A DNA stretch of 64,000 bases from Tychonema sp. LEGE 06208 (GTDB lineage Bacteria; Cyanobacteriota; Cyanobacteriia; Cyanobacteriales; Microcoleaceae). Of this stretch, positions 1 to 64,000 are shown piece by piece (position 1 is the first letter of the stretch; the number at the start of each line of letters is the position of its first letter). Where the stretch lies: the NCBI RefSeq assembly GCF_015207505.1, contig NZ_JADEWT010000002.1:62001-126000 (forward strand), read 5' to 3'. The position numbers and the translations under genes are program-made. The notes beneath the pieces were generated by a model. It worked only from the letters and a program-made list of their open reading frames with translations. It searched no databases and was not told where the DNA came from.

Positions 1-22
1 TTACCTCTCAATACTTAAATAA

Positions 23-148
23 TTGGTTATTGGTTATTGGTTATTGGTTATTGGTTATTGGTTATTGGTTATTGGTTATTGGTTAGTGGTTAGTGGTTAG
101 TGGTTATTGGTTAGTGGTTATTGGTTAGTGGTTAGTGGTTAGTGGTCA
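23..148. repeat. Heptanucleotide tandem array (STRR type)
   Basis: The array is made of TTGGTTA units drifting to TTAGTGG. It is the first of many heptamer arrays in the window and resembles the short tandemly repeated repetitive (STRR) sequences known from filamentous cyanobacteria. It does not code for anything recognisable. Confidence 0.9.
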
Positions 149-380
149 TTAATATAATTCCGTAGGGCGCGTTCACCAACAATCTTTCCTTCACATCCCA
201 AATATTAATAAACCCGCCCCCACACCGCGAATTATCTACATCAACCTTGAGAATTGAGATTATTTCGATTCATTCTTGGGGCGGAGGTGGGTTTTTCAGT
301 TCTGGGATTTGATGATATAAATTTTGGTGAGCTCGCCCTACAAATAGGTTAATTCTTAATTACCAATTACCCATTACCCA
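149..380. other. Non-coding stretch downstream of the ABC permease
   Basis: No plausible gene is visible. The right end (about 350-383) is a short ATTACC-type repeat that runs into the stop codon of the minus-strand permease gene. I see no clear terminator. Confidence 0.6.
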
Positions 381-1448
381 TTACCTTTGAATGCTTCTCG
401 GATCGAGAGCATCCCGCAACCCATCCCCCAATAAATTGAACGCCAAAACTGTCAAAATAATCAGTGTCGCCGGAGGCCAAACTAACCAAGGCTGCAACAC
501 TAAAATTGAGGCATTTGTAGACAGAGATAGCAAATTTCCCCAAGAAGGATCGGGTTGTTGAATTCCCAAACCAATTAAACTCAAAACCGACTCCGCCACA
601 ATAAAACCCGGAACCGACAAAGTAGCAGAAATAATAACATAGGTTGCAGTTTGTGGCAAAACGTGGCGGACAATAATATAAATTGGATTCGCACCCATAG
701 CCCGCGCCGCCTGTACGAATTCTCGCTGTTTTATTGACAGTACCTGACCGCGAATTACCCGTGCTAAACTCGCCCAACTGATAAATGAAGTAATCAGCAC
801 AATCAATATAAATCGCTGAGCACTTGTTAATCCGGGAGGGAGGACTGCTGCTAGGGCTACTAATAAATAAAGTCCGGGAATCGTCATCAATACTTCGGCG
901 AATCGCATTAAAATACTGTCAATCCAACTGCCGAAATAACCGGATATTCCTCCGATTAACAATCCCAAGGGGAAAGAAATTGCTATACCAACTAAACCGA
1001 TGCTGAGGCTAATTCGGCTACCGTGTACTAGGCGGCTGAATTGATCGCGAGCTTGTTCATCTGTGCCTAAAATATTGATTTTGGCTTGGCCGGTAGTTCC
1101 AAACAAGTGGATATTTAAAGGTAAAATCCCTAAAAACTTATAGGGAGAACCTTTGACAAACAAACCGACAGCAGAGGGTTTTTGCCAGTCTACAATTAGC
1201 TCGCGAGCGCCCGTATTCACGTCTACTGGGCCCTGAGTGGTCGGATAAACGTGAGGCCCGATAAATCGCCCGTCTTTGGTGCTTAAATGAATCTGAGTCG
1301 GCGGCAACAATGAACCGTTTAATTGAGAGTCGTAGGGGTCGTAGGGGGCCACAAATTCGGCAAAAAATGCGACTGTATAAAAAAACAACAATACCACTGC
1401 TCCCAGTCGAGCCAGAGGATTTTGCCTAAGATTTTGCCACCATTTCAT
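381..1448 (-). CDS. ABC transporter permease, oligopeptide/dipeptide (OppC/DppC) type
   Basis: This 355-residue inner-membrane protein is the permease of a binding-protein-dependent importer. An N-terminal membrane segment (about residues 13-32) precedes a periplasmic region of about 100 residues. A five-helix BPD_transp_1 domain follows, with an EAA-type cytoplasmic loop (VQAARAMGANP, about residue 245) that contacts the ATPase. This layout is typical of OppC-like subunits. The usual OppB, binding-protein and ATPase genes are not next to it: upstream lies 0.4 kb of repeats and an unrelated transporter, and the downstream side leaves the window. Partners may be elsewhere, which is common in cyanobacteria. 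Substrate cannot be read from the sequence; peptides or nickel are family possibilities. The stop codon lies in an ATTACC repeat. Confidence 0.9.
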   Translation of the reverse strand: MKWWQNLRQNPLARLGAVVLLFFYTVAFFAEFVAPYDPYDSQLNGSLLPPTQIHLSTKDGRFIGPHVYPTTQGPVDVNTGARELIVDWQKPSAVGLFVKGSPYKFLGILPLNIHLFGTTGQAKINILGTDEQARDQFSRLVHGSRISLSIGLVGIAISFPLGLLIGGISGYFGSWIDSILMRFAEVLMTIPGLYLLVALAAVLPPGLTSAQRFILIVLITSFISWASLARVIRGQVLSIKQREFVQAARAMGANPIYIIVRHVLPQTATYVIISATLSVPGFIVAESVLSLIGLGIQQPDPSWGNLLSLSTNASILVLQPWLVWPPATLIILTVLAFNLLGDGLRDALDPRSIQR

Positions 1449-1475
1449 AAGTTTTAGGTTTGAGATTTTAAGTTG

Positions 1476-1570
1476 GTTCGTAGTGAGGACTTTAGTCCTT
1501 TTAAAAGGTTCGTAGTCAGGATTTTAGGGCTTATTGAAAAGTTCGTAGTCAGGACTTTAGTGCTTCTTAA
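1476..1570. repeat. Three direct copies of a GTAGTNAGGACTTTAG-type repeat
   Basis: Three head-to-tail copies begin with TTCGTAGTGAGGACTTTAG or a close variant. The same motif recurs near 15800, 37720, 43810 and 60650, often as a hairpin. Here it fills the space upstream of the ABC permease, where a promoter would be expected. Confidence 0.75.
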
Positions 1571-1715
1571 GAAACGAAGATTTTATAACTTAAACATCTG
1601 CCCAAATCCTATGTTTTCAGAAGCAGGGAGGTAAAGAGAAAGAGATGCAGAGCCTCCGAATCTGCATTACCAGGTAGAGCCTGGTAACGAGCAAGTTTTG
1701 CTTAAAAGGTTCGAT
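1571..1715. repeat. Composite palindromic repeat, family C (inverted copy)
   Basis: This is the reverse orientation of the element at 10037-10185 and 61214-61365. It shares the end motif ATAACTTAA, the core hairpin GTTACCAGG...CCTGGTAA and a CAGAGCCTC segment. It lies between the ABC permease and the AI-2E transporter genes. Confidence 0.7.
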
Positions 1716-1815
1716 CGTTCGGAATGCAAGTCCTTCTTAAATAAATCAGTAGCAAGGGCTGAATTCGTGACTGATAAAAACTTTACGGACAGAATTTTTT
1801 ACTGCGAACCTTAGA

Positions 1816-2949
1816 CTATTTTTCTTCATCTGGAACCAAAATTAGTTGAGTTTCACGATCCGTTGTTTGACTCAATTCCTCGCCGTTAAAAGGGTTGTAG
1901 AAAAACGAGCCTGTTTGCGGAGGCAATTTGGGATTGAGTAAGATTTCTACTATACTTTTGACAACGCCAGTTAGGGGAATGGCCAGGATAACTCCTAACA
2001 ATCCTCCTACTCTACCTCCTAAGAGTAAAGCTGTGAAAATAATTACTGGGCTCAATCCGGTGAGATTCCCCATGATTCGGGGGGCGACTAAATTGTCTTT
2101 GATTTGCTGGAGACCGATCGCCACTGCCAACACTTGCAGCGCCAGCCACCAATCGATAAATGCTACAATTATAGTAACCGCTCCAATTCCAAGCGTCGCT
2201 CCGATAAACGGAATTATTTCCATCAATCCGATAAACACGGCAAACAACAGAAAAAACGGAACTTGCAGCCACGAAAAAGCGAGAGTTAGTCCGATCGCCA
2301 TAAATAGTCCCAGCAGCAACTGTCCCGATACAAATCGTTGGAGGTTTCGCTGCAAAGTTTCGGTTAACACATAGCGAATATCTGGGGAAAAAATACTGGT
2401 CAAACCCTGCCACACTCTTTTACCGTCTAAGAGCATATAAAATGAAATTACCAGGATAAAGATTAAGTCGATAAACCAGTTAAAAGTACCTACGACTAAA
2501 CCTAAACTTGTACTTGCGATCGCCTGTACTTGCTCCTGTACTTTCGCCGATAACTGCTGCTCCAATATTTGCACGTCGAAGGGCAAATTGCGATCGGCAC
2601 TCCATGTTTGAAATTCACCTAACTGCTGCCGCGCCGACTCCAGCAAGTCCGGGAACCTTACCCCTAACTGACTCGCTTGGGTGAACACAGGCGGTACAAT
2701 AGTTAAACCAATTACTAATACTAGCAAACCCGCAACTAAATAAACGAGCGCAGCAGCTACTCCCCGCGGCAAAAATACTTGAAGTCTTGCTACTGCATAA
2801 TTTAATAAGAATGCAATCAGTCCGGCTGTCACTAAAATGCTGACCAGTTCCCCAACATAACTGATCGCAGTTAGGGTAAACCATCCCGTTACTAGCACTA
2901 GCAACCAAGTAATTAGCAACTGTTGGACGGGAGAAAAAACACTGTTCAT
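1816..2949 (-). CDS. AI-2E family transporter (PF01594-like membrane protein)
   Basis: This is a polytopic membrane protein of about 377 residues. Two hydrophobic hairpins lie at the N-terminus, followed by a periplasmic helical region (about residues 70-150) and a C-terminal half with five or six membrane helices. The motif PFIGATLGIGAV and the terminal segment LGGRVGGLLGVILAIPLTGVV are characteristic of the TqsA/PerM/YdiK family. Members export autoinducer-2 or act as Na+/H+ antiporters; the actual role here is unknown. The frame also opens at a TTG five codons upstream (2964), but I chose the ATG at 2949. The gene is divergent from the efflux adaptor gene at 3328. A soluble tail of about 40 residues follows the last helix. 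Confidence 0.88.
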   Translation of the reverse strand: MNSVFSPVQQLLITWLLVLVTGWFTLTAISYVGELVSILVTAGLIAFLLNYAVARLQVFLPRGVAAALVYLVAGLLVLVIGLTIVPPVFTQASQLGVRFPDLLESARQQLGEFQTWSADRNLPFDVQILEQQLSAKVQEQVQAIASTSLGLVVGTFNWFIDLIFILVISFYMLLDGKRVWQGLTSIFSPDIRYVLTETLQRNLQRFVSGQLLLGLFMAIGLTLAFSWLQVPFFLLFAVFIGLMEIIPFIGATLGIGAVTIIVAFIDWWLALQVLAVAIGLQQIKDNLVAPRIMGNLTGLSPVIIFTALLLGGRVGGLLGVILAIPLTGVVKSIVEILLNPKLPPQTGSFFYNPFNGEELSQTTDRETQLILVPDEEK

Positions 2950-3327
2950 TATGATTTTTGTCAATTAAACTGGTACAACTTTTTAGCCGATGTGCCTGAT
3001 TTTAGCAATAATTCGTTCAAAATTAGGCTTAATTCTGTGAGGATCAGTTGGTGACGAGAAAATTGTTTTGCTACAGACAGGGCTGGCCCGATCGCCCGCA
3101 GGCTCCAAATCACGCTAATAATACTCGGCGAGGAACCCTGGGCGAATTAAATGTCGATCGCAACTCTCCGGCGATCGGCCAGCCGTCAAGTGAAATCGCC
3201 TCACACTCACCCAAAAGGAGGACGCGACATTACTAGCGCCCTCGGCTAAAATAAACTAAATATAAAAATTGCAATCTTTCTTTACAATTGAAAAAATCAA
3301 GGGCTCAAACCGGCGGGAGGAACTAAA
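2950..3327. other. Divergent intergenic region between the AI-2E transporter and the efflux adaptor
   Basis: This region must hold the promoters of both flanking genes. I see no convincing -35/-10 pair. A good ribosome binding site (GGCGGGAGGAAC) sits just before the GTG start at 3328. A short reading frame at 3048-3236 has no protein-like features. Confidence 0.5.
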
Positions 3328-5121
3328 GTGACCAATCAAGTTTTTTCAGAAGCGGAAGAAAAGCAACCGCTTCTCCCCGTGCAAAGCGGGCGCGACAAAA
3401 ATTCAATAGCCGATGGGCCTGAAAGTGGAGTTTCAGACCGATCTAGCTGGCACTTTTCTGGTGAGGAAGATGAACGAGAAAGATCCCTAGAAGTTCCAGA
3501 AGATGGGGAACAATCAGAACTTGAGGAACCAGAAGAGCCGGAAATTGGGCCCAGCAAAAAAATCAGGTGGCCGACGGTGTTGGCGGGCGCGGGGATTGGC
3601 GTAGCTGCAACTCTGCTAGCGGTACACTTGACTGCTGGCCAGAAGAGCGCGAAACCGGCCGCTACAGCCCCAGCGGCTGCTCAACAGACGGCGGCCCAAA
3701 CGGTGACAGTCGCGCCTGTGAAATCGGCCGATGTGGCTAAAACTCTCGAAGCGACGGGGACTGTGGCCCCCTACGATTTGCTGCCGGTATTGCCGCAAGC
3801 CAACGGCTTGCAAATCCAACAGGTTTTGGTGAAGGAAGGGGATGCGGTAGAAAAAAATCAGGTAATGGCGATTTTGGATGATTCGGTGGTGCGATCGCAA
3901 ATTGCCGCAGCGGTGGCTAAAGGACAATCGGCCGATTCTACAGTAGACCAAGCGCAAGCTCAGGTGCAGCAAGCTCAATCAAGCCAAAAAGAAGCCCAAG
4001 CCGGTGTCGAACAGGCTCAAGCTGGCGTGGAAAAAGCCGTTGCTGACTTAGCGCAAGTTAAAACCGGTGTCGGCCAAGCCCAAGCAGGTGTCGAACAAGC
4101 TAAAGCTGGCGTGAATCAAGCTAAAGCGGGAATTGCTTCGGCCGAGGCTAAATTAACTCAAGCTCAAAGAGATGTAGAGCGTTTTTCCAATTTGGCGGCG
4201 CAGGGAGTAATCAGCCAACAAGATTTGGAACAGCGCAAAACCCAGCAAGAAACTGCTCTTCAAGATGTGAACAAAGCTAAGGCTGATTTGAATAAAGCTT
4301 TGGAAGAACAGAACAAAGCAGCGGAAGAAGTGCGATCGGCTAAAGCTAAAGTAGCTAATGGCGAAGCTAATATCAGTACGGCGCAAGCGGCCCTCAGCAG
4401 TGCCCGCGCTAAGGTGAATACGGCGGCCGCAACTGTCAGCAGCGCTAGAGCAAATGTGGGGAACAACGCAGCAAGTGTCCGCAGCAATGATGCCCAAATC
4501 CAACAGTTAGAAACTCAACTTTCACAAACGATCGTCCGAGCACCGGACAGCGGTATTGTTGCTGAAAGAATTGGTCGTGTTGGGGATGTTTCTTCGGGGA
4601 GTCAAAAACTATTTTCGATTATTCGCGGAAACAAGCTAGAACTGCAATTGAAAGTGCCGGAAACTCAGATTTCGCAAGTGCAGCCGGGAACAGCCGTGCA
4701 GATTACTTCAGATTCTGACAAGCGGATTAAGTTGTCGGGAATTGTGCGAGAGATTTCGCCGTTAGTTGACCCGCAAAATCGCCAAGCTACGGTGAAAATT
4801 GATTTGCCGCCAAGCGATTTTTTGCGATCGGGAATGTTTTTGCGCGCTTCGATTTCGACGGCGACGGAGCAAGGTTTGAAAGTTCCTGCTAAGGCTATTT
4901 TACCGCAGTCTGACGGCAGTTCTATTGTTTACAAACTTGTGGGCGAGGACAAGGTGCAGGCTCAGAAAGTGGTAGTTGGGGAGATTACTGGAGGGGCGGT
5001 TGGCGATTTGACGAAAGCTCAGGTTGAGATTAAAAAAGGGTTGAAAGCGGGCGATCGCGTGGTTATTGCTGGGGCTGGTTATCTGAAGGATGGCGATCGG
5101 GTAAAAGTTGTTAGTCAGTAG
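3328..5121 (+). CDS. RND efflux periplasmic adaptor (membrane-fusion protein, HlyD/AcrA-like)
   Basis: This 597-residue adaptor should link an inner-membrane RND pump to an outer-membrane channel. The first 75 residues are acidic and probably cytoplasmic, which is unusual for the family. One membrane helix follows (about 78-100), then the first half of a biotinyl-lipoyl domain (about 125-175). A very long Ala/Gln/Lys-rich coiled-coil hairpin (about 180-395) comes next, with heptads such as QAQAGVEQAKAGV. The second lipoyl half (VRAPDSGIVAERIGRVGD), a beta-barrel and a membrane-proximal domain complete it. The GTG start has a strong Shine-Dalgarno. The pump gene follows 605 bp downstream, so the two probably function together. 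The stop codon is part of an AGTCAGT repeat. Typical adaptors have 350-450 residues; the excess is the N-terminal extension and long hairpin. Confidence 0.92.
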   Translation: MTNQVFSEAEEKQPLLPVQSGRDKNSIADGPESGVSDRSSWHFSGEEDERERSLEVPEDGEQSELEEPEEPEIGPSKKIRWPTVLAGAGIGVAATLLAVHLTAGQKSAKPAATAPAAAQQTAAQTVTVAPVKSADVAKTLEATGTVAPYDLLPVLPQANGLQIQQVLVKEGDAVEKNQVMAILDDSVVRSQIAAAVAKGQSADSTVDQAQAQVQQAQSSQKEAQAGVEQAQAGVEKAVADLAQVKTGVGQAQAGVEQAKAGVNQAKAGIASAEAKLTQAQRDVERFSNLAAQGVISQQDLEQRKTQQETALQDVNKAKADLNKALEEQNKAAEEVRSAKAKVANGEANISTAQAALSSARAKVNTAAATVSSARANVGNNAASVRSNDAQIQQLETQLSQTIVRAPDSGIVAERIGRVGDVSSGSQKLFSIIRGNKLELQLKVPETQISQVQPGTAVQITSDSDKRIKLSGIVREISPLVDPQNRQATVKIDLPPSDFLRSGMFLRASISTATEQGLKVPAKAILPQSDGSSIVYKLVGEDKVQAQKVVVGEITGGAVGDLTKAQVEIKKGLKAGDRVVIAGAGYLKDGDRVKVVSQ

Positions 5122-5190
5122 TCAGTTGTCAGTAGTCAGTTGTCAGTAGTCATTAGTCAGTAGTCATTAGTCATTAGTCATTAGTGCGAT
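5111..5190. repeat. AGTCAGT/AGTCATT heptamer array overlapping the adaptor stop codon
   Basis: Imperfect heptamers begin inside the last codons of the adaptor gene. The last residues (Ser-Gln) and the TAG stop at 5119-5121 are themselves repeat sequence. Confidence 0.85.
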
Positions 5191-5214
5191 CGCGAACGTT
5201 ATTAGTGAGTGGTT

Positions 5215-5282
5215 GTAGGGTGCATCAAGGCTAAATGTTTTCTCAGAGATTGCTGATTAACTTTATCCCTGACGCACCCTAC
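5215..5282. repeat. Inverted repeat with GTAGGGTGC / GCACCCTAC ends
   Basis: Complementary ends of nine bases enclose about 50 bp. It could form a hairpin in the transcript between adaptor and pump. There is no T-run, so it is not a classical terminator. Confidence 0.7.
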
Positions 5283-5414
5283 GATTAGTTAATTAGTTTC
5301 TTCTTTCTTCCTTATTCCTTATTCCTTCTTTTCACCCGCTCAGCTTCGCCGAAGGGAATTATTCCTTCTTCCTGATGACGTTGGACAGAAAGCTCGGGGG
5401 AAGGGACAGCACTA

Positions 5415-5700
5415 ATAACCAATAACCAACAACTAATAACCAATAACTAATAACTAATAACCAATAACCAACAACCAATAACCAACAACCAACAACTAAC
5501 ATTAAACAACCAACATTAAACACCTAATAACCAATAACTAATAACCAATAACTAATAACCAATAACTAATAACCAATAACTAATAACCAATAACCAACAA
5601 CCAACAACCAATAACCAACAACCAACAACCAACAACCAACAACCAACAACCAACAACCAATAACCAATAACTAACAACTACTGACTACTGACTACTGACT
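5415..5700. repeat. Long AATAACC/AACAACC heptamer array
   Basis: About 285 bp of heptamers separate the adaptor from the pump gene, ending with ACTACTG units and TTCCC repeats up to the pump start codon. With the 5111-5190 array they fill most of the gap in an otherwise expected operon. Confidence 0.92.
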
Positions 5701-5726
5701 TCTTCCCTTCTTCCCTTCTTCCCATT

Positions 5727-8700
5727 ATGTCTTTCAATATTTCGGCTTGGTCGATCAAACAGCCAGTCCCCACGATTGTTCTATTCTTAATTCTGACAAT
5801 CGGGGGTTTGGTATCATTTCCCGTTTTAGGCATTGATGATTCACCTAATATCGATATCCCTTCTGTTTCGATATCTGTCAGCCAACCGGGGGCAGATCCA
5901 GCAGAACTTGAATCTCAAGTTACGAAAAAAGTAGAAGATGCTGTGGCGGGCTTGGGGAATATTGACCACATTATTTCTACTGTTAATGATGGTTCTTCTA
6001 ATACGACAGTTAACTTTTTGTTGGGTACAAATAGCGATCGCGCTACGAATGATGTCCGAAATGCGATCGCCCAAATTCGCCAAAACTTGCCGCAAGATAT
6101 TAATGATCCCGTTGTCAAGCGGGTGGAATTTGCGGGTAGTTCCATTATGTCCTACGCCGTGGTTTCCGATCGCCAAACCGTAGAACAGTTAAGCGAATTA
6201 ATCGACCAAAACATCAGCCGCGTCCTCCTATCCGTTAAAGGTGTCGCTCAAGTGCAGCGAATCGGAGGCAGAGACAAGGATGTTCGAGTTGATTTGAACC
6301 CGGAATTACTGCAAAGTCTCGGCATTACAGCTACCCAAGTTAACGACCAAATTCGCAATTTCAATATCAATCTTCCCGGTGGTAGAACTGAAATCGGCAA
6401 TTCCGAGCAAACAGTCCGCACCCTCGGCAGTGCCAAAACTATCGAACAGTTGAAAGCTTATCAAATTACTTTGCCCAAAGGCGGTTTTGTGCCGCTTTCT
6501 AGTTTGGGAAAAGTTGACGAAGGCTATGCAGAAGCGCGTCAGGGCGCGCGGCTAAACAACAAACCCGTGGTGGCTTTTTCTATCCTCCGCAGCACCGGCA
6601 GCACTCTCGTGACTGTGGAAGAAGCAGTGCGGGAAGCTGTCAAGACAATGGAAACAACTTTGCCGCCGGATGTGAAGCTGGAACTTATTTATACCTTAGC
6701 AGATCACATCCGAGATTCTTATCAAGCTTCTGTGGATGCTTTAATTTTGGGGGCGGCTTTAGCGATTATTACTATTTTTATTTTTCTGCGGGATTGGCGG
6801 GCAACTTTGATTGCTGCTGTGGCTTTGCCGCTGTCGGTAATTCCTACTTTTGCTGTGCTGAGGATGGTGGGATATACGCTTAACAGCATGACTTTGTTGG
6901 CGCTGTCGCTGGTGGTTGGCATATTAGTTGATGATGCGATCGTCGAAATTGAAAATATCGAACGGCACGTCGGGATGGGGAAAACGGCTTATCAAGCTGC
7001 TTTGGATGCTTCGGCTGAAATTGGTTTAGCTGTCGTTGCTACGACGATGACAATTGTTTCGGTATTTGCACCGGTGGCTTTTATGCCGGGAATTCCGGGT
7101 CAGTTTTTTCGGCCTTTTGGGGTGACGGTTTCGGCATCGGTGTTATTTTCGCTGTTAGTAGCTAGAACCGTGACTCCGATGATGGCGGCTTATTTGTTTA
7201 AGGAGAAAGGGCATCATGAGGAACTCAAAAAAGACCAACTTTCTTATCAGTACCGCCGGCTTTTGACTTGGGCGCTGAAGCATCGGGCGATCGTCCTAAT
7301 TTTAGGAATTGCTTTGTTTTTCGGCAGCGTTCAATTAATACCTTTCATTCCGACAGGGTTTATCGATCGCGATGATACCGGACTTTCTACTGTCTCGATC
7401 GAATTACCCCCCGGTTCCACCTTGCAGCAGACAGATTTAGCAGTGCAGGAAGCAACTAAATTATTGCTCGCCCACCCAGCCGTAGATAGCGTTTTGGAGA
7501 CTGAAGGCGCTCCGACTGTCTCCGGGGGCGCGGGTGGCGGCGGAGGGGGCGCGGGTGGCGTAAATTCAGCCAGTCTGTACGTGAAATTAAAGCCGGCAGA
7601 TCAACGGATCGGACAACAGAAGTTTGAGGAGGGAATGCGGCCGAAACTGCGGGATGTTCCGGGCGTGCGGCTGAGTTTTGCTCAAGGACGTGTGGGCGGT
7701 AGGAAGCAAATGTCGATCGTCCTCAAGAGCGAAAATGCGGAAGCTTTAACCAAAACTGCGGCATCTCTGACGCAACAAATGAAGCAAGTTCCAGGGCTGA
7801 TTGAGGTAGAATCGAGCGCGAGTTTAGTGAAGCCGGAGATTTTGGTAAAACCCGATCCAATTAGGGCGGCGGATCAGGGTGTATCGGTGCAACAAATTGC
7901 TCGCACTGCATCTCTGGCAACAATTGGAGATGTTGATTCAAATCTGGCTAAATTTGATTTGGCTGACAGACAAATTCCAATTCATGTGATGTTAGCGCCG
8001 CAGTTTCGCAGCGATATCGAAACAATTAAGAACCTGCAGGTACCGGGAAAAAATAATACTTTAGTGCCGTTGAGGGCGGTGGCGGATATTGCTTTGGGTA
8101 GCGGGCCTTCTCAGATCGATCGCTACGACAGAGCCCGTCAAGTATCTGTAGAGGGCAATTTGTTGCAGGGTACGACTTTAGGAGAAGCTTCGGCGGCGGT
8201 AAAGAAACTGCCTGCAATGAATCCTTTACCTCCCGGTGTGGAACAGGAATCTTCGGGTGATGCCAAGGTGATGCAGGATATTTTCAGCGGTTTTGCGGGG
8301 GCTCTGGGAACGGCGGTATTGTTTATTTATGGTGTGTTGGTGTTGCTGTTTGCAAATTTCCTGCATCCGATCACAATTATGGCGGCCTTACCTTTGTCTC
8401 TCGGTGGCGCGCTGCTGGGACTTTTGGTGGGACAAAAATCCCTCGGTTTGTACGCTTTGATTGGGGTAGTGTTGCTGATGGGAATTGTGACGAAAAATTC
8501 GATTTTGTTAGTGGATTACGCGATTATGAATCAGAAGGAAGGCGAACCGACGTATGAGGCGACGCTGGATTCTGGAATAGCGCGGTTGCGGCCGATTTTG
8601 ATGACAACTATTGCGATGATTGCTGGGATGGTACCGATTGCGCTGGGAATTGGCGCTGGTTCTCAGGTTCGCAGCCCGATGGCGATGGCGGTAATTGGCG

Positions 8701-8837
8701 GTTTGATGACTTCGACGCTGCTGACTCTGGTGGTGATTCCGGTGGTGTTTACTTATATGGATGGTGTGCAAATCTGGATTTTTAATTTGGTGCGGGGGAA
8801 GAAAAAACGTCAAGGGCGATCGAAGTTCTCTGGCTAG
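5727..8837 (+). CDS. RND family efflux transporter, inner-membrane pump (AcrB/MMPL-type HAE1)
   Basis: This 1036-residue proton-driven efflux pump has the normal length of the AcrB superfamily. It shows the expected twofold layout: TM1 (about 13-32), a large periplasmic porter loop, TM2-6, a second helix-loop half and TM8-12. The proton-relay pair is present in TM4 (GILVDDAIVEIENIERH, about residue 400), as is the GIVTKNSILLVDYA motif in TM10. A glycine-rich insertion (GGAGGGGGGAGG, about 593-604) lies in the second periplasmic loop. The adaptor gene is just upstream; no TolC-like gene is in the window. The ATG is preceded by pyrimidine repeats, not by a Shine-Dalgarno. Substrates are unknown; drug, lipid or metabolite export are all possible for the family. 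Confidence 0.95.
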   Translation: MSFNISAWSIKQPVPTIVLFLILTIGGLVSFPVLGIDDSPNIDIPSVSISVSQPGADPAELESQVTKKVEDAVAGLGNIDHIISTVNDGSSNTTVNFLLGTNSDRATNDVRNAIAQIRQNLPQDINDPVVKRVEFAGSSIMSYAVVSDRQTVEQLSELIDQNISRVLLSVKGVAQVQRIGGRDKDVRVDLNPELLQSLGITATQVNDQIRNFNINLPGGRTEIGNSEQTVRTLGSAKTIEQLKAYQITLPKGGFVPLSSLGKVDEGYAEARQGARLNNKPVVAFSILRSTGSTLVTVEEAVREAVKTMETTLPPDVKLELIYTLADHIRDSYQASVDALILGAALAIITIFIFLRDWRATLIAAVALPLSVIPTFAVLRMVGYTLNSMTLLALSLVVGILVDDAIVEIENIERHVGMGKTAYQAALDASAEIGLAVVATTMTIVSVFAPVAFMPGIPGQFFRPFGVTVSASVLFSLLVARTVTPMMAAYLFKEKGHHEELKKDQLSYQYRRLLTWALKHRAIVLILGIALFFGSVQLIPFIPTGFIDRDDTGLSTVSIELPPGSTLQQTDLAVQEATKLLLAHPAVDSVLETEGAPTVSGGAGGGGGGAGGVNSASLYVKLKPADQRIGQQKFEEGMRPKLRDVPGVRLSFAQGRVGGRKQMSIVLKSENAEALTKTAASLTQQMKQVPGLIEVESSASLVKPEILVKPDPIRAADQGVSVQQIARTASLATIGDVDSNLAKFDLADRQIPIHVMLAPQFRSDIETIKNLQVPGKNNTLVPLRAVADIALGSGPSQIDRYDRARQVSVEGNLLQGTTLGEASAAVKKLPAMNPLPPGVEQESSGDAKVMQDIFSGFAGALGTAVLFIYGVLVLLFANFLHPITIMAALPLSLGGALLGLLVGQKSLGLYALIGVVLLMGIVTKNSILLVDYAIMNQKEGEPTYEATLDSGIARLRPILMTTIAMIAGMVPIALGIGAGSQVRSPMAMAVIGGLMTSTLLTLVVIPVVFTYMDGVQIWIFNLVRGKKKRQGRSKFSG

Positions 8838-9030
8838 GGAAATGGTACAGCCTAGAAGCTGTCAATTTAAGCCTTAAATCCCTGAGAAATTTCGCTTTTG
8901 GCAGTAGCCAGATCCCCCTAAATCCCCCGGATAGTCGGGGGACTTTGACAAGACTATTTTCCCCCCTTTCTTAAGTCGGGTTAGGGGGTATCGGGAGGCT
9001 CATGTTAAGGGACAAAAGACTGGTTTTGCT

Positions 9031-9208
9031 CGTTGTGTTCGTTACCAGGTTCTGCCTGGTAATGCAGAGTCGGAGGCTCTATGTTCTAAATCCGATCGAG
9101 CCTCAGCAATTTGTTCGTTACCAGGAAGAGTCTCCTTTGATCTGACAAGTTAAAAGAGAGAGGACTTTAGGAGGTGTTTAAGTTATGAAGTTTTCGATCC
9201 TTAAAACC
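9031..9208. repeat. Composite palindromic repeat, family C (rearranged copy)
   Basis: Two partial cores (GTTACCAGG...CCTGGTAATGCAG and CGTTACCAGGAAGAG) are followed by the right end GGTGTTTAAGTTATGAAG. The left inverted end seen in other copies is missing, so the copy looks truncated or rearranged. Confidence 0.65.
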
Positions 9209-9335
9209 TACTCCCTATCATTTAACCAGATTGTGGAGCCAGAGAATCAATATGATCTGTGGCAAAATTGAGAAAGTATTCTGTCGGCGATATCAGTTGT
9301 TTGGCGTCGGTTTCTGTGATATTGCGATCGACATT
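9155..9335. repeat. 181-bp direct repeat, left copy
   Basis: Nearly identical to 10137-10317, with only a handful of mismatches. The two copies are 982 bp apart in the same orientation and flank the DUF4160/DUF2442 gene pair. Confidence 0.85.
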
Positions 9336-9419
9336 CGCTAGAAATTCCTTCAATCTCAAATCTCATTGGGCCCTAAACTTGGTTACAATAATCCTTATCT
9401 AGTCGTTTAGAGAAGCTTT

Positions 9420-9668
9420 ATGCCAGAAGTTGCACGATTTTACGGAATCATCATCAAAATTTTCTTTGGGGATCACGCACCTCCTCATTTTCACGCAGTT
9501 TACGGTGAGTACAATGCTTTGATAGCCATTGAGTCTTTAGAGATTATTGAAGGAGATTTACCGAATCGGGCCCAAAAGCTGGTATTAGAATGGGCTGCGC
9601 TGTACCAAAAAGAACTGCTGGATATGTGGAACAGCCAAGAATTTAGTAAACTTCCACCGTTAAAATAA
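9420..9668 (+). CDS. DUF4160 domain-containing protein (82 aa)
   Basis: The protein has the family's normal size and its signature: an N-terminal ARFYGIIIKIFFGDHAPPHFHAVYGEY segment (start, key residues HAPPHFH near residues 20-26) and a C-terminal WAALYQKELLDMW motif. DUF4160 proteins are small and intracellular. They are almost always encoded directly before a DUF2442 protein, as here with a 16-bp gap, and the pair is often thought to be toxin-antitoxin-like, though a role has not been shown. The gene pair sits between two long direct repeats, which suggests a mobile or deletable cassette. I cannot assign a molecular function. Confidence 0.88.
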   Translation: MPEVARFYGIIIKIFFGDHAPPHFHAVYGEYNALIAIESLEIIEGDLPNRAQKLVLEWAALYQKELLDMWNSQEFSKLPPLK

Positions 9669-9684
9669 CTGTGATTTTTTTTTT

Positions 9685-9981
9685 ATGAAACCTGAGCGCA
9701 TTGTTTCGGCTAAAGCTATTGATGATAGCACCTTGATTGTTAAATTTACCAATTCAGAAATCAGAAAATATGACATTTCTAAATTATTAGATAATCCAAT
9801 GTTTTCGGACTTACGCAATCCTGGGTTTTTCAGAAACTTTAGAATTGAACCTGGTGGTTATGGGCTGGTTTGGAATGAGGACATCGATCTCAGTGAATAT
9901 GAACTTTGGCAGAATGGAATTAGTTTGACGGATGAGGAAATTGAGCAATATATTGAATCTATACATAGTGTTGCTCACTGA
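9685..9981 (+). CDS. DUF2442 domain-containing protein (98 aa)
   Basis: The reading frame starts 16 bp after the DUF4160 gene and is certainly co-transcribed with it. The N-terminal half is a small beta-rich DUF2442 fold (ALIVKFTNSEIRKYDISKLL-like region, about residues 15-35, and the WNEDIDLSEYELW region near 72-84). The C-terminal tail is short and acidic. In other genomes some DUF2442 proteins are fused to helix-turn-helix domains, hinting at an antitoxin or regulator role; no such domain is present here. Function remains unknown. Confidence 0.85.
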   Translation: MKPERIVSAKAIDDSTLIVKFTNSEIRKYDISKLLDNPMFSDLRNPGFFRNFRIEPGGYGLVWNEDIDLSEYELWQNGISLTDEEIEQYIESIHSVAH

Positions 9982-10036
9982 GAAACAATGCCTGATGTTG
10001 GGCGATCGAATTTTCGATCGCGCACATCTCGATATC

Positions 10037-10185
10037 AGGAATGAAAATTTAATAACTTAAGCGATTGCTCGTTACCAGGAAGAGCCTGGTAATGCAGATA
10101 GGCGAGGCTGTGCTTCCTTTGATATCGTAACTTACAGGAGAGAGGACTTTAGGAGGTGTTTAAGTTATGAAGTTTTCGATCCTTA
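10037..10185. repeat. Composite palindromic repeat, family C (full copy)
   Basis: The ends are inverted: AATTTAATAACTTAAGC on the left, GTTTAAGTTATGAAGTTTTC on the right. The core carries the GTTACCAGGAAGAGCCTGGTAA hairpin region. Size is about 150 bp. This resembles a non-autonomous MITE, but no transposase is known from the window. Confidence 0.75.
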
Positions 10186-10317
10186 AAACCTACTCCCTAT
10201 CATTTAACCAGATTGTGAAGGCAGAGAATCAATATTATCTGTGGCAAAATTGAGAAAGTATTCTGTCGGCGATATCAGTTGTTTGGTGTCGGTTTCTGTG
10301 AGATTGCGATCGACATT
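10137..10317. repeat. 181-bp direct repeat, right copy
   Basis: Partner of 9155-9335. Its left 49 bp overlap the family C element. A spurious reading frame (10279-10593) starts inside it. From 10318 to 10639 there is a HIP1-rich non-coding leader of the RTX gene. Confidence 0.85.
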
Positions 10318-10639
10318 ACAGTCACAATTCTACTATACCAAAAAGCCGTGAAGCGAAGTTATCCCCTAGGGAATCGCCCTGCGTATTGCCACAAGAACCT
10401 ACAATATTTTCCCGCTATGGAAAAAGCACTGCCCTGTCCGAGTGCGGTGTCGCGATCGGCATCTCGTTGTTTAATTCAGTTAATCGATCGGTGCGTAGAT
10501 ACAGATTTTGGCGATCGCTCAAATATGAAGGTAGTAACTATAACATCTTTTGGCGCAAATAAAATAAAAAAAATCTCGCAAAAAAAACTTTGACAATTTG
10601 CATAATTTTTGAGGAAAACCCCTGATAGATAAGTAAGGT

Positions 10640-13276
10640 GTGGCGCTTAATCTCAAAATTAGCCCCCACCTGTTTATCGTAAGCAGGAAAAAAACATTGG
10701 CAGTATTAACTGGTACATCCTCAAACGACAACCTGACAGGCACCCCAGATGATGACAACATCACAGGCTTAGAAGGCAACGACACCATCGCGGGCTTAGA
10801 CGGCAATGATACTTTGTCTGGCGGTGGAGGAGACGACAACCTCAGTGGAGGTGCGGGCAATGACTCCCTCCTTGGTGGCAGTGGCACTGGTAGCAGTGGC
10901 ACTGACACCATCGATGGCGGTGCGGGCAATGACTTTCTGAATGGTGGCGGTAGCCTGGCCGGCGGCGATGGAGACGACACCCTGTTCGACTCTGGGTTTA
11001 GCACGGTCGATGGCGGTGCGGGCAATGACTATCTCAGTGGTGGTTTTAATAGCACCTTAGAAGGCGGTGCGGGCGATGATACGCTCGCTGGATTTATCAG
11101 TGGGAGTGTGCTGCGAGGCGGTGCAGGTAACGATCGCTATTTGTTGCGGGCGAACGGGCAGAGTCAACTTCAAATTCAGGATACTGGCGGGAGCAATCGC
11201 CTAGACTTTACTGATTTTGACAGCGAGATCAACACCAGCACTGCGCTGTCGCTGTCGCTGTCATCGGGCACTTTGGGATTGAGCCGCCAAGGCACGAGTT
11301 TAGCCATCGACACCAACAAAGACGGCATCATCAGGGCTACCGATGACGTTGTGATTTTAGACTTTTTCGGCGCATCCCCAACTGTCGCGGGTGCTGGCTT
11401 CATTGAAACTGTGGGCAACCTCACTGGTGCCGATATTCTGGCTGCTAATCTCACTGAGGCTACGGCGGCACCCGGAACTAATGCGCTCACCGGAACACCA
11501 AACGATGACAACCTGACAGGCACCTCAGCCGATGACAACATCTCAGGCTTAGCAGGCAACGACACCATCGCGGGCTTAGAAGGCAACGATACTTTGCTAG
11601 GCGGTGATGGAAATGACAGCCTCAGTGGAGGTGGCGGAAATGATTCCCTGATTGGTGGCTTCAGTGGCACTGACACCCTTGATGGCGGTGCGGGCAATGA
11701 CTTTCTGAATGGTGGCGGTAGCCTGGCCGGCGGCGATGGAGACGACACCCTGTTCGACTCTGGGTTTAGCACGGTCGATGGCGGTGCGGGCAATGACTAT
11801 CTCAGTGGTGGTTTTAATAGCACCTTAGAAGGCGGTGCGGGCGATGATACGCTCGCTGGATTTAGCACTGGGAGTGTGCTGCGAGGCGGTGCAGGTAACG
11901 ATCGCTATTTGTTGCGGGCGAACGGGCAGAGTCAACTTCAAATTCAGGATACTGGCGGGAGCAATCGCTTAGACTTTGTGAATTTTAACGACGAGATCAG
12001 TACCAGCACTACGCTGTCGCTGTCGCCGTCATCGGGAAGTACAGGCTTGGGCCGACAAGGTACTAGCTTGCTGATCGACATCAACCAAGACGGAATCGCT
12101 GACCCTGCTAAGGACGTTGTGATTTTAGACTTCTTCGGTGCATCGCCGACTGTCCAAGGTGCTGGCTTCATCGAAACTGTGGGTAATTTATCGGGTGCCG
12201 ATATCCTGGCCGCGACAACCCCAACACCAGCGACGACGCCCACACCAGCGACAACCCCAACTCCAGCGACAACGCCCACACCAGCGACAACGCCCACACC
12301 AGCGACAACCCCAACTCCAGGGACAACGCCTATTCCTATTCCTATAAGACCAACACCGGCAGCCACACCAACACCGGGCACAAACACACCCACACCGGGC
12401 ACAAACACACCCACACCAACACCTCCACCTTTCACGCCCGCGACTGCACTGTCGATCGCACAGCCGATCGCACCCACATTCACCAACAGGCCCGCACCAA
12501 GCGAATTGCCACAGGTTTTGGGCACCAGCGGCAACGACGCGATCGGTGGTAGCGAAGCCAACAATATCTTGTATGGCAACGCTGGAAACGACACCGTGGG
12601 AGGCAATGGCGGCGACGACATCGTATTTGGCGGCAAAGGCGATGACGGCTTATTCGGCGATGTCGGCAACGACCTCTTGTTTGGCAACCTCGGCAACGAC
12701 ACCCTTGTCGGTGGCGACGGTGCAGATACCGCATTGGGCGGCAAATCTGACGATTTGATATTTGGCGGCGCTGGTAACGATGTCCTCGGCGGCGAACTCG
12801 GCAACAATACTTTACTCGGCGGCGAGGGTAGCGATACTCTGTACGGCGGTGAAAATAATGATGTCTTGTTTGGCGGTAGCGGCAACGATTTCCTCTACAG
12901 CACAAAAGGTAACGACATCTTGGTTGGTGTTGACTATACCGGTGCTAATCCCGGACGCGGCGAAGTCGATACGCTGATTGGCGCTGAAGGTAGCGATACT
13001 TTCTTGCTGGGAAATGCCACAGAGTTCTACTACAGCGACGGCATCGATAGCAGCACTGGCGCTGGCGACTACGCTTTGATTGTCGGCTACAACCCCAGTA
13101 ACGATATCATCCAACTTCAAGGCGCTCCCAGCACCTACAGGATCGGCGCTTCTCCGGCTGGATTGCCCGAGGGTGCTGCTATTTTCAAGAAGACTGGGGG
13201 TGCGGATGAGTTAATCGCGATCGTCCAACCTGTTTCTGGCTTTGGCCTTGACAGCAGTTCTTTGCGCTTTGTTTAA
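10640..13276 (+). CDS. RTX-type calcium-binding protein with duplicated module
   Basis: This 878-residue protein is built of nonapeptide GGxGxDxLx repeats that bind Ca2+ in a beta-roll. It is probably secreted or surface-exposed, as in related cyanobacterial S-layer or motility-associated proteins. Residues about 25-270 and 285-525 are near-identical modules, each made of RTX repeats plus a linker with an LVILDFFGASPTV-like segment. A Thr-Pro linker of TPTPAT units (about 530-600) follows. A third RTX block (about 635-770) and a C-terminal region with GSDTFLLGN and a DYALIVGYNPSNDIIQL motif close the protein. No signal peptide is visible, which fits type I secretion. The assigned GTG start is weak; a TTG at 10697 is an alternative. 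A terminator follows about 100 bp downstream. No enzymatic domain is recognisable. Confidence 0.9.
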   Translation: MALNLKISPHLFIVSRKKTLAVLTGTSSNDNLTGTPDDDNITGLEGNDTIAGLDGNDTLSGGGGDDNLSGGAGNDSLLGGSGTGSSGTDTIDGGAGNDFLNGGGSLAGGDGDDTLFDSGFSTVDGGAGNDYLSGGFNSTLEGGAGDDTLAGFISGSVLRGGAGNDRYLLRANGQSQLQIQDTGGSNRLDFTDFDSEINTSTALSLSLSSGTLGLSRQGTSLAIDTNKDGIIRATDDVVILDFFGASPTVAGAGFIETVGNLTGADILAANLTEATAAPGTNALTGTPNDDNLTGTSADDNISGLAGNDTIAGLEGNDTLLGGDGNDSLSGGGGNDSLIGGFSGTDTLDGGAGNDFLNGGGSLAGGDGDDTLFDSGFSTVDGGAGNDYLSGGFNSTLEGGAGDDTLAGFSTGSVLRGGAGNDRYLLRANGQSQLQIQDTGGSNRLDFVNFNDEISTSTTLSLSPSSGSTGLGRQGTSLLIDINQDGIADPAKDVVILDFFGASPTVQGAGFIETVGNLSGADILAATTPTPATTPTPATTPTPATTPTPATTPTPATTPTPGTTPIPIPIRPTPAATPTPGTNTPTPGTNTPTPTPPPFTPATALSIAQPIAPTFTNRPAPSELPQVLGTSGNDAIGGSEANNILYGNAGNDTVGGNGGDDIVFGGKGDDGLFGDVGNDLLFGNLGNDTLVGGDGADTALGGKSDDLIFGGAGNDVLGGELGNNTLLGGEGSDTLYGGENNDVLFGGSGNDFLYSTKGNDILVGVDYTGANPGRGEVDTLIGAEGSDTFLLGNATEFYYSDGIDSSTGAGDYALIVGYNPSNDIIQLQGAPSTYRIGASPAGLPEGAAIFKKTGGADELIAIVQPVSGFGLDSSSLRFV

Positions 13277-13378
13277 CGGTTGAGGGCGATCGATCGGGCG
13301 ATCGATTGTCCAATAGCCCCGGCGGTTGAAACCGCGTTTATACAATGTCCGCTGGCGCGGGTTCAAAACTAGAAGTAT

Positions 13379-13408
13379 AAGTCCTGCCTTTGGTGCAGGA
13401 CTTTTTTT
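13379..13408 (+). terminator. Rho-independent terminator of the RTX gene
   Basis: The stem AAGTCCTGC / GCAGGACTT is followed directly by a run of T. It lies about 100 bp after the RTX stop codon. Just before it is an inverted repeat with TTGAAACCGCG and CGCGGGTTCAA arms, a dispersed cyanobacterial palindrome. Confidence 0.85.
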
Positions 13409-13545
13409 GTTTGGATGGGCGATCGGGCACCGAAACTTAATTCTCAAAATAGTTGACTCAGAATCGCAAAATTGTTGTATAATGTTTCTCTAGTCATTTT
13501 TGACCGCAATAACTCAAAAGTAAAAGCAGGTACAATAGACTAAGC

Positions 13546-13617
13546 GCGGGCGTAATTCAGTGGTAGAATGTCAGCTTCCCATGCTGGACGTCGTGGGTTC
13601 GAGCCCCACCGCCCGCT
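13546..13617 (+). tRNA. tRNA-Gly, anticodon CCC
   Basis: The 72-nt cloverleaf has acceptor arms GCGGGCG / CGCCCGC, a D-stem ATTC/GAAT with an AGTGGTA loop, and an anticodon arm TCAGC-TTCCCAT-GCTGG giving anticodon CCC (codon GGG). The T-arm is GTGGG-TTCGAGC-CCCAC. The 3' CCA is not encoded. It sits between the RTX terminator and trhO. Confidence 0.95.
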
Positions 13618-13671
13618 TTAACTGAATTTTCATAGTTCTATGAAAATTAATTAGTGCGATCGATTCAATTT

Positions 13672-14616
13672 ATGGCTAAATTCTTAACCGCTGCATTATA
13701 TAAGTTCGTTGAACTGTCGGATTTTGCCGACCTCAAAGCACCGCTACTCGATTGTTGCAACAACCACAACGTCAAAGGCACTATCTTGTTGGCTGCAGAA
13801 GGCATCAACGGGACGATCGCCGGTTCGTCAGAAGGCGTGCGCGCAGTCCTCGCATTCTTGCGCTGTGACGCGCGTTTTGCTGATTTGGTTCACAAAGAAT
13901 CTTTTTCCGAAAAAGCCCCGTTTTACCGCCTAAAAATCCGCTTAAAACGCGAAATCGTCACGATGGGAATACCTGATATTAATCCATCTCTCATGGCTGG
14001 CAAATATGTCAAACCCGATGAGTGGAATCAGCTACTTGACGATCCTGATGTGGTGGTAGTTGATGTACGCAACGACTTCGAGGTATCTATGGGTACTTTT
14101 GCAGGCGCTATTAATCCCAAAACAAAAAGCTTTTCCGAGTTACCTGAATGGGCGCTCAAAGAAGCTGCTTTGCGCGAAAAACCCAAGGTAGCAATGTTTT
14201 GCACTGGCGGTATTCGCTGCGAAAAATCTACTGCTTTTTTGCGCTCTCAAGGTTTTGAAGAAGTCTATCACCTCGAAGGCGGAATTTTAAAATATTTGGA
14301 AACGGTGCCCGCAGCAGAAAGTCGTTGGGAAGGTGAATGTTTTGTCTTTGATGAACGGGTTTCTGTTGTTCATGAATTAAAACCTGGTAACTACGAACTT
14401 TGTCGCGGTTGTCGTCACCCCATTAGTCAGGAAGATAAAGCTTCTGAATTATTTGTAGTTGGTGTAAGTTGTCCTCATTGTCATGACTCGAAAACTGAAA
14501 CCAAAAAACAAGCCTTATTTGAGCGGCAGCGTCAGATTGAGCTTGCTAAAAGCCGCAATCAAACACATATTGGCGCGCGCTATGATGTTAAGGAAAAAGT
14601 TGATAATGGGATATAG
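13672..14616 (+). CDS. trhO: tRNA uridine(34) hydroxylase TrhO (rhodanese-like, UPF0176)
   Basis: TrhO makes 5-hydroxyuridine at position 34 of certain tRNAs using O2, the first step of cmo5U/mo5U formation. The 314-residue protein has the family layout: an N-terminal acylphosphatase-like UPF0176 domain (about 1-95), a rhodanese domain (about 110-215) with the catalytic-cysteine loop MFCTGGIRCEKS, and a C-terminal Cys-rich segment (CRGCRHPIS...CPHC). The frame could open 18 bp upstream at a GTG, but the ATG at 13672 starts the usual MAKFLTAALYKF sequence. The gene lies 54 bp after tRNA-Gly. Its TAG stop falls in the first bases of a family B repeat, so the extreme C-terminus may have been altered by that insertion. 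Confidence 0.93.
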   Translation: MAKFLTAALYKFVELSDFADLKAPLLDCCNNHNVKGTILLAAEGINGTIAGSSEGVRAVLAFLRCDARFADLVHKESFSEKAPFYRLKIRLKREIVTMGIPDINPSLMAGKYVKPDEWNQLLDDPDVVVVDVRNDFEVSMGTFAGAINPKTKSFSELPEWALKEAALREKPKVAMFCTGGIRCEKSTAFLRSQGFEEVYHLEGGILKYLETVPAAESRWEGECFVFDERVSVVHELKPGNYELCRGCRHPISQEDKASELFVVGVSCPHCHDSKTETKKQALFERQRQIELAKSRNQTHIGARYDVKEKVDNGI

Positions 14617-14748
14617 ATTTTCTAGCGAAAGATGAGGTAATATCCGGGATAGGGCATAGGGCATAGGGCATAGGGCATAGGGCATGGGGCATAGGGTATA
14701 GGGCATAGGGCATAGGGCATACCTCACCACGCGATTGAACCGCTATAG
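14610..14748. repeat. Composite palindromic repeat, family B with GGGCATA array
   Basis: The left end GGATATAG contains the trhO stop. It continues with GATGAGGTAATATCCGGGAT, an array of GGGCATA heptamers (about 14651-14722) and the right end ACCTCACCACGCGATTGAAC plus CGCTATAG. The ends are inverted (TATAG/CTATA, GAGGTA/TACCTC). Other copies are at 30065-30165 and 58053-58191. Confidence 0.8.
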
Positions 14749-14773
14749 ATTAATTAGTATTAACACTAAGCTG

Positions 14774-14936
14774 AAAGAAACCGGGTTTCTCTGAAAACTC
14801 TGGTTGGGCGGCGTAAAATCTCGAAAGAAACCCGGTTTCTGACTCAATTAGTATTAGCGCGTTTATGAAAGAAACCGGGTTTCTCTGAAAACTCTGGTTG
14901 GGCGGTAAAATATAGCAAGAAACCCGATTTATGACT
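14774..14936. repeat. Two tandem copies of a GAAACCGGGTTTC hairpin repeat (family D)
   Basis: Each copy starts with GAAAGAAACCGGGTTTCTCT, continues with ACTCTGGTTGGGCG and ends with AAGAAACCCG and TTTNTGACTC. The ends are complementary, so each can fold into a long hairpin. A related copy is at 43140-43212. Confidence 0.75.
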
Positions 14937-14960
14937 CTAAAGCCTTCATTCTTCCTGAAG

Positions 14961-15147
14961 ACTAATGACTAATGACTAATGACTAATGACTAATGACTAC
15001 TGACTAATGACTAATGACTAATGACTACTGACTACTGACTACTGACTACTGACTACTGACTACTGACTACTGACTACTGACTACTGACTAATGACTACTG
15101 ACTACTGACTACTGACTACTGACTACTGACTAATGACTACTGACTAC
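14961..15147. repeat. GACTAAT/GACTACT heptamer array reaching into the next gene
   Basis: About 27 heptamers end at the fifth codon of the GST-like gene. The array carries the ATG that opens that gene's frame. Upstream ATG copies in the array are followed quickly by TGA. Confidence 0.9.
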
Positions 15148-15789
15148 CCAATTTTGTATTCTTTCCGCCGCTGTCCCTATGCTATGCGCGCGCGCTTGGC
15201 GCTAATGATTAGCAATCGGGTGTGCGAGTTGCGGGAAGTTGTTTTGCGAGACAAGCCACAAGAAATGTTAGATGTATCGCCCAAGGGTACTGTACCGATA
15301 TTGATTGATGTTGACGGGCGGGTACTGGATGAAAGTATTGATATCATGTTGTGGGCCTTAGAACAATACGATCCTGAAAAATGGTTAATTCCAGAACAAG
15401 GTACTGTTGCAGAAATGCTAGCACTAATTGCTGAATTTGATAGTGGCTTTAAATATCATCTCGACCGTTATAAATACCCGGAACGTTATGCTGGTGTTGA
15501 GGCTAGAGTACATCGAGATAAAGCTGCTTTGTTTCTGGAAAAACTCAATGCAAAGTTAAACGCGACTAAATATTTGTATGGTAATAATGTAGCATTGGCC
15601 GATCGCGCGATCGCACCTTTTGTTCGTCAATTCGCTCATACCGATAAAAATTGGTTCAACGAACAGCCTTGGTATCAGCTAGAAGCTTGGTTAGCCGCCT
15701 TTACAGACTCGGAAATCTACGCTAGTATTATGCACAAATACCCGAAATGGGAATCTGGCAATGCCGGGGTTGTTTTTGGGCGATCGTAA
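15133..15789 (+). CDS. Glutathione S-transferase-like protein
   Basis: This 218-residue cytosolic protein has an N-terminal thioredoxin-like GST domain (about 1-78) with LYSFRRCPYAMRARLAL, the cis-proline loop KGTVPIL and the DES glutathione-binding triad (LDESIDI). A helical GST_C domain follows (about 90-205). The CPYA site, a cysteine instead of Tyr/Ser, points to an omega/glutaredoxin-2-like thiol-transferase activity rather than classical conjugation; this is inference. The start codon and the first five residues (MTTDY) come from the upstream heptamer array. No other start lies before the conserved region, so the native N-terminus was probably replaced by repeat sequence. No Shine-Dalgarno is visible. 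Confidence 0.88.
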   Translation: MTTDYPILYSFRRCPYAMRARLALMISNRVCELREVVLRDKPQEMLDVSPKGTVPILIDVDGRVLDESIDIMLWALEQYDPEKWLIPEQGTVAEMLALIAEFDSGFKYHLDRYKYPERYAGVEARVHRDKAALFLEKLNAKLNATKYLYGNNVALADRAIAPFVRQFAHTDKNWFNEQPWYQLEAWLAAFTDSEIYASIMHKYPKWESGNAGVVFGRS

Positions 15790-15799
15790 TTACCTATCA

Positions 15800-15863
15800 A
15801 CCGTTTGTAGTGAGGACTTTAGTCCGCATCCAAGAGAGGACTAAAGTCCTGACTGCGAACCTA
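15800..15863. repeat. Hairpin repeat GTAGTGAGGACTTTAG / CTAAAGTCCTGAC
   Basis: Arms AGGACTTTAGTCC and GGACTAAAGTCCT pair across a short loop. The element lies between the GST-like and helicase genes and may act as a terminator-like structure. It is the palindromic version of the repeat at 1476-1570. Confidence 0.75.
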
Positions 15864-15927
15864 AACTAATGTTATTTTTGTCGCTCAGGCGTTACTGTAT
15901 TCTAGTGAGTATTGTCAGGCTGAAATT

Positions 15928-18900
15928 ATGATTGATGTTGGTTCGTTAGTTCGATCGCCCAAAAACGATTTGGGAATCGGAAAAGTTGTCGAGGTATCGT
16001 CTACCGATGCCGTAATTGAATATTTTTGCTCAGTAAAAAACCGCTTCCGCAAAACTATAGCGTTGGGTTTGCTACAAGAAGCTAGACTTCAGCGACAAAC
16101 CCGCTGCTACCTCTGGAGTAACACTCAGGAAAGGTGGATAATCGGGCGAATTTATGATTGGGATGAAGATAAATTAGAATACGAAATTGACCTCCCCGAC
16201 AGCCAAAGTTTGCAAGCTGTCGAAACCGAACTTTACGTCCGCTGCAATATCCCGATCGCCGATCCGATCGATATTTTAGCAGTCAAAGGCCAAGAAACAC
16301 CGTATTTTCACGATCGCCGATTGGCATTTGTGCAATCGGCGATCGAACAGCGCGCCGTCAGCCGCGGCATGACCGGATTAATTTCTGCTAACATAGAGCT
16401 CTACCCGCACCAAGTTGAAGTCGTCCGGCGCGTCCTAGAAGACCCGATCGTGCGCTATTTGTTAGCAGACGAAACAGGACTAGGGAAAACCGTAGAAGCC
16501 GGGACAATTCTCCGCCAATTCCTACTCGACGATCCCGACGGACGCGCTGTAGTGCTCGTTCCCAAATATTTGCTCGAACAGTGGCGACAAGAGTTAGAAA
16601 ATAAATTCTATTTGTCTCATTTTGCTGACCGAGTGCAGCTTGTTGCTATTAGCGAAATCAATCAAATTAGCCGCAACGCCAACCTGGATTTTCTGATTGT
16701 GGATGAAGCGCAGGAACTGGCCGCAATGGCTAATTCGGGCGATCGCAATCAGCAACAATCCTTTGAACTATGCCAGCAACTCGCTCAAAAAAGCAATAAC
16801 TTATTGTTATTATCTGCAACGCCAGTTATCGGTCGCGAGCAAGATTTTCTGACCATGCTGCACTTGCTAGACTCGACTACTTACCGTCTAGATGACCTCG
16901 AAAATTTCAAAGAAAGAGTGCAGAACCGTCAGGAAATCGGTCGCGCCTTGCTAGATTTTAGAGAAACAGCCAAGCCTGCTGTTTTGCAAACAAAAATCGC
17001 TCAACTCCGCACTCTGTTTGCGAAAGATGATTATTTGCTCGGATTGATCGACGAGTTAGAAACTTGTTTGAAAACCGCAGAAACTGCCGAACAATCTCGC
17101 CTTGTCCAAACTATTCGCACTCACGTTAGCAATACCTACCGCCTCCACCGCCGCATTCTCCGCAACCGCCGGGATGCGGTGGAAGATGTGATTTTCGATC
17201 GCGATTGTGTGCCCAAAACCGAGTACGATCTCAATGACGAACAGTGGTCGGAAATTCAAAGCGTATTCGATAAATGGCGCGCTGCTGCTCCCAAATCCAG
17301 CGAATATCAGAGAATTTTTCTGCTGTTTTTCCGCGCTTCGGGTACTTGGTTGAATGTTTTGGAACGGGTTGTCAAAGCTCGCTTGCAGAAAAAATCGACT
17401 CCTGAACTCGATCGCGAATTCGGACAAAGCGACACCGCAATTTTGACCAAAACAGCGCTGTTTCCCGAAGAAAAGGAAATGCTGGAAACCTTGCTCAATA
17501 GCCTGCAAAAGCCCCAGGAAGGACTCGACAGATTGAGTTTGTTACGAATTGCTATTTTGCGATTTTTGGCAGTTGCTTTGAAGGTTCCGCGCGAGTATCA
17601 CAACAATTCTCGCGATTTGCTATCGAGAATTCAACAGCAAATTAAACGGCCGATTCCGGGCGAACGTTTCCCGAAAATTGTGATTTTTACCAGTTTTACG
17701 GCAACTTGTCAAGAAATTGCGGAAAACTTAGCTAAAATATTTGGTAAAAAGGCGATCGCCAGCCACGACACCGGCAAGTCTGGGGATGATGTTGAGGCTA
17801 GTCTCCATCGGTTTAAGACTGAGCCGCATTGTTTTATCTTAGTGTGCGATCGATCGGCAGAAACAGGCGTAAACCTGCAAATAACCGATTGGTTAATTCA
17901 CTTCGATTTACCGTGGTTTCCCAACCAGCTAGAACAAAGACTCGGCAGAGTCGATCGCATTGGTAGCAAAATGGGAGTACAATTTTGTTTGTTTGCAGGC
18001 CCGGATCTGCCAGAAAGTCCCCACGAAGCTTGGTTTCAAGTCTTAAAAGACGGCTTCGATATCTTCAACAAATCGATCGCCAGCCTTCAGTTTTATGCCG
18101 AACAAAAACAGCTAGAACTTGAAGCAAAGTTGTTTGCTGAGGGAGCAAAGGGCTTGTCAAGCGAAATTGAATCAATCAAAAATCAAATCGCCCAAGAGAA
18201 AACCAAAATCGACGAACAGTACGTTCTCGATGAAATTGACACTCTAGAAGACAGCGCATCTCAGTATTTTGAATCTCTCGAAAACTGCGACGACCGCCAT
18301 AAAGAAATGCAGCGGGCGACGGAAGGTTGGCTTTGTCAAGCTCTCCACTTCAAACAAATCGAACATCCGACAGTATCAGGGTTGATGCGCTATCAACCCA
18401 CTCAAAAAACCTTGATTCCTTCAAACGATTTGAGAACTCGATTGATTCCTTATTGTCAGCAGTACGGTAGTTACAATCGCCGCATTGCTCATCAAAATAA
18501 CGATGTAGTTCTTTACCGCATTGGAGAAGGATTGATCGATGCGCTTGGCTCTTACATTCGCTGGGACGATCGGGGTCAAGCTTTTGCGATGTGGCGGCAC
18601 GATCAAAGTTGGGATGCTGCGGAAGGGATGGAGTGGTTCGGCTTCCAATTTAATTATTCTATCCAGACTGATGTGGAACCTGCAGCTCTAGTTTTGCAAG
18701 CACAAAGCATCGAAAATTACAACTTGAAAGCTTTGCAGCGGCGCGCTGATGCTCTGTTTATCCCAACTTTTGAAACTGTGTTTGTAGACGCTCGCAGCGA
18801 GCAGATGTCTCTGGTGGAAGATGCGGAAGTTCTGCAGATTTTGCAGCGGGGTTATAAAGGCAAAGGCGGCCCGAATCGGGATTATAATTTGTCTAAAAAT

Positions 18901-19263
18901 CGTACTTCGCTGATTGACAGTTTTGTCGATCCGTTGGAATGGGATGATTTTTGCCAAAAAAGCCGGGTGGTATCCGAGGAATTGCTGCGAGGGCGCGAGG
19001 CTTTTGTGGAAATGTGCAATAATTCTGCTGTCAGTGCTGCAATCCAACTCAAAAACCGGGTGAATCAATTGCAATTGCGATTGAATCGACTTTCTAAATC
19101 CGAACAACTTTTAGAATCGGTTTTAGGTGATGAAATCAGTACCGAAAGTGCGTTGAGTGAAGCGGTTTTAGCGGGAATTCGCCGCCCGCAGATGACCCTT
19201 GAGTCGGTGGGATTTATTGTGATTTCTGGGCGCGCGCCTGTTAAGGAGAAGGAAGAAGGATAG
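15928..19263 (+). CDS. Large SNF2/RapA-family helicase, DpdE-like
   Basis: This is a 1111-residue superfamily 2 ATPase. The N-terminal 150 residues are beta-rich and SH3/Tudor-like, as in RapA. The helicase core shows Walker A ADETGLGKTVEAG (near residue 181), Walker B VDEAQ (near 258), motif III LLLSATPV (near 296) and motif VI LEQRLGRVDRIG (near 670). A coiled-coil region (about 730-790) and a long C-terminal domain follow. Size and layout match DpdE, the SNF2-like protein of the dpd system that inserts 7-deazaguanine into DNA. This assignment rests on memory of the family, not on a search. None of the other dpd genes (dpdA, B, C and so on) is in the window, so it is an orphan here. A role in DNA protection, or a RapA-like role in transcription, are the two readings. 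It appears monocistronic. Confidence 0.85.
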   Translation: MIDVGSLVRSPKNDLGIGKVVEVSSTDAVIEYFCSVKNRFRKTIALGLLQEARLQRQTRCYLWSNTQERWIIGRIYDWDEDKLEYEIDLPDSQSLQAVETELYVRCNIPIADPIDILAVKGQETPYFHDRRLAFVQSAIEQRAVSRGMTGLISANIELYPHQVEVVRRVLEDPIVRYLLADETGLGKTVEAGTILRQFLLDDPDGRAVVLVPKYLLEQWRQELENKFYLSHFADRVQLVAISEINQISRNANLDFLIVDEAQELAAMANSGDRNQQQSFELCQQLAQKSNNLLLLSATPVIGREQDFLTMLHLLDSTTYRLDDLENFKERVQNRQEIGRALLDFRETAKPAVLQTKIAQLRTLFAKDDYLLGLIDELETCLKTAETAEQSRLVQTIRTHVSNTYRLHRRILRNRRDAVEDVIFDRDCVPKTEYDLNDEQWSEIQSVFDKWRAAAPKSSEYQRIFLLFFRASGTWLNVLERVVKARLQKKSTPELDREFGQSDTAILTKTALFPEEKEMLETLLNSLQKPQEGLDRLSLLRIAILRFLAVALKVPREYHNNSRDLLSRIQQQIKRPIPGERFPKIVIFTSFTATCQEIAENLAKIFGKKAIASHDTGKSGDDVEASLHRFKTEPHCFILVCDRSAETGVNLQITDWLIHFDLPWFPNQLEQRLGRVDRIGSKMGVQFCLFAGPDLPESPHEAWFQVLKDGFDIFNKSIASLQFYAEQKQLELEAKLFAEGAKGLSSEIESIKNQIAQEKTKIDEQYVLDEIDTLEDSASQYFESLENCDDRHKEMQRATEGWLCQALHFKQIEHPTVSGLMRYQPTQKTLIPSNDLRTRLIPYCQQYGSYNRRIAHQNNDVVLYRIGEGLIDALGSYIRWDDRGQAFAMWRHDQSWDAAEGMEWFGFQFNYSIQTDVEPAALVLQAQSIENYNLKALQRRADALFIPTFETVFVDARSEQMSLVEDAEVLQILQRGYKGKGGPNRDYNLSKNRTSLIDSFVDPLEWDDFCQKSRVVSEELLRGREAFVEMCNNSAVSAAIQLKNRVNQLQLRLNRLSKSEQLLESVLGDEISTESALSEAVLAGIRRPQMTLESVGFIVISGRAPVKEKEEG

Positions 19264-19307
19264 CTTGTTTGAGTGGAGTTCGATCGCTCTTTTTGACCTG
19301 ATTCGGA

Positions 19308-19330
19308 AGCACGGGTATCTTGCCCGTGCT
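19308..19330. repeat. Perfect hairpin AGCACGGG...CCCGTGCT
   Basis: Eight-base arms enclose a 7-nt loop, 45 bp after the helicase stop. A weak T-rich stretch occurs before, not after, so terminator function is uncertain. The motif is a common dispersed cyanobacterial palindrome. Confidence 0.6.
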
Positions 19331-19398
19331 AGGATGGACGGATAGGGATAAAAGGGCGATCGATCTTTATTTAATCAAATTGTTTCTTGAAAACAGCT

Positions 19399-19763
19399 TT
19401 AGGGTGGAAAGTAGCGATAAATATCTTTCCGGTGAAGAACTCTTGCAAAAGTAACTGTTTCGACATCAAAATAAAAACCTATTCGATAGTCGCCAACCCG
19501 AAACCGATACGTATTATCATCGCCTTTCAATTTTTTTAAGTTAACTATTGTCTGTAAATCATTAACATTGGCAATTTCCACAAAAGCAAATTCCTTAATT
19601 TGCACAAAAGCAGGCATACTTTAAGAGCTTTTAAAATCAAATCCTGTCTTCATCGGAATAATAAATTCGAGTCAACAGTCAACACTCAACAGTCAACATC
19701 ATTCCGGTGTTACCGGAAATGATATAAATCCTTCAAAAAACTGGGCAGATATTCTACTTTCAT
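19399..19763 (-). pseudogene. RelE/ParE-family toxin gene interrupted by a repeat element
   Basis: The C-terminal part (72 codons from an ATG at 19617) is clearly a RelE/ParE toxin: LKKLKG, YRFRVGDYRIGFYF and the HRKDIYRYFP end are the family hallmarks. The usual N-terminus is missing from it. Reading on from the antitoxin, an ATG at 19763-19761 overlaps the antitoxin TGA (ATGA) and encodes MKVEYLPSFLKD, a normal toxin start. It then runs into a family A repeat (19636-19725) and stops at TAA. The two halves are now in different frames, with a further in-frame TAA between them. The toxin is therefore split. A truncated protein from 19617 is possible but would lack the first helices. Confidence 0.82.
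19636..19725. repeat. Composite palindromic repeat, family A, inserted in the toxin gene
   Basis: The left end is ATCAAATCCTG and TCATCGGAATAATAAATTC, the core is GTCAACA units, and the right end is ACATCATTCCGG...GGAAATGATAT. Orientation matches 59477-59590; the copies at 38062 and 53128 are reversed. Confidence 0.82.
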
Positions 19764-19963
19764 TCTGTTTCCAGTTCTGCAAGTGCTTGCCCTAAATTTA
19801 ACGGCTTTTCATTTTTTACTTCGCGCATAGCTAACAGAAGTCCTCTATCTTCGATAGCTTCTAATAAATACTTATAGTCGGTATAATCTAGAATGACTTG
19901 ACTAATGTTGCCTTCGGCATCTAATATCAATTTTTGGGCAAGTGGATAATCTTCTATCTTCAT
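19760..19963 (-). CDS. Small antitoxin-like protein (67 aa)
   Basis: This 67-residue protein (starts MKIEDYPLAQKLILD) precedes the RelE/ParE toxin gene and originally overlapped it by ATGA. Similar short proteins upstream of RelE-type toxins in cyanobacteria serve as antitoxins, binding the toxin through a C-terminal helix; here the tail is LGQALAELETE. No DNA-binding domain is obvious in such a short protein. It is intact although its toxin is broken, so it is probably a decaying remnant or could counter a toxin encoded elsewhere. Confidence 0.75.
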   Translation of the reverse strand: MKIEDYPLAQKLILDAEGNISQVILDYTDYKYLLEAIEDRGLLLAMREVKNEKPLNLGQALAELETE

Positions 19964-20167
19964 ATACTTTTATATACTTTTATGTGGAGATGAGTTGATA
20001 GGAAATGATGGTTCTATTTTAACTGGGATTTTTTTTATAAGGTTTGATGATGGTCGATTCCCTACGGGATAGCTATGCTTCACGGGATTTTTTTGAAGCC
20101 ATCGCACAGGCGGGATGCCCGTGCCACGAGGGATGCGGATGGATGAAAGGCTTCTCGCACTTAGGAA

Positions 20168-21361
20168 CTAAACATCCTCAAAAATCGCTCCCCCCTGCTG
20201 TAAATTCAACTTCACATCCTCCGCAAGTCCTGAGTTATTCCCAAACCTTGCTGACTCGACATTCGTACCGCTGAAATTAGTATTTGTTAAGTTCACTTCG
20301 AGCAAATTGGCGCGGCTCAAATCGGCACCGCTGAGGTTTGCTAAAGCCAGACTGGCGCGGTACAAATCGGCGCGGCTCAAATCGGCATTTCCTAAGAAAG
20401 CGCCGCTCAAATCTGCACCGCCGAATTTGGCATTTTGCAGGTTGGCATCGCTGAAATCGGCATCGCTGAGGTTTGCACCTCGGAAGTTTGTTCCCTGGAG
20501 CTTTGCACTGCTAAAATCAACTGTATTCAAAGTAGTTCCGCGCAAGTTAGCGCCCGCGAAATCTCGTGCTGGATTGAGATTGGCGATTTTTGCCAACTCT
20601 GTAAAATTGTCGGTTTCAGCAGAGATGATGCGATCGACCATTTCTTGCAATTTAGCTTCAGCTTCCGGGAAAATTTCCACCTCGGGCTGTTCCACCGCAG
20701 GCAAATTGTAGGACAATAGCGCCCAACTCAGAGCAGGTTGGAGTTTATTTGCTTGCAAATATATAGTCAAGATTCTTTCTAAAACCGAATGTTGATTTGG
20801 CGTAATATCGTGGGGCCACAAACCCTCCGCATCTGTGATATAAATATCTTCTTTGGCCACTTCAAAAGTCGCAGCAATTCGCAATGGTTGGGCTGTCAAT
20901 TCTGCTATTCTAACACTTTTTAGCAAACCTTTTAATACAGAATCAGCGCGCTCCAATGCAAAAATCCAAGTAGGCGTTGTATCGTCGCCTAGGGTGGAAA
21001 CGTGACACAAAGTGCCAGGATTTTCTTTGGTTTTTTCCGCAGTTTCGCTTTCTAGAACTACCGCGGGACTTTCCGTAAATAAAACTTGCGTGCTGCTTTG
21101 AATTGGCGACAGCATGAAATCACCGACTAACTGACGCGATGCTACGGGAATTTCGCAGTTTTCCAGATTGAGCTTGAGGGTTCCGCTTTGCAAGCCAAAT
21201 TTGACGCGACCGCCTAGCAGGGGTTCCCAATGTTCGTTAAAATTGAGGCTCAAGTGAATGTGGAGCTGCTCGGTTTGGGCTGCAAGGGAGCGCACGGGAA
21301 TTGCTTCTAATTGCATCCACAAACAATCTGGATATTTGTTGTGAGACTCTAGCGATCGCAT
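20168..21361 (-). CDS. Pentapeptide-repeat protein with a large N-terminal domain
   Basis: The first 250 or so residues of this 397-residue protein form a mixed alpha/beta region that I do not recognise. A linker with ELAKIANLNPARDFAGANL leads into about 23 pentapeptides of the A(D/N)LXX type (about 270-375), predicted to form a right-handed square beta-helix. The C-terminal tail GLAEDVKLNLQQGGAIFEDV (20 residues) resembles the end of the protein encoded at 22825-23991. The two genes therefore share a linker-repeat-tail module. It is likely cytosolic. Some pentapeptide proteins mimic DNA and protect gyrase, but most cyanobacterial ones have no known role. Upstream (21362-21489) is a short AT-rich spacer. 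Confidence 0.88.
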   Translation of the reverse strand: MRSLESHNKYPDCLWMQLEAIPVRSLAAQTEQLHIHLSLNFNEHWEPLLGGRVKFGLQSGTLKLNLENCEIPVASRQLVGDFMLSPIQSSTQVLFTESPAVVLESETAEKTKENPGTLCHVSTLGDDTTPTWIFALERADSVLKGLLKSVRIAELTAQPLRIAATFEVAKEDIYITDAEGLWPHDITPNQHSVLERILTIYLQANKLQPALSWALLSYNLPAVEQPEVEIFPEAEAKLQEMVDRIISAETDNFTELAKIANLNPARDFAGANLRGTTLNTVDFSSAKLQGTNFRGANLSDADFSDANLQNAKFGGADLSGAFLGNADLSRADLYRASLALANLSGADLSRANLLEVNLTNTNFSGTNVESARFGNNSGLAEDVKLNLQQGGAIFEDV

Positions 21362-21489
21362 ATCGGGAAAAGTGCTGGCTCTGCCAGATTGTAATTGATA
21401 TTTAAATTAGTTTATCATCTCTAATCGATCGCAACACAGATTTTTCTCGCGGGTTTAAATTGTAAATTTTGTTTGATTCGATCGGCAAG

Positions 21490-22128
21490 TCATTGGTTTG
21501 CCTGAATTTGGCTTTTTACCCAAGTCCGAAATGCTTTAATTAATTCCAAATAATCCATTGTTTCTGCTTGTTCCAAAAATCTCACTATCTCTAATATCGG
21601 CAAGCTGGGAAATGCTAAACTGATCTCGCAATCAACGTATTCTCCATTTTCAAATCTGTTGATTCTGAGCCGCGTTCCATTATAAATCCAAACTTCCGGC
21701 ACTCCCAAATCCGCATAAACCTGCAAGCTATTTTCCGAACGGCTGGTAATATCAATTTCCACCACTAAATCCGGTGGCGGATCTCGATCCATGTCGATTC
21801 TTTTTTTGCCTTTAATTGCACTCAGATTTTGGATGTAAAAACATTTATCCGGTTCTGCACCGCTAAGTTCAGGACGCTTAAATGTGGTAGAACCAAGAGG
21901 TTCAATTTTTACATCTAATTCTTCAGCTAAGATCTCCACAAATCGACCCAATACTTCTTTGAAACGTTCGTGCTCTGGGGATGGTACCATAATTTCAAGA
22001 TTGCCGCGATTGTATGTCAGTCGAATTTGCCGATCGCCAATTTCGGCAAGCAAATTTTCGTAGGTTTGCCAACTGATACCCGATAGCTGGACAATTTGTT
22101 GGGGCGGGGCGAGAGTTTGAGCGGTCAT
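21490..22128 (-). CDS. Uma2 family (PF05685) putative endonuclease
   Basis: This protein of about 212 residues has a PD-(D/E)XK-like fold. It has the family hallmarks YNRGNLEIMVPSPEHE, PDLVVEIDITSRS and YADLGVPEVWIYNG. The frame opens 63 bp upstream, but the ATG at 22128 begins the usual MTAQTL sequence, so I chose that. The lysine normally seen after VVE is not obvious, so nuclease activity is doubtful. Uma2 proteins are hugely expanded in filamentous cyanobacteria and their biological role is unknown. A second Uma2 gene lies 81 bp upstream on the same strand. Confidence 0.88.
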   Translation of the reverse strand: MTAQTLAPPQQIVQLSGISWQTYENLLAEIGDRQIRLTYNRGNLEIMVPSPEHERFKEVLGRFVEILAEELDVKIEPLGSTTFKRPELSGAEPDKCFYIQNLSAIKGKKRIDMDRDPPPDLVVEIDITSRSENSLQVYADLGVPEVWIYNGTRLRINRFENGEYVDCEISLAFPSLPILEIVRFLEQAETMDYLELIKAFRTWVKSQIQANQ

Positions 22129-22209
22129 AGTGCTACTTTGGTGAAGAGTTCGCAGGCGCAAGCTAAGGAAGCAGCCATCGCACTTTTGCATTATATCATC
22201 GCAGGAAGC

Positions 22210-22785
22210 CTAGCCGGGAAATACCGCAGATAAATCCAGAGACAACTCTGGAAAACCGGGAATTACCACAAACTCATTCGGTAAAACCACTCGTTTGACT
22301 CGATAATCGAAACTACCTGTTTGTTTCTGATAAGGTTCGCTGTAGGTTTCCAGTTGAATATCTACCAAATTAAATATCCAATAATCAGAAATTCCCGATT
22401 CAGCGTAGAGAGATAGCTTAGTTCTGCGATCGTACTTCAAAGTCGAATCAGAAACCTCAACCACCAACAAAATATCAGCACTTTTTGGGTGAGAAGATAA
22501 ATAATTATCAGAACAATTTCGAGCAATCACCATATCAGGTTCCGGTTCGCTATCATCAGACAAGATAATCGGTTCTTGACCGCGCACGCAGGCACTTTTT
22601 GCCATCATCAGGCACAACTCTCCCAGAAATAGCGAGTTACAAGCCGAGTGAAACGTAGTTTTTTTAGCTTTTTTAATAATTTCTCCGCGAATCAATTCAA
22701 ATCGGTTATCAGACTCAAAAAAACCCAGTTCTGCCAAACGGTGATATTCGGCGATGGAGAATCGTTTTGCAGTTACGGCATTCAT
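22210..22785 (-). CDS. Uma2 family (PF05685) putative endonuclease
   Basis: This 191-residue protein carries the PD-(D/E)XK-like core: FELIRGEIIKKA near the N-terminus, EPEPDMVI, then ADILLVVEVSDSTLKYDRRTK with the catalytic Asp/Glu/Lys pattern (VVEVSDS, then K about 12 residues on) and YAESGISDYWIFN. Here the lysine is present, unlike the neighbouring paralogue. Sequence identity between the two neighbours looks low, so they are not a recent duplication. It starts 39 bp after the TPR-pentapeptide gene and is probably transcribed with it. Function is unknown. Confidence 0.88.
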   Translation of the reverse strand: MNAVTAKRFSIAEYHRLAELGFFESDNRFELIRGEIIKKAKKTTFHSACNSLFLGELCLMMAKSACVRGQEPIILSDDSEPEPDMVIARNCSDNYLSSHPKSADILLVVEVSDSTLKYDRRTKLSLYAESGISDYWIFNLVDIQLETYSEPYQKQTGSFDYRVKRVVLPNEFVVIPGFPELSLDLSAVFPG

Positions 22786-22824
22786 AGCTTTTAATTACCC
22801 TCTACAATTACCAACATTCCCATT

Positions 22825-23991
22825 TTACTCGAAAATTCCGCCCCTGGTTCTCAACTCAACTTTCACGGCTTCCGAAAGCCCCAAACAACCAGAAAACCTC
22901 GTGTTTTTTACTACCGCATTTTTTAATTCAGCGCGGCTCAAATCCGCACCTTTTAAATCAGCACCGCTCAAATCTACGCCGCTCAAATCAGAATTTTTTA
23001 AATTAGCATCAGTTAAATTTGCATTTACTAAAATCGCATTCGGTAAATAAGCGCTGCTCAAATTAGCGCCGACTAAATTTGCACCGCTCAAATTCGCCCT
23101 AGGTAGCTTTGTCCGCAAATCTGCACGGCTTAAATTCGCGCTGCTGAGTTCAGCATCCCGCAAATTAGCATTGCACAAATTAGCATCAATTAAAAGTGCA
23201 GCGCTCAGCAATGCACCGCTGAGATCCGCTAAGGTTAAATCTGCGCCTTGGAGGTTGGTTTCGCGCAAATCCGCGCCGTTCAAATCAGCGTAGTGGAAGT
23301 CAAAACCGCTTAAATCAGCTCCGGCAAAATCCTCGATGGGATTCAAACCAACTGTTTCTGCAAGTTGTAGAAAACTCTTATTTTTATCGGTTAAAAACAG
23401 TGCGCGCACGATCGCCAATTGCTGCTGTCGGTACTCGTCGGCTTTCTCGTAATTTGCTAAATACTTGTAAGCAATCTTCAAATTCTTGAGAGCGCTGCGC
23501 TCAACGCGATCGTCGCTGTGGGCGCGCGCGATCGACAACTGCTGCTGATAACATTCGATCGCACCAGGTAAATCGCCATTAGCATCACAAGCCAGCGCCC
23601 AATTTTCCAAAGCTTCCAACTCAGATCGAAAGTCGTCCGTTTCCCGCGCGATCGCCAAACGCTGTTTCTGGTAATCAATAGCACCCAAAAAATCTGAGCA
23701 AGCACAGCAAGCATTCCCCAAATTTCCCAAAGCATTCGCCTCGCCCCGGCGATCGCCAATTTCCCGCGCCAACACCAAATGCTGCTGGTAACAGTCGATC
23801 GCCCGATCGTAATTCAAGAGCGCTTCGTAAGCTACGCCCATATTACCGAGCGCCGCACCCGATCGCCGCTTATCGTCAATTTCCCGATACAGCGCCAGCG
23901 CTTCCTGCCAAGAATCCAGCGCCGCCTCAAATTGGCGCGCCTGATACTGCGAAATCCCCTGCTTGATTAACTCGCTAGCTTGTTCGCTCAT
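22825..23991 (-). CDS. TPR and pentapeptide-repeat protein
   Basis: The N-terminal half of this 388-residue protein (about 1-200) holds five TPR units, as in ALGNMGVAYEALLNYDRAI and NALGNLGNACCACSDFLGAI. A linker (LAETVGLNPIEDFAGADLSG, about 210-229) follows, then about 29 pentapeptides (about 222-368) and a short tail ending GGIFE. The TPR part suggests protein-protein contacts; the pentapeptide part forms a beta-helix. Linker and tail resemble those in the gene at 20168-21361. No signal peptide or membrane segment is visible, so it is likely cytosolic. Cellular role is unknown. Confidence 0.9.
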   Translation of the reverse strand: MSEQASELIKQGISQYQARQFEAALDSWQEALALYREIDDKRRSGAALGNMGVAYEALLNYDRAIDCYQQHLVLAREIGDRRGEANALGNLGNACCACSDFLGAIDYQKQRLAIARETDDFRSELEALENWALACDANGDLPGAIECYQQQLSIARAHSDDRVERSALKNLKIAYKYLANYEKADEYRQQQLAIVRALFLTDKNKSFLQLAETVGLNPIEDFAGADLSGFDFHYADLNGADLRETNLQGADLTLADLSGALLSAALLIDANLCNANLRDAELSSANLSRADLRTKLPRANLSGANLVGANLSSAYLPNAILVNANLTDANLKNSDLSGVDLSGADLKGADLSRAELKNAVVKNTRFSGCLGLSEAVKVELRTRGGIFE

Positions 23992-24014
23992 ATAGCAATC
24001 CTAAATGATTTTCT

Positions 24015-24043
24015 GTAGGGACACGGCAGTGCCGTGTCCCTAC
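24015..24043. repeat. Inverted repeat GTAGGGACACGGC / GCCGTGTCCCTAC
   Basis: A 29-bp near-perfect palindrome lies just upstream of the TPR-pentapeptide gene start. This is a dispersed cyanobacterial hairpin repeat. Confidence 0.75.
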
Positions 24044-24087
24044 TCAAATTGATATTAATCTACTTGAAGCGTTCCACAGTTGACAGT

Positions 24088-24150
24088 TGGCCCGAATTTA
24101 CTCGTTACCAGGCTCTGCCTGGTAATGCAGATCCAGAGGCTCTGCCTCTA
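24088..24150. repeat. Partial family C repeat (GTTACCAGG core)
   Basis: Contains CTCGTTACCAGGCTCTGCCT, then GGTAATGCAGATCC and GAGGCTCTGCCTC. The inverted ends of the full element are absent. Confidence 0.7.
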
Positions 24151-24236
24151 TTTACCCAGGGTTTCTCAAAACAGAGCGATCATTTAATTTATTAAATTTT
24201 CGTTCCTTAAACCAATTTTTTACCATAACAAAAAAG

Positions 24237-24358
24237 GTTCGCACTCCCGACTTGGCTATTGGGCCGGAAAACCTATGCAAGTCCGCACTACAAACGAGCT
24301 GTCCTGACTTGGCTATTGGAGCGGAAAGCGTATGCAAGTCCGCACTACAAACGAGTTA
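24237..24358. repeat. Tandem duplication of a GACTTGGCTATTGG unit
   Basis: Two copies of about 50 bp (from 24249 and 24306, 57 bp apart) share GACTTGGCTATTGG, GCGGAAA and ATGCAAGTCCGCACTACAAA. Short open frames here are by-products of the repeat. The rest of 23992-24649 has no gene that I can support. Confidence 0.75.
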
Positions 24359-24411
24359 TACATCCCCGATCGCCAAAAAAGATCAAAAAAATCAAAAAAG
24401 ACAAAAAAGAC

Positions 24412-24443
24412 AAAAAAAGAGAGAGTTACCTAAGTAACTCTCT
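24412..24443 (-). terminator. Rho-independent terminator on the minus strand
   Basis: Read on the minus strand, AGAGAGTTAC / GTAACTCTCT form a perfect 10-bp stem with a 4-nt loop, followed by seven T and further T-rich sequence. It lies about 205 bp after the gatB stop and should end the gatB transcript, or a small RNA between them. Confidence 0.85.
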
Positions 24444-24649
24444 CTGCCATCAGGGTGCATCTACGTAACACAATATAACATTATCAGGATGAGGGGTGAC
24501 ACCCCCAAAGGTGAAGATATGGTAAAAGAATGTGTATTAATTATAAAGTTATCATGCAGCGGGATCGGCGATCGCGCGGCGGGATCGGGAAAAACCGATC
24601 GCCCTGCGCGCGCGTCCGCTACACAATCCCCTTAACGGCGGCCTTGACT

Positions 24650-26146
24650 TCAGCCGTTAAGCTTGGTCGCAAGCAACTCATTAGTCAATTTCGGATCGGC
24701 CCGGCCGCCCGTTTCCTTCATCACCTTACCGACAAAAAAGCCCAACAGCTTAGTTTTACCAGCCCGGTACTGTTCGAGCTCCTTGGGATTGGCGGCCAAC
24801 ACTGCATCGATCGCCCGATCGATCGCCCCAGTATCCGAAATTTGAATCAAACCCTTACTCTCAACCAACTTAGTCGGCGAACCGCCGTTTGCTAGCAACT
24901 CCGGCAAAATATCCTTAGCAATTTTGCCGCTGATCGTGCCAGCATCAATTAGCGCCAGCAGTTCGGTCAAATCCTGCGGTTGAAAAGGAATTTCTGCGAT
25001 CGCCAGTTTCTCATTTTTCAGATAAGCAGTAATATCGCCCATCACCCAATTAGCAGCTTGTTTAGCAACAGCACCGGCGGCGATCGTTTTTTCAAAATAC
25101 TCCGCCACCGCTTTGTCGTCAGTCAAAACCCGCGCGTCGTAGGGAGAAAGACCTAATTGAGTTTCGTAGCGGTGCCGCTTTTGGGCCGGCAATTCCGGCA
25201 GTTGAGCTTTCCAATCCTGCAATTGCTCCGCTGAAACTTCGATCGGAGGCAAATCCGGTTCCGGGAAATACCGATAATCGCTCGCACCTTCCTTAATCCG
25301 CATACTGAAAGTACACTGCTTGTTTTCATCCCAAAGCCGCGTTTCTTGGATGATAGTTTCGCCATTTTCGATAGCTTGAGTTTGCCGCTCAATCTCGTAA
25401 TCGATCGCCCGTTCGATCGCATTAAAAGAGTTCATATTTTTAATTTCGACCTTGGTGCCGAACTCTTTTCTCCCAACCGGGCGCACCGAAATATTCACAT
25501 CGCAGCGGAGCGAACCTTCCTGCATATTCCCGTCGCCGACACCGATATAACGCACGATCCGGCGCAATTCTTGACCGTATTCGGCAGCTTCCGCGCCCGA
25601 TCGCAAATCCGGTTCCGAAACAATTTCGATTAGAGGCACACCGGCCCGGTTGTAATCCACCATTGAATAGGTAGAACCGCTGAGCCGATCGCTGCCGCCG
25701 TGAACCAATTTGCCTGCATCTTCCTCCATGTGCAACCGAGTAATTCCGATTTTTTTTCTAGTAGAATTGCCCGCCTCGTCCACCAGTTCAATTTCTATCG
25801 AACCGTTAGTAGCGATCGGCAAATCGAACTGAGAAATTTGATAATTTTTCGGCAAATCGGGATAGAAATATTGCTTGCGGTCAAACTTACTGTAAGGTGC
25901 AATTTCGCAGTTGAGAGCCAGACCAGCTTTCACCGCATACTCCAACACTTTTTGATTTAATACTGGCAATACTCCCGGCATTCCCATACAAATTGGGTCA
26001 ATATTAGTATTTGGGGCATTGCCAAATTCTGTAGAAGAACTGGAGAAAATCTTAGTATTCGTGCTCAATTGACAGTGAGTTTCGAGACCGATAATGGCTT
26101 CGTACTGAGTTTGGTTTTTTATCGAAGAGGGTGCAGCAGCAGTCAT
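24650..26146 (-). CDS. gatB: Asp-tRNA(Asn)/Glu-tRNA(Gln) amidotransferase subunit B
   Basis: GatB is the tRNA-binding and kinase subunit of GatCAB, which converts Glu-tRNA(Gln) and Asp-tRNA(Asn) to the amidated forms in bacteria lacking GlnRS/AsnRS. The 498-residue protein has normal length and signatures: GLETHCQL near residue 21, [18 protein letters not shown] (about 89-106), [10 protein letters not shown], and the C-terminal YqeY-like tail domain from about 330 ([23 protein letters not shown]...GGRADP). gatA and gatC are not in the window. The ATG at 26146 gives the short N-terminal extension seen in cyanobacteria. It is probably monocistronic, ending at the terminator near 24430. Confidence 0.97.
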
Positions 26147-26777
26147 AGGCGACCTAAAAAAATGAATAACTTTAGATTATATTTTAACTTTTTATTTGCC
26201 AAACTGACTTGAGATTCTTTGTAGGCTAGGGACGGTTTTCACTGAACACCGGCAGGGCTGGCAAAAAATATCGGTTGTAACCGCCTCTTGAGCCCGCTTG
26301 GGATGGGTTTTATTTGTGTGAACCGGGTTTCTAACCGCCGTGCGGCAGTGCCAACGCCCTACTACAGCTTCGCGATCGCCAGTGACTCCCTAAGCGCCTT
26401 GGTATCGCGATCGCCCCCAAACCCCAACCCCGTGGGAGAATATAGCAATTGGAGCTCTGATATGAGATATCGATCGCCCCAATTCCCCAATCCCCCAATT
26501 CCCCAATCTAAAATCTAAAACTTGTGAGCCAGCGAAGCCGAAGTATCTAAAATCTAAAATCGATAGATTCCCCAATCCCTCAATCCCTCAATCTAAAATC
26601 GACTGACTTCTCAACTTTTTGAGAAAGGCCATAGAGCCTCCCGCCTCCAACCGCCGACTCCGCGCACCAATCAAAGATTTTAAATGTATAATTTAACCAG
26701 CAATTGCCTATTTTTAGGTTTTAATTTTTCAACTATATTAACTTTTTTAAACAAACACTTGCCTAACAATCAAAACT
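26147..26777. other. Intergenic region between gatB and a PAS kinase
   Basis: This divergent region holds promoters of both genes, which I cannot place. It contains short low-complexity repeats (CCCCAATCCC, ATCTAAAATC units, about 26470-26600) and several CGATCG motifs. Short frames here are low-complexity and not supported. Confidence 0.5.
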
Positions 26778-29700
26778 ATGCCTGAAATCCCTGTAGAAAG
26801 TACCGCACAGTTTCAGAACAGCATCAGTGAGCTAGAACAGGCAGAATCTGCCCTCAAAATCGCTTGGGACGAACTCGAAAAACAAACAGCAGAAACTATT
26901 GCTCAGATAGCCAAAGCCGACCAAGCAAACGCAGAGAATATCCGCGAGCGATTTGCCAAAGCCAAGCAACTGCGCCAGCAACTTCAAACTAAAATAAAAG
27001 AAGCCAACTCGCGGCGAGAATTTCACTTAGAAAACTCGCCATTAGCAGTTATAGAGTGGGACAGGGAAGGTCGGGTAGTGCGGTGGTCGCCAATAGCTGA
27101 ACAAATATTTGGCTGGAGTGCAGCAGAAGTAATCGGCAAATATTGGCACGAATGGTCAATAGTTTATCCAGAAGACTTCGATCTGGTGTCCGCCGTCACA
27201 AATCAACTGTTACAGAACAAAGAACCCCGCACCGTTTGCCGCAACCGCAACCATACCAAAGATGGCTCGGTAATTTACTGCGAATGGTACAATTCTGCAC
27301 TCATTGATGAATCGGGAACATTAGTTTCAATTCTCTCTTTTGCTAGAGACATAACCGAACAACACCGCACTCAAGAAGAACTTCGCCAGCGCGAACAGGA
27401 ATTTAGCACGCTTGCCGAAAATTCTACCGATATCATAGCGCGGTTCGACCGACAACTGCGGCACCTTTATGTTAACCAAGAAATTGAACGAGCCACCGCC
27501 AAATCCCCATCAGAATTTATCGGCAAAAGTAACAAAGAATTAGGAATTTCCCCCGATATTTGCAACCTGTGGGACGAAGCCTGTGTCAAAGTTTTTCGCG
27601 TCGGTAAACAAGAAACTATCGAATTTAATTTCCCCACTTCCGACGGGACAACATACTATCAGTGTCGAATCATTCCAGAATTTGCTGAGGACAATTCAGT
27701 AGAAACTGTTTTGGCGATCGCCCGCGACATCACAGAAATCAAACAAGTCGAAGCCCAGTTGCGCCAAAGCGAAGCTCGATTTAGGCGCGTAGTTGATTCT
27801 AACATCATCGGGATTGTTTTTTGGAACATTAACGGCGAGATCACCGATGCGAATCAGGCTTTTTTAAACCTGGTAGGGTACACGCGAGACGATTTATTTT
27901 CCCAAAAAATTGGCTGGCAAACAATGACACCGCCAGAGTGCCGCAGCCTCGATGAAGAAAAACTTGTAGAAGTGGTAGCTAACAACACAAATACCCCTTT
28001 TGAAAAAGAATACATCCGAGCCGACGGTAGCCGCGTTCCGGTGCTGCTAGGCTCTGCATTGTTAGAAGGTTCCCAGGAATTAGGAGTGAGTTTTGTGCTG
28101 GACTTAACCGAGCGCAAACAAGCCGAATTAGAGCTGGAGAAACAACAAGAACTTTTAGAAAGCATCATTAAAACCATCCCCAACTTCCTGTACATTTACG
28201 ACACAGAAGCACAGCAAAATATCTATGCAAATGCGGCAGTCACAGCGATGTTGGGCTACAGTCCCCAAGAATTGCAAGACAGGGGTTCAGAAGCAATCTC
28301 TAGCTTGATTTACCCGGAGGATATGCCCAAGTTAATTGTAGGTATGCAGCGGCTAGAAAACAGTACCAACCCCCACGAAACCGATGACATCGACTACAGG
28401 ATAAAACACAAAAATGGAGAATGGCGCTGGGTTCACGATCGATCGACTATCTTCAAAAGAACTCCCGATGGAAAAATGAAGCAAGTAATCGGTTCCGTAC
28501 TCGACATTACCGATCGCAAAAGGGCCGAAGAATCCTTAAAACAGCAAAACGAATTGCTGCAAACAATCTTCGAGAACGTTCCAGTCATGCTGACATTCTT
28601 AGATGCCCAGGGTGAATTATGCTGGGTAAACCGCCACTGGGAACAAGTGCTCGGCTGGAGTTTTGCAGAAACCAAAAACCGCGATATGTTGGCAGAATTT
28701 TATCCTGAGCCGGAATACCGCAAATACGTTTTCGACTTCATTCAAGCAGCAACTCAGAAGTGGGGCGACTTCCAAACGAAAGTTAGAGATGGGCGAATTA
28801 TCGACACGACTTGGGCAAATGTTCGCCTCTCCGACGGCAGGTTGATCGGTATCGGTCAAGATATCAGCGATCGCAAGCGAGCCGAAGCAGAACTCCAGCA
28901 GCTCAACGAAACTTTAGAAGCTCAAGTAGCCCTGCGTACAGCCGAATTAGAGACTTTTTTTGATTCTTTACCCGATCTTATTTTTGTGGTAGAACGTGAG
29001 AATATGCGCTTCTCTTTTGTCAACTGGCCTTTTGTCGAATTTTGCGGATTCGACAGCAGGCAACAGATGCAGGGCAAAACTATTTATGAATGCTATCCAA
29101 GCCAACTTGCAGAACAATTTTACTTGGAAAATATGCAAGTATTTGTATCTGGCCAGACGATTCATTTTCAGGAAAATTTTGTGGTTGCTGGTGATGCTGT
29201 TTATTTCGACACTTTTAAAATTCCTCTCAGGAATCTTGACGGCGAAGTTTATGCTTTAATTGGCACGGCTCGCAATGTCACTGAGTTGATCCAGACGAAA
29301 CAAGCTTTGTCGGAACGCACGGAGCAATTAGAGGTTGCTAATCAAGAATTAGAATCTTTTGGCTACTCGGTTTCCCACGACCTCCGCGCTCCTTTGCGCC
29401 ACATTTCAGGTTTTGTTAATGCTTTGAAACAGCGCTTAATATCAACTGAGGTTTTGAACGATCCTAAAATTGTTCATTACATCGAAATAATTGAGGACAG
29501 CAGCCAAAAAATGAGCTTGTTGATTGATGGTTTGCTGGCTCTTTCGCGGGTGGGGCGGACTGATTTAATCAAAATTCCGATCGATCTTGCCCGGTTGGTG
29601 CAAACTGCGATTAAATTGAGTAAACCCCGAACTGCGGCAGATCCCGCCGAAAATCCCGACAGCAAAGTTGAATTTACCGTGGGAGATTTGCCGGGGGTGA

Positions 29701-30056
29701 TGGGAGATCCCACCTTGCTGCAACAGGTGTTCAGCAACTTGATCGACAACGCTGTCAAGTTCAGCCGCGGACGCACTCCGGCTATAATAGTGATTGATGC
29801 TTTACCTGACGGAACTATTTTTGTCAAGGATAACGGGGTAGGTTTTTCGATGGAATATGCCGATCGGCTGTTTGGAGCCTTTCAGCGGCTGCACTCCCAG
29901 AGAGAATTTGAAGGTACTGGCATAGGTTTGGCGATCGTCCAGCGGATTATTCACCGCCACGGCGGCACGATTTGGGTTCAAAGCGTACCCAGTCAAGGAG
30001 CCACGTTTTTCTTTAAACTAGGGCCGACAATCTCAAACGCTAATCTAGATTCCTGA
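26778..30056 (+). CDS. Multi-PAS sensor histidine kinase (six PAS domains)
   Basis: This 1092-residue protein has no membrane segment, so it senses a cytosolic signal. A coiled-coil start (about 10-80) is followed by about six PAS/PAC units (approximately 81-205, 206-330, 333-450, 455-585, 590-700 and 720-845), each ending in a D(I/L)T(E/D)RK-type PAC motif. HisKA carries the phospho-acceptor in VSHDLRAPLRH (His867), and HATPase_c shows NLIDNAVKFS (about 987), DNGVGF and GTGIGLAI. All catalytic boxes are present. The SHDLRAPLRHI box and YADRLFGAFQRLH region are typical of kinases related to cyanobacterial phytochrome kinases, but no GAF/PHY region is present. The response-regulator gene at 30378 follows 320 bp downstream on the same strand and is a likely partner. 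Ligand is unknown. Confidence 0.93.
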   Translation: MPEIPVESTAQFQNSISELEQAESALKIAWDELEKQTAETIAQIAKADQANAENIRERFAKAKQLRQQLQTKIKEANSRREFHLENSPLAVIEWDREGRVVRWSPIAEQIFGWSAAEVIGKYWHEWSIVYPEDFDLVSAVTNQLLQNKEPRTVCRNRNHTKDGSVIYCEWYNSALIDESGTLVSILSFARDITEQHRTQEELRQREQEFSTLAENSTDIIARFDRQLRHLYVNQEIERATAKSPSEFIGKSNKELGISPDICNLWDEACVKVFRVGKQETIEFNFPTSDGTTYYQCRIIPEFAEDNSVETVLAIARDITEIKQVEAQLRQSEARFRRVVDSNIIGIVFWNINGEITDANQAFLNLVGYTRDDLFSQKIGWQTMTPPECRSLDEEKLVEVVANNTNTPFEKEYIRADGSRVPVLLGSALLEGSQELGVSFVLDLTERKQAELELEKQQELLESIIKTIPNFLYIYDTEAQQNIYANAAVTAMLGYSPQELQDRGSEAISSLIYPEDMPKLIVGMQRLENSTNPHETDDIDYRIKHKNGEWRWVHDRSTIFKRTPDGKMKQVIGSVLDITDRKRAEESLKQQNELLQTIFENVPVMLTFLDAQGELCWVNRHWEQVLGWSFAETKNRDMLAEFYPEPEYRKYVFDFIQAATQKWGDFQTKVRDGRIIDTTWANVRLSDGRLIGIGQDISDRKRAEAELQQLNETLEAQVALRTAELETFFDSLPDLIFVVERENMRFSFVNWPFVEFCGFDSRQQMQGKTIYECYPSQLAEQFYLENMQVFVSGQTIHFQENFVVAGDAVYFDTFKIPLRNLDGEVYALIGTARNVTELIQTKQALSERTEQLEVANQELESFGYSVSHDLRAPLRHISGFVNALKQRLISTEVLNDPKIVHYIEIIEDSSQKMSLLIDGLLALSRVGRTDLIKIPIDLARLVQTAIKLSKPRTAADPAENPDSKVEFTVGDLPGVMGDPTLLQQVFSNLIDNAVKFSRGRTPAIIVIDALPDGTIFVKDNGVGFSMEYADRLFGAFQRLHSQREFEGTGIGLAIVQRIIHRHGGTIWVQSVPSQGATFFFKLGPTISNANLDS

Positions 30057-30064
30057 GCGATCGG

Positions 30065-30165
30065 GATATAGCCTTTCGAGCTTTCATAGGAGGTACTATC
30101 CGGTATAGGGCATAGGGCATAGGAAGGGCATAGGGCATATCTCACTTTTTTGAGAACCGCTATAG
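30065..30165. repeat. Composite palindromic repeat, family B (short copy)
   Basis: It starts GATATAGCCTTTCGAG, continues GGAGGTACTATCCGGTAT, has only a few GGGCATA units and ends TGAGAACCGCTATAG. Compared with 14610 and 58053, the array is contracted. It begins 8 bp after the kinase stop codon. The remaining 30166-30377 leader shows no gene. Confidence 0.78.
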
Positions 30166-30377
30166 TAGTTTTTAATTCTGAATTGAAAACTATCATGCAG
30201 TTTAATAAGTCACAGTCGGTTCGGCAATCCCTCAGTGGCAGGTGCGAAATCAAGGTCTTGAGAATAGATAATAAATCGTCCCAAAAATAACTTAAAAATT
30301 TAGAAAGCTCAATGAAAGTAAATTTCAGAAATGACATATAGCAAAAAAAACACCATTTAAAGATTACGAAAAACTGT

Positions 30378-33300
30378 ATGTTAAATAGAAACTCGACCGA
30401 TTCTTTACTTAAAATGGTAGCCGAATCAACATTAAAATTGTTGATAATAGAAGACATGGCAGAAGATATAGAATTAATAGAAGTAGCCTTAGAAGCGGGC
30501 GGAGTTAATTTTAATTTCGATACAGCAGAAACAGCAGCAGAGTGCAGACAAATGCTCCAAAATAGCAATTACGATGCTGTGCTGTCAGATTACCGCCTCC
30601 CGGAATTCAACGGTTTAGAAGTGTTGAAGTTAATGCAGGAATTGGGGCAAGACATACCATTTATTTTAGTAACGGGAAGTTTGGGAGAAGAAGCGGCAGT
30701 TGAGTGCATCAAAGCCGGCATGACCGATTATGTATTAAAAGGGCGTCTGTTTAGGTTGCCAACAGTATTAGAACGATCGCTCCAAGAATACAAAATGCGC
30801 CGCCAGCAGCAAGAGGCGATCGCCCAAATTCAGCGTCAAGCGACTCGCGAGGCGATCGTCAACCGCATCGTTCAAGCCATGCGCTGCACCCTCGTACTCG
30901 ACGAAGTGCTGCAAACCACCGCAGATCAACTGCATGAAGCTCTAGAAATTAGCGGCTGCGCGATTTTGCAGCCAGATACCGCAGGCGGGATCGCGATTCG
31001 CTACATGAGCTCAAAGGCAGTCGGCAGAGAACTGGCGATCGGTCTAAATTGCGAATTTGCTCAATACTATCGCTCCTCCCTCGGCCGCGGAGAAACGATC
31101 ACGATCACCGAGTTATCGAGTCTGGCCCCGTCCCTGCAAGCAGCAGCCGAATTCTTAGGGTTTCGCGCGATCGCGATCGCACCGCTGCTCTACCAGCAAT
31201 CATTTTTAGGAGGAATTTGCCTCTATCAGTGCGATCGACCGCGCTCTTGGAATGCCGAAGAACTGTCGCTAGTCAAAGCTATTGCCGATCAGTGCGCGAT
31301 CGCGATCCATCAAGCCGAACTCTACCAAACGGCCCAAACCGAACTAGCAGAACGCAAGCGCGCCGAAGCAGAAGTCCGCGGCATTCAGCAGCAACTAGCC
31401 ACGATGGCAGCCAACATTCCCGGCTCAGTCTACCGCGCCGTGTTGCATCCAGACGGCAAGATGTCGATGCCCTACATCAGTCCAGGGGTGCGCGAACTTA
31501 CTGGCTTCGATCCTGCAGAAGTCATGGCGTGCCCGCAACTATTGACCGAAATCATTCATCCAGAGGACAAAACCTTGTTTGACGGCAGCGTAGCAACATC
31601 GTGTGACAATCTAGAACACTACGATCGCCAGTACCGGATTGTCTTGAATTCCGGCGAAACCAAGTGGGTGCAAGATAGCGCCAAATTTTCTCATAACAAA
31701 AACGGCGACGTAGTTATAGACGGAGTAACCCTCGATATCAGCGATCGGAAATTTGCCGAATCAGCGCTGCGGCAAAGCGAACAGCGATTTCGATCGCTGA
31801 TTGAAAACGCTACAGACATCACGATCATTCTTGACGGCGAGGGAATCTTTCGCTACATCAGCCCTTCGGTGAAGCGAATTTTAGGATACGCGCCCCATAA
31901 GGCGATCGGGCGCAGCGCCCTAGGGACAGTTCACCCAGACGACTGCGCCACGATCGCCCAAACCCTCCACAAAGCCCTTCAAAACCCCAAAAGAAGCCAG
32001 TCCCCAGTTGAGTATCGAGTCCGCCACCGCAACGGTTCTTGGTGTTATGTAGAAGCTGTAGCCACCAACTTGCTGCACGATCCTGCTGTCAAGGGAATCG
32101 TGATCAACTGTCACGACATCACTCAGCGCAAACTCGCCGAAGAACAACTGCTGCACGATGCTTTTCATGACGCCCTCACCGGATTACCCAACCGATCGCT
32201 ATTTATCGATCGGCTAGAACACTCTGTGAGGCTGGCAAAAAGGCGCACAGACTACTTGTTTGCCGTGCTGTTTCTAGATTTAGACCGATTTAAAGTCGTC
32301 AACGATTCCCTCGGCCACGCCATCGGCGATCTACTGCTAGTGGCGATCGCCCGCCGTCTAGAAGCTTGTCTCAGGCCCGGAGATACAGTAGCCCGCATCG
32401 GGGGAGACGAATTCGTGCTTTTGCTGGAAGATATCGACGGCGTAAATGAAGCTAGTAGCATTGTCAACCGCCTGCAACAGCAAATCACCTCTCCGATTTT
32501 GCTAGACGGACACGAAGTCTTTATCACCGCCAGCATCGGCATTGCTTTGAGTTCTGATGAAGACCTGGAAACGACAAACCTGCTGCGCGACGCCGACACC
32601 GCCATGTACCGCGCCAAAAAACTCGGCCGAGCCCGACACGAAGTTTTTAACAGTTCCATGCACGCCCACGCTTTGCGACTGTTGCAGCTAGAAAATGACT
32701 TGCGGCGGGCGATCGAATCAATTAGAGACCAAGCCATAGAACAAGAATGTAATCCATGCACGCGATCGGGCTTACCTCCCTTATCCGCAGCCCCCCAGTT
32801 TATCATTCACTATCAGCCGATCGTCAGCATCGCCAATAACACAATTAACGGTTTCGAGGCCCTAGTGCGCTGGCAGCATCCAGAACGCGGCTTAATTTCC
32901 CCAGTTGAATTTATTCCCATCGCCGAAGAAACCGGATTAATCGTAGCCCTCGGCCGTTGGGTGCTACGCACAGCTTGCCAGCAAATCCGCCAGTGGCAGC
33001 AACTATTTCAAAACAACCCGCCCTTAAGCGTCAACGTCAACCTTTCAGTCAAACAGTTTTCTCAGCCAGATTTAATCGAATATATCGATCTAGTTCTCGA
33101 AGAAAGTCACCTCGACGGTAGCAGTTTAAAACTAGAAATTACCGAAAGCGTACTCATAGAAAATTCCGACTCAGTAACAGCAATGCTGGTGCAGCTTAGA
33201 GCCAGAAACATACACCTTTGCATCGACGACTTCGGCACCGGCTATTCATCCCTGTCCTACCTGCACCGCTTCCCCACCAATACCTTAAAAATAGACCGAT

Positions 33301-33590
33301 CTTTTGTCAGCAGAATGGGAGGCGAGTTCGACCTAAGCAAAGGAAGTATTGACCCGACAGAGATTGTGCGGTCGATCGTTACTTTGTCGCACAATTTGGG
33401 CATGGATGTGGTAGCCGAAGGAGTCGAAGAAGCCTCGCAACTATCTATACTCAAAGGATTAAAATGCGAGTTCGCCCAAGGATTCTTTTTTTCCAAGCCA
33501 GTAGACTCTCAAACAGCAGCAATTCTGATCCGACAGCAAGCCGAAACTCAAGATTTGCTGACATTGAGTTTTTTAGAAAAAGGTCATTAA
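30378..33590 (+). CDS. Response regulator with GAF, PAS, GGDEF and EAL domains
   Basis: This 1070-residue cytosolic protein should make and/or degrade cyclic di-GMP. Domains in order: REC (about 18-140, phospho-acceptor Asp71 in VLSDYRLP), GAF (about 165-320), two PAS (about 345-465 and 470-595), GGDEF (about 605-765) and EAL (about 790-1055). The diguanylate cyclase site is intact (GGDEF at 675-679) with an inhibitory RxxD site (Arg666, Asp669). The phosphodiesterase site also looks intact: EAL 827-829, SVNVNLS, LEITESV, DDFGTGYSS, AEGVE, and AQGF. Both activities are therefore possible, which is uncommon since one is often degenerate. An ATG at codon 13 is an alternative start. It follows the six-PAS kinase, its probable phosphodonor. 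C-di-GMP in such cyanobacteria controls motility and matrix formation. Confidence 0.95.
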   Translation: MLNRNSTDSLLKMVAESTLKLLIIEDMAEDIELIEVALEAGGVNFNFDTAETAAECRQMLQNSNYDAVLSDYRLPEFNGLEVLKLMQELGQDIPFILVTGSLGEEAAVECIKAGMTDYVLKGRLFRLPTVLERSLQEYKMRRQQQEAIAQIQRQATREAIVNRIVQAMRCTLVLDEVLQTTADQLHEALEISGCAILQPDTAGGIAIRYMSSKAVGRELAIGLNCEFAQYYRSSLGRGETITITELSSLAPSLQAAAEFLGFRAIAIAPLLYQQSFLGGICLYQCDRPRSWNAEELSLVKAIADQCAIAIHQAELYQTAQTELAERKRAEAEVRGIQQQLATMAANIPGSVYRAVLHPDGKMSMPYISPGVRELTGFDPAEVMACPQLLTEIIHPEDKTLFDGSVATSCDNLEHYDRQYRIVLNSGETKWVQDSAKFSHNKNGDVVIDGVTLDISDRKFAESALRQSEQRFRSLIENATDITIILDGEGIFRYISPSVKRILGYAPHKAIGRSALGTVHPDDCATIAQTLHKALQNPKRSQSPVEYRVRHRNGSWCYVEAVATNLLHDPAVKGIVINCHDITQRKLAEEQLLHDAFHDALTGLPNRSLFIDRLEHSVRLAKRRTDYLFAVLFLDLDRFKVVNDSLGHAIGDLLLVAIARRLEACLRPGDTVARIGGDEFVLLLEDIDGVNEASSIVNRLQQQITSPILLDGHEVFITASIGIALSSDEDLETTNLLRDADTAMYRAKKLGRARHEVFNSSMHAHALRLLQLENDLRRAIESIRDQAIEQECNPCTRSGLPPLSAAPQFIIHYQPIVSIANNTINGFEALVRWQHPERGLISPVEFIPIAEETGLIVALGRWVLRTACQQIRQWQQLFQNNPPLSVNVNLSVKQFSQPDLIEYIDLVLEESHLDGSSLKLEITESVLIENSDSVTAMLVQLRARNIHLCIDDFGTGYSSLSYLHRFPTNTLKIDRSFVSRMGGEFDLSKGSIDPTEIVRSIVTLSHNLGMDVVAEGVEEASQLSILKGLKCEFAQGFFFSKPVDSQTAAILIRQQAETQDLLTLSFLEKGH

Positions 33591-33696
33591 AAAAACACGG
33601 CATTTTGTGCGTCCCATTTCAGCATAAAATCTTAAAATATTTTAAAGCTGTCCCTAACTACTGGCGTCAGTTAATAACTACGGCATCGAAATCGCT

Positions 33697-35286
33697 ATGA
33701 CTATTGGCTACCTCGCCCTCGTTCTCCACGCCCACCTGCCTTTTGTCCGCCACCCCGAAAGCGACTACGTTTTAGAAGAAGAATGGCTGTTTGAGGCGAT
33801 CGCCGAAACCTACATTCCCCTACTGCAAGTCTTTGAGGGGCTGCTTCGCGACGGCATAGACTTTAAAATTACCATGAGCATGACACCGCCCTTGGTGGCG
33901 ATGCTGCGCGACCCATTACTGCAAGACCGCTTCGACAACCACTTAGCGAAACTCGAAGAACTAGCGGATCTCGAAATTGAACACAACAGCGGCAACGGTC
34001 ATCTCCGATATTTAGGCGAACATTACGCCGCCCACTTCTCTCAAGTTCGCAATTATTGGGAAAAGTGCGATCGAGATTTAGTCAAAGCCTTCAAAAAATT
34101 CCAAGACAGCAACAACCTCGAAATCATGACCTGCGGGGCCACCCACGGCTACTTACCGCTGATGAAAATGTACCCCGAGGCAGTTTGGGCGCAAATACAA
34201 GTAGCCTGCGAAAGCTACGAACAAAACTTCGGCCGCCGACCAAAAGGTATTTGGCTGCCCGAATGCGCCTATTACGAAGGCTTAGAGAGGATGTTAGCCG
34301 ATGCCGGTCTCCGCTACTTTCTCACAGACGGTCACGGCATTCTCTACGCCCGCCCCCGTCCCCGCTACGGTAGCTACGCGCCAATTTTCACCGAATGCGG
34401 AGTAGCAGCCTTCGGTCGAGATCACGAATCATCGCAGCAGGTTTGGTCTTCCGAAGTCGGCTATCCCGGCGCAGCCGAATACCGAGAATTCTACAAAGAT
34501 TTGGGTTGGGAAGCCGAATACGACTACATCAAACCCTACATCATGCCCAACGGCCAGCGCAAAAACACCGGGATTAAGTATCACAAAATCACCGGTCGCG
34601 GATTGGGTTTAGGCGACAAACAGTTATACGATCCGTACTGGGCGCGGGAAAAAACAGCCGAACACGCCAGCAACTTTGCTTTCAACCGCGAGCGGCAAGT
34701 CGAACACCTCAACGGCATCATGCAGCGCCCGCCGATTATTGTATCGCCTTACGACGCGGAACTTTTCGGTCACTGGTGGTACGAAGGGCCTTGGTTCTTA
34801 GATTACTTGTTCCGCAAGAGTTGGTACGACCAAAATACCTACGAGATGACGCATTTAGCCGATTATTTGCGGGGAAATCCGAATCAGCAAGTTTGCCGTC
34901 CGTCGCAGTCGAGTTGGGGTTTCCGGGGTTTTCACGAGTATTGGCTCAACGATACCAATGCTTGGATTTACCCGCACTTGCACAAAGCTGCGGAACGGAT
35001 GATTGAGTTGGGAAGTATGGAACCGGAGGACGAATTGCAGTATCGGGCTTTGAACCAGGCCGCGCGGGAAGTGCTGTTAGCTCAATCGTCTGACTGGGCC
35101 TTTATCATGCGGACTGGGACGATGGTTCCCTATGCGGTGCGGCGGACTCGATCGCACTTAATGCGCTTTCACAAGCTGTACGATGAAGTCAAAGAAGGTA
35201 AAGTCGATTCCGGTTGGTTGGAGAAGGTCGAAGAGATTGACAACATTTTTCCTGAGATCAACTATCGCGTTTATCGATCGCTTTAA
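33697..35286 (+). CDS. Glycoside hydrolase family 57 protein, probable 1,4-alpha-glucan branching enzyme
   Basis: This 529-residue cytosolic enzyme belongs to GH57 and resembles the glycogen branching enzymes of Thermus (TTHA1902) and Thermococcus. It would introduce alpha-1,6 branches in glycogen. The catalytic nucleophile is Glu189 in IWLPECAY and the acid/base is Asp353 in SPYDAELFGHWWYEGP. The N-terminal barrel begins GYLALVLHAHLPFVRHPE, and a C-terminal helical domain (DUF1957-like, about 415-529) includes SSDWAFIMRTGTMVPYA. The protein is a normal length. Family activity is known, but hydrolase versus transferase activity cannot be told from sequence alone. It is preceded by about 100 bp after the GGDEF-EAL gene and followed by a terminator at 35434. 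Confidence 0.92.
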   Translation: MTIGYLALVLHAHLPFVRHPESDYVLEEEWLFEAIAETYIPLLQVFEGLLRDGIDFKITMSMTPPLVAMLRDPLLQDRFDNHLAKLEELADLEIEHNSGNGHLRYLGEHYAAHFSQVRNYWEKCDRDLVKAFKKFQDSNNLEIMTCGATHGYLPLMKMYPEAVWAQIQVACESYEQNFGRRPKGIWLPECAYYEGLERMLADAGLRYFLTDGHGILYARPRPRYGSYAPIFTECGVAAFGRDHESSQQVWSSEVGYPGAAEYREFYKDLGWEAEYDYIKPYIMPNGQRKNTGIKYHKITGRGLGLGDKQLYDPYWAREKTAEHASNFAFNRERQVEHLNGIMQRPPIIVSPYDAELFGHWWYEGPWFLDYLFRKSWYDQNTYEMTHLADYLRGNPNQQVCRPSQSSWGFRGFHEYWLNDTNAWIYPHLHKAAERMIELGSMEPEDELQYRALNQAAREVLLAQSSDWAFIMRTGTMVPYAVRRTRSHLMRFHKLYDEVKEGKVDSGWLEKVEEIDNIFPEINYRVYRSL

Positions 35287-35433
35287 TATCAAGTCCGGTA
35301 GTACCCGACTGGTATTATTTCAAGTTTTGTAGGGGTTCCTTCGCGCCTGATATTTGATAATTATCGACAAATGATATCAACCCGCCCAGCCCTTACCAGT
35401 CCGCTCTTACTTCCAGCCAATTCCCAACAAATT

Positions 35434-35457
35434 AAAACCCGCCAGCGCGGGTTTTTT
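35434..35457 (+). terminator. Rho-independent terminator downstream of the GH57 gene
   Basis: The stem AAACCCGC / GCGGGTTT with a four-base loop is followed by TTTT. It lies about 150 bp after the GH57 stop. The rest of 35287-35680 holds a fragment similar to the end of family A (ATATCAAGTCCGG) and no gene. Confidence 0.85.
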
Positions 35458-35680
35458 ATGGATAAAAATATAGCACGTTTTTATGTCCGCGCCCAAGCGT
35501 GCTACTTAACATTTACCGTAACTGTCAGTCAGAGAACGGGAGTAGAGGAGAACGGGAGTGAGGGAGTAGGGGAGTGTGAAAAAATTTTCCTTCTTCTCTC
35601 GAACCTCGAACCTCAGTATCCGTTACATCCTTGACATCCCGTACATGGCGGCGGAAGCCGAACTTCACGCTTGACTTCTG

Positions 35681-35881
35681 CTAAACCGGTTCTAGCTCAT
35701 CTTCAAAGAACCAAGTCGCAAAACCGTTAAACTTCACAATCACGCCTACTCCACTGCCGTCAACCATTCTGAATCCGTCAACGGTGCCGACGGGATTTTC
35801 CTTGATCTTGCCCACGATATTTGCAGGTATCCGATCTCTGAGACGGCGCACCTTAACTCTCTGACCTACTTCTATTGCCAC
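35681..35881 (-). CDS. DUF2862 domain-containing protein (66 aa)
   Basis: This is a small conserved cyanobacterial/plastid-lineage protein, MAIEVGQRVKVRRLRDRI at the start, predicted as a beta-barrel (SH3-like). The C-terminal motif FNGFATWFFEDELE is characteristic of PF11061. The start is a GTG at 35879-35881, supported by AGGAGA eight bases upstream. No function has been established as far as I know. It faces the GH57 gene convergently. Confidence 0.88.
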   Translation of the reverse strand: MAIEVGQRVKVRRLRDRIPANIVGKIKENPVGTVDGFRMVDGSGVGVIVKFNGFATWFFEDELEPV

Positions 35882-36277
35882 TGAAATTGTTCTCCTGCTC
35901 TATATAACCTCTATACAAGCGTCCATTTTACAGTTTGGCGGACTCGATCGAACAGCAACACCAGCAGACCGATCGCCCCAGACGATTTTTGGATCGAAAT
36001 TTCGACCAACTTTTCCGAAAAGACGGTATTCTAGTCCGAGTTGCTCGATCGCGATCGCCGACGACCTACGGTTCCACAGCAGCAAGCTTCACTCGCCAGA
36101 CCCAGCCGCACTGCTACAGATCATTATTTTTTATCGCTTTGCAAAAATATTTTTTTATTAACTCCCACAATTACAATATTTCTACCCAATTATTCATCCT
36201 TCCGGCCGAATGCAAAAAGCACTCACTAGCAGTAATAAATTTTATGTTTGTTATATACAAATACTCATCCATGAACC
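35882..36277. other. Non-coding leader region upstream of the FecR promoter
   Basis: HIP1-rich at the left (to about 36070) and AT-rich at the right. Open frames on both strands have biased, non-protein-like composition. I see no RNA gene here. Confidence 0.5.
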
Positions 36278-36306
36278 TTGACATCGGCGCAAACTCTTGC
36301 TATAAA
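36278..36306 (+). promoter_or_regulatory. Strong sigma70-type promoter (-35 TTGACA, -10 TATAAA)
   Basis: A consensus TTGACA (36278-36283) and TATAAA (36301-36306) are separated by exactly 17 bp. Transcription would start near 36313, leaving a leader of about 210 nt before the MTKSKL minigene and the FecR-domain gene. It is the clearest promoter in the window. Confidence 0.8.
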
Positions 36307-36523
36307 AGACTTTGAGTGTGGCAGATAAAATTTCCCCAAGGTCGGAGTTTAGTCAACGGGCACGTTGTAAAACTTTACTAAAACTTCACAATAAACAGAA
36401 GATTTAATGGTAAGAGTTGATGCTGAGAAAGCTTATTTTGGCTGCTGTTTGATAGAATAAAAAGTGGAACGATTGCCGGATGTAGGGAGTCTAAGAAAGG
36501 AAATGAAGTGTAGGAACTTCAAA

Positions 36524-36544
36524 ATGACAAAATCGAAATTATGA
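36524..36544 (+). CDS. Putative six-codon leader peptide (MTKSKL) overlapping the FecR start
   Basis: The minigene ATG at 36524 is preceded by AGGAA at good spacing. It ends in TGA at 36542-36544, which overlaps the ATG at 36541 of the next gene (ATGA). This geometry fits translational coupling or attenuation-like control. The short length makes chance possible. Confidence 0.35.
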   Translation: MTKSKL

Positions 36545-37647
36545 AGAAAATTTTTACGTGCTGGCGATCGAGCAAAATTCCGTTGAGAAGTTTGTCCTTG
36601 GCTGTGTTGGCCTGTCTGCCGGCATGGAGCGGGGCGATCGCCAGTCCGATCTCTCCATCCCTCAAACAGCAGTCAAACTTTACTAAAATTGTCTCAGATC
36701 CTCGACCGCCAGCAAAGCCGAGCGACTCAACATATCCAAAAAATCCGGCAGAATCGGCGGCTAATCCATCCCCAGCAGCAACCATAAACGCTCAGGGAAC
36801 AGCGGCCCCACGATCGCTCCAAATTACTGAAATTCGCGGTACTGTCAGCTTTAAGGGCAGATCAGCAGTGGCGGGCGATCGGCTCACAGAACCCGGAGAT
36901 GAAATCATCACCGGCGCAGATTCCACAGCCAGGATCGCGATCGACAACAACGGCGGCATCGTGGAAGTTGCCGAAAACACCGCAGTCAGAATATCCAATT
37001 TATCTGGTAGTGCAGAGGGCGAAAAAGAGACAGCCATTTTTGTCAGCAGGGGGCGAGTCAGGTTGTCCGTCAGCAAAACAAATGCGACAACTCCCGCAAC
37101 CAACACCTCAACAATTATCCCGCCGAACCAAATTGCCGCCCTCAATACCTTCAGCGGACTCGGAAATTCGATTCAAATTGCCCAACAAAAAAAATCTGCC
37201 AGAACCGCCCCTGTCAGGGTAGAAACCCCCGAAGGCGTGGCCGGAGTGCGCGGCACTTCCTTTGGTGTCAGCGTCAGCGACGGCAAAACCTCAGTCGAAA
37301 CTATTGAAGGTGCCGTCGCAGTATCCGGGAGCACCGACTCCGAAGTCGTTGTCAACGGCGGCAGCGCGACGACAATTTTCCGTCAATCTCCTCCCGCGCC
37401 CACCTCAACAAGCCCTCACCTAGCAGAACTCCAAGTCCGCAGTTTGTTCAGACTCAGTGGCAATATCTATCGCCTCAGCGGTCAAATTAACCCGATCGAC
37501 ATAATTTATGTCAATAACGAAGCGATTAAGATCGATCGAGACGGCAAGTTCAAGATCCAAGGGGTTTTACCTCCCAGCCGCCGCCTCAACATCGTAGTGC
37601 TAGCCCCCTCCGTCAGACAACGGCATTACATCCTTGTAGTGCCCTAA
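36541..37647 (+). CDS. FecR-domain periplasmic protein
   Basis: The N-terminus of this 368-residue protein looks like a signal peptide (KIPLRSLSLAVLACLPAWSG, cleaved around residue 35). A Pro/Ser-rich spacer follows to about 95. A FecR domain (about 95-245) includes GDRLTEPGDEIITGADSTARI and the closing segment TPEGVAGVRGTSFGVSV. The last 100 residues form a beta-rich domain (RLSGNIYRLSGQINPIDIIY). It is likely periplasmic or cell-surface. Such stand-alone FecR proteins in cyanobacteria have no sigma-factor partner and probably serve structural rather than iron-signalling roles. There is no Shine-Dalgarno immediately before the ATG; a minigene overlaps it. A strong promoter sits 230 bp upstream and a repeat-based terminator 210 bp downstream. 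Confidence 0.85.
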   Translation: MKKIFTCWRSSKIPLRSLSLAVLACLPAWSGAIASPISPSLKQQSNFTKIVSDPRPPAKPSDSTYPKNPAESAANPSPAATINAQGTAAPRSLQITEIRGTVSFKGRSAVAGDRLTEPGDEIITGADSTARIAIDNNGGIVEVAENTAVRISNLSGSAEGEKETAIFVSRGRVRLSVSKTNATTPATNTSTIIPPNQIAALNTFSGLGNSIQIAQQKKSARTAPVRVETPEGVAGVRGTSFGVSVSDGKTSVETIEGAVAVSGSTDSEVVVNGGSATTIFRQSPPAPTSTSPHLAELQVRSLFRLSGNIYRLSGQINPIDIIYVNNEAIKIDRDGKFKIQGVLPPSRRLNIVVLAPSVRQRHYILVVP

Positions 37648-37717
37648 ACAGCCTATCTAGCTGTAAGGAGTTAGATCTGAGATATGACACCAGTTTCAAC
37701 TCAATTGACCGATCGAA

Positions 37718-37897
37718 AAAAGGTTAGTAGTGCGGACTTGAGTCCGCAAAATAGAATAGTGTCCGGTAAATTTACAGTTCAGAAAAAGGTTAGTAGTGTG
37801 GACTTGAGTCCGCAAAATAGAATAGTATCCGGTAAATTTACAGTTCAAAAATTGGTTATTAGTGCGGAATTCAGTCCGCATTACTAACCTTTTTTAT
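37718..37897. repeat. Tandem repeats GGTTAGTAGTGCGGACTTGAG-like (about 68-bp unit)
   Basis: Two near-identical units of about 68 bp (GCGGACTTGAGTCCGC, then AATAGAATAGT and TCCGGTAAATTTACAGTTC) and a third truncated one lie in tandem. Each has a GCGGACT...AGTCCGC hairpin. The remaining bases to 38061 are AT-rich with no gene. Confidence 0.8.
37853..37897 (+). terminator. Repeat-derived hairpin with T-run, probable fecR-gene terminator
   Basis: The arms GGTTATTAGTGCGGA and TCCGCATTACTAACC form a long stem with a short loop, followed directly by TTTTTT. A dispersed repeat appears to act here as a terminator. Confidence 0.65.
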
Positions 37898-38061
37898 TAT
37901 GGTAATCGGCGACGCTTGGCTTGATAATTTCGTTTACAGACGAAGCATTTAGCGGTGAATCTGTGCAGTCAAAATAAACAAAATTTGCACCCGCGCTTTG
38001 TGCTTGCGGTATTGTAAAAGTTCAATAGCATAAATTTTCTCGAACCTCGGACGCGAATGTC

Positions 38062-38163
38062 ATATCAATTCCGGTTGCACTCATACATAATGTTAACAGT
38101 CAACAGTCAACAGTTAACAGTTAATAGTGAATTTACTATTCCGATAAAGAGATAATTTGATAT
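38062..38163. repeat. Composite palindromic repeat, family A
   Basis: Left end ATATCAATTCCGGTTGCA, core of AACAGTC/AACAGTT units, right end GAATTTACTATTCCGAT and TAATTTGATAT. It lies 24 bp before the CHASE2 cyclase start codon, so it occupies that gene's promoter region. Confidence 0.8.
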
Positions 38164-38187
38164 CAATTATAGTGTTATATTAATTGC

Positions 38188-39999
38188 ATGAAGTTCAAAA
38201 AACTGATTGAGCATTTCAAACGTCAACCCATCGCCATCCGGCAATATATAATCACAAATCCTCCCTGGATGACAGGTGCTTTAGCAGGCGTAGTTTCTGT
38301 ACTAATGCTGCACTTGGGAATGTGGAAACCCCTAGACTATTTAGGATACAAAACACTATTTGAAATTCGAGAATCGGGAATTTTGCCAAATCCAGGGTGG
38401 GATTCGAGAATTGCCGTAATTGCGATCGAACCCCAAAGCTTGCAGGAATACGGTAAATTTCCTTGGCCGCGCAATCGCTACGCCGAATTGCTGCAGGCGC
38501 TGAAAAAATCTCCCCCCACAGCAATTGGCTTCGACATTCTTTTTCTCGATCCGAGTCCGAAAGATGATATTTTAGCGGAGGCGATCGCCGCCAATGGCAA
38601 AGTTGTACTCCCGAGAACCACCAAAGAAGAACCAGTAGCATCTTTAAAAGCAGTAGCCGCAGGTGTCGGACACATAATGCACGAGGCCAACAGCGACGGC
38701 ATTAGCCGCGATTCAACAATGTTTCTGGGATCTATTCCTAATTTCGGTTTAGCAATGGTTCAGAGGTATAATGCTGCTAACCCGCAAAATCCTGTATTGC
38801 TACCGCAGCCAGAAAATATGCAAGACCAAAAAGTCTGGATTAACTGGCCAGGGAAAACAAAAAATCTACCAACCTACGCTTTTGTTGATGTTGTAAAAGG
38901 TAGAATTCCTGAAAATGCTTTCGCGAATAAATTAGTCTTAGTTGGTGTCGTCGCTACCGGTGTCGATCAGATATCTACCCCTCTCAACAAAACTACGGCT
39001 GGGGTTTATTTATATGCGGCGTTGATTGACAATTTACTCGATCGACGCTTGCTGCAGCGGCTACCGGTACTGTTAGAATTTTTTTTATTGTTGGGAATTG
39101 GGCCGCTGACGGCTTTGGTTCTGTGCAACCGAGGTGTTAAAGAGAGAATTGCGATCACCCTCGGTTTACCTGTCGTTTGGATTGCCGCCGCTGCTGTATT
39201 ATTTAGCTACTATTTTTGGTGGATTCCCATTGCCGCACCCATCGGCACTTTAATATTATCAAGCACTGCTTTGCAACTGCGGGAACAATACGAAAAACAG
39301 CAGTTAATGAGGTTGTTTGAAAAGCACGTCGCCCCCGAAACTGCTCAGCTTATTTGGAAGCGCAAAGCGGAGATATTTGAACAAGGAGAACTCGAACCTC
39401 AAGAACTTACAGCAACTGTGCTGTTTATGGATATTCGCAGTTTTACTTCGATTTCCGAAAAAATGCCCGCGCGGGATTTACTCACCTGGCTGAACAATTA
39501 TTTAGAAGCGATGACTGACTGTATTATGGATCACGGCGGCGTTGTCGATAAGTACATCGGCGATGCAATTATGGCAGTTTTTGGAGTGCCTTTTTGCCAA
39601 ACAGAATATCCCGCAATTCAACAAGATGCTTTGAATGCAGTTGCGGCTTGCATCGCCATGCACGAAAAACTGAACGAAATTAACCAGAAGCTGAGAATTG
39701 AACGCAAACCTTTAATTAAGTTTGGCATAGGTTTGCATACCGGACAGTTAATTGCTGGTAGCGTTGGCGGTTCCCGGCGTTTGAATTATTCTGTGATCGG
39801 CGATGCTGTCAATGTTGCCGCTAGATTGGAGGCGATGAATAAGCAAATTGTTTCTGACAGTCCTTTTAATTTGTTGGTGACGGGGAAGACTTTTGATTAC
39901 GTGTGCGATCGCTACGAAGGCCAAAAAGTAGGATCGATTCAATTACGGGGCAAACAAGAAGAGACTGTGGTTTATGCTATTTTGGGCGAAAAGCAGTAG
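38188..39999 (+). CDS. CHASE2-domain adenylate/guanylate cyclase
   Basis: This is a 603-residue membrane-bound class III cyclase. One membrane helix (about 30-47) precedes an extracytoplasmic CHASE2 sensor (about 50-290), with hallmarks IAVIAIEPQSLQEYGKFPWPR (start, key residues near 72-90) and IGFDILFLDPS. Three helices follow (about 290-365), then the catalytic domain (about 405-590). Metal-binding Asp415 (FMDIRSF) and Asp459 are present, as are Lys455 (DKYIGDA) and VIGDAVNVAARLE with the Asn/Arg transition-state pair. The Lys with a Ser partner suggests ATP as substrate, so cAMP is the likely product. It is probably monocistronic. Its TAG stop is the first codon of a 200-bp heptamer array. 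Confidence 0.93.
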   Translation: MKFKKLIEHFKRQPIAIRQYIITNPPWMTGALAGVVSVLMLHLGMWKPLDYLGYKTLFEIRESGILPNPGWDSRIAVIAIEPQSLQEYGKFPWPRNRYAELLQALKKSPPTAIGFDILFLDPSPKDDILAEAIAANGKVVLPRTTKEEPVASLKAVAAGVGHIMHEANSDGISRDSTMFLGSIPNFGLAMVQRYNAANPQNPVLLPQPENMQDQKVWINWPGKTKNLPTYAFVDVVKGRIPENAFANKLVLVGVVATGVDQISTPLNKTTAGVYLYAALIDNLLDRRLLQRLPVLLEFFLLLGIGPLTALVLCNRGVKERIAITLGLPVVWIAAAAVLFSYYFWWIPIAAPIGTLILSSTALQLREQYEKQQLMRLFEKHVAPETAQLIWKRKAEIFEQGELEPQELTATVLFMDIRSFTSISEKMPARDLLTWLNNYLEAMTDCIMDHGGVVDKYIGDAIMAVFGVPFCQTEYPAIQQDALNAVAACIAMHEKLNEINQKLRIERKPLIKFGIGLHTGQLIAGSVGGSRRLNYSVIGDAVNVAARLEAMNKQIVSDSPFNLLVTGKTFDYVCDRYEGQKVGSIQLRGKQEETVVYAILGEKQ

Positions 40000-40205
40000 T
40001 TATTGGTTATTAGTTATTGGTTATTGGTTATTGGTTATTGGTTATTGGTTATTGGTTATTGGTTATCGGTTATTGGTTATTGGTTATTGGTTATTGGTTA
40101 TTGGTTATTGGTTATCGGTTATTGGTTATTAGTTATTGGTTATTGGTTATTGGTTATTGGTTATTGGTTATTGGTTATTGGTTATTGGTTATTGGTTATT
40201 AGTCA
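40000..40205. repeat. Almost pure TTATTGG heptamer array, about 200 bp
   Basis: About 29 heptamers run directly from the cyclase stop codon. In the plus direction all three frames cycle through Leu-Leu-Val-Ile-Gly-Tyr-Trp without a stop, hence two artefactual open frames. In the minus direction the repeat contains TAA. Confidence 0.93.
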
Positions 40206-40418
40206 TATCGTTGACCGTTGCATCGTCAGGTGATTTAACCGGCGCTAGAACACAGAGTACACAGAGTCCGAGAATATATATCTGAATCATTCCGATGCTA
40301 CCGGATTTGATATCATTAGTCAGTAGGGGCGGTGGATGGTGCGGGCCCGCCCTTCTTCTTAACAGCCAACAGCCAGCAGTCAACAGTCAACAGTCAACAG
40401 TCAACTGTCAACAGTCAA
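40206..40418. repeat. Mixed repeat region between two convergent genes
   Basis: It holds half of a family A element (ATCATTCCGATGCTACCGG, about 40287-40313, ending TTTGATATC) and an AACAGTC/AACAGCC heptamer array (about 40365-40418) that reaches the alaS stop codon. No gene is visible. Confidence 0.75.
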
Positions 40419-43070
40419 CTAACCCAACCCTTCAATCAACAAATTGCGAGCACTTTCCAAGGCTTCCTGCAACTTACTAACATCGCGTCCGCCAGCTTGG
40501 GCCAAATTAGGCCGCCCGCCGCCTTTACCGCCGCAAAGTTGAGCAATTCCCCCGATAAACTTGCCAGCTTGCAATCCTTTCTTATTGACTTCTGGACTAA
40601 AAGCTGCAACCAAACTTACCTTATCCGGTTCAGGAATTGAGGCCAAAACTACCGCAGCATTTCCTAACTTTTGCTGCAATCTTTCGGCCGCAGTTTTCAG
40701 GGCTTCTGTATCCACATCACCCAATTGAGCTACAATGATTTTGAATTCACCGAGATCCTCAGCCGCATTTAGCAACTGGTCGGATTTCGCGATCGCCAAT
40801 TCCGACTTCACAGCAGCCAAATGTTTCTGAGTATCCTTCAACTCATTCTGCAAATTAGTAATCCGGTTGGGTAACTCTTCCGGCTTCGCCTTAAATCGAT
40901 CGCCCAAATCGCGCACAACCCTGTCTCGCACATTCAAATAATCCAAAACAGCTTGGCCCGAAACCGCCTCAATCCGGCGAGTACCAGCCGCAACCCCAGC
41001 CTCGGAAACAATCTTAAACAGCCCGATTTCTGCGGTATTGTTGACGTGAGTCCCCCCGCACAATTCCATCGAAACGCCGGGAAAATCGATTACCCGCACC
41101 ACATCGCCGTACTTCTCGCCAAACATCGCAGTCGCGCCTTTTTCCCTCGCTTGGGCGATCGGCATTTCTGCAACTTCCGCAGCGTGGGCTTCAGCAATCC
41201 AACTATTAATTAAATCCTCAATTTTTTGCAATTCTTCTGCGGTGACAGCGCGGGGAGAATTGAAGTCAAACCGCAATCTTTCTGACGATACCAGCGAACC
41301 AGCTTGCGAAATCGAATCGTCCACAATTTTTCGCAAAGCTGATTGTAATAAGTGAGTTGCTGTGTGGTTGGCCTGAATTCGGCGGCGGCTGCTATTGTCA
41401 ATCTTCGCAGTAATACTATCGCCAACTTTCAGGGTTCCCCGTTCCACCAAGCCGAAATGCACGAAGAAATCCGATTCTTTCTTCACGTCATCAACTCTCA
41501 CCAACAAACCATCACCATTTTCTCCGCTTTTCAAATAACCTCGATCGCCAATTTGTCCGCCGGATTCAGCATAAAACGGCGTTTGGTTCAACACAATTTG
41601 TACCTCGGTTCCCGCCTCTGCAGATTCCACAGATTTGCCGTCAACTAAGATAACTTCCACCTCAGCTAAACTCGACAATTCAGCATAACCAACAAACTCA
41701 GTTCCCTGGATTGTTTCAGCCAACTTATCCAAAGAACCCTGCACGGTTAAATCGATGGTTTGATGAGCTTCTTTGGCGCGAGTTTGCTGTTCTTTCATCG
41801 CGACTTCAAAGCCGTCCAAATCGACAGTGATTCCCTGTTCTTCAGCAATTTCTTGTGTCAGTTCTAAGGGAAAACCGTAGGTATCGTAAAGGGTGAAGGC
41901 ATCTTGACCGCTGATTTGTTGGTTGGTTTGCTGTTTTGTGCGATCGACAATTTCTTCCAGCAGCTTCTCTCCGCGTTCCAAAGTCTTGAGAAACTGCGCC
42001 TCTTCCCTGGCTAATTCTGCCTTAATTTGAGCTTCGCGCGATCGCACGTTGGGATACGCAGCTTCCGAAAGGGCGATCGCACTTTCGGCCACCCGCACCG
42101 TAAATTCACCCTGAATCCCAATCAGCCGCCCGTGGCGCACCACCCGGCGAATCAACCGGCGCAAAATGTAACCCCGACCCACATTCGACGCGCGAATTTC
42201 GTCTGCAATCATGTGTACCACAGCCCGAATGTGGTCGCCAATTACTTTCAGCGAAACCTTGACTTTTTCATCGCTATTGTGGTAATCAATTCCGGCAATT
42301 TCCGCCGCCGATTGAATAATCGGAAAAATCAAATCTGTTTCGTAATTATTGGGGACTTTCTGGAGGATTTGCGCCATCCGTTCCAGTCCCATGCCAGTAT
42401 CAATATTTTGATTTTGCAGCGGTGTTAAATTGCCCTCTGCATCCTTATTGTACTGCATGAAAACCAGGTTATAAAATTCGATAAACCTGCTATCATCTTC
42501 GAGATCGATATTGTCGCCTCTTTCTGGGTGAAAATCGTAGTAAATCTCCGAACACGGGCCGCAGGGGCCTGTGGGGCCGGATTGCCAGAAATTGTCTGCT
42601 TCTCCCATGCGTTGAATTCGATCGCCCGGAATGCCAATTTCATCGCGCCAAATCGCAAAGGCTTCGTCATCTTCTCGGAAAACACTCACAACCAAATTTT
42701 GGGGCGGTAAACCGAAAACTTCCGTGGAAAGTTCCCAAGCCCAGGCGATCGCCTGTTTCTTGAAATAATCCCCAAAACTAAAGTTACCCAACATCTCAAA
42801 AAACGTGTGGTGGCGGGCGGTGCGGCCTACGTTTTCGATGTCGTTGGTGCGGATGCACTTTTGCGAAGTTGTGGCGCGCGGCGAAGTGGCGGCGCGCTGA
42901 CCGAGAAATATTGGCTTGAATTGTAGCATTCCGGCGATCGTCAGCAACACTGTCGGATCTTCCGGTACCAAAGAAGCGCTGGGCAAGATTTTATGTCCCC
43001 GCTGGGCATAAAAGTCGAGGAATGTTTGGCGGATTTCGCTACCACTGAGACATTTAGGAGAAATAGACAT
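40419..43070 (-). CDS. alaS: Alanyl-tRNA synthetase
   Basis: AlaRS charges tRNA-Ala. The frame opens 29 codons further upstream, but the ATG at 43070 (MSISPKCLSGSEIRQTFLDF) gives 883 residues, the normal length. The catalytic core carries motifs 2 and 3 (RTARHHTFFEMLGNFSFGDY region near 75-95 and GLGLERM-like TGMGLERMAQ near 236). The editing domain has NHTATHLL and CGGTHV, the four zinc ligands of the mischarging site. A C-Ala domain ends with GGKGGGRPNLAQAGG. All key motifs are intact. The TAG stop lies in a TTGACTG repeat. Confidence 0.97.
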   Translation of the reverse strand: MSISPKCLSGSEIRQTFLDFYAQRGHKILPSASLVPEDPTVLLTIAGMLQFKPIFLGQRAATSPRATTSQKCIRTNDIENVGRTARHHTFFEMLGNFSFGDYFKKQAIAWAWELSTEVFGLPPQNLVVSVFREDDEAFAIWRDEIGIPGDRIQRMGEADNFWQSGPTGPCGPCSEIYYDFHPERGDNIDLEDDSRFIEFYNLVFMQYNKDAEGNLTPLQNQNIDTGMGLERMAQILQKVPNNYETDLIFPIIQSAAEIAGIDYHNSDEKVKVSLKVIGDHIRAVVHMIADEIRASNVGRGYILRRLIRRVVRHGRLIGIQGEFTVRVAESAIALSEAAYPNVRSREAQIKAELAREEAQFLKTLERGEKLLEEIVDRTKQQTNQQISGQDAFTLYDTYGFPLELTQEIAEEQGITVDLDGFEVAMKEQQTRAKEAHQTIDLTVQGSLDKLAETIQGTEFVGYAELSSLAEVEVILVDGKSVESAEAGTEVQIVLNQTPFYAESGGQIGDRGYLKSGENGDGLLVRVDDVKKESDFFVHFGLVERGTLKVGDSITAKIDNSSRRRIQANHTATHLLQSALRKIVDDSISQAGSLVSSERLRFDFNSPRAVTAEELQKIEDLINSWIAEAHAAEVAEMPIAQAREKGATAMFGEKYGDVVRVIDFPGVSMELCGGTHVNNTAEIGLFKIVSEAGVAAGTRRIEAVSGQAVLDYLNVRDRVVRDLGDRFKAKPEELPNRITNLQNELKDTQKHLAAVKSELAIAKSDQLLNAAEDLGEFKIIVAQLGDVDTEALKTAAERLQQKLGNAAVVLASIPEPDKVSLVAAFSPEVNKKGLQAGKFIGGIAQLCGGKGGGRPNLAQAGGRDVSKLQEALESARNLLIEGLG

Positions 43071-44347
43071 GAGAAAAGCACTTAAGTATTTGAAGGTGTA
43101 GCAACAATAGAATTTATAGTCCCGGACGCACCTATGTCCAGAAACCCGATTTTTCAACCAGAATACACGGTTGGTAAATCCTCAATCCCGATGAAAAAAC
43201 CCGGTTTCTTTGCGGATGAGTGCGTGAGTCCTAACTTACATCTATGTGGATATTAATATCATTATACGTAGTAATGTAAAGACCTATCAAGTTTTGCAAA
43301 TAGTGCTTTACTACTCCGAAAGCTCGTGCTAACTTAATAATAGACACCGGGACAGAAAGAAACAGGAGGTCGCTATATTTAGAAGCAAAGTTCAAGGATA
43401 TAGGCATGGTGTCTCCGGTCTAGATTCCCCAGCGCAGCCGAAATTAACCGAACACAACTTGGAATAGTGGCAAAACTAGCGATCGCGCAGTTAAGCCAAA
43501 CCGCCGTCGAGTCAGACTTATTGTGCTTGCGGATTAAAAGTAAAGTTGCACAAATTGTCAACCCTAGTAAGTAATCGTTCTTTACCGGAAACACATCTCG
43601 TTTGTTAGAAAAAACAAAGCTCTCATATTATTGGGTCTGATCGCTGTCGATCGGGCCCTACGCTTTTTGAGAGGAAGATGGGGAGAAAGTTCGATGTTTA
43701 TTCTTCAGTCTGCGGATGCGGAGGAAAGTTGGTGCAGACCTGATTTTAACCGCCGAGTTGAATCTTTCGAGCCATAGATCCTATCACGTTCGGTCTACGA
43801 TCGTAACAAAAACGGTTCGTAGTGCGGACCTTAGTCTGCACTAGAAACCAATTTTATCGTTGTGAATCGACAAGACAGGATATTATAGATAGTTGCACTG
43901 GTGCGATCGCGTCTGCCCCTTTTTTTGCCGTGACCTAGATGCCCTGGCATCAAGGGCGCTCAAAGATGCGATATCATGGAAAAGTCAAGACAAGACATTA
44001 AAACCTATCCCCTGTATAGCAGGAAACTCTAAGCTTGAGGAGCTTGCTGCAAAGCAAGAATAGCAAACCGCCATTTTAGGTTACAAAACCCACCCTAAGA
44101 ATTTGAATCTCAGGATATAAAGGAGTCAAAACTCTAAAAAATCCCCTCCCCGACACAGGGGTGAGAGTTTCAAGCAATAGAGTTCTGTCAAGTCAAAAAA
44201 GTAGTGCAGCCAACTGTTGTAATAAATCACCGCAGAAAAAGCTGCAGGCGCGTCTTTAGAGCCTACTTAAAATGCTCGACAGGCAAATTAACAAAAAATT
44301 CCACACAGTTCTAAAACTCACAATATCGGGAGATTCGAGGTACAAAA
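43071..44347. other. 1.28-kb gap before the GTPase operon, no gene seen
   Basis: Contents in order: a GAAACCC...GGGTTTC hairpin repeat (43140-43212), a GTAGTGCGGAC repeat (43810-43852), a small hairpin CTTGCTGCAAAGCAAG (44043-44058) and a larger hairpin with AAACTCT/AGAGTTT and CCCCT/AGGGG arms (44129-44170). A 71-codon minus-strand frame (43379-43594) is unconvincing. The 300 bp before 44348 are unusually structured and could be a long leader or small RNA. Confidence 0.55.
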
Positions 44348-44956
44348 ATGGCAGAAATCACTAAAGAAGAAATGCGCGAACGGCTGGGAAATATAGACCA
44401 GATTCGAGATATAATTTTCGGGGCGCAGCTTAGAGAATACGACAATCGCTTCGATAAAATAGATTCTGAGCTGTCAATGATGCAGCAAGATACCCAAGCT
44501 CGCATCGAACAGATAAAAACAGTTCTATCCGCAGAAATGAAGGTGGCAATTGATTCGTTAGAAAAGAAAGTTAAATCGCTTACCTCAAACACGCAAGAAG
44601 AAAGCGCCGACCTCCGCCAGCAAATCGATCGCCTTAACCGCAAATTCTCCAGCAGCATAGAATCCCTCGACGAAGCGATAGACAATCAAACCAGTTCGAT
44701 TCGCGACGAACTCTCCCAAACCAGAGAGCGACTCTCCGAAGAAACCCGCACTCTGAAAACACAGGTTTTTGAAGAACTCGACCGCCGCTTTTCCATGCTC
44801 AGAGACGTTAAAGTTTCCAGAGATGACATGGCAGAAATTCTGTTTGAACTAGGCATGAGGCTCAAAGGAACAGAATTTGTCCCCGAACTTAAAGGCGTTA
44901 CTGATAATAAATTAAATAACGAATTCTTGTTGCCGGAGCGCCACCACCACGGATAA
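44348..44956 (+). CDS. Coiled-coil protein of the GTPase/OmpA operon (202 aa)
   Basis: Nearly the whole protein is predicted coiled coil (about residues 25-150, with heptads in LRQQIDRLNRKFSSSIESLD), with no signal peptide or membrane helix. The C-terminal 40 residues (ILFELGMRLKGTEFVPELKG) look like a short globular motif. A GAGG site nine bases upstream supports the ATG. The next gene starts 6 bp after its stop, so it is the first gene of a tight operon with an OmpA-domain protein and a small GTPase. It may be a scaffold or effector of the GTPase; this is inference from context only. Confidence 0.85.
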   Translation: MAEITKEEMRERLGNIDQIRDIIFGAQLREYDNRFDKIDSELSMMQQDTQARIEQIKTVLSAEMKVAIDSLEKKVKSLTSNTQEESADLRQQIDRLNRKFSSSIESLDEAIDNQTSSIRDELSQTRERLSEETRTLKTQVFEELDRRFSMLRDVKVSRDDMAEILFELGMRLKGTEFVPELKGVTDNKLNNEFLLPERHHHG

Positions 44957-44962
44957 TCACGC

Positions 44963-47911
44963 ATGGCTTTACCGAAAGAAAATCCAGAAGTTGAAAATCA
45001 GCTAGAGGGTTTTGTTTCTCAACCTGACGAGTCTGCTGCCAGCGCAGCAACCCAGCTAGAACCATTCCTGAATCTGTTACTCGATCTCAAAATTATTGCT
45101 GATTCAAACCAGCAAAGTTCCGATCGCGAAAGTGACAGCAACAGCGAAAACGATCGAGCTGGGGCCCTCGACGGGTTGATGGATTTGTTACCTATTTCCT
45201 CTGCTTCTGCTGAGGAAATTACCACAACTGCTCCCTCAAACACTCAATCTCCCCAATCCGAAGCTGACAGCAACAGCAAAAACCATCGAGCGGCAGCTAC
45301 CGGCGGGTTGATGGATTTGTCAGGTATTTCTCGGCAAGAGCAAGAGGAAATTGCAGCGCAGCAAAATCCCGATTCCGAAAGTCACAGCATCGGCAAAAAA
45401 GCTCAAGCTGGAGCCCTCGGCGGGTTGATGGATTTGTTAGGTATTTCTGAGCGAGAGCAAGAGGAAATTGCAGCGAGCGTCCAGCACAAAACTGCCTCTG
45501 GCGAACCCAAATCTACAAATTTTCCGGCCGTTGCAGGCGAGTCGAAAAGTTGGCTGTTCCCTACTCAAAAACTCAACAGTTCTGAACTGGAAAGAAACTA
45601 TTCCTCAGCTAAAACTATAGATATTTCCGCAGATGTTTCGGAGTTTGAGAGAGAATCGCCTGACTTGACAATTTCAGATTATCCTCAGTACGTACAGGCG
45701 GAAAAATCCCAGGATTTAGACACCGCTTTAGAGGATTTGTCCGATCGCCCAACTCTAGAATCACCCGCAGCAACTAATCCAAATACCGCAGTTCCCGCAC
45801 CTTCACAGCCCTCAGAAAAAATGTATCTAGATGCGGTGGTTGCTTCTGGGCCATCGATGTCAGAATTGCCAGAACAGCCGACACCGATATCGCAGCGATC
45901 GGAAATATTAGGCGAAATTAAACAAGACTTAAATGAAGCCGACAACGCGATGGAAAGGCTGCAAAGTCTGATTTTTGGCTCGCAAATCTCGGATATCGAG
46001 CAAGTCAAAAATCTCCTCGAACAAAACGACTTGCCCGGTGTGCGCCACCTGATGGTAACTATCAACGATAAATTAGGAAAACTCGAACACCAAATCCACG
46101 ATCCCCAAGAACTGATCGCGCTGATGCTGCCTTGGATCGCAGAAATTCTCAGCCGCAAAATTACCGATTCCCGAGAAGAAGTTGTTAACGCGATCGTGCC
46201 AATTATTGATGAAGTAATTAGGGCAAAAACGGTAGAAAACAGGCCAGCAATGAGTTCGGCGATCGCTGAATTGCTCCCAGACGCCCTTGCTCAACAAATA
46301 AAAAATTCGCCACAAGAAATTGCTAAGGCGATCGCCCCAGAAATTGGCATGGCAATTAAAGAGCAAATTCGCCTTGACCAAGAGTCGATCGCCCAAGCCC
46401 TCGCTCCGGAAATGGGCAAAGCGATTACAGCCCAAATACAACTCGAACGAGATGCAATGGTGGATGCCCTCTATCCCGTCATAGGCAATACTATTGCCAG
46501 ATACATGGCAGAAGCTATCAAGACAATCAATGAAAAAGTGTCAAATGCCATGAGCGTGGAAGGAGTGAAGCGCAAAATTCGCTCCAAAGTACAAGGAGTC
46601 TCCGAAGCCGAATTAATCCTCAAAGAATCAGTACCCTTTACCATCCAAGCAGTATTCTTAATTCACAAAGCATCAGGCTTGATAATTTCCGAAGTTCAAA
46701 ACTCCGAAAGTTACCAGTTAGAATCAGAAATGGTAGCAGGAATGCTCACAGCTATTCGCAGCTTTGTCAACGAGTGCATCGTTGTGCCGGGAGAAATTTC
46801 CGAACTCAATCAAATTGAATACGGCGACTCAAAAATTTTGCTAGAAGTAGCGGGATACTGCTACATTGCAGTCGTAATTAAAGGAGAACCGCCAGAATCG
46901 TTCATCAGCAAGCTGCGGAAAACACTTAGTAATCTCATCCTTAATTACGCTAAATTAATTCACGAATTTAACGGCGACCCCGATACTATACCGGAGTCGC
47001 TGCACCCGTTTATCAAAACTTTATTCGACCCCCTGGACAAGGAAAAATCCACAAAACCCCCGCTCGCCCTAGCCGGGATCAGTTTACTCGCCCTCAGCTT
47101 AATCTTAGTACCTTGGGGAATGTATCAGTACCGCCGCAGCATCGACCGCCCCCTGGTAGCAAATGTCGCTTTAGCTTTAGCATCGACGCCAGAATTAGCA
47201 GTTTACCGCTTAAACGCCGACCTTGAGGGCAACACTCTCAAGTTAACCGGAAAATTGCCAAATCCACAATTGCGAGCAAAAGCCGCAAAAATAGCTGCAT
47301 CAACTGTACCAAATCTGAAATTAGACAATCAAATTATCGCTGTAGATGTACCTCCCGACCCTGTTTTGGCAGCCGGCGAGGTGCAGCGGATTACCGCTGT
47401 TTTGAACCAGAGGGAGGGCGTTTCTATTTCTACTCGCTATGGCGATCGCAAAGTGACAGTAGAGGGCACAGTCACCGACGCTGCAGACTCACAAAAAATT
47501 GCTCAGTCCCTAAAACAAATTCCCGGCGTTCAGTCCGTCGTCAGCACGATTAAACTAGATCCGCTCCAGATCTTAAGCCGCATCTACTTTGACCCAGGAA
47601 CGGCGAAATTAGACTCAACATCCGCAGAAATCATCGCCAGTGTCAAAAAATTCATGGATCGATATCCTCAAAAACATATTAAGATAATTGGGCACAGCGA
47701 TGGAACTGGCGAAGTTGCCACAAATCAACGGCTGTCGCTCCGGCGTGCCGCAGCAGTGCGAGATGCTTTGGTGCGGCAAGGTGCAGACCCCAAGCGCCTC
47801 CAAACGATCGCCAGCCCCAATTCACCCGACGGCGTAGAACCCAATCAACCGCTACTTTTGAGCAGATGCGTGATATTTGAACCAATAACTAAGACCGCAA
47901 ACGGCAAATAA
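44963..47911 (+). CDS. Large OmpA-domain membrane protein with BON repeats and a putative roadblock/longin-like domain
   Basis: In this 982-residue protein, residues 1-310 are acidic and disordered, with three imperfect repeats of the GGLMDLLGIS-x-EEI type (about 67, 114, 153). A helical region (about 320-540) has internal repeats such as IAKAIAPEIGMAIKEQI. Next is a compact alpha/beta segment (about 545-685; QAVFLIHKASGLIISEV, MVAGMLTAIRSF, YCYIAVVIKG) whose pattern recalls roadblock/longin domains. One membrane helix (about 699-720), two BON domains (about 728-860) and a C-terminal OmpA peptidoglycan-binding domain (IYFDPGTAKLD, GHSDGTGEVATNQRLSLRRA, about 868-975) follow. The N-terminal 700 residues are thus cytosolic and the rest periplasmic. 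It is tightly linked to a small GTPase gene (2-bp gap). The protein could anchor GTPase signalling to the cell wall. The roadblock assignment is tentative. Confidence 0.85.
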   Translation: MALPKENPEVENQLEGFVSQPDESAASAATQLEPFLNLLLDLKIIADSNQQSSDRESDSNSENDRAGALDGLMDLLPISSASAEEITTTAPSNTQSPQSEADSNSKNHRAAATGGLMDLSGISRQEQEEIAAQQNPDSESHSIGKKAQAGALGGLMDLLGISEREQEEIAASVQHKTASGEPKSTNFPAVAGESKSWLFPTQKLNSSELERNYSSAKTIDISADVSEFERESPDLTISDYPQYVQAEKSQDLDTALEDLSDRPTLESPAATNPNTAVPAPSQPSEKMYLDAVVASGPSMSELPEQPTPISQRSEILGEIKQDLNEADNAMERLQSLIFGSQISDIEQVKNLLEQNDLPGVRHLMVTINDKLGKLEHQIHDPQELIALMLPWIAEILSRKITDSREEVVNAIVPIIDEVIRAKTVENRPAMSSAIAELLPDALAQQIKNSPQEIAKAIAPEIGMAIKEQIRLDQESIAQALAPEMGKAITAQIQLERDAMVDALYPVIGNTIARYMAEAIKTINEKVSNAMSVEGVKRKIRSKVQGVSEAELILKESVPFTIQAVFLIHKASGLIISEVQNSESYQLESEMVAGMLTAIRSFVNECIVVPGEISELNQIEYGDSKILLEVAGYCYIAVVIKGEPPESFISKLRKTLSNLILNYAKLIHEFNGDPDTIPESLHPFIKTLFDPLDKEKSTKPPLALAGISLLALSLILVPWGMYQYRRSIDRPLVANVALALASTPELAVYRLNADLEGNTLKLTGKLPNPQLRAKAAKIAASTVPNLKLDNQIIAVDVPPDPVLAAGEVQRITAVLNQREGVSISTRYGDRKVTVEGTVTDAADSQKIAQSLKQIPGVQSVVSTIKLDPLQILSRIYFDPGTAKLDSTSAEIIASVKKFMDRYPQKHIKIIGHSDGTGEVATNQRLSLRRAAAVRDALVRQGADPKRLQTIASPNSPDGVEPNQPLLLSRCVIFEPITKTANGK

Positions 47912-47913
47912 TT

Positions 47914-48450
47914 ATGTCAGTTACTATATCTAAAAAAATGTGCATGATCGGCGACTTTGGCGTGGGCAAAACCAGCTTGATCCGCCGTTTTGTCGATCGG
48001 CAATTCAGCGACGAGTACCTCTCCACTGTCGGAGTCAAAATTTCCAGCAAAATTATTACATTAGAAAATATAAAACAGCAGGCAAATATCACAGCCAAGT
48101 TGCTGATTTGGGACTTAGAAGGGCATACAAAATTCAAAGGAATTGCACCGACTTACTTGCAAGGAGCTAGCGGCGTTTTAATCGTTGCCGATGTCAGCCG
48201 AACCGAAACAGTTGAGCGAATCTCCGAACACATTAAGCTTTTTTCTTCAGTCAATCCCAAAGGGTTAATTATCATCGCCTTGAACAAAATAGACTTGATA
48301 GACGAAGAAAAATTGGCAATGCTAGTGGAAATCTCCCACGCGATCGCTAAAGACAAAGTAATAGCAGTTTACACCACATCTGCCAAAACAGGCCAAGACG
48401 TTGACGAAATTTTCCACAAACTAGCTTACACAATGGTAGAACAAACATGA
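47914..48450 (+). CDS. Ras-like small GTPase
   Basis: This 178-residue protein has all five G motifs: P-loop GDFGVGKTS (13-21), a switch I threonine (LSTVGVK), switch II WDLEGHTKF in place of DTAGQ, NKID (about 125-128) and SAKTG. The catalytic Gln is replaced by His (DLEGH), so intrinsic hydrolysis may be slow and depend on a partner. No prenylation motif or membrane anchor is present. Bacterial small GTPases such as MglA control polarity and motility with a roadblock-domain GAP; here such a domain may lie in the preceding OmpA protein. The gene starts 2 bp after that gene and its stop overlaps the next start (ATGA). Translational coupling across three genes is therefore likely. Confidence 0.93.
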   Translation: MSVTISKKMCMIGDFGVGKTSLIRRFVDRQFSDEYLSTVGVKISSKIITLENIKQQANITAKLLIWDLEGHTKFKGIAPTYLQGASGVLIVADVSRTETVERISEHIKLFSSVNPKGLIIIALNKIDLIDEEKLAMLVEISHAIAKDKVIAVYTTSAKTGQDVDEIFHKLAYTMVEQT

Positions 48451-49997
48451 ACCCCCTTTTTAAGAAACTCTTGGGCCCGCGACAAACAGAGTATCTGGTA
48501 GTAAATCACAACTTCATCATTCAGGAAACCTCCGCCGAAGCACAACATTATGCCGATACTCCCGGCGACGCGCTCCCCGGCACAGATGCTCGCATCAGTT
48601 TTCCCGAACTGATTGGTATTGAAAATATCCTGATTTCCATCGCAATGGGACGGCGGCCGAGTTTTGAACTCAAAGGTATCGCTCGGTTTGCCGACAACAA
48701 CCACCCTTTATACTTCGATATGTTGGCAGTAGAACATGAAAACGAACAAGGTGTGGCAAATAATTTGCTCATTTTGATTGAAGATGCCACCGAAAAAATG
48801 GTAATGAAGCAATCATTAATTCAGAGAGCAAATGAAGCTAATCTGTTGGTAAGCGCCCTAGCAGCTTCTAAAGATTATATAGATAAAGTTATTAGCTCGA
48901 TGGGCGATGCTTTGTTAGTGACAACAACCTTAGGAATTATCAAAACAGTCAATCAATCGGCACAAGGGTTATTTGGGTATAGTGAATCAGAATTAATCGA
49001 CCATCCACTCTCCAAAATAGTAGTCGAAGAAACCTTGCTTTACCAAGCTCGCCATCGCTATATTTTGTCTCAAAAAGAGCTGCTCCGAGAACTGGAAGTA
49101 GTCTGTACTACCAAAATAGGAGAAGAAATTTGGGTAGAATTTTCCTGTTCGGCAATTCAGACAGAATTACAAGGACTTTACGATTTCATCTATATCGGCA
49201 GAAACATCACAGAACGCAAACAACAAGATATAGAAATTCGTAGTTCTTTGGTAAAAGAGCAAGAACTAAGACAAATAAAATCTCGTTTTTTTTCAATGCT
49301 CGCTCACGAATTCGGCAATCCTTTAAATACAGTATTATTTGCTACTCAAATCCTCAAAGAATACGGCGACTCAATCACCCACGCAGAACAACAAGAATAT
49401 CTCGGACACCTTAAATCAGCATCTAAACACATGGCTCACCTATTAGATGATGTGCGGTTGCTCAGCAGCGCCGAAGCCGGAAAACTCCAATTCAATCCCG
49501 CACCAGTTGACTTGCTAAAATTTTGCAGCGAATTAGTAGAATCAATTAAAATTAGTGAGGGACAATATCGTAAAATTAACTTTATTTGCCGACCATCAAC
49601 TCCGCCTGCGAAAAAAACCGATCGCGATTCGGAGAAAACACAACCCGATCCCGAACTCGATCCCAAATTGCTGCGGCACATCTTGACAAACTTGCTTTCT
49701 AATGCAGTAAAATACTCACCTACCGAAAGCAATATTTATTTTCAATTAAATTGTTATCATGAAAAAGCTACATTTAAAATTCAAGACGCAGGCATTGGCA
49801 TTCCGATAGAAGACCAAGAACAACTATTTGAATCCTATTACCGGGCCCAAAATGTCGGTAAAATCCCCGGTACAGGACTGGGTTTATCTATAGTCAAGCA
49901 GTGTGTAGACTTGCACGGAGGTCAAATCGAATTTTCCAGCGAGACAGGGTTAGGCACTACCTTTATAGTCACAATTCCATTTTACAAACAAAAATAA
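48447..49997 (+). CDS. PAS sensor histidine kinase of the GTPase operon
   Basis: This is a 516-residue cytosolic kinase. An N-terminal PAS-like input domain (about 1-118, starting MNPLFKKLLGPRQTEYLVV) precedes a canonical PAS (about 148-268), then HisKA with His287 in LAHEFGNPLN and HATPase_c with NLLSNAVKYS, DAGIGIP and GTGLGLSI. The H-box has Gly-Asn where Arg-Thr is usual, a variant seen in other cyanobacterial kinases. The ATG overlaps the GTPase stop codon by ATGA, indicating translational coupling. The N-terminal 260 residues are clearly paralogous to those of the cyclase encoded next. No response regulator follows directly. A shared input signal for the GTPase, this kinase and the cyclase is plausible. 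Confidence 0.93.
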   Translation: MNPLFKKLLGPRQTEYLVVNHNFIIQETSAEAQHYADTPGDALPGTDARISFPELIGIENILISIAMGRRPSFELKGIARFADNNHPLYFDMLAVEHENEQGVANNLLILIEDATEKMVMKQSLIQRANEANLLVSALAASKDYIDKVISSMGDALLVTTTLGIIKTVNQSAQGLFGYSESELIDHPLSKIVVEETLLYQARHRYILSQKELLRELEVVCTTKIGEEIWVEFSCSAIQTELQGLYDFIYIGRNITERKQQDIEIRSSLVKEQELRQIKSRFFSMLAHEFGNPLNTVLFATQILKEYGDSITHAEQQEYLGHLKSASKHMAHLLDDVRLLSSAEAGKLQFNPAPVDLLKFCSELVESIKISEGQYRKINFICRPSTPPAKKTDRDSEKTQPDPELDPKLLRHILTNLLSNAVKYSPTESNIYFQLNCYHEKATFKIQDAGIGIPIEDQEQLFESYYRAQNVGKIPGTGLGLSIVKQCVDLHGGQIEFSSETGLGTTFIVTIPFYKQK

Positions 49998-50229
49998 TAC
50001 AATTTGCGATTTGCGATTTGGGAATTACCCCGCTCAAAAACGGGTACTTGCTTGCCGACGCGAGCGTCAGGGTCGAACCCAAAATTTTAGACAAAAGTTC
50101 AAGCTGCCAGATTCATCTGTGGAGTAAATCTCAAATCTCAAATCTCAAATCGACTAATGACTAATGACTAATGACTAATGACTAATGACTATCAGGAACA
50201 GAGGGCGCATTCACTACTAAGAATCCAAC
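49998..50229. repeat. Short-repeat spacer between kinase and cyclase genes
   Basis: It contains TTTGCGA and TCTCAAA units (50009-50030, 50130-50152) and a GACTAAT heptamer array (50153-50191). The repeats lengthen an otherwise tight operon; whether transcription continues is unknown. Confidence 0.75.
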
Positions 50230-53034
50230 ATGAACACCCTGTTAAAAAAGCTGTTGGTTCCCCACCACCTGGAGTACCTAGCACTGGATAAAGACTTTTT
50301 AATCCAAGAGACATCTTTCCAAGTGCAGCGCTTCGCGGACTTTCCCGAAGAAGTAACGGCCGGCAACGATGTGCGGCTTCCTTTTCCTGAATTGGTGGGA
50401 ACTGAAGAAATTTTAATCGATATTTTTGAAGGGCGGTTGCCAAACTTTGAATTTAAAGCGATAACTCGGGTACTAGAAAATGGCTCGCGGCTTTATTTTG
50501 ATATGTATATCGTCGAATTCAGCAATGACGATAATTATCAGAGATTAATTATATTTTTTGAAGACGTAACCGACAGGATGGGTTTAGAACAAACTCTAGT
50601 CCAAGCTACCAATGAAATGAATATTTTATTGAGTACCTTAGCCGCTACTAATAATTATGTTGAAAAAATTATTACTTCAATTGCTGAAGTTTTGTTGGTG
50701 ACAACTGCATCGGGAAAAATCAAAAAAATCAATCAAGCGACTCAAGATTTATTCGGTTACAGCGAATCAGAATTAGTAGGACAGCAAATAAACGCTCTTG
50801 CTGCTGATGGTGAATCTTTGCAAGCAGTCAGCCAACAGCAGTCTCAATCATCTCCAACCAATGTCGAAGTAGTTTGCACGGCAAAAACCGGAGAAAAGTT
50901 CACAGTTGCTTTTTCCTGTACGGCAATTCCGAGTGAAATTCAAGGAATTTCTCAAACAAGGGGCGCCCTCCAAGATTTCGTGTACATCGGCCGCGACGTT
51001 ACAGATAGAGAGCGAGCCCGCAAGCGAAAACTAGCTCAGTACGTCACCACTCGTATCCTGTCTACATCCGAAACAATCAAAAAAGCTCTAACAGCAATTC
51101 TTCCGGTAATTTGTGATAGTTTGGGATGGGATACCGCCGAACTTTGGATGCCGGAAGCGGGCGAAAAACTGCTGTCAGGAAGTAAGAGAATAACTGCGGT
51201 TTCCGACCCCAATTTGCTGCGCTGCCTGGTCAGTTGGAGAAAACGATCGGTTTCTATCCCTAAATTTGCCGAATTTGGCGAACAAATGACCTGTGAGTTG
51301 GGGGAAGGATTGCCCGGTATCGTTTGGGCTAGCGGTTCCCCTCAGTGGATTGCAGATGTCACAAAAAGTGATATTTTTTTGCGCCGAGAAATCGCTGCAA
51401 TTGAAGGACTGCACGGAGCTTTTGCCTTCCCTATTTGGGGGGATTACGAGCAGGAAACTTCGGAAAAGTCTGTGTTGGGAGTGATGACTTTTTTTAGCTG
51501 TGAAGTGCGGAGTTTTGATGAAGATTTGCTCCAAATAATGGGGGCAATCGGCAGTCAACTCGGTCAATTTATCAAGCGGAAACAAGCTGAAATAGCCTTG
51601 CGGGACAGCGAAGAACAACTGCGAGATTTATTTGAAAATGCTACTGATTTAATTCAAAGTATTGGAGCTGACGGTCATTTTTTGTATGTAAATCGGGCTT
51701 GGCGGGAAACTCTGGGCTACAGCGAAGCAGAAATTGCTGAAATGAGTGTTTTTGATATTATTCATCCCAATAGTTCCCCTGAGTCTCTGGATATATTATA
51801 TCAAGCTATCAGTAAAAATGACTTTAATGAAGATACATTTTATCCCGATTCTATCGAAGTAATATTTATCACGAAATCTTCTGAATTAATTTTGCTGGAA
51901 GGTAGCATAAGCTGTAAATTTTCGGAAGGTTCGCTAGTAGCGATTCGCGCTATTTTGCGAGATATTACTGCTCGAAAAATGGCAGAAGATGCCCTGGCAC
52001 AATCGGTGTCTTTGCTGCAAGCAACCTTTGATTCTACGGCTGACGGTATTTTAGCTATTGACAGGAACGGAAAAATAGTCAGTTTCAATCGGGAATTTGT
52101 GGAAATGTGGGGGATACCTAATGAAGTGATGGCGCTGCGAGACGATGCTACAACGATCGCTTTTGTGCTGAACCAACTCAAAGATCCCCAAGGATTCCAA
52201 GACAGAATAGAATCGCTTTACGATCAGCCAGAAGCCGAAAGTTTCGATTTGTTGGAATTTCAAGATGGCAGATTTTTTGAACGCTATTCGGAACCGCAGC
52301 GGCTGGGAGATAAAATTATCGGCAGAGTCTGGAGTTACCACGATATTACGGAACGCAAGCAAGCGGAAGATGCCCTGCGGGAAGAACAAGCAAAATCAGA
52401 AAAGTTGCTGTTAAATATTTTGCCGAAGGCAATAGCAGAACGCCTCAAACAAAACGAAACTACTATTGCTGAATATTTTCCTGAAGTGACTGTTTTGTTT
52501 GCAGATATTGTGGGGTTTACAGCTTTGTCTAGCACGATGAATCCGATCGCTCTGGTGGAACTCCTCAATAAAGTTTTTTCAAGATTCGATTTGTTGTGCG
52601 AACAGCACGGCTTAGAAAAAATCAAGACAATTGGCGACGCATATATGGTGGTGGGAGGGCTGCCGAATCCCAGGGCAGATCACGCTGAGGCGATCGCCAA
52701 ACTGGCTCTAGATATGCAAACAGAAATGGCTCGGTTTCATCAGAAGAATCACAAATTTTTTAGCATCCGCATCGGTATCCACAGCGGCCCGGTTGTGGCC
52801 GGAGTTATTGGCATCAAAAAGTTTATTTATGATTTGTGGGGCGACACGGTAAATATTGCTTCCCGAATGGAGTCTCACGGTATATCTTGGCGGATTCAAG
52901 TCAGCGAAACTACTTATAAGTTATTGGAACACCAATATTTATTTCAGGAACGGGGAATTATTCAAGTTAAAGGAAAAGGGGGAATGAAAACTTATCTGCT
53001 CGTTAGGAAAAAAAAATTAGTCAGTAGTCAGTAG
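50230..53034 (+). CDS. PAS/GAF-domain adenylate cyclase
   Basis: This 934-residue cytosolic class III cyclase starts MNTLLKKLLVPHHLEYLAL, and its first 260 residues match the input region of the preceding kinase (same PAS-like domain, same spacer, same PAS). A GAF domain (about 278-455), two further PAS domains (about 460-590 and 595-712) and a helical linker (NILPKAIAERLKQNE) lead to the catalytic domain (about 750-925). Metal ligands Asp759 and Asp803 are present. Lys799 and Asp868 (YDLWGDTVN) form the adenine-specifying pair, so cAMP is the expected product. It probably belongs functionally to the GTPase operon. Its last residues (SSQ) and TAG stop are heptamer-repeat sequence. Confidence 0.94.
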   Translation: MNTLLKKLLVPHHLEYLALDKDFLIQETSFQVQRFADFPEEVTAGNDVRLPFPELVGTEEILIDIFEGRLPNFEFKAITRVLENGSRLYFDMYIVEFSNDDNYQRLIIFFEDVTDRMGLEQTLVQATNEMNILLSTLAATNNYVEKIITSIAEVLLVTTASGKIKKINQATQDLFGYSESELVGQQINALAADGESLQAVSQQQSQSSPTNVEVVCTAKTGEKFTVAFSCTAIPSEIQGISQTRGALQDFVYIGRDVTDRERARKRKLAQYVTTRILSTSETIKKALTAILPVICDSLGWDTAELWMPEAGEKLLSGSKRITAVSDPNLLRCLVSWRKRSVSIPKFAEFGEQMTCELGEGLPGIVWASGSPQWIADVTKSDIFLRREIAAIEGLHGAFAFPIWGDYEQETSEKSVLGVMTFFSCEVRSFDEDLLQIMGAIGSQLGQFIKRKQAEIALRDSEEQLRDLFENATDLIQSIGADGHFLYVNRAWRETLGYSEAEIAEMSVFDIIHPNSSPESLDILYQAISKNDFNEDTFYPDSIEVIFITKSSELILLEGSISCKFSEGSLVAIRAILRDITARKMAEDALAQSVSLLQATFDSTADGILAIDRNGKIVSFNREFVEMWGIPNEVMALRDDATTIAFVLNQLKDPQGFQDRIESLYDQPEAESFDLLEFQDGRFFERYSEPQRLGDKIIGRVWSYHDITERKQAEDALREEQAKSEKLLLNILPKAIAERLKQNETTIAEYFPEVTVLFADIVGFTALSSTMNPIALVELLNKVFSRFDLLCEQHGLEKIKTIGDAYMVVGGLPNPRADHAEAIAKLALDMQTEMARFHQKNHKFFSIRIGIHSGPVVAGVIGIKKFIYDLWGDTVNIASRMESHGISWRIQVSETTYKLLEHQYLFQERGIIQVKGKGGMKTYLLVRKKKLVSSQ

Positions 53035-53121
53035 TCATTAGTCAGTAGTCATTAGTCAGTAGTCAGTAGTCAGTAGTCATTAGTCAGTAGTCATTAGTCA
53101 GTAGTCATTAGTCATTAGTCA
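53019..53121. repeat. AGTCAGT/AGTCATT heptamer array overlapping the cyclase stop
   Basis: About 14 heptamers begin in the final codons of the cyclase gene, as at 5111. Adjacent to it is a family A element. Confidence 0.88.
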
Positions 53122-53127
53122 TCGGTC

Positions 53128-53270
53128 ATATCGTTTCCGGTTGCATCGGAATGATGTTAACAGTTAACAGTCAACAGTTAACAGTTAACAGTTAACAGTC
53201 AACAGTCAACAGTTAACAGTCAACAGTCAACGCCTGAATTTACTATTCCGATGAAGAGAGGATTTGATAT
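53128..53270. repeat. Composite palindromic repeat, family A (long core)
   Basis: Left end ATATCGTTTCCGGTTGCA, TCGGAATGATGTTAAC, then ten or so AACAGTC/AACAGTT units (about 53155-53232), and right end GAATTTACTATTCCGATG, GAGGATTTGATAT. The core is longer than in the 38062 and 59477 copies. Confidence 0.85.
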
Positions 53271-53347
53271 GATTAGTCATTAGTCATTTGGCTGATGACC
53301 AAAAGTGTTGCTAAAGTTAGTTAACAATACTTTGTAGGTCTAGACTG

Positions 53348-56300
53348 ATGGAATTTACGAATTTGTTGACAAATTTACGATCGCCCTTAGAATTTGTCGA
53401 TCGCCCGCCAGTGACGGTTGCGCCCTCAACTTTGCTCCCAGAGGCGATCGCCCTGATGCGTCGGGCGAGAAACCCTTACCCGCTGCCTAATTCACCTGCA
53501 CTTCCCGACTCAAACGAAACGGTAAAAGCATCGATTAGTTGCGTCTTAGTTGTCGATGAAAATCAGGTAGTCGGACTGCTAAGCCCCCGAGATGTGCTGA
53601 ACTTAGTCGCCTCCGAATCTGGATGGCAAACAATGCAAGTTGCCGATGTGATGACCCGAAATTTAATTGTTTTAAAAGAATCAAAACTTACCGATATCTT
53701 TAGCATATTTAAGCTATTTTGTCAACATTCTATCGATTGTTTGCCAATTGTGGACGAACAAGGTCAGCCCGTAGGTTTACTCACCGAAAAAAGGATTCGC
53801 CCAGAAATTTACAACCTAGTCAAAATTGGGCAGCAAGAAGTTGTAAAACTTCAGCAAAAACAGTCTGAACTCTTAGAAAACCATGCAGAAATCTCCAAAG
53901 AAGTCAGCGATCGCCAAAATGCCGAAACAGCCCTGCGCCACAGCGAATCCCGCTACAGGGCGATTGTGGAAGACCAAACCGAACTGATTTGCCGCTACCT
54001 CCCCGACGGCACAATCACATTTGTCAATCAAGCTTATTGCCGCTATTTTGGCATGAAACCAGAAGACTTACTTGGTAATAGCTTTCTGCCATTAATTTTA
54101 GAACAAGACCGAGAATCTATTGTGGAGCAATATAATTTAGTGTCTCCCGAAAAGCCTGTTTTTACTTGCGAACACCGGGTAATTTTGCCGAAGGGAGAAA
54201 TTCGCACTCAGCAGTGGAGCGATCGGGCTATATTCGATGAGAGCGGACAAATTGTCGAGTATCAAGCTGCAGGGCGGGATGTTACGGCTCACAAACAAGC
54301 AGAAATCGCTTTGCAGCAACTCAATGCAGAGTTAGAAGTGAGAGTTCAGCAGCGCACTGAACGCTACGAACAAGCCGTATTAACAGCTAAATTGACTGCA
54401 GAAAAACTGCAAAACTCCGAAGCTCAACTGCTGGCGCTGTTTAATGCGATGACGGATATCGTGATGGTTTTCGATGGCATGGGCCGCTACCTCAAAGTGG
54501 CTCCCACGGCTCCCCAACTGCTGTATAAACCGGCTCCTGAAATGCTGGGCAAAACCATCGCGGAAATCTTCCCGGAAGCGGAAGCTCATTTTGCCCTCAA
54601 CTACATTCACCAAACCTTGGCATCTGGGAAAATCCATAGAGTTGAATACAGCATGGAAATTGAGGGCAAGTTAATCTGGTTTGATGGCCGTATTTCGCCG
54701 CTGGGGGTCGATCGAGTGATGTGGGTAGCGCGAGACATTACCGCTCGCAAAAACGCAGAAGCTGCACTGCAAAAAAGTGAGGAAAAGTTTCGCAATTTGT
54801 TTGATGATGCTCCAATTGCGATCTGTTTGGCAACCGTGCGCGACTACCGCTTGAGCGAAGTGAATGCAGCTCATCGGCAGATGTTGGGTTACACTGATGC
54901 GGAGTTGGCGACAATGAGTTTAGCTGATATCACCTACCCAGAAGATTTAGAAGCAGATTTAGAGCAAATCAAGCAGTTAATCGAGGGCAATATTTCTCGC
55001 TTCGGGATGGAAAAACGCTTGATTAAGAAGAATGGCGAACTGATGTGGGCTAACTTGACGGTGACGCTGATCCGCGACGGCGAGGGTCTTCCTCTCTACA
55101 GCATGGCGGCGATCGAAGATATCAGCGATCGCAAGCGAGCAGAAATAGAATTGCAACAGTTAAAAGAACGGCTACAATTTTTGCTAGCCTTCAATCCGGC
55201 GGTAATTTTTACTGTGGAGCCGAGAGGGAATTTTCGTACTACTTATATTAGCGACAACGTGAGGACGATAGTTGGCTACGACTCTCACAAACTGTTAACA
55301 GATTCTCACTTTTGGTTGAATCGCATTCACCCTGAAGATCGACCGGAATTTATAGAAAAGTTTTCTAATTTATCCGATGGTAAAAATTCTATTTTCGAGT
55401 ACCGCTTTCGGCACAGAGACGGATTTTACCGCTGGCTGCGGACGGAACTAAAACTATTGGTAGATAGCAGAGGAAAACCGATCGAAATTATTGGTTACAT
55501 TGCCGATATCAGCAATTCTAAATACGCTGAAATTGCCAGGGGGCAGCAGTTTGAGCAAGAACGGCTGGTGGAGGCGATCGCCCGTCGCGTCCGCCAGTCT
55601 TTGCAATTAGAGGAAATTCTCAACACCACGGTTGCCGAACTCCAGCAAATATTGTTAGCCGATCGAGTTTTGGTTTATCAAATTTTACCTAAAAGTGGCG
55701 GTTTGGTCGTTGCTGAAGCCGTGGCAGAAAGATGCAGCCCGCTGGTAGGGAATTTTTTGGGCGAAGAGGTTTTTCCTGCCGAAAGCTATCAGCTTTATTT
55801 GCAAGGGCGAATTCGTGCGATTTCCGATATAAATGAGACCTCTATTACACCTTGTATGGTCGAGTTTATGAAACAAATTGAAGTGAGGGCAAAGTTGGTA
55901 GTGCCGATTATTCAGCAGGGCCAGCTTTGGGGATTGCTGATTGCACACCAGTGCGATGGGCCCAGGGATTGGCAAGAATCGGAAATCAATTTATTTCAGC
56001 AGTTGGTTAATCAATTGGCGATCGCCATTCACCAATCTCTACTCTACCAGCAACTGCAAGCTGAACTGAGCGAGCGCTTCCAAGCGGAAGTAAATTTGAA
56101 AAACTCCCTCAAAGAGAAAGAGATTTTGCTCAAAGAAATTCACCACCGCGTCAAAAATAACCTCTGCGTCGTTGCTAGTTTGTTAGAATTGCAATCTAAC
56201 ACAGTTTCCGATCCCCAATTAGCCCAAATGTTTGAAGAAAGTCAGAACCGCCTGTACTCTATGGCTCTGATTCACGAGAAACTGTACAGATCGACTAACC

Positions 56301-56737
56301 TGGCGCAAATTAATTTTGGCGAATATCTCGAAGATTTGGTAACTAACTTGTTTCACTCTTACAATATTAGCGACAACCGCATTCTGTTGCAGGTAATAGC
56401 TGAACCAATTTCCCTCAATCTAGAGACTGCTACTCCTTGCGGCTTAATTGCCAATGAATTGGTTTCAAATACCCTGAAACACGCTTTTCCTGATGGTGCT
56501 AGCGGTACAGTTAGTGTAGAATGCTATCAAACGGGCGATCGGCAAATTCACCTTTTCGTCAAGGACAACGGTACGGGCTTTCCTCAAAATTTAGATTTTC
56601 GGAAAACTAACTCGATGGGCTTTCAAGTTGTTTGCACTTTAACCGAACAGTTAGAAGGAACCATCGAACTATCAAGACAAACGGGCACAGCATTTCACTT
56701 GAAATTTAACGAATTAAATTACGTTCAAAGGTTTTAG
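53348..56737 (+). CDS. CBS-PAS-GAF sensor histidine kinase of the HisKA_2 class
   Basis: This 1129-residue cytosolic kinase begins with a CBS pair (about 20-165), which in many proteins binds adenosyl ligands. Four PAS/PAC units follow (about 195-315, 355-470, 478-598 and 605-725), a GAF domain (about 735-905; LLADRVLVYQILP, PCMVEFMKQIEVRAKLVVPI) and a HisKA_2 dimerisation domain with EIHHRVKNNL (His932/933). HATPase_c is of the matching type (GLIANELVSNTLKHAF, DNGTGFPQ). The GAF has no Cys at the usual chromophore position that I can recognise, so I do not call it a cyanobacteriochrome. The REC-kinase gene follows after 4 bp and is presumably its phosphorelay partner. The CBS module hints at coupling to cellular energy state; this is inference. 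Confidence 0.93.
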   Translation: MEFTNLLTNLRSPLEFVDRPPVTVAPSTLLPEAIALMRRARNPYPLPNSPALPDSNETVKASISCVLVVDENQVVGLLSPRDVLNLVASESGWQTMQVADVMTRNLIVLKESKLTDIFSIFKLFCQHSIDCLPIVDEQGQPVGLLTEKRIRPEIYNLVKIGQQEVVKLQQKQSELLENHAEISKEVSDRQNAETALRHSESRYRAIVEDQTELICRYLPDGTITFVNQAYCRYFGMKPEDLLGNSFLPLILEQDRESIVEQYNLVSPEKPVFTCEHRVILPKGEIRTQQWSDRAIFDESGQIVEYQAAGRDVTAHKQAEIALQQLNAELEVRVQQRTERYEQAVLTAKLTAEKLQNSEAQLLALFNAMTDIVMVFDGMGRYLKVAPTAPQLLYKPAPEMLGKTIAEIFPEAEAHFALNYIHQTLASGKIHRVEYSMEIEGKLIWFDGRISPLGVDRVMWVARDITARKNAEAALQKSEEKFRNLFDDAPIAICLATVRDYRLSEVNAAHRQMLGYTDAELATMSLADITYPEDLEADLEQIKQLIEGNISRFGMEKRLIKKNGELMWANLTVTLIRDGEGLPLYSMAAIEDISDRKRAEIELQQLKERLQFLLAFNPAVIFTVEPRGNFRTTYISDNVRTIVGYDSHKLLTDSHFWLNRIHPEDRPEFIEKFSNLSDGKNSIFEYRFRHRDGFYRWLRTELKLLVDSRGKPIEIIGYIADISNSKYAEIARGQQFEQERLVEAIARRVRQSLQLEEILNTTVAELQQILLADRVLVYQILPKSGGLVVAEAVAERCSPLVGNFLGEEVFPAESYQLYLQGRIRAISDINETSITPCMVEFMKQIEVRAKLVVPIIQQGQLWGLLIAHQCDGPRDWQESEINLFQQLVNQLAIAIHQSLLYQQLQAELSERFQAEVNLKNSLKEKEILLKEIHHRVKNNLCVVASLLELQSNTVSDPQLAQMFEESQNRLYSMALIHEKLYRSTNLAQINFGEYLEDLVTNLFHSYNISDNRILLQVIAEPISLNLETATPCGLIANELVSNTLKHAFPDGASGTVSVECYQTGDRQIHLFVKDNGTGFPQNLDFRKTNSMGFQVVCTLTEQLEGTIELSRQTGTAFHLKFNELNYVQRF

Positions 56738-56741
56738 ATTT

Positions 56742-57854
56742 ATGGATTTTCAATTTCAAGCAATTAATATTTTGATAGTCGAAGACGAATTATTAATCGC
56801 TAAAAATTTATCTGTAAAATTAGAGAAGTTGGGATATAAAATCGCCGATATCGTTTCTTGTGGAGCCGACGCTATCCAGCGTGCGGGCGAAATAAAACCA
56901 GATTTAATTTTAATGGATATAGTCATCAAAGGCGAAATTGACGGCATAGAAACAGCAGCAATAATTAATCAAAAACTAGATATCCCAATTATCTATACAA
57001 CTGCCTACGCAGACGACGAAACTTTGCAGCGAGCCGAAAATAGTGGTTCTTACGGCTACCTGCTCAAACCGTTTAAAGAAAGAGAACTGCACGCCACAAT
57101 CAAGATAGCGCTGAGCAAACATCAAGAAGCAGTTAATATGCAAACACTTCTGGCACTAGCCGCCGCAAAAAGCGACAACAGATCGCGATTTGTTTCAATG
57201 GCATACCACGATTTAAACACTCCTTTAACTACCATACAGCTATCGGCTGAAATGCTGGAAGATTGCAATTTCATGAGCTTGCCAGGAACGACAAATAAAA
57301 ATATCGACCGCATTAAAAAAGCAGTCAGCAATATGAGTGGATTGCTGGAGGATATTTTAATGCTCAGCAAAGCAGAATCAGGCAAACTTTCATTGAGTTT
57401 AAATGAGTTAAATGTGACTGATTTCTGTGCCTCTATTTTAGAAGAACTGCAACCGATCCTCACGGACAAACACCTCCTAACTTTCGCTGCTAAAACAGAA
57501 CCGCTGCACGCTAATCTCGATGCAAAATTGCTGCACCACCTCTTGACTAATTTGCTTTCAAATGCTATTAAATATTCTCCCGAAGGCGGCAATATTAGTT
57601 TAGAATTAATCTGCGAAAACCAGCAAATAATATTTTGCGTTCGAGATGAAGGAATTGGGATGACAGCGGAATATGAAGGAAAACTATTTCAGCAGTTTGA
57701 GCGGGGCGAGAATGTAGGTAAAATTAAAGGCTCTGGTTTGGGACTCTGCATTGTCAAACACATAGTTGACCTGCACGGCGGTACAATAAGTGTGGAAAGT
57801 GCTATTGATAAAGGTACTACATTTATTGTCGCGCTTCCTTTTCTTGGTCATTAG
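56742..57854 (+). CDS. Response-regulator/histidine-kinase 'inverted hybrid'
   Basis: This 370-residue protein has an N-terminal receiver domain (about 8-125; phospho-acceptor Asp59 in LILMDI, KPFKERE with the conserved Lys), followed by HisKA with His156 (YHDLNTPLTTIQ) and HATPase_c (NLLSNAIKYSPEGG, DEGIGM, GSGLGLCIVK). Receiver-first kinases are common in cyanobacteria and probably relay phosphate from an upstream kinase through His156 to a further regulator. The gene starts 4 bp after the CBS-PAS-HisKA_2 kinase, its likely donor. The kinase part resembles that of the 516-residue kinase at 48447. The TAG stop lies at the beginning of a heptamer array. Confidence 0.94.
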   Translation: MDFQFQAINILIVEDELLIAKNLSVKLEKLGYKIADIVSCGADAIQRAGEIKPDLILMDIVIKGEIDGIETAAIINQKLDIPIIYTTAYADDETLQRAENSGSYGYLLKPFKERELHATIKIALSKHQEAVNMQTLLALAAAKSDNRSRFVSMAYHDLNTPLTTIQLSAEMLEDCNFMSLPGTTNKNIDRIKKAVSNMSGLLEDILMLSKAESGKLSLSLNELNVTDFCASILEELQPILTDKHLLTFAAKTEPLHANLDAKLLHHLLTNLLSNAIKYSPEGGNISLELICENQQIIFCVRDEGIGMTAEYEGKLFQQFERGENVGKIKGSGLGLCIVKHIVDLHGGTISVESAIDKGTTFIVALPFLGH

Positions 57855-58030
57855 TTATTAGTTAGTGGTTATTGGTTATTGGTTATTAGTTAGTGGTTAT
57901 TGGTTATTGGTTATTGGTTATTGGTTATTGGTTATTGGTTATTAGTTATTAGTTAGTGGTTATTGGTTATTGGTTATTGGTTATTGGTTATTGGTTATTG
58001 GTTATTAGTTATTGGTTGTTAGTTATTAGC
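57847..58030. repeat. TTATTGG/TTAGTGG heptamer array at the REC-kinase stop
   Basis: About 26 heptamers start at the stop codon (GGTCATTAG). The unit is the same as at 23 and 40000. Confidence 0.9.
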
Positions 58031-58052
58031 GGAAAGGGGCGGGTTAACCAAC

Positions 58053-58191
58053 TATAGCGGTTCGATCGCGTGGTGAGGTATGCCCGGTTTGGCCTATGCC
58101 CGGTTTGGCCTATGCCCTATGCCCGGTTTGGCCTATGCCCTATCCCCTATCCCGGATAATACCTCATACCAGAGCACAGAAAGGCTATATC
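58053..58191. repeat. Composite palindromic repeat, family B with GCCCGGTTTGGCC core
   Basis: Inverted relative to 14610. The end CTATAGCGGTTCGATCGCGT and GTGAGGTATGCCC leads into a core that mixes TATGCCC heptamers with CCGGTTTGGCC units, then CCCGGATAATACCTCAT and the far end GGCTATATC. The remainder to 58249 has no gene. Confidence 0.8.
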
Positions 58192-58249
58192 TATAATTCC
58201 AACTAATAATATACATCAACCGGCCCTACCCACTAACAGTTAAGATTAG

Positions 58250-59449
58250 TCATTTTTTAACAAATCTATCTGGAGACAAAAGCTCGTAGCGTAGCGGGGC
58301 GTAAGCCATCGCCCAATCTTTTTCTCCCGCCGCCCAATTTGCAAATCGCTCAGCTAAAGCGGGTACAATAGCCAAAGGATTGCTCAAACCCGAAAAAACC
58401 TGCAATCCAGGGCGATCGCCAATCGGCCCCACTACAGGCAAATTATCGGCGCTAAAGGCTACAATACAATCGTGCCAAGTTGCAGGTAAATTTGCCACAT
58501 CTGGCAAAACCTTGCCGATACCGGCACGAATTGCCTTTTCGCTAGTTTGGCGATCGACTTTAGTATTCAAATCGCTCAAAGTGCGCGACAATTGCCCAAT
58601 CCGCAAACTGCCATCATTAAACCGAATTGCACCAGCATCTAAAATCGGCGGGTGCAACTCTTTATCCGGTTCATCCCAAAGAAAATCTACCTCAATTTTA
58701 CTCGATTCAGCTTCCAATTCAAAACGTTTTAATAGCGCAGGCATCACCAAAGTCCTGAGTTGCAAATCCACAGGTGGAGTCTCCAAAATCTCAGCGCGAG
58801 TAAAATAAACTCCTGCCGAAATACCTGCAGCCTTCAGCAAACTTCGACTCCAACCTCCCGCACAAATCACTGCATTTTCGCAAGCATAATTTTCGCGTAC
58901 CGTTTTGACTCCCGAAATCCGATTTCCTTCTGCAATCAACCCAGTTACTTCAGCAAATTCTATAGTTCCTCCCAACCGCAAAAACCCTTGACAATAAGCT
59001 TGATTTGTGGCTGTGGGGGAAATGTGACCGTGACGCACAGTCAGAGCTCCGGCGATCGCACTTTTATTCAGCAAAGGTTCCAACTCACCAGCTTCTGCAG
59101 CGCTCAAAAGCTGCGGAGGAATTGCAAAATGGGCGTAATTAGCCGCTACTTGTTCGGCATCGCTTCCCGCATCAATTGTCAGCAACAAATCCAACTCGCG
59201 AAACTCCGTATCAGCATCTAATTGGGCCGATAAATTGCGGTGGCGTTCGATACCTTCCTGACATAATTGGCGAGTTAAATCAGTCGTCCCCGACCAATAA
59301 GCCAAGCCGCCGTAACTAAAACGAGTAGCATTTTGCATCGCAGTATCTCGTTCTAAAAGCAGCACCGAAAAACCTTTTTTTCTGAGTTCGTAACTCACTG
59401 CTGCGCCCGTAATTCCGCCGCCGACAACAATCCAATCGTAACTTTTCAT
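58250..59449 (-). CDS. FAD-dependent oxidoreductase of the DAO (D-amino-acid oxidase) family
   Basis: Residues 1-35 of this protein of about 399 residues form the FAD-binding Rossmann motif (VVGGGITGAAVSYEL with the ERD end of strand 2). A DAO domain spans the rest, with the second dinucleotide contact ENAVICAGGWSRSLLKAAG near 200 and the C-terminal PVVGPIGDRPGLQVFSGL. This fold occurs in sarcosine, glycine and D-amino-acid oxidases; substrate cannot be told. The frame extends eight codons upstream, but the ATG at 59449 directly precedes the conserved start. Neighbours give no hint. It is convergent with the REC-kinase gene. Confidence 0.9.
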   Translation of the reverse strand: MKSYDWIVVGGGITGAAVSYELRKKGFSVLLLERDTAMQNATRFSYGGLAYWSGTTDLTRQLCQEGIERHRNLSAQLDADTEFRELDLLLTIDAGSDAEQVAANYAHFAIPPQLLSAAEAGELEPLLNKSAIAGALTVRHGHISPTATNQAYCQGFLRLGGTIEFAEVTGLIAEGNRISGVKTVRENYACENAVICAGGWSRSLLKAAGISAGVYFTRAEILETPPVDLQLRTLVMPALLKRFELEAESSKIEVDFLWDEPDKELHPPILDAGAIRFNDGSLRIGQLSRTLSDLNTKVDRQTSEKAIRAGIGKVLPDVANLPATWHDCIVAFSADNLPVVGPIGDRPGLQVFSGLSNPLAIVPALAERFANWAAGEKDWAMAYAPLRYELLSPDRFVKK

Positions 59450-59476
59450 TAGCAATTTAAAGGAAAAGAACAAATA

Positions 59477-59590
59477 ATATCAAATCCTCTCTTTATCGGA
59501 ATAGTAAATTCACTGTTGACAGTTAACAGTTAACAGTCAACAGTCAACAGTCAACAGTTAACATCATTCCGATGCAACCGGAATTAATAT
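59477..59590. repeat. Composite palindromic repeat, family A (reverse of 38062)
   Basis: Left end ATATCAAATCCTC, ATCGGAATAGTAAATTC, core of TTAACAG/TCAACAG units, and right end ACATCATTCCGATGCAACC, GGAATTAATAT. It begins 28 bp upstream of the FAD oxidoreductase start. 59591-59775 has no gene. Confidence 0.83.
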
Positions 59591-59775
59591 AATACTTTGA
59601 TTTTAGCTTAGGTAGTTTGGGAACCAGCTCAAAAGTCTCTACCTAGAGGAAGATGCTGCGCGCGATCGGCATAACTGCAATTTACACCCCTTGGGAGATG
59701 TTTGCGGAGGGATATTTTTTGTTCAATATTAGGAATTACAGCCAGCAAAAAATTTAGAAATACTACAGAGGTTTT

Positions 59776-60054
59776 ATGAGTATCGACAAACCGGGCAGAG
59801 ATATGGAACGCACTGCCAATCCGGGCGATCGCATTTCCGACAAACCGCAAACCATCGAAGAAAAAGCCAAGCAACTGGCGGTAGATAACGTGCCAGACAT
59901 CACGGGAGACACAGTTACAGTTCCAACTTATTTCATTGTAGAAGAACCAGACGGGGAAAAGAAAGCCCTGCACCACGTCAAAGATGCGGAAGAAATTTCT
60001 GACGTAGTTCGGCAGATCCGCGTTGACGAAAATGGCGATCGGATTATGGATTAA
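59776..60054 (+). CDS. Small conserved hypothetical protein (92 aa)
   Basis: The protein is hydrophilic and acidic. It has no signal peptide or membrane segment. The N-terminal 40 residues look disordered (GRDMERTANPGDRISDKP); the C-terminal half is predicted beta-alpha (VTVPTYFIVEEPDGEKKALH, VVRQIRVDENGDR). I do not recognise the family. It lies 51 bp before a DUF2231 gene on the same strand and probably forms an operon with it. ATG at 59776 follows GAGG. Confidence 0.7.
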   Translation: MSIDKPGRDMERTANPGDRISDKPQTIEEKAKQLAVDNVPDITGDTVTVPTYFIVEEPDGEKKALHHVKDAEEISDVVRQIRVDENGDRIMD

Positions 60055-60105
60055 CTTTAATCCCATAAAAACGGGTTTGTCGTACAAAAGTTATCTGTAA
60101 AAATC

Positions 60106-60645
60106 ATGGAAACAAATCAAACAAATAGTACACCTTATCCTAATATTCCGCCGATTCTCGAAAGTGATGACGCAGAGTATCGCGATGCCGGGATTACCAG
60201 TACAGTTTCAGTTGCGGGCCATCCCCTCCACCCAGTGCTGATTGTGTTTCCGATCGCCTTTTTAGTCGGAGCCGCCGGCACGGATATCGGTTATTGGCTG
60301 ACAAGCGATCCATTTTGGGCGAGAGCTTCGGTTTGGCTGATCGGTTGCGGTTTTGGTGCGGGGATTTTGGCGGGAATCACGGGCTTTTTAGATTTTACGA
60401 GAATTAAAAGAGTGCGCGATCGCAGTGCCGGTTGGTTGCACATGGGCGGCAATGTGGCCGCTCTCGTACTTTCCCTGATTAACCTGCTGTTGCGACAGGG
60501 AAATCCCGCTGAGCCGATCGTCTTTACAGGTTTAGCCTTGTCAGTCGTCGTTGCTTCCTTGCTGGGCGTTACAGGCTGGTTCGGCGGCGAACTAAGTTTT
60601 CGTCACAAAGTCGGTGTCATCGGCCCTACCAGTCAAAATTTGTAG
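60106..60645 (+). CDS. DUF2231 domain membrane protein (179 aa)
   Basis: After a polar N-terminus of about 35 residues come the DUF2231 hallmark GHPLHPVLIVFPIAFLVGA and four membrane helices (about 43-65, 73-97, 110-132 and 137-160), with HMGGNVAALVLSLINLLLR in the third. A C-terminal GWFGGELSFRHKVGV motif completes the family pattern. DUF2231 proteins are inner-membrane proteins, in some cases possibly haem- or redox-linked because of conserved histidines; the role is not established. It follows the 92-residue gene. A repeat hairpin separates it from cutA. Confidence 0.88.
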   Translation: METNQTNSTPYPNIPPILESDDAEYRDAGITSTVSVAGHPLHPVLIVFPIAFLVGAAGTDIGYWLTSDPFWARASVWLIGCGFGAGILAGITGFLDFTRIKRVRDRSAGWLHMGGNVAALVLSLINLLLRQGNPAEPIVFTGLALSVVVASLLGVTGWFGGELSFRHKVGVIGPTSQNL

Positions 60646-60719
60646 GTTTCCAACCGTTTGTAGCAGGGACTTGATTCCCTATTTTTGGGAGAATTTACGA
60701 CTAAAGTTCTGACTCCAAA
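60646..60719. repeat. GTAGCAGGGACTTGATTCCC-type repeat reaching into cutA
   Basis: A variant of the GTAGTNAGGACTTTAG family. Its right part (ACTAAAGTTCTGACTCCAAA) encodes the last residues and the stop codon of cutA on the minus strand. Confidence 0.72.
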
Positions 60720-61033
60720 CTTAAAGATTGTCCCAGCCAATGGAGATAAGCCTCGCTGCCAGCGACAATCGGAATAGCAATAATTTCGGGAACTTCATAG
60801 GAATGGAGTTCCTGTATTTTTGTTTTTAAAGCCTCAAATTTAGCCAAATCAGTTTTAATCACCAACTGCCACTCCGCCTCGGAATGAATCTCGCCTTGCC
60901 AAGTATAAACAGAGCGAATCGGCGACAAACTCACACAAGCAGCCAGCTTGTTTTCGACTAGAGATTTAGCGATATTCTCGGCCTCGGCTTCCGAGCCTGC
61001 TGTTACCAGTACCACTCCGAAATTAACTGTCAT
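60701..61033 (-). CDS. cutA: Divalent-cation tolerance protein CutA
   Basis: CutA is a small trimeric cytosolic protein with a ferredoxin-like fold, linked to copper tolerance in E. coli; its exact role is unclear. The 110 residues match the family: VTAGSEAEAENIAKSLVENKLAACVSLSPI, with the cysteine of the core strand (residues about 10-38), SVYTWQGEIHSEAEWQLVIKT and the YEVPEIIAIPI strand. The C-terminus (LSLESEL) does not look like the usual CutA end; it is encoded by a dispersed repeat which also supplies the TAG. It is convergent with the DUF2231 gene. Confidence 0.93.
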   Translation of the reverse strand: MTVNFGVVLVTAGSEAEAENIAKSLVENKLAACVSLSPIRSVYTWQGEIHSEAEWQLVIKTDLAKFEALKTKIQELHSYEVPEIIAIPIVAGSEAYLHWLGQSLSLESEL

Positions 61034-61213
61034 AACGATTTAAGTTTTGAGATTAAATAATTAATTTGAATAGAAAAGCCCGATCGCATTTTCTAGCAGG
61101 AAAAGGGTAAGCTGTCCCGCAAATAAACATTGTATATTCAGGGCTAGCGGGACACCCGACTCATTGTGCGATCCTTTTTTTAACATACAATTAATTTAAA
61201 TACCGCCATAGCT

Positions 61214-61365
61214 TAGGAATAAAAATTTAATAACTTAAGCAATTGCTCGTTACCAGGAAGAGCCTGGTAATGATTCTGGGGCGAGGAAGAGTCTCCTTTT
61301 ATCTAGCAACTTACGGTAGAGAGGACTGTAGGAGGTGTTTAAGTTATTAAGTTTTCGATCCTTAG
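61214..61365. repeat. Composite palindromic repeat, family C (best copy)
   Basis: The terminal inverted repeats are clearest here: CTTAGGAATAAAAATTTAAT and AACTTAAGC on the left, GTTTAAGTTATTAAGTTTTC and GATCCTTAG on the right. The core is GTTACCAGG...CCTGGTAA. The size is 152 bp. The interval 61034-61213, upstream of cutA, has no gene. Confidence 0.8.
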
Positions 61366-61379
61366 ACATTCCCAATTCC

Positions 61380-61445
61380 CAATTCCCAATTCCTAATAAC
61401 CAATAACCAATAACCAATAACCAATAACCAATAACCAATAACTAC
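61380..61445. repeat. AATAACC heptamer array
   Basis: About eight heptamers lie between the family C element and the stop of the pentapeptide gene at 61458. Confidence 0.88.
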
Positions 61446-61457
61446 TAACTAATTATT

Positions 61458-62348
61458 TTAAATTGCCGCAACTTCCCAAGAATTGATTCTGCACGCCCCA
61501 GCTAAGGAAAAGTAGCGCCTAGTAGATTCCGGCAAAATAGCTCCCGCCAACAAAGCACTGTCTAAATTAGCTCCGATTAAAGTCGCCTCGCTCAAATCTG
61601 CTGCCATCAAATCAGTTTGACACAGCTTTGTCCAATTCAGATTTGCTCCGATCAAACAACTTCCCTTAAACTTAGCCCCAGTTAAGTTTGCACCAGCCAA
61701 TTTAACGCCTCGCAACTGAGCCGCACTGAAATTTGCTCCCGCCAAATTCGAGCCTTCTAAATTAGCTCCCATCAGTTTAGCTTCGCTGACATTAACGCCG
61801 CTCAAATCTGCACCGCAAAGATTCACCCCTGTCAACTGCGCTCGCCGCAGACTGACTCCGGTTAGTTGAGCTCCAAAAAGTTTTGCACTGTTGAGCTTTG
61901 CACCGTAAAGGTTTGCCCATTTAAAATTAGCTCCCGTCAGATTCGCGCCCAGGAAGTTAACTAATTGCAAGTCGGCGCTGCACAAATTGGCATTCCACAA
62001 TACAGCACTCCGCAGGTTTGCGCCGCTTAAATTTGCGCCGCTTAATTTGGCTCTAGGCAATTTTGCTTTTACCAAAAAAGCTCCGCTCAAATTAGCTTTT
62101 GTCAAATCTGCGCCGGAGAGTTTGGTTTCGCCCATTTTGGCAAAACTCAGATTTGTTCTGTGCATTTGTGCGCCTTTGAGCGTTGCTTTGGTGAGAAATG
62201 CTCTGCTGAGGTTCGCCCCAGAAAGATTAGCGCCCGAAAGGTTGACTCCGATTAAGATGGCTCCGCTGAGGTTCGCACCGCGCAAATCGGCTCCAGCAAA
62301 GTCTCTTTCTCCTTTTTCGTAATTGTTGAGCAGTTCGCTAACTTCCAT
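61458..62348 (-). CDS. Pentapeptide-repeat protein (296 aa)
   Basis: After a short N-terminal cap (MEVSELLNNYEKGERDF) the protein is almost entirely about 52 A(N/D)LXX pentapeptides (about 18-280), giving a long right-handed beta-helix. A short tail (RYFSLAGACRINSWEVAAI) follows. It lacks the extra domains of the two other pentapeptide proteins in this window. It is cytosolic by prediction, with unknown function; DNA mimicry is known for some members such as MfpA but cannot be assumed. The 250 bp upstream (62349-62598) have no gene. Confidence 0.93.
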   Translation of the reverse strand: MEVSELLNNYEKGERDFAGADLRGANLSGAILIGVNLSGANLSGANLSRAFLTKATLKGAQMHRTNLSFAKMGETKLSGADLTKANLSGAFLVKAKLPRAKLSGANLSGANLRSAVLWNANLCSADLQLVNFLGANLTGANFKWANLYGAKLNSAKLFGAQLTGVSLRRAQLTGVNLCGADLSGVNVSEAKLMGANLEGSNLAGANFSAAQLRGVKLAGANLTGAKFKGSCLIGANLNWTKLCQTDLMAADLSEATLIGANLDSALLAGAILPESTRRYFSLAGACRINSWEVAAI

Positions 62349-62598
62349 AGGGCGTGATACCTTCTCTGATTGGGGGGGCGATCGAGAAATCTTAATTAGG
62401 AGGTTGTTTCAGAAATGGAACTGTGTCAGAAATTAGACTGTTTTAGCGTTTGCTTCAAACTTGATAACTTCCTGTAACACCAGTTTCTGTTCAAACACTA
62501 TCTCTTAATAAAGATTTTATATTGTTCTCACAGTAGCGATCGCCCTTTCGGTACTTTTGACTTAAAAGTTAATGTTTCTTGACATAGATAGTCATTCC

Positions 62599-64000
62599 TT
62601 AACGATCGGGATTAATCCGCAAATTCAGGCGCACCGTACCCTGGAACCCTGCAGGCGGTTGCCAGGAAATCAAGGCTTTCTTGAGAGTCTCTAGAGCGTC
62701 TGTTGCTTTCAGGGTAGAGCTTCCAGAGTCTATCGCCACTTTCTGTACGCGGCCGTTTTGTATAGACAGCTCCCACACCGTCTCGCCGCTAACCCCCGCC
62801 GGGAGATTAACAGATTGCAGGTATTGAATCAGAGCAGCGCGACTCGCGGCATCCAAGCCTTGGGCACTGACTACTTGCAAGCGAGAAGTCAAAGGCTTCG
62901 GCGCGGGCGGCGGCGGCGGTGCTGGTTCGGCGTAAGGGGCTAGCCGCGCGACACCAGGAGCTGGAGCAATCGGTGCAGAAGCGCGAGTCGGGGTCATACT
63001 GCGAACCCTGCCCCTAGTTTGCTCGTCCTTCTGGGCATCAAAAATACCTTCATAGCTGACACCCTGCGGCAATTCTACAGGCACTTGCACGCGACGGCGC
63101 GATCCATCTGGATCGACTCGCACTTCTTCGCTCACCGCCACCAAAGCCGTGTATTCCGATAGCAAGTGATAAGTCAGAGCAGTATTAGTCACAGCTTCCA
63201 CCAGAGATTTAGTCTCGCCGCCAAACATTTGATTCATTAAACCTTTAATGCGCGATCGCCCCCAAAGTTGAGCCACCGCCGGATTACCAAAGTCTGTAAC
63301 ACTTGCTGCGACTGAAGTTGACTCCCGCTGTCGCCCCGATTCGCGAGCAAAATTCACAGGTAAAATCTGCTCGTAAACTTTGCCGCCGGCTTGAGTGCCG
63401 CGGATGCGAAGTTTGCCGTTAGCCCGATCGCTCTTTTTGCCAAACAAAACCAGCGGTTGACTGGTAAATAAGTCTGGCGGGGCGATCGGATAAATCTCCG
63501 GTTTTTCCCCCATTCCTTCCCAACTAACTTGAATATTAGTCAATACCGGATTATTAATTTGGCGAAAAAACTTTTCAGCAGCCGGTGCTGACGGTTCATC
63601 TTGACGAACTACTTGAGAAGTACCTCTTCCCACTTCTGCCAAACGGTTGAGCAAAAACCGATTCACCGAACTGCCCACACCAAAACTATAAAGTCGATTT
63701 CCCGGTTTCAGACTCTGCTGCACCTGGGCGAGAACTTCATTTTCATTACCAATATAACCGTCAGTAATCAGTACAATACTCCGCAGAGTTCCTGTTTTTG
63801 TCGCCGGAAACTGCATCACAGTTTGAATGCCGTTGAGCAGTTCTGTGCCGCCGTTAGCCTGCAAAGCATCGATATACTTAATTGCCATTTGTCGATTAGC
63901 TTCTGTATTCGCTAAAGGAGTTGTTGAAAGCGCTTTCGCAGTGTTGGCAAAATCAATAATAGTAAAAGTATCCTTGGGATTTAGCCCTTGAATGAAGCGA
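62599..64000 (-). CDS. VWA-domain (probably VIT-VWA) protein, N-terminus beyond the window
   Basis: The frame stays open to the window edge, so at least 467 residues are visible. It starts within a von Willebrand A domain (FIQGLNPKDTFTIIDFAN; GGTELLNGI with the MIDAS Thr; SIVLITDGYIGNE with the MIDAS Asp). A beta-rich middle region (about 170-280 of the visible part) and a Pro-rich linker (APAPG, EPAPPPPPAPKP) follow. The end is a TonB/AIDA-like C-terminal domain of about 90 residues (GETVWELSIQNGRVQKVAID...VRLNLRINP). In the family an N-terminal VIT domain, signal peptide and DxSxS motif would lie upstream. These are extracytoplasmic, metal-dependent adhesion-type proteins. An internal ATG at 63888 is not the true start. 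Confidence 0.9.
   Translation of the reverse strand, partial: RFIQGLNPKDTFTIIDFANTAKALSTTPLANTEANRQMAIKYIDALQANGGTELLNGIQTVMQFPATKTGTLRSIVLITDGYIGNENEVLAQVQQSLKPGNRLYSFGVGSSVNRFLLNRLAEVGRGTSQVVRQDEPSAPAAEKFFRQINNPVLTNIQVSWEGMGEKPEIYPIAPPDLFTSQPLVLFGKKSDRANGKLRIRGTQAGGKVYEQILPVNFARESGRQRESTSVAASVTDFGNPAVAQLWGRSRIKGLMNQMFGGETKSLVEAVTNTALTYHLLSEYTALVAVSEEVRVDPDGSRRRVQVPVELPQGVSYEGIFDAQKDEQTRGRVRSMTPTRASAPIAPAPGVARLAPYAEPAPPPPPAPKPLTSRLQVVSAQGLDAASRAALIQYLQSVNLPAGVSGETVWELSIQNGRVQKVAIDSGSSTLKATDALETLKKALISWQPPAGFQGTVRLNLRINPDR

What the first reader, a model, noticed from the sequence alone, without database searches (positions are those of the whole stretch)
15928..19263. Orphan DpdE-like helicase
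The protein has the size and motifs of the SNF2-like protein of the dpd DNA-modification system, but neither dpdA nor any other dpd gene is near. It may be a solitary relic, part of a dispersed system, or a related helicase family with its own role in defence.
Basis: partly seen in the sequence, partly recalled or inferred. Interest (0 to 1): 0.5.

Follow-up and report, generated by a model that had tools for sequence, protein, structure and literature searches.

The report
Stand-alone DpdE motor protein gene
A motor protein normally found as one part of a bacterial DNA-marking defence system has, in these cyanobacteria, been left on its own and kept intact as an ordinary chromosomal gene, which suggests it has a job outside that system that still has to be tested.

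Summary
The ORF at 15928-19263 is real and is a true DpdE: NCBIfam DpdE 1036 bits full length (cut-off 500), against 168 for RapA. No dpd gene lies near it and it is not in a defence island. It is not a relic. In its genus (Microcoleus/Tychonema) 28 of 29 genomes carry DpdE, DpdA is absent from all 29, the neighbourhood is conserved, and dN/dS is 0.16, like the tRNA enzyme gene nearby. The genome also holds a separate dpdEFGHI operon without dpdA, with its own dpdE 57% identical. Across related cyanobacteria DpdE occurs in full clusters with dpdA, in dpdA-less dpdEFGHI sets, and alone. Orphans arose several times; two sister pairs catch the loss of dpdF-I with dpdE kept. The AlphaFold model matches E. 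coli RapA over its whole length, including the N-terminal domain with which RapA touches RNA polymerase. I read it as a DpdE that outlived the dpd system and works alone as a RapA-type DNA or RNA-polymerase-clearing translocase. Family and history are well supported; the task is inferred.

The parts
15928..19263 (+). orphan dpdE gene, 1111 aa
   Evidence: NCBIfam NF041062 1036 bits, cut-off 500, full profile; intact frame
15928..16248 (+). N-terminal double beta-barrel (residues 1-107), like the RapA NTD
   Evidence: AF2 of residues 1-150 (mean pLDDT 83.2); best VIA-align match RapA NTD 8t0l_F, Z 9.9, 98 residues, rmsd 3.3
16360..18252 (+). SNF2 ATPase core (about residues 145-775)
   Evidence: aligned region of SNF2 structures in VIA-align; Pfam SNF2-rel_dom and Helicase_C
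16477..16491 (+). Walker A, GLGKT (residues 184-188)
16702..16713 (+). Walker B / motif II, DEAQ (residues 259-262)
17929..17964 (+). motif VI, LEQRLGRVDRIG (residues 668-679), arginines intact
18253..19260 (+). C-terminal part (residues 776-1111), aligned with RapA to residue 1102-1103; among the other listed SNF2 rows only Mot1 reaches into it (to 1051)
15133..15789 (+). GST-fold gene just upstream (138 bp gap), next to dpdE in most but not all genus loci; not an obligate partner
   Evidence: Pfam GST_N_3; found near full length in 16 of 25 loci compared
13654..14616 (+). trhO (tRNA U34 hydroxylase), part of the conserved neighbourhood
   Evidence: NF001133 321 bits, cut-off 170; synteny
20168..26146 (-). 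conserved downstream block: pentapeptide-repeat protein, two Uma2-like genes, TPR-pentapeptide protein, gatB

Best explanation
This is a DpdE that has outlived the dpd restriction-modification system and is now a vertically inherited, stand-alone gene of the genus. Shown here: it belongs to the DpdE family; no DpdA, DpdB or DpdD was found in its genome; it is a near-universal gene of the genus in a conserved neighbourhood and evolves under purifying selection; orphaning of DpdE has happened several times in related cyanobacteria; its predicted fold is RapA-like from end to end. Inferred mechanism: an ATP-driven double-strand-DNA translocase whose N-terminal double barrel gates the motor and recruits it to a partner, most likely RNA polymerase as in RapA, so that it clears stalled or non-productively bound polymerase (or another roadblock) from DNA without reading any base modification.
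For: Family. No DpdA over cut-off in any of 29 genus genomes; no DpdB and no DpdD in its own genome. Neighbourhood conserved. Selection: median dN/dS 0.158 over 300 pairs of 25 sequences, against TrhO 0.143, GatB 0.097, GST 0.226, and 0.245 for the cluster-type DpdE of the same genus, 6 sequences. Distances track neighbouring genes: Mantel r 0.85 GatB, 0.81 TrhO. One clade of genus orphans, support 100. Natural losses of dpdF-I with dpdE kept: G206 against G045, where 18 codons of dpdF remain, and L177 against L182. Fold: RapA is the only solved structure listed that aligns over nearly the whole length (8spg Z 24.5, rmsd 9.1, 813 residues; most other SNF2 rows about 145-775); NTD alone: RapA first, Z 9.9, rmsd 3.3, 98 residues. 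Positions conserved in clustered DpdE are kept best in residues 1-150 of the genus orphans, 99-100%. RapA's NTD (1-109) contacts the RNAP zinc-binding domain and restrains the ATPase (PMC8666675, passages). No RapA over cut-off in any of 14 genomes.
Against: Clustered and orphan DpdE align end to end, so the RapA-like fold is presumably shared by the whole family and does not by itself point to RNA polymerase or to a new role. RapA's lead over single Tudor domains is about 1 Z unit, close to a tie. No contact residues were tested. In the genus orphans motif III has drifted (SAT kept in 16 of 26 non-redundant sequences) and motif V is AETG or similar instead of GEEG, so coupling may be altered. 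One genus genome (G001, 99% complete) does without it and one (G295) has a frameshift, so it is not essential. Some orphans elsewhere have lost catalytic residues, so the motor is not always what is kept. The Mantel controls are linked genes, so they do not exclude joint transfer.
Confidence: 0.5

Rival explanations
1. A solo defence protein: the orphan DpdE still scans incoming DNA as a translocase and acts with host nucleases or by displacing phage replication or transcription complexes, without 7-deazaguanine marking.
For: Most close PADLOC names besides DpdE are defence helicases (HmaA, BrxH, DrmD). Orphan dpdE also sits on cyanobacterial plasmids, one of them next to a CyRepA1 replication gene. 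Across the order it is patchy, 35 of 291 genomes, as defence genes are.
Against: In the genus it is near-universal, in a neighbourhood of housekeeping and signalling genes with a single weak PADLOC match, a cyclase domain, among 10 proteins tried. dN/dS is lower than for the clustered dpd genes. No neighbour gene family is shared to any extent by the Microcoleus and Nostoc orphans.
Confidence: 0.28
2. Part of a dispersed dpd system: the orphan works in trans with the dpdFGHI products encoded elsewhere in the genome.
For: The window genome has dpdEFGHI on C168. In G166 the cluster's dpdE and dpdF are fused by an in-frame deletion while G, H and I stay open and the orphan is intact.
Against: 21 of the 28 DpdE-bearing genus genomes show no sign of the set; 6 of the other 7 have a cluster dpdE of their own. 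The two DpdE are 57% identical and fall in separate clades. No DpdA in any of the 29.
Confidence: 0.1
3. A relic that has not yet decayed.
For: The two natural-deletion orphans (G045, L182) are young, and some orphans (L187, L188, L191, L192, G028) have lost catalytic residues. G295 has a frameshift.
Against: Genus-wide retention, 1111 codons open, dN/dS 0.158, catalytic residues invariant in the genus.
Confidence: 0.05
4. DpdE was an independent chromosomal gene first and was recruited into dpd clusters later, so orphans are the ancestral state.
For: The root of the DpdE tree is not resolved; outgroup branches are about 3 changes per site.
Against: The annotated non-cyanobacterial DpdE looked at (Deinococcus) sits in a full cluster, and two sister pairs show the direction cluster to orphan.
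Confidence: 0.07

Closest known systems
DpdE of the dpd 7-deazaguanine DNA modification-restriction system
   Same: Same protein family end to end (NF041062 1036 bits); 47-59% identical to eight DpdE of cyanobacterial clusters with or without dpdA
   Different: No dpd genes around it, no DpdA, DpdB or DpdD found in the genome; near-universal in a genus; 24 positions conserved in clustered DpdE are fixed to another residue here
RapA (E. coli RNA polymerase recycling SNF2 ATPase)
   Same: Predicted fold over nearly the whole length including the N-terminal double barrel
   Different: Sequence score 168 bits, far below RapA's cut-off 576; RNA polymerase binding unknown
DrmD (DISARM SNF2-like helicase)
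   Same: SNF2 helicase of a defence system, matched over the motor
   Different: 166 bits against a cut-off of 610; no DISARM genes among the neighbours scanned

Membership tests
DpdE (NCBIfam NF041062) | Score over the curated cut-off across the whole profile | tested here: met
   1036 bits, 1-1048 of 1048, cut-off 500
DpdE (NCBIfam NF041062) | Intact SNF2 ATPase motifs | tested here: met
   GLGKT, DEAQ, SATP, QRLGRVDRIG
dpd system (as a locus) | Neighbouring dpd genes | tested here: not met
   none among the larger ORFs flanking it in the window
dpd system (as a locus) | DpdA transglycosylase in the genome | tested here: not met
   best 21.7 bits, cut-off 200; genome rated 100% complete, 232 contigs
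dpd system (as a locus) | DpdB and DpdD in the genome | tested here: not met
   DpdB 0 matches; DpdD 0 matches in G000. DpdD is also missing from two of the four DpdA-bearing genomes tried
dpd system (as a locus) | 7-deazaguanine derivatives in DNA | not testable with these tools
   precursor gene queC is present, but that also serves queuosine (recalled)
RapA | Score over the RapA cut-off | tested here: not met
   167.8 bits, cut-off 576
RapA | RapA fold over the whole length with its N-terminal domain | tested here: met
   Z 24.5, rmsd 9.1 over 813 residues; NTD Z 9.9, rmsd 3.3 over 98 residues; predicted models
RapA | Binds RNA polymerase core, ATPase stimulated by it | not testable with these tools
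   needs biochemistry
DISARM DrmD | Score over the DrmD cut-off | tested here: not met
   165.8 bits, cut-off 610

The most novel reading that the evidence does not exclude
Cyanobacteria have repeatedly turned the motor of a DNA-modification defence system into a housekeeping, RapA-type RNA polymerase or DNA-clearing factor, filling a role for which they have no RapA; and the DpdE family as a whole works on RNA polymerase, so that dpd restriction itself may act on transcription of foreign DNA.
Probability: 0.25. Interest if true: 0.78.

Novelty: new variant of a known kind. Interest (0 to 1): 0.55.

Why it matters
The function of DpdE was not described in any of the paper passages I read. A DpdE that is kept without the rest isolates one part of the system and makes its activity testable, for instance in laboratory Nostoc strains. 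The dpdA-less dpdEFGHI sets pose a sharp question of their own: a restriction set with no known self-mark either uses another mark, recognises something other than missing 7-deazaguanine, or is on its way out. A census that requires dpdA and dpdB, such as GATOR-GC (PMC11888242, passages read), cannot see either class.

Tried and rejected
Rejected: RapA or DrmD membership by sequence; defence island; a partner gene shared between Microcoleus and Nostoc orphans (no good candidate); an obligate GST partner (not found near full length beside dpdE in 9 of 25 loci compared, some of them cut by contig ends). Searched for dpd scars within 4 kb of the orphans: no hit to the other dpd genes but one that looks like chance (G035, E 0.028, opposite strand). 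That search also missed the 18-codon dpdF remnant at G045 that I later saw in the translated junction, so short scars can escape it. A direct test downstream of the window gene found none (score 30, 29 of 200 shuffles as high), while the G045 remnant scored 73 with 0 of 200.

Not settled: the root of the DpdE tree; the empty site in G001, because the query was a repeat protein that hit everywhere. Of the literature searches none listed a paper that by title or abstract start concerns orphan DpdE or dpdA-less dpd sets; one key dpd paper that I asked for is not held, so absence from print is not shown. The named-genome scan kept the best 80 of 125 relatives, so its 68 orphans of 80 are not a frequency. 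In the tree and the table some genomes appear twice, once under a G handle and once under a name.

Full report
WHAT IS THERE. The + strand ORF 15928-19263 encodes 1111 aa without a stop. It matches NCBIfam DpdE over the whole profile at 1036 bits (cut-off 500); RapA gets 168 (cut-off 576), DrmD 166 (cut-off 610). PADLOC agrees, DpdE E 2.4e-231. The ATPase motifs are present: GLGKT, DEAQ, SATP, QRLGRVDRIG. The neighbours are trhO, a GST-fold gene, pentapeptide-repeat and TPR proteins, two genes I call Uma2-like from memory, and gatB; further out are a HlyD-type protein, an AcrB-type transporter, histidine kinases, a GGDEF-EAL protein, a GH57 branching enzyme and an adenylate or guanylate cyclase. 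PADLOC gave one match among 10 window proteins tried, to a cyclase domain. It is not a defence island.

THE REST OF THE GENOME. The genome has 6.55 Mb in 232 contigs. DpdE over cut-off occurs twice: the window gene and one on C168. On C168 the second dpdE heads an operon with dpdF (982 bits), dpdG (143), dpdH (922) and a dpdI-like gene (58 bits, under its cut-off of 150). The two DpdE are 57% identical. DpdA has no match over cut-off, best 21.7 bits; DpdB none; DpdD none. The preQ0 gene queC is present, so the precursor route is probably there but the enzyme that would place it in DNA was not found.

THE GENUS. Named near-identical loci are Microcoleus, Tychonema and relatives. Of 29 genus genomes 28 have DpdE; G001 has none. 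Contig ends cut the gene in G293, G294 and G302, and G295 has a frameshift. The block trhO-GST-dpdE-pentapeptide-Uma2-TPR-gatB is conserved, with losses of single members, in the genus orphan loci examined that are long enough to show it. DpdA is over cut-off in 0 of 29. DpdH is over cut-off in 5 of the 29 (G000, G166, G273, G288, G293); G298 has one split over two contigs and G300 a clustered E-F pair at a contig end. That leaves 21 of 28 DpdE-bearing genomes with the orphan and no sign of DpdA, DpdH or a second DpdE. Two of these, G033 and G260, are single-contig genomes.

SELECTION. Over 300 pairs of 25 genus orphan sequences the median dN/dS is 0.158, against trhO 0.143, gatB 0.097, GST 0.226, penta1 0.247, TPR-pentapeptide 0.218, Uma2-like 0.320. 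The cluster-type genes of the same genus, 4-6 sequences each, give E 0.245, F 0.309, G 0.280, H 0.279, I 0.449. DpdE distances correlate with those of four neighbours, Mantel r 0.72-0.96, 0 of 2000 permutations as high; these are linked genes, so joint transfer is not excluded. Walker A K and T, motif II D and E, and the motif VI arginines are invariant in the genus orphans (44 of 44 rows, some genomes twice). Motif III is looser: SAT in 16 of 26 non-redundant sequences.

THE WIDER PICTURE. In an order sample 35 of 291 genomes have DpdE, in a phylum sample 26 of 386, 25 of them in the same order. Of the 48 DpdE-bearing genomes I followed (28 of the genus, 20 others), DpdA is over cut-off in 5 and DpdH in 17; 31 have neither over cut-off (30 without G298, whose DpdH is split). 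Three architectures appear. Full: a DpdA with a DUF6884 front end, a 274-289 aa gene without a family, then E-F-G-H-I and, in three loci, a DpdJ-like start. DpdA-less: E-F-G-H-I alone. Orphan: E alone. Among the 80 named loci kept of 125, 68 show no other dpd gene in the DNA held, 43 of these with more than 5 kb on both sides; 8 are EFGHI (two of them with a J start), 1 is E-F at a contig end, 3 are full. The orphan label needs at least 6 changes over well-supported branches in one tree and 8 in another, so it is not one event. The genus orphans are one clade (25 rows, support 100); the genus cluster-type DpdE are another (6 rows, support 100).

HOW ORPHANS AND SHORT SETS AROSE. Upstream of the dpdA-less sets of G288, G300, G293 and G273 lies the last stretch of the 274-aa gene, still ending at its stop (E 5e-9 to 1e-6; text), also seen in G166: these sets come from a cluster that had that gene, and so most likely dpdA as well. 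The upstream DNA of the window genome's own set shows no such stretch. In G166 the set's E and F are fused by an in-frame deletion (E 23-285 to F 280-849) while G, H and I remain. G206 (EFGHI) and G045 (orphan) are sisters at the same site: 88% identical through dpdE; in G045 the first 18 codons of dpdF remain, F to I are gone, and an ORF with a weak reverse-transcriptase match stands there before the flank resumes. L177 (EFGHIJ, Dulcicalothrix) and L182 (orphan, Calothrix PCC 7716) are 97% identical through dpdE and part company just before dpdF. No scar was found beside the window gene.

HOW IT MAY WORK. The AlphaFold2 model has mean pLDDT 85.8 and pTM 0.77. Foldseek ranks five RapA entries first. 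VIA-align places RapA over model residues 112-1102 (8spg, Z 24.5, 813 aligned, rmsd 9.1), 38-1103 (6bog) and 14-1097 (4s20), while most other SNF2 rows cover about 145-775. The N-terminal 150 residues folded alone give RapA's N-terminal domain first (8t0l_F, residues 1-107 on 2-107, Z 9.9, rmsd 3.3), ahead of single Tudor-type domains at 8-9; the lead is small. In E. coli that domain contacts the RNA polymerase zinc-binding domain and its removal raises ATPase activity fivefold (PMC8666675, passages). It is also the part where the genus orphans keep cluster-conserved positions best, 99-100%. So the step from fold to 'RapA-like translocase gated by its N-terminal domain' is a reasonable inference; the step to RNA polymerase as partner is weaker; the biological role is open. 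No RapA over cut-off was found in 14 of these genomes.

AGAINST. G001 does without it. The same fold is expected of clustered DpdE, so the fold does not separate a new role from the old one. A few orphans elsewhere have changed catalytic residues. Plasmid-borne orphans fit a mobile or defence-like past as well. Literature coverage is partial: GATOR-GC (PMC11888242), the YprA preprint (PMC12458937), the BREX paper (PMC12839542) and the Hachiman preprint (PMC10925250) were read only in passages.

Noticed in passing
L106:4326-15010 (contig C168 of the window's genome): A dpdE-F-G-H-I operon without dpdA, dpdB or dpdD: a restriction set with no known self-mark, also seen in other Microcoleus, Nostocales and Chlorogloea loci.
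   Followed up: partly
L107:1837-1917, L199:8712-8792 and upstream of dpdE in L070, L105, L075: C-terminal scar of the unnamed 274-aa dpd gene just upstream of dpdA-less dpdE sets, ending at the same stop.
   Followed up: yes
L199:8913-11279 (G166): In-frame deletion fuses the front of the cluster dpdE to the back of dpdF, while dpdG, H and I stay open.
   Followed up: partly
L084:7730-8554 and homologues: A 274-289 aa gene between dpdA and dpdE of cyanobacterial full clusters that matches no NCBIfam or Pfam family at the thresholds used.
   Followed up: no
L203:8670-15306 (Trichormus variabilis ATCC 29413 plasmid A): Orphan dpdE directly downstream of the plasmid replication gene CyRepA1.
   Followed up: no
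L187, L188, L191, L192 and G028 (L101): Orphan DpdE with altered motif VI arginines, three of the five also with DQA in motif II: probably ATPase-impaired, yet full length.
   Followed up: no
L102:8349-11045 and L103:1173-3788: Cluster DpdE that lack the first 234 profile positions, Walker A included, in decaying dpd loci; G278 also has a full-length orphan elsewhere.
   Followed up: no
20 of 49 non-Microcoleus orphan loci (family 2); L085:12487-12903: A 138-aa gene lies upstream of dpdE on the other strand; the 138-aa gene placed like this in L085 carries an RF-1 domain. That both are one family was not checked.
   Followed up: no
window 10640-13276: Repeat-rich protein with glycine/aspartate repeats and a long threonine-proline run; its first two parts repeat each other.
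   Followed up: no

Follow-up and report, generated by a model that had tools for sequence, protein, structure and literature searches.

A predicted roadblock/longin-fold domain in the OmpA protein encoded beside a Ras-like GTPase in a cyanobacterial Group 1 Rup operon

Introduction

The operon of the Group 1 Rup GTPases was described by Wuichet and Sogaard-Andersen (2014; PMC4316618), and these GTPases were reported to be very similar to the eukaryotic Rab, Ras, Rho and Ran proteins. The Rup family was separated from MglA partly by the absence of a roadblock partner: no Rup gene was found coupled to the roadblock partner MglB, and the cytoplasmic domain of the OmpA protein of the operon was given no assignment (PMC4316618). 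The same authors hypothesized that an invariant glutamine of the effector is supplied to the GTPase in trans (PMC4316618). In the accessible literature, we came across no biochemical study of a Rup protein.

MglB donates no catalytic residue: its dimer positions the switch loops of MglA (GAP activity) and its C-terminal helix promotes nucleotide exchange (GEF activity) (PMC11016934). In the MglA family, a threonine replaces the conserved G3 aspartate (PMC3000849). More generally, the orientation in which roadblock/longin dimers bind GTPases is conserved from prokaryotes to eukaryotes (PMC10933270). In roadblock domains, the sheet is flanked by one helix at each terminus, whereas longin domains carry two C-terminal helices and none at the N-terminus (PMC10933270).

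Here, we analyzed a stretch of 64,000 nucleotides of Tychonema sp. LEGE 06208 (contig NZ_JADEWT010000002.1, positions 62,001 to 126,000; hereafter, the window), in which a preliminary description had proposed a roadblock/longin domain inside an OmpA protein encoded next to a small GTPase.

Results

The window is part of a cyanobacterial contig whose closest relatives are Tychonema and Microcoleus. Five genes lie on the same (+) strand around the domain. The first gene of the conserved set (44348..44956) encodes a coiled-coil protein of 202 aa, which is found upstream in most relatives and whose Pfam matches are of the coiled-coil type only. It is followed by the gene of the OmpA protein (44963-47911; 982 aa from the translation of the open reading frame), by the gene of a small GTPase of 178 aa (47914..48450) and by the gene of a PAS-histidine kinase (48447..49997; Pfam HisKA/HATPase), whose start codon overlaps the stop codon of the GTPase gene. 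About 230 nt after the kinase gene begins the gene of a second output protein (50230..53034); reading its translation by eye, this protein is PAS-rich, its N-terminus resembles that of the kinase and its C-terminus reads like an adenylate/guanylate cyclase.

The GTPase is Ras-like (Pfam Ras, 4.4e-29) and its G3 motif reads DLEGH. The G3 aspartate (D67) is present in 69 of the 69 aligned GTPases, which fits the definition of Group 1 Rup and not that of MglA. Position 71, which stands in place of the G3 glutamine, is occupied by H (49 sequences), S (10), Q (5), N (3) or R (2). The absence of the catalytic glutamine noted in the preliminary description is thus true of this protein and usual in the family, but it is not general since five of the 69 sequences possess it. 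The gene neighborhood of Group 1 Rup (coiled-coil protein, transmembrane OmpA protein and output protein) was found in the window and in its relatives, and the N-terminal region of the output proteins contains the expected glutamines: across 95 copies from 69 loci, Q126 is conserved in 94 and Q122 in 92. Judging from the G3 residues, the neighborhood and the effector glutamine, the operon of the window is a Group 1 Rup system. The gene cluster has therefore been known since 2014 (PMC4316618) and is not new; it is the roadblock/longin assignment that appears to be new, and our search of open-licence papers returned no earlier report of it for this domain.

The two glutamines raise an alternative in which the N-terminal region of the effector is the GTPase-activating partner and provides an invariant glutamine in trans, with the OmpA protein's domain serving only as an anchor or as an input module. 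Their near-invariance and the scarcity of the G3 glutamine among the GTPases are both in line with this explanation. In the kinase, this region (48450-48857, a domain common to Rup effectors as defined by our N-terminal domain profile) was predicted by AlphaFold2 to adopt a PAS fold, with PAS proteins as Foldseek matches, and Q122 and Q126 lie in the long helix that comes after it. Such a position would be usual for coiled coils that transmit signals, not for catalytic loops, and we consider the alternative improbable; it would also be compatible with a platform role of the OmpA protein's domain. In our view, the roadblock/longin-fold domain of the OmpA protein is a second and better candidate partner of the GTPase than the effector glutamine.

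Residues ~548-688 of the OmpA protein are a conserved domain (46604..47026). We searched for relatives in one genome per species across 84,980 species, a strategy that reaches close relatives only; 88 were found and 80 were retained, all of them in cyanobacterial assemblies except for one record filed as Gracilibacteria. Along the segment of the domain, 61 relatives can be aligned with a mean column identity of 61%, and conservation among relatives is low in the N-terminal third of the protein. Ahead of the domain lies a helical region (residues 396-520; 46148..46522) made of about five repeats of 23 residues with the pattern A-x-x-P-x-x-G-x-A-I-x-x-Q-I; the count of self-matches is highest at period 23 (27 matches, against 17 for the runner-up).

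More divergent members of the domain family, 21-28% identical to the domain of the window, were found in a class of five genomes (L111-L115) and in rhizobial plasmid proteins (L148 and L149). The rhizobial proteins are 26-28% identical and retain the same gene order, which in Mesorhizobium is small protein, OmpA protein, GTPase and cyclase. All these divergent members have kept N3, E30, F45-L46-I47, G52-L53, L75, A77, F81, G121 and G151 (domain numbering, to which 520 is added to obtain the protein numbering). As a candidate arginine finger we considered R17/K18, which is invariant in the main class, yet all that the divergent classes keep of it is the basic character of position 18. For this reason, we do not claim any catalytic residue.

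The structure of residues 521-712 was predicted as a single chain with AlphaFold2 from 61 sequences. The mean pLDDT is 71.8, and ten-residue blocks of the core range from 72 to 91 except for the loop 601-620 (~59). The predicted order of elements is H E E H E E E H H, that is, a five-stranded core (residues 560-640) whose strands 2 and 3 are separated by one helix and which has further helices on its flanks, as in roadblock/longin domains. The beta-beta-alpha-beta-beta-beta-alpha order read from the sequence by the preliminary description was recovered in this model: strands 560-568 and 574-579, helix 588-606, strands 616-620, 623-630 and 633-640, and helix 645-667. The strings on which it was based (QAVFLIHKASGLIISEV, MVAGMLTAIRSF and YCYIAVVIKG) sit at residues ~562-641, inside the proposed limits. 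Additional helices were predicted on the N-terminal (548-556, low confidence) and C-terminal (680-688) sides of the core. The helix that would tell a roadblock from a longin domain is the N-terminal one, which is poorly resolved in the model; helices were predicted both before the core and, at 645-667 and 680-688, after it.

We compared the model to the PDB using Foldseek and obtained 20 matches at E<=1e-3, all 20 of them to proteins or complexes of the longin/roadblock group. These include Ykt6, Sec22b, AP sigma chains, zeta-COP and chains of Rag and Ragulator (Rag + LAMTOR). The best target-normalized TM-score was obtained for Sec22b (0.76, with an rmsd of 2.7 A); query-normalized TM-scores of the top 20 are moderate (0.33-0.53). 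MglC of Myxococcus ranks 28th in the list. An independent library of viral proteins gave named matches headed by a longin protein and synaptobrevins. As a control, the N-terminus of the kinase was submitted to the same pipeline and yielded the PAS fold mentioned above (pLDDT 85.6), which indicates that longin/roadblock is not the generic answer of the pipeline for alpha/beta sensor domains. Structure prediction and Foldseek thus returned the fold first proposed for this domain and no unrelated one.

At the sequence level, the relationship is faint. Pfam yielded nothing significant at residues 545-685, and neither Pfam and NCBIfam scans nor an hmmsearch of PDB sequences gave a roadblock match for the domain. 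The domain gives no match to Robl_LC7 (Pfam PF03259) above the curated cut-off, and Robl_LC7 stayed below threshold when the family was enlarged with the divergent Nostoc-type and rhizobial members. We used thirty Robl_LC7 proteins of the same phylum, all recognized by Pfam, as a comparison set. Searching with the domain profile detected several Robl_LC7 proteins at E-values of 0.0015-0.04, and these were the only weak matches that were full-length and colinear; weak matches to coiled-coil proteins covered the C-terminal helix only and were rejected as helix bias. The profile-profile alignment of the domain against Robl_LC7 (hhalign; columns 39-129 against 27-116) scored 28.8 (P = 4.9e-4), above all 50 unrelated windows used as controls (best score 24.4). 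Across four pairs of profiles, P ranged from 3.6e-4 to 4.9e-4 for three and was 4.5e-3 for the fourth, and none of 200 column shuffles reached the observed score in any of the four pairings. Profile comparison, which had been suggested as a check of the original proposal, therefore points to Robl_LC7 (P ~4e-4), but the probability assigned by hhalign is only 32-37% at best. Taken alone, three of the four Robl_LC7 subgroups, including the MglB-like one, show no signal in hhalign. We consider this profile signal as a weak lead towards homology rather than a proof.

It could be argued that this alpha/beta domain is unrelated to roadblock/longin proteins and that its likeness to them stems from a model of moderate quality; the moderate pLDDT and TM-scores and the lack of any Pfam or PDB sequence match leave some room for this view. 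We regard it as very improbable, given that the 20 best Foldseek matches all belong to one fold group and that the profile signal favors the same family. Together, the AlphaFold2 and Foldseek results, the viral library and the profile shuffles suggest that the fold of the domain very probably belongs to the roadblock/longin group.

Immediately C-terminal to the domain, hydropathy identifies a single transmembrane helix (residues ~701-721; 47063..47125), followed by a BON domain (47390..47560; Pfam BON, 8.9e-10) and by an OmpA peptidoglycan-binding domain (47585..47812; Pfam OmpA, 4.1e-15). This placement of the helix right after the domain recurs in 89 of 90 relatives, the most hydrophobic segment starting at the C-terminal end of the domain, and a signal-like N-terminus was found in none of the 90. 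OmpA domains have an established function beyond the membrane, where they hold peptidoglycan. Because a transmembrane helix follows the domain, no signal peptide precedes it and the OmpA and BON domains lie past the membrane, the domain would be cytosolic, on the same side as the GTPase.

We further analyzed the association between the domain and the GTPase. In 64 of the 80 loci, the GTPase gene begins no more than 350 nt downstream with the same orientation, and in three others it lies within 3 kb; it is absent in 12, and one contig ends too early. Nine of the 12 loci without GTPase (L063, L066, L069, L070, L074-L077 and L080) represent a paralogue class. These paralogues, together with one encoded in G000:C13 (L116:7734-11345, - strand), are longer OmpA proteins (~1200 aa) that keep the domain and have no GTPase neighbor. 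Residues Q42, H48, E57, K104 and Y112 (domain numbering) are common in the class linked to the GTPase and mostly replaced in the unlinked set.

Profile searches of 291 cyanobacterial genomes identified the domain in 34 and the GTPase in 34, and both in 33. Presence and absence of the two agree within the genera g3, g8, g15 and g17, which indicates that the match does not reflect a single inheritance event. G095, G110 and G185 each contain two linked systems, with two domains and two GTPases. In G033 and G042, a single domain stands against two GTPases, the second of which has an effector but no adjoining domain. G189 contains a domain of the paralogue class only and no GTPase, and G099 a divergent GTPase with an effector and no domain. 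Among plasmids, the five records with the GTPase include all four with the domain, the fifth being a Legionella Rab-like protein. In the genome of the window itself, a single stand-alone Ras-type GTPase scores above 50 bits, and no Robl_LC7 protein was found with Pfam.

Two other arrangements were observed. In G072, the four-gene set is split over separate contigs (L183 and L184), with the GTPase and the effector on one side and the coiled-coil and OmpA proteins on the other, and both parts are retained. Three orphan Rup-type GTPases (L181:6446-6976, L182:6468-6998 and L180:6058-6555, - strand) possibly have an adjoining effector and have no OmpA-roadblock gene beside them.

The functional tie to the neighboring GTPase that had been proposed is backed by both operon linkage and genomic co-occurrence. 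Many longin domains, such as those of SNAREs, do not act on GTPases. The domain might have the roadblock/longin fold and merely dimerize or scaffold the OmpA protein, for instance with the coiled-coil protein, without contacting the GTPase, the genes traveling together as one operon. Paralogues without a GTPase neighbor do retain the same conserved helix and hairpin, and certain members of the roadblock/longin group play no role in GTPase function (PMC10933270). Nevertheless, this explanation seems unlikely to us: the GTPase is found in nearly every genome with the domain, and G072 has kept both genes although they lie apart. We find it likely that the domain acts directly on the GTPase.

Discussion

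We propose that the OmpA protein is a membrane-anchored and peptidoglycan-linked partner of the neighboring Ras-like GTPase, which it would bind and regulate through its roadblock/longin-fold domain; we hold this explanation as a whole to be reasonably likely. In the periplasm, the C-terminal BON and OmpA domains would stand with the OmpA domain holding peptidoglycan. One transmembrane helix would span the inner membrane and place the roadblock/longin-fold domain, probably a dimer, just inside. There, the domain would bind the GTPase, recruit it to the envelope and set its nucleotide state, and the active GTPase would then act on the histidine kinase of the same operon at its PAS N-terminus and probably on the cyclase at the corresponding region. 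Our first choice for the action of the domain would be that of a platform recruiting the GTPase to the envelope, in preference to a GAP or a GEF, because anchoring to the membrane and the wall is the constant feature. A broader view, which we advance tentatively and with more doubt than confidence, is a transmembrane relay in which the periplasmic OmpA and BON domains read the state of the cell wall and pass it to the roadblock-fold regulator on the same polypeptide, then to the Rab-like GTPase and finally to the histidine kinase and the cyclase, so that Rup would use roadblock partners like MglA and Rag do.

Rup proteins are the prokaryotic GTPases nearest to Ras, Rab and Rho. The predicted fold and the co-inheritance suggest that a bacterial Ras-like family thought to be partnerless has its missing partner in this domain. 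If true, a roadblock/longin domain hidden in the neighbor of Rup removes this distinction between Rup and MglA, and the partnership of a Ras-like GTPase with a roadblock platform would be common to both prokaryotic families. The question of the Rup GAP would also gain a concrete candidate with exact residues, and a regulator anchored in the membrane and the peptidoglycan would connect the state of the cell wall to a Ras-type switch.

The operon shares with the described Group 1 Rup systems a coiled-coil protein, an OmpA protein with a domain and a transmembrane helix, a Ras-like GTPase without the G3 glutamine and an output protein with a glutamine in its N-terminal region; it differs in that the domain is here assigned the roadblock/longin fold, which was not the case in the 2014 paper (PMC4316618). 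As in the MglA/MglB systems of Myxococcus and Thermus, a roadblock-fold partner is encoded beside a small Ras-like GTPase. However, MglB is a separate soluble protein, whereas the fold is here embedded in a protein of 982 residues anchored in the membrane and the peptidoglycan; unlike MglB, the domain is not recognized by Pfam Robl_LC7, and the GTPase retains the G3 aspartate that MglA lacks. The conservons of actinobacteria (CvnA-D) similarly combine a GTPase, a roadblock protein and a histidine kinase in one operon, but in the conservons it is the kinase that sits in the membrane and the roadblock protein that is free, whereas here the membrane protein is the one with the roadblock fold. Finally, Ragulator/LAMTOR with the Rag GTPases is also a membrane-anchored roadblock platform for small GTPases, although it is eukaryotic, is anchored by p18, is built of separate roadblock subunits and has no link to peptidoglycan.
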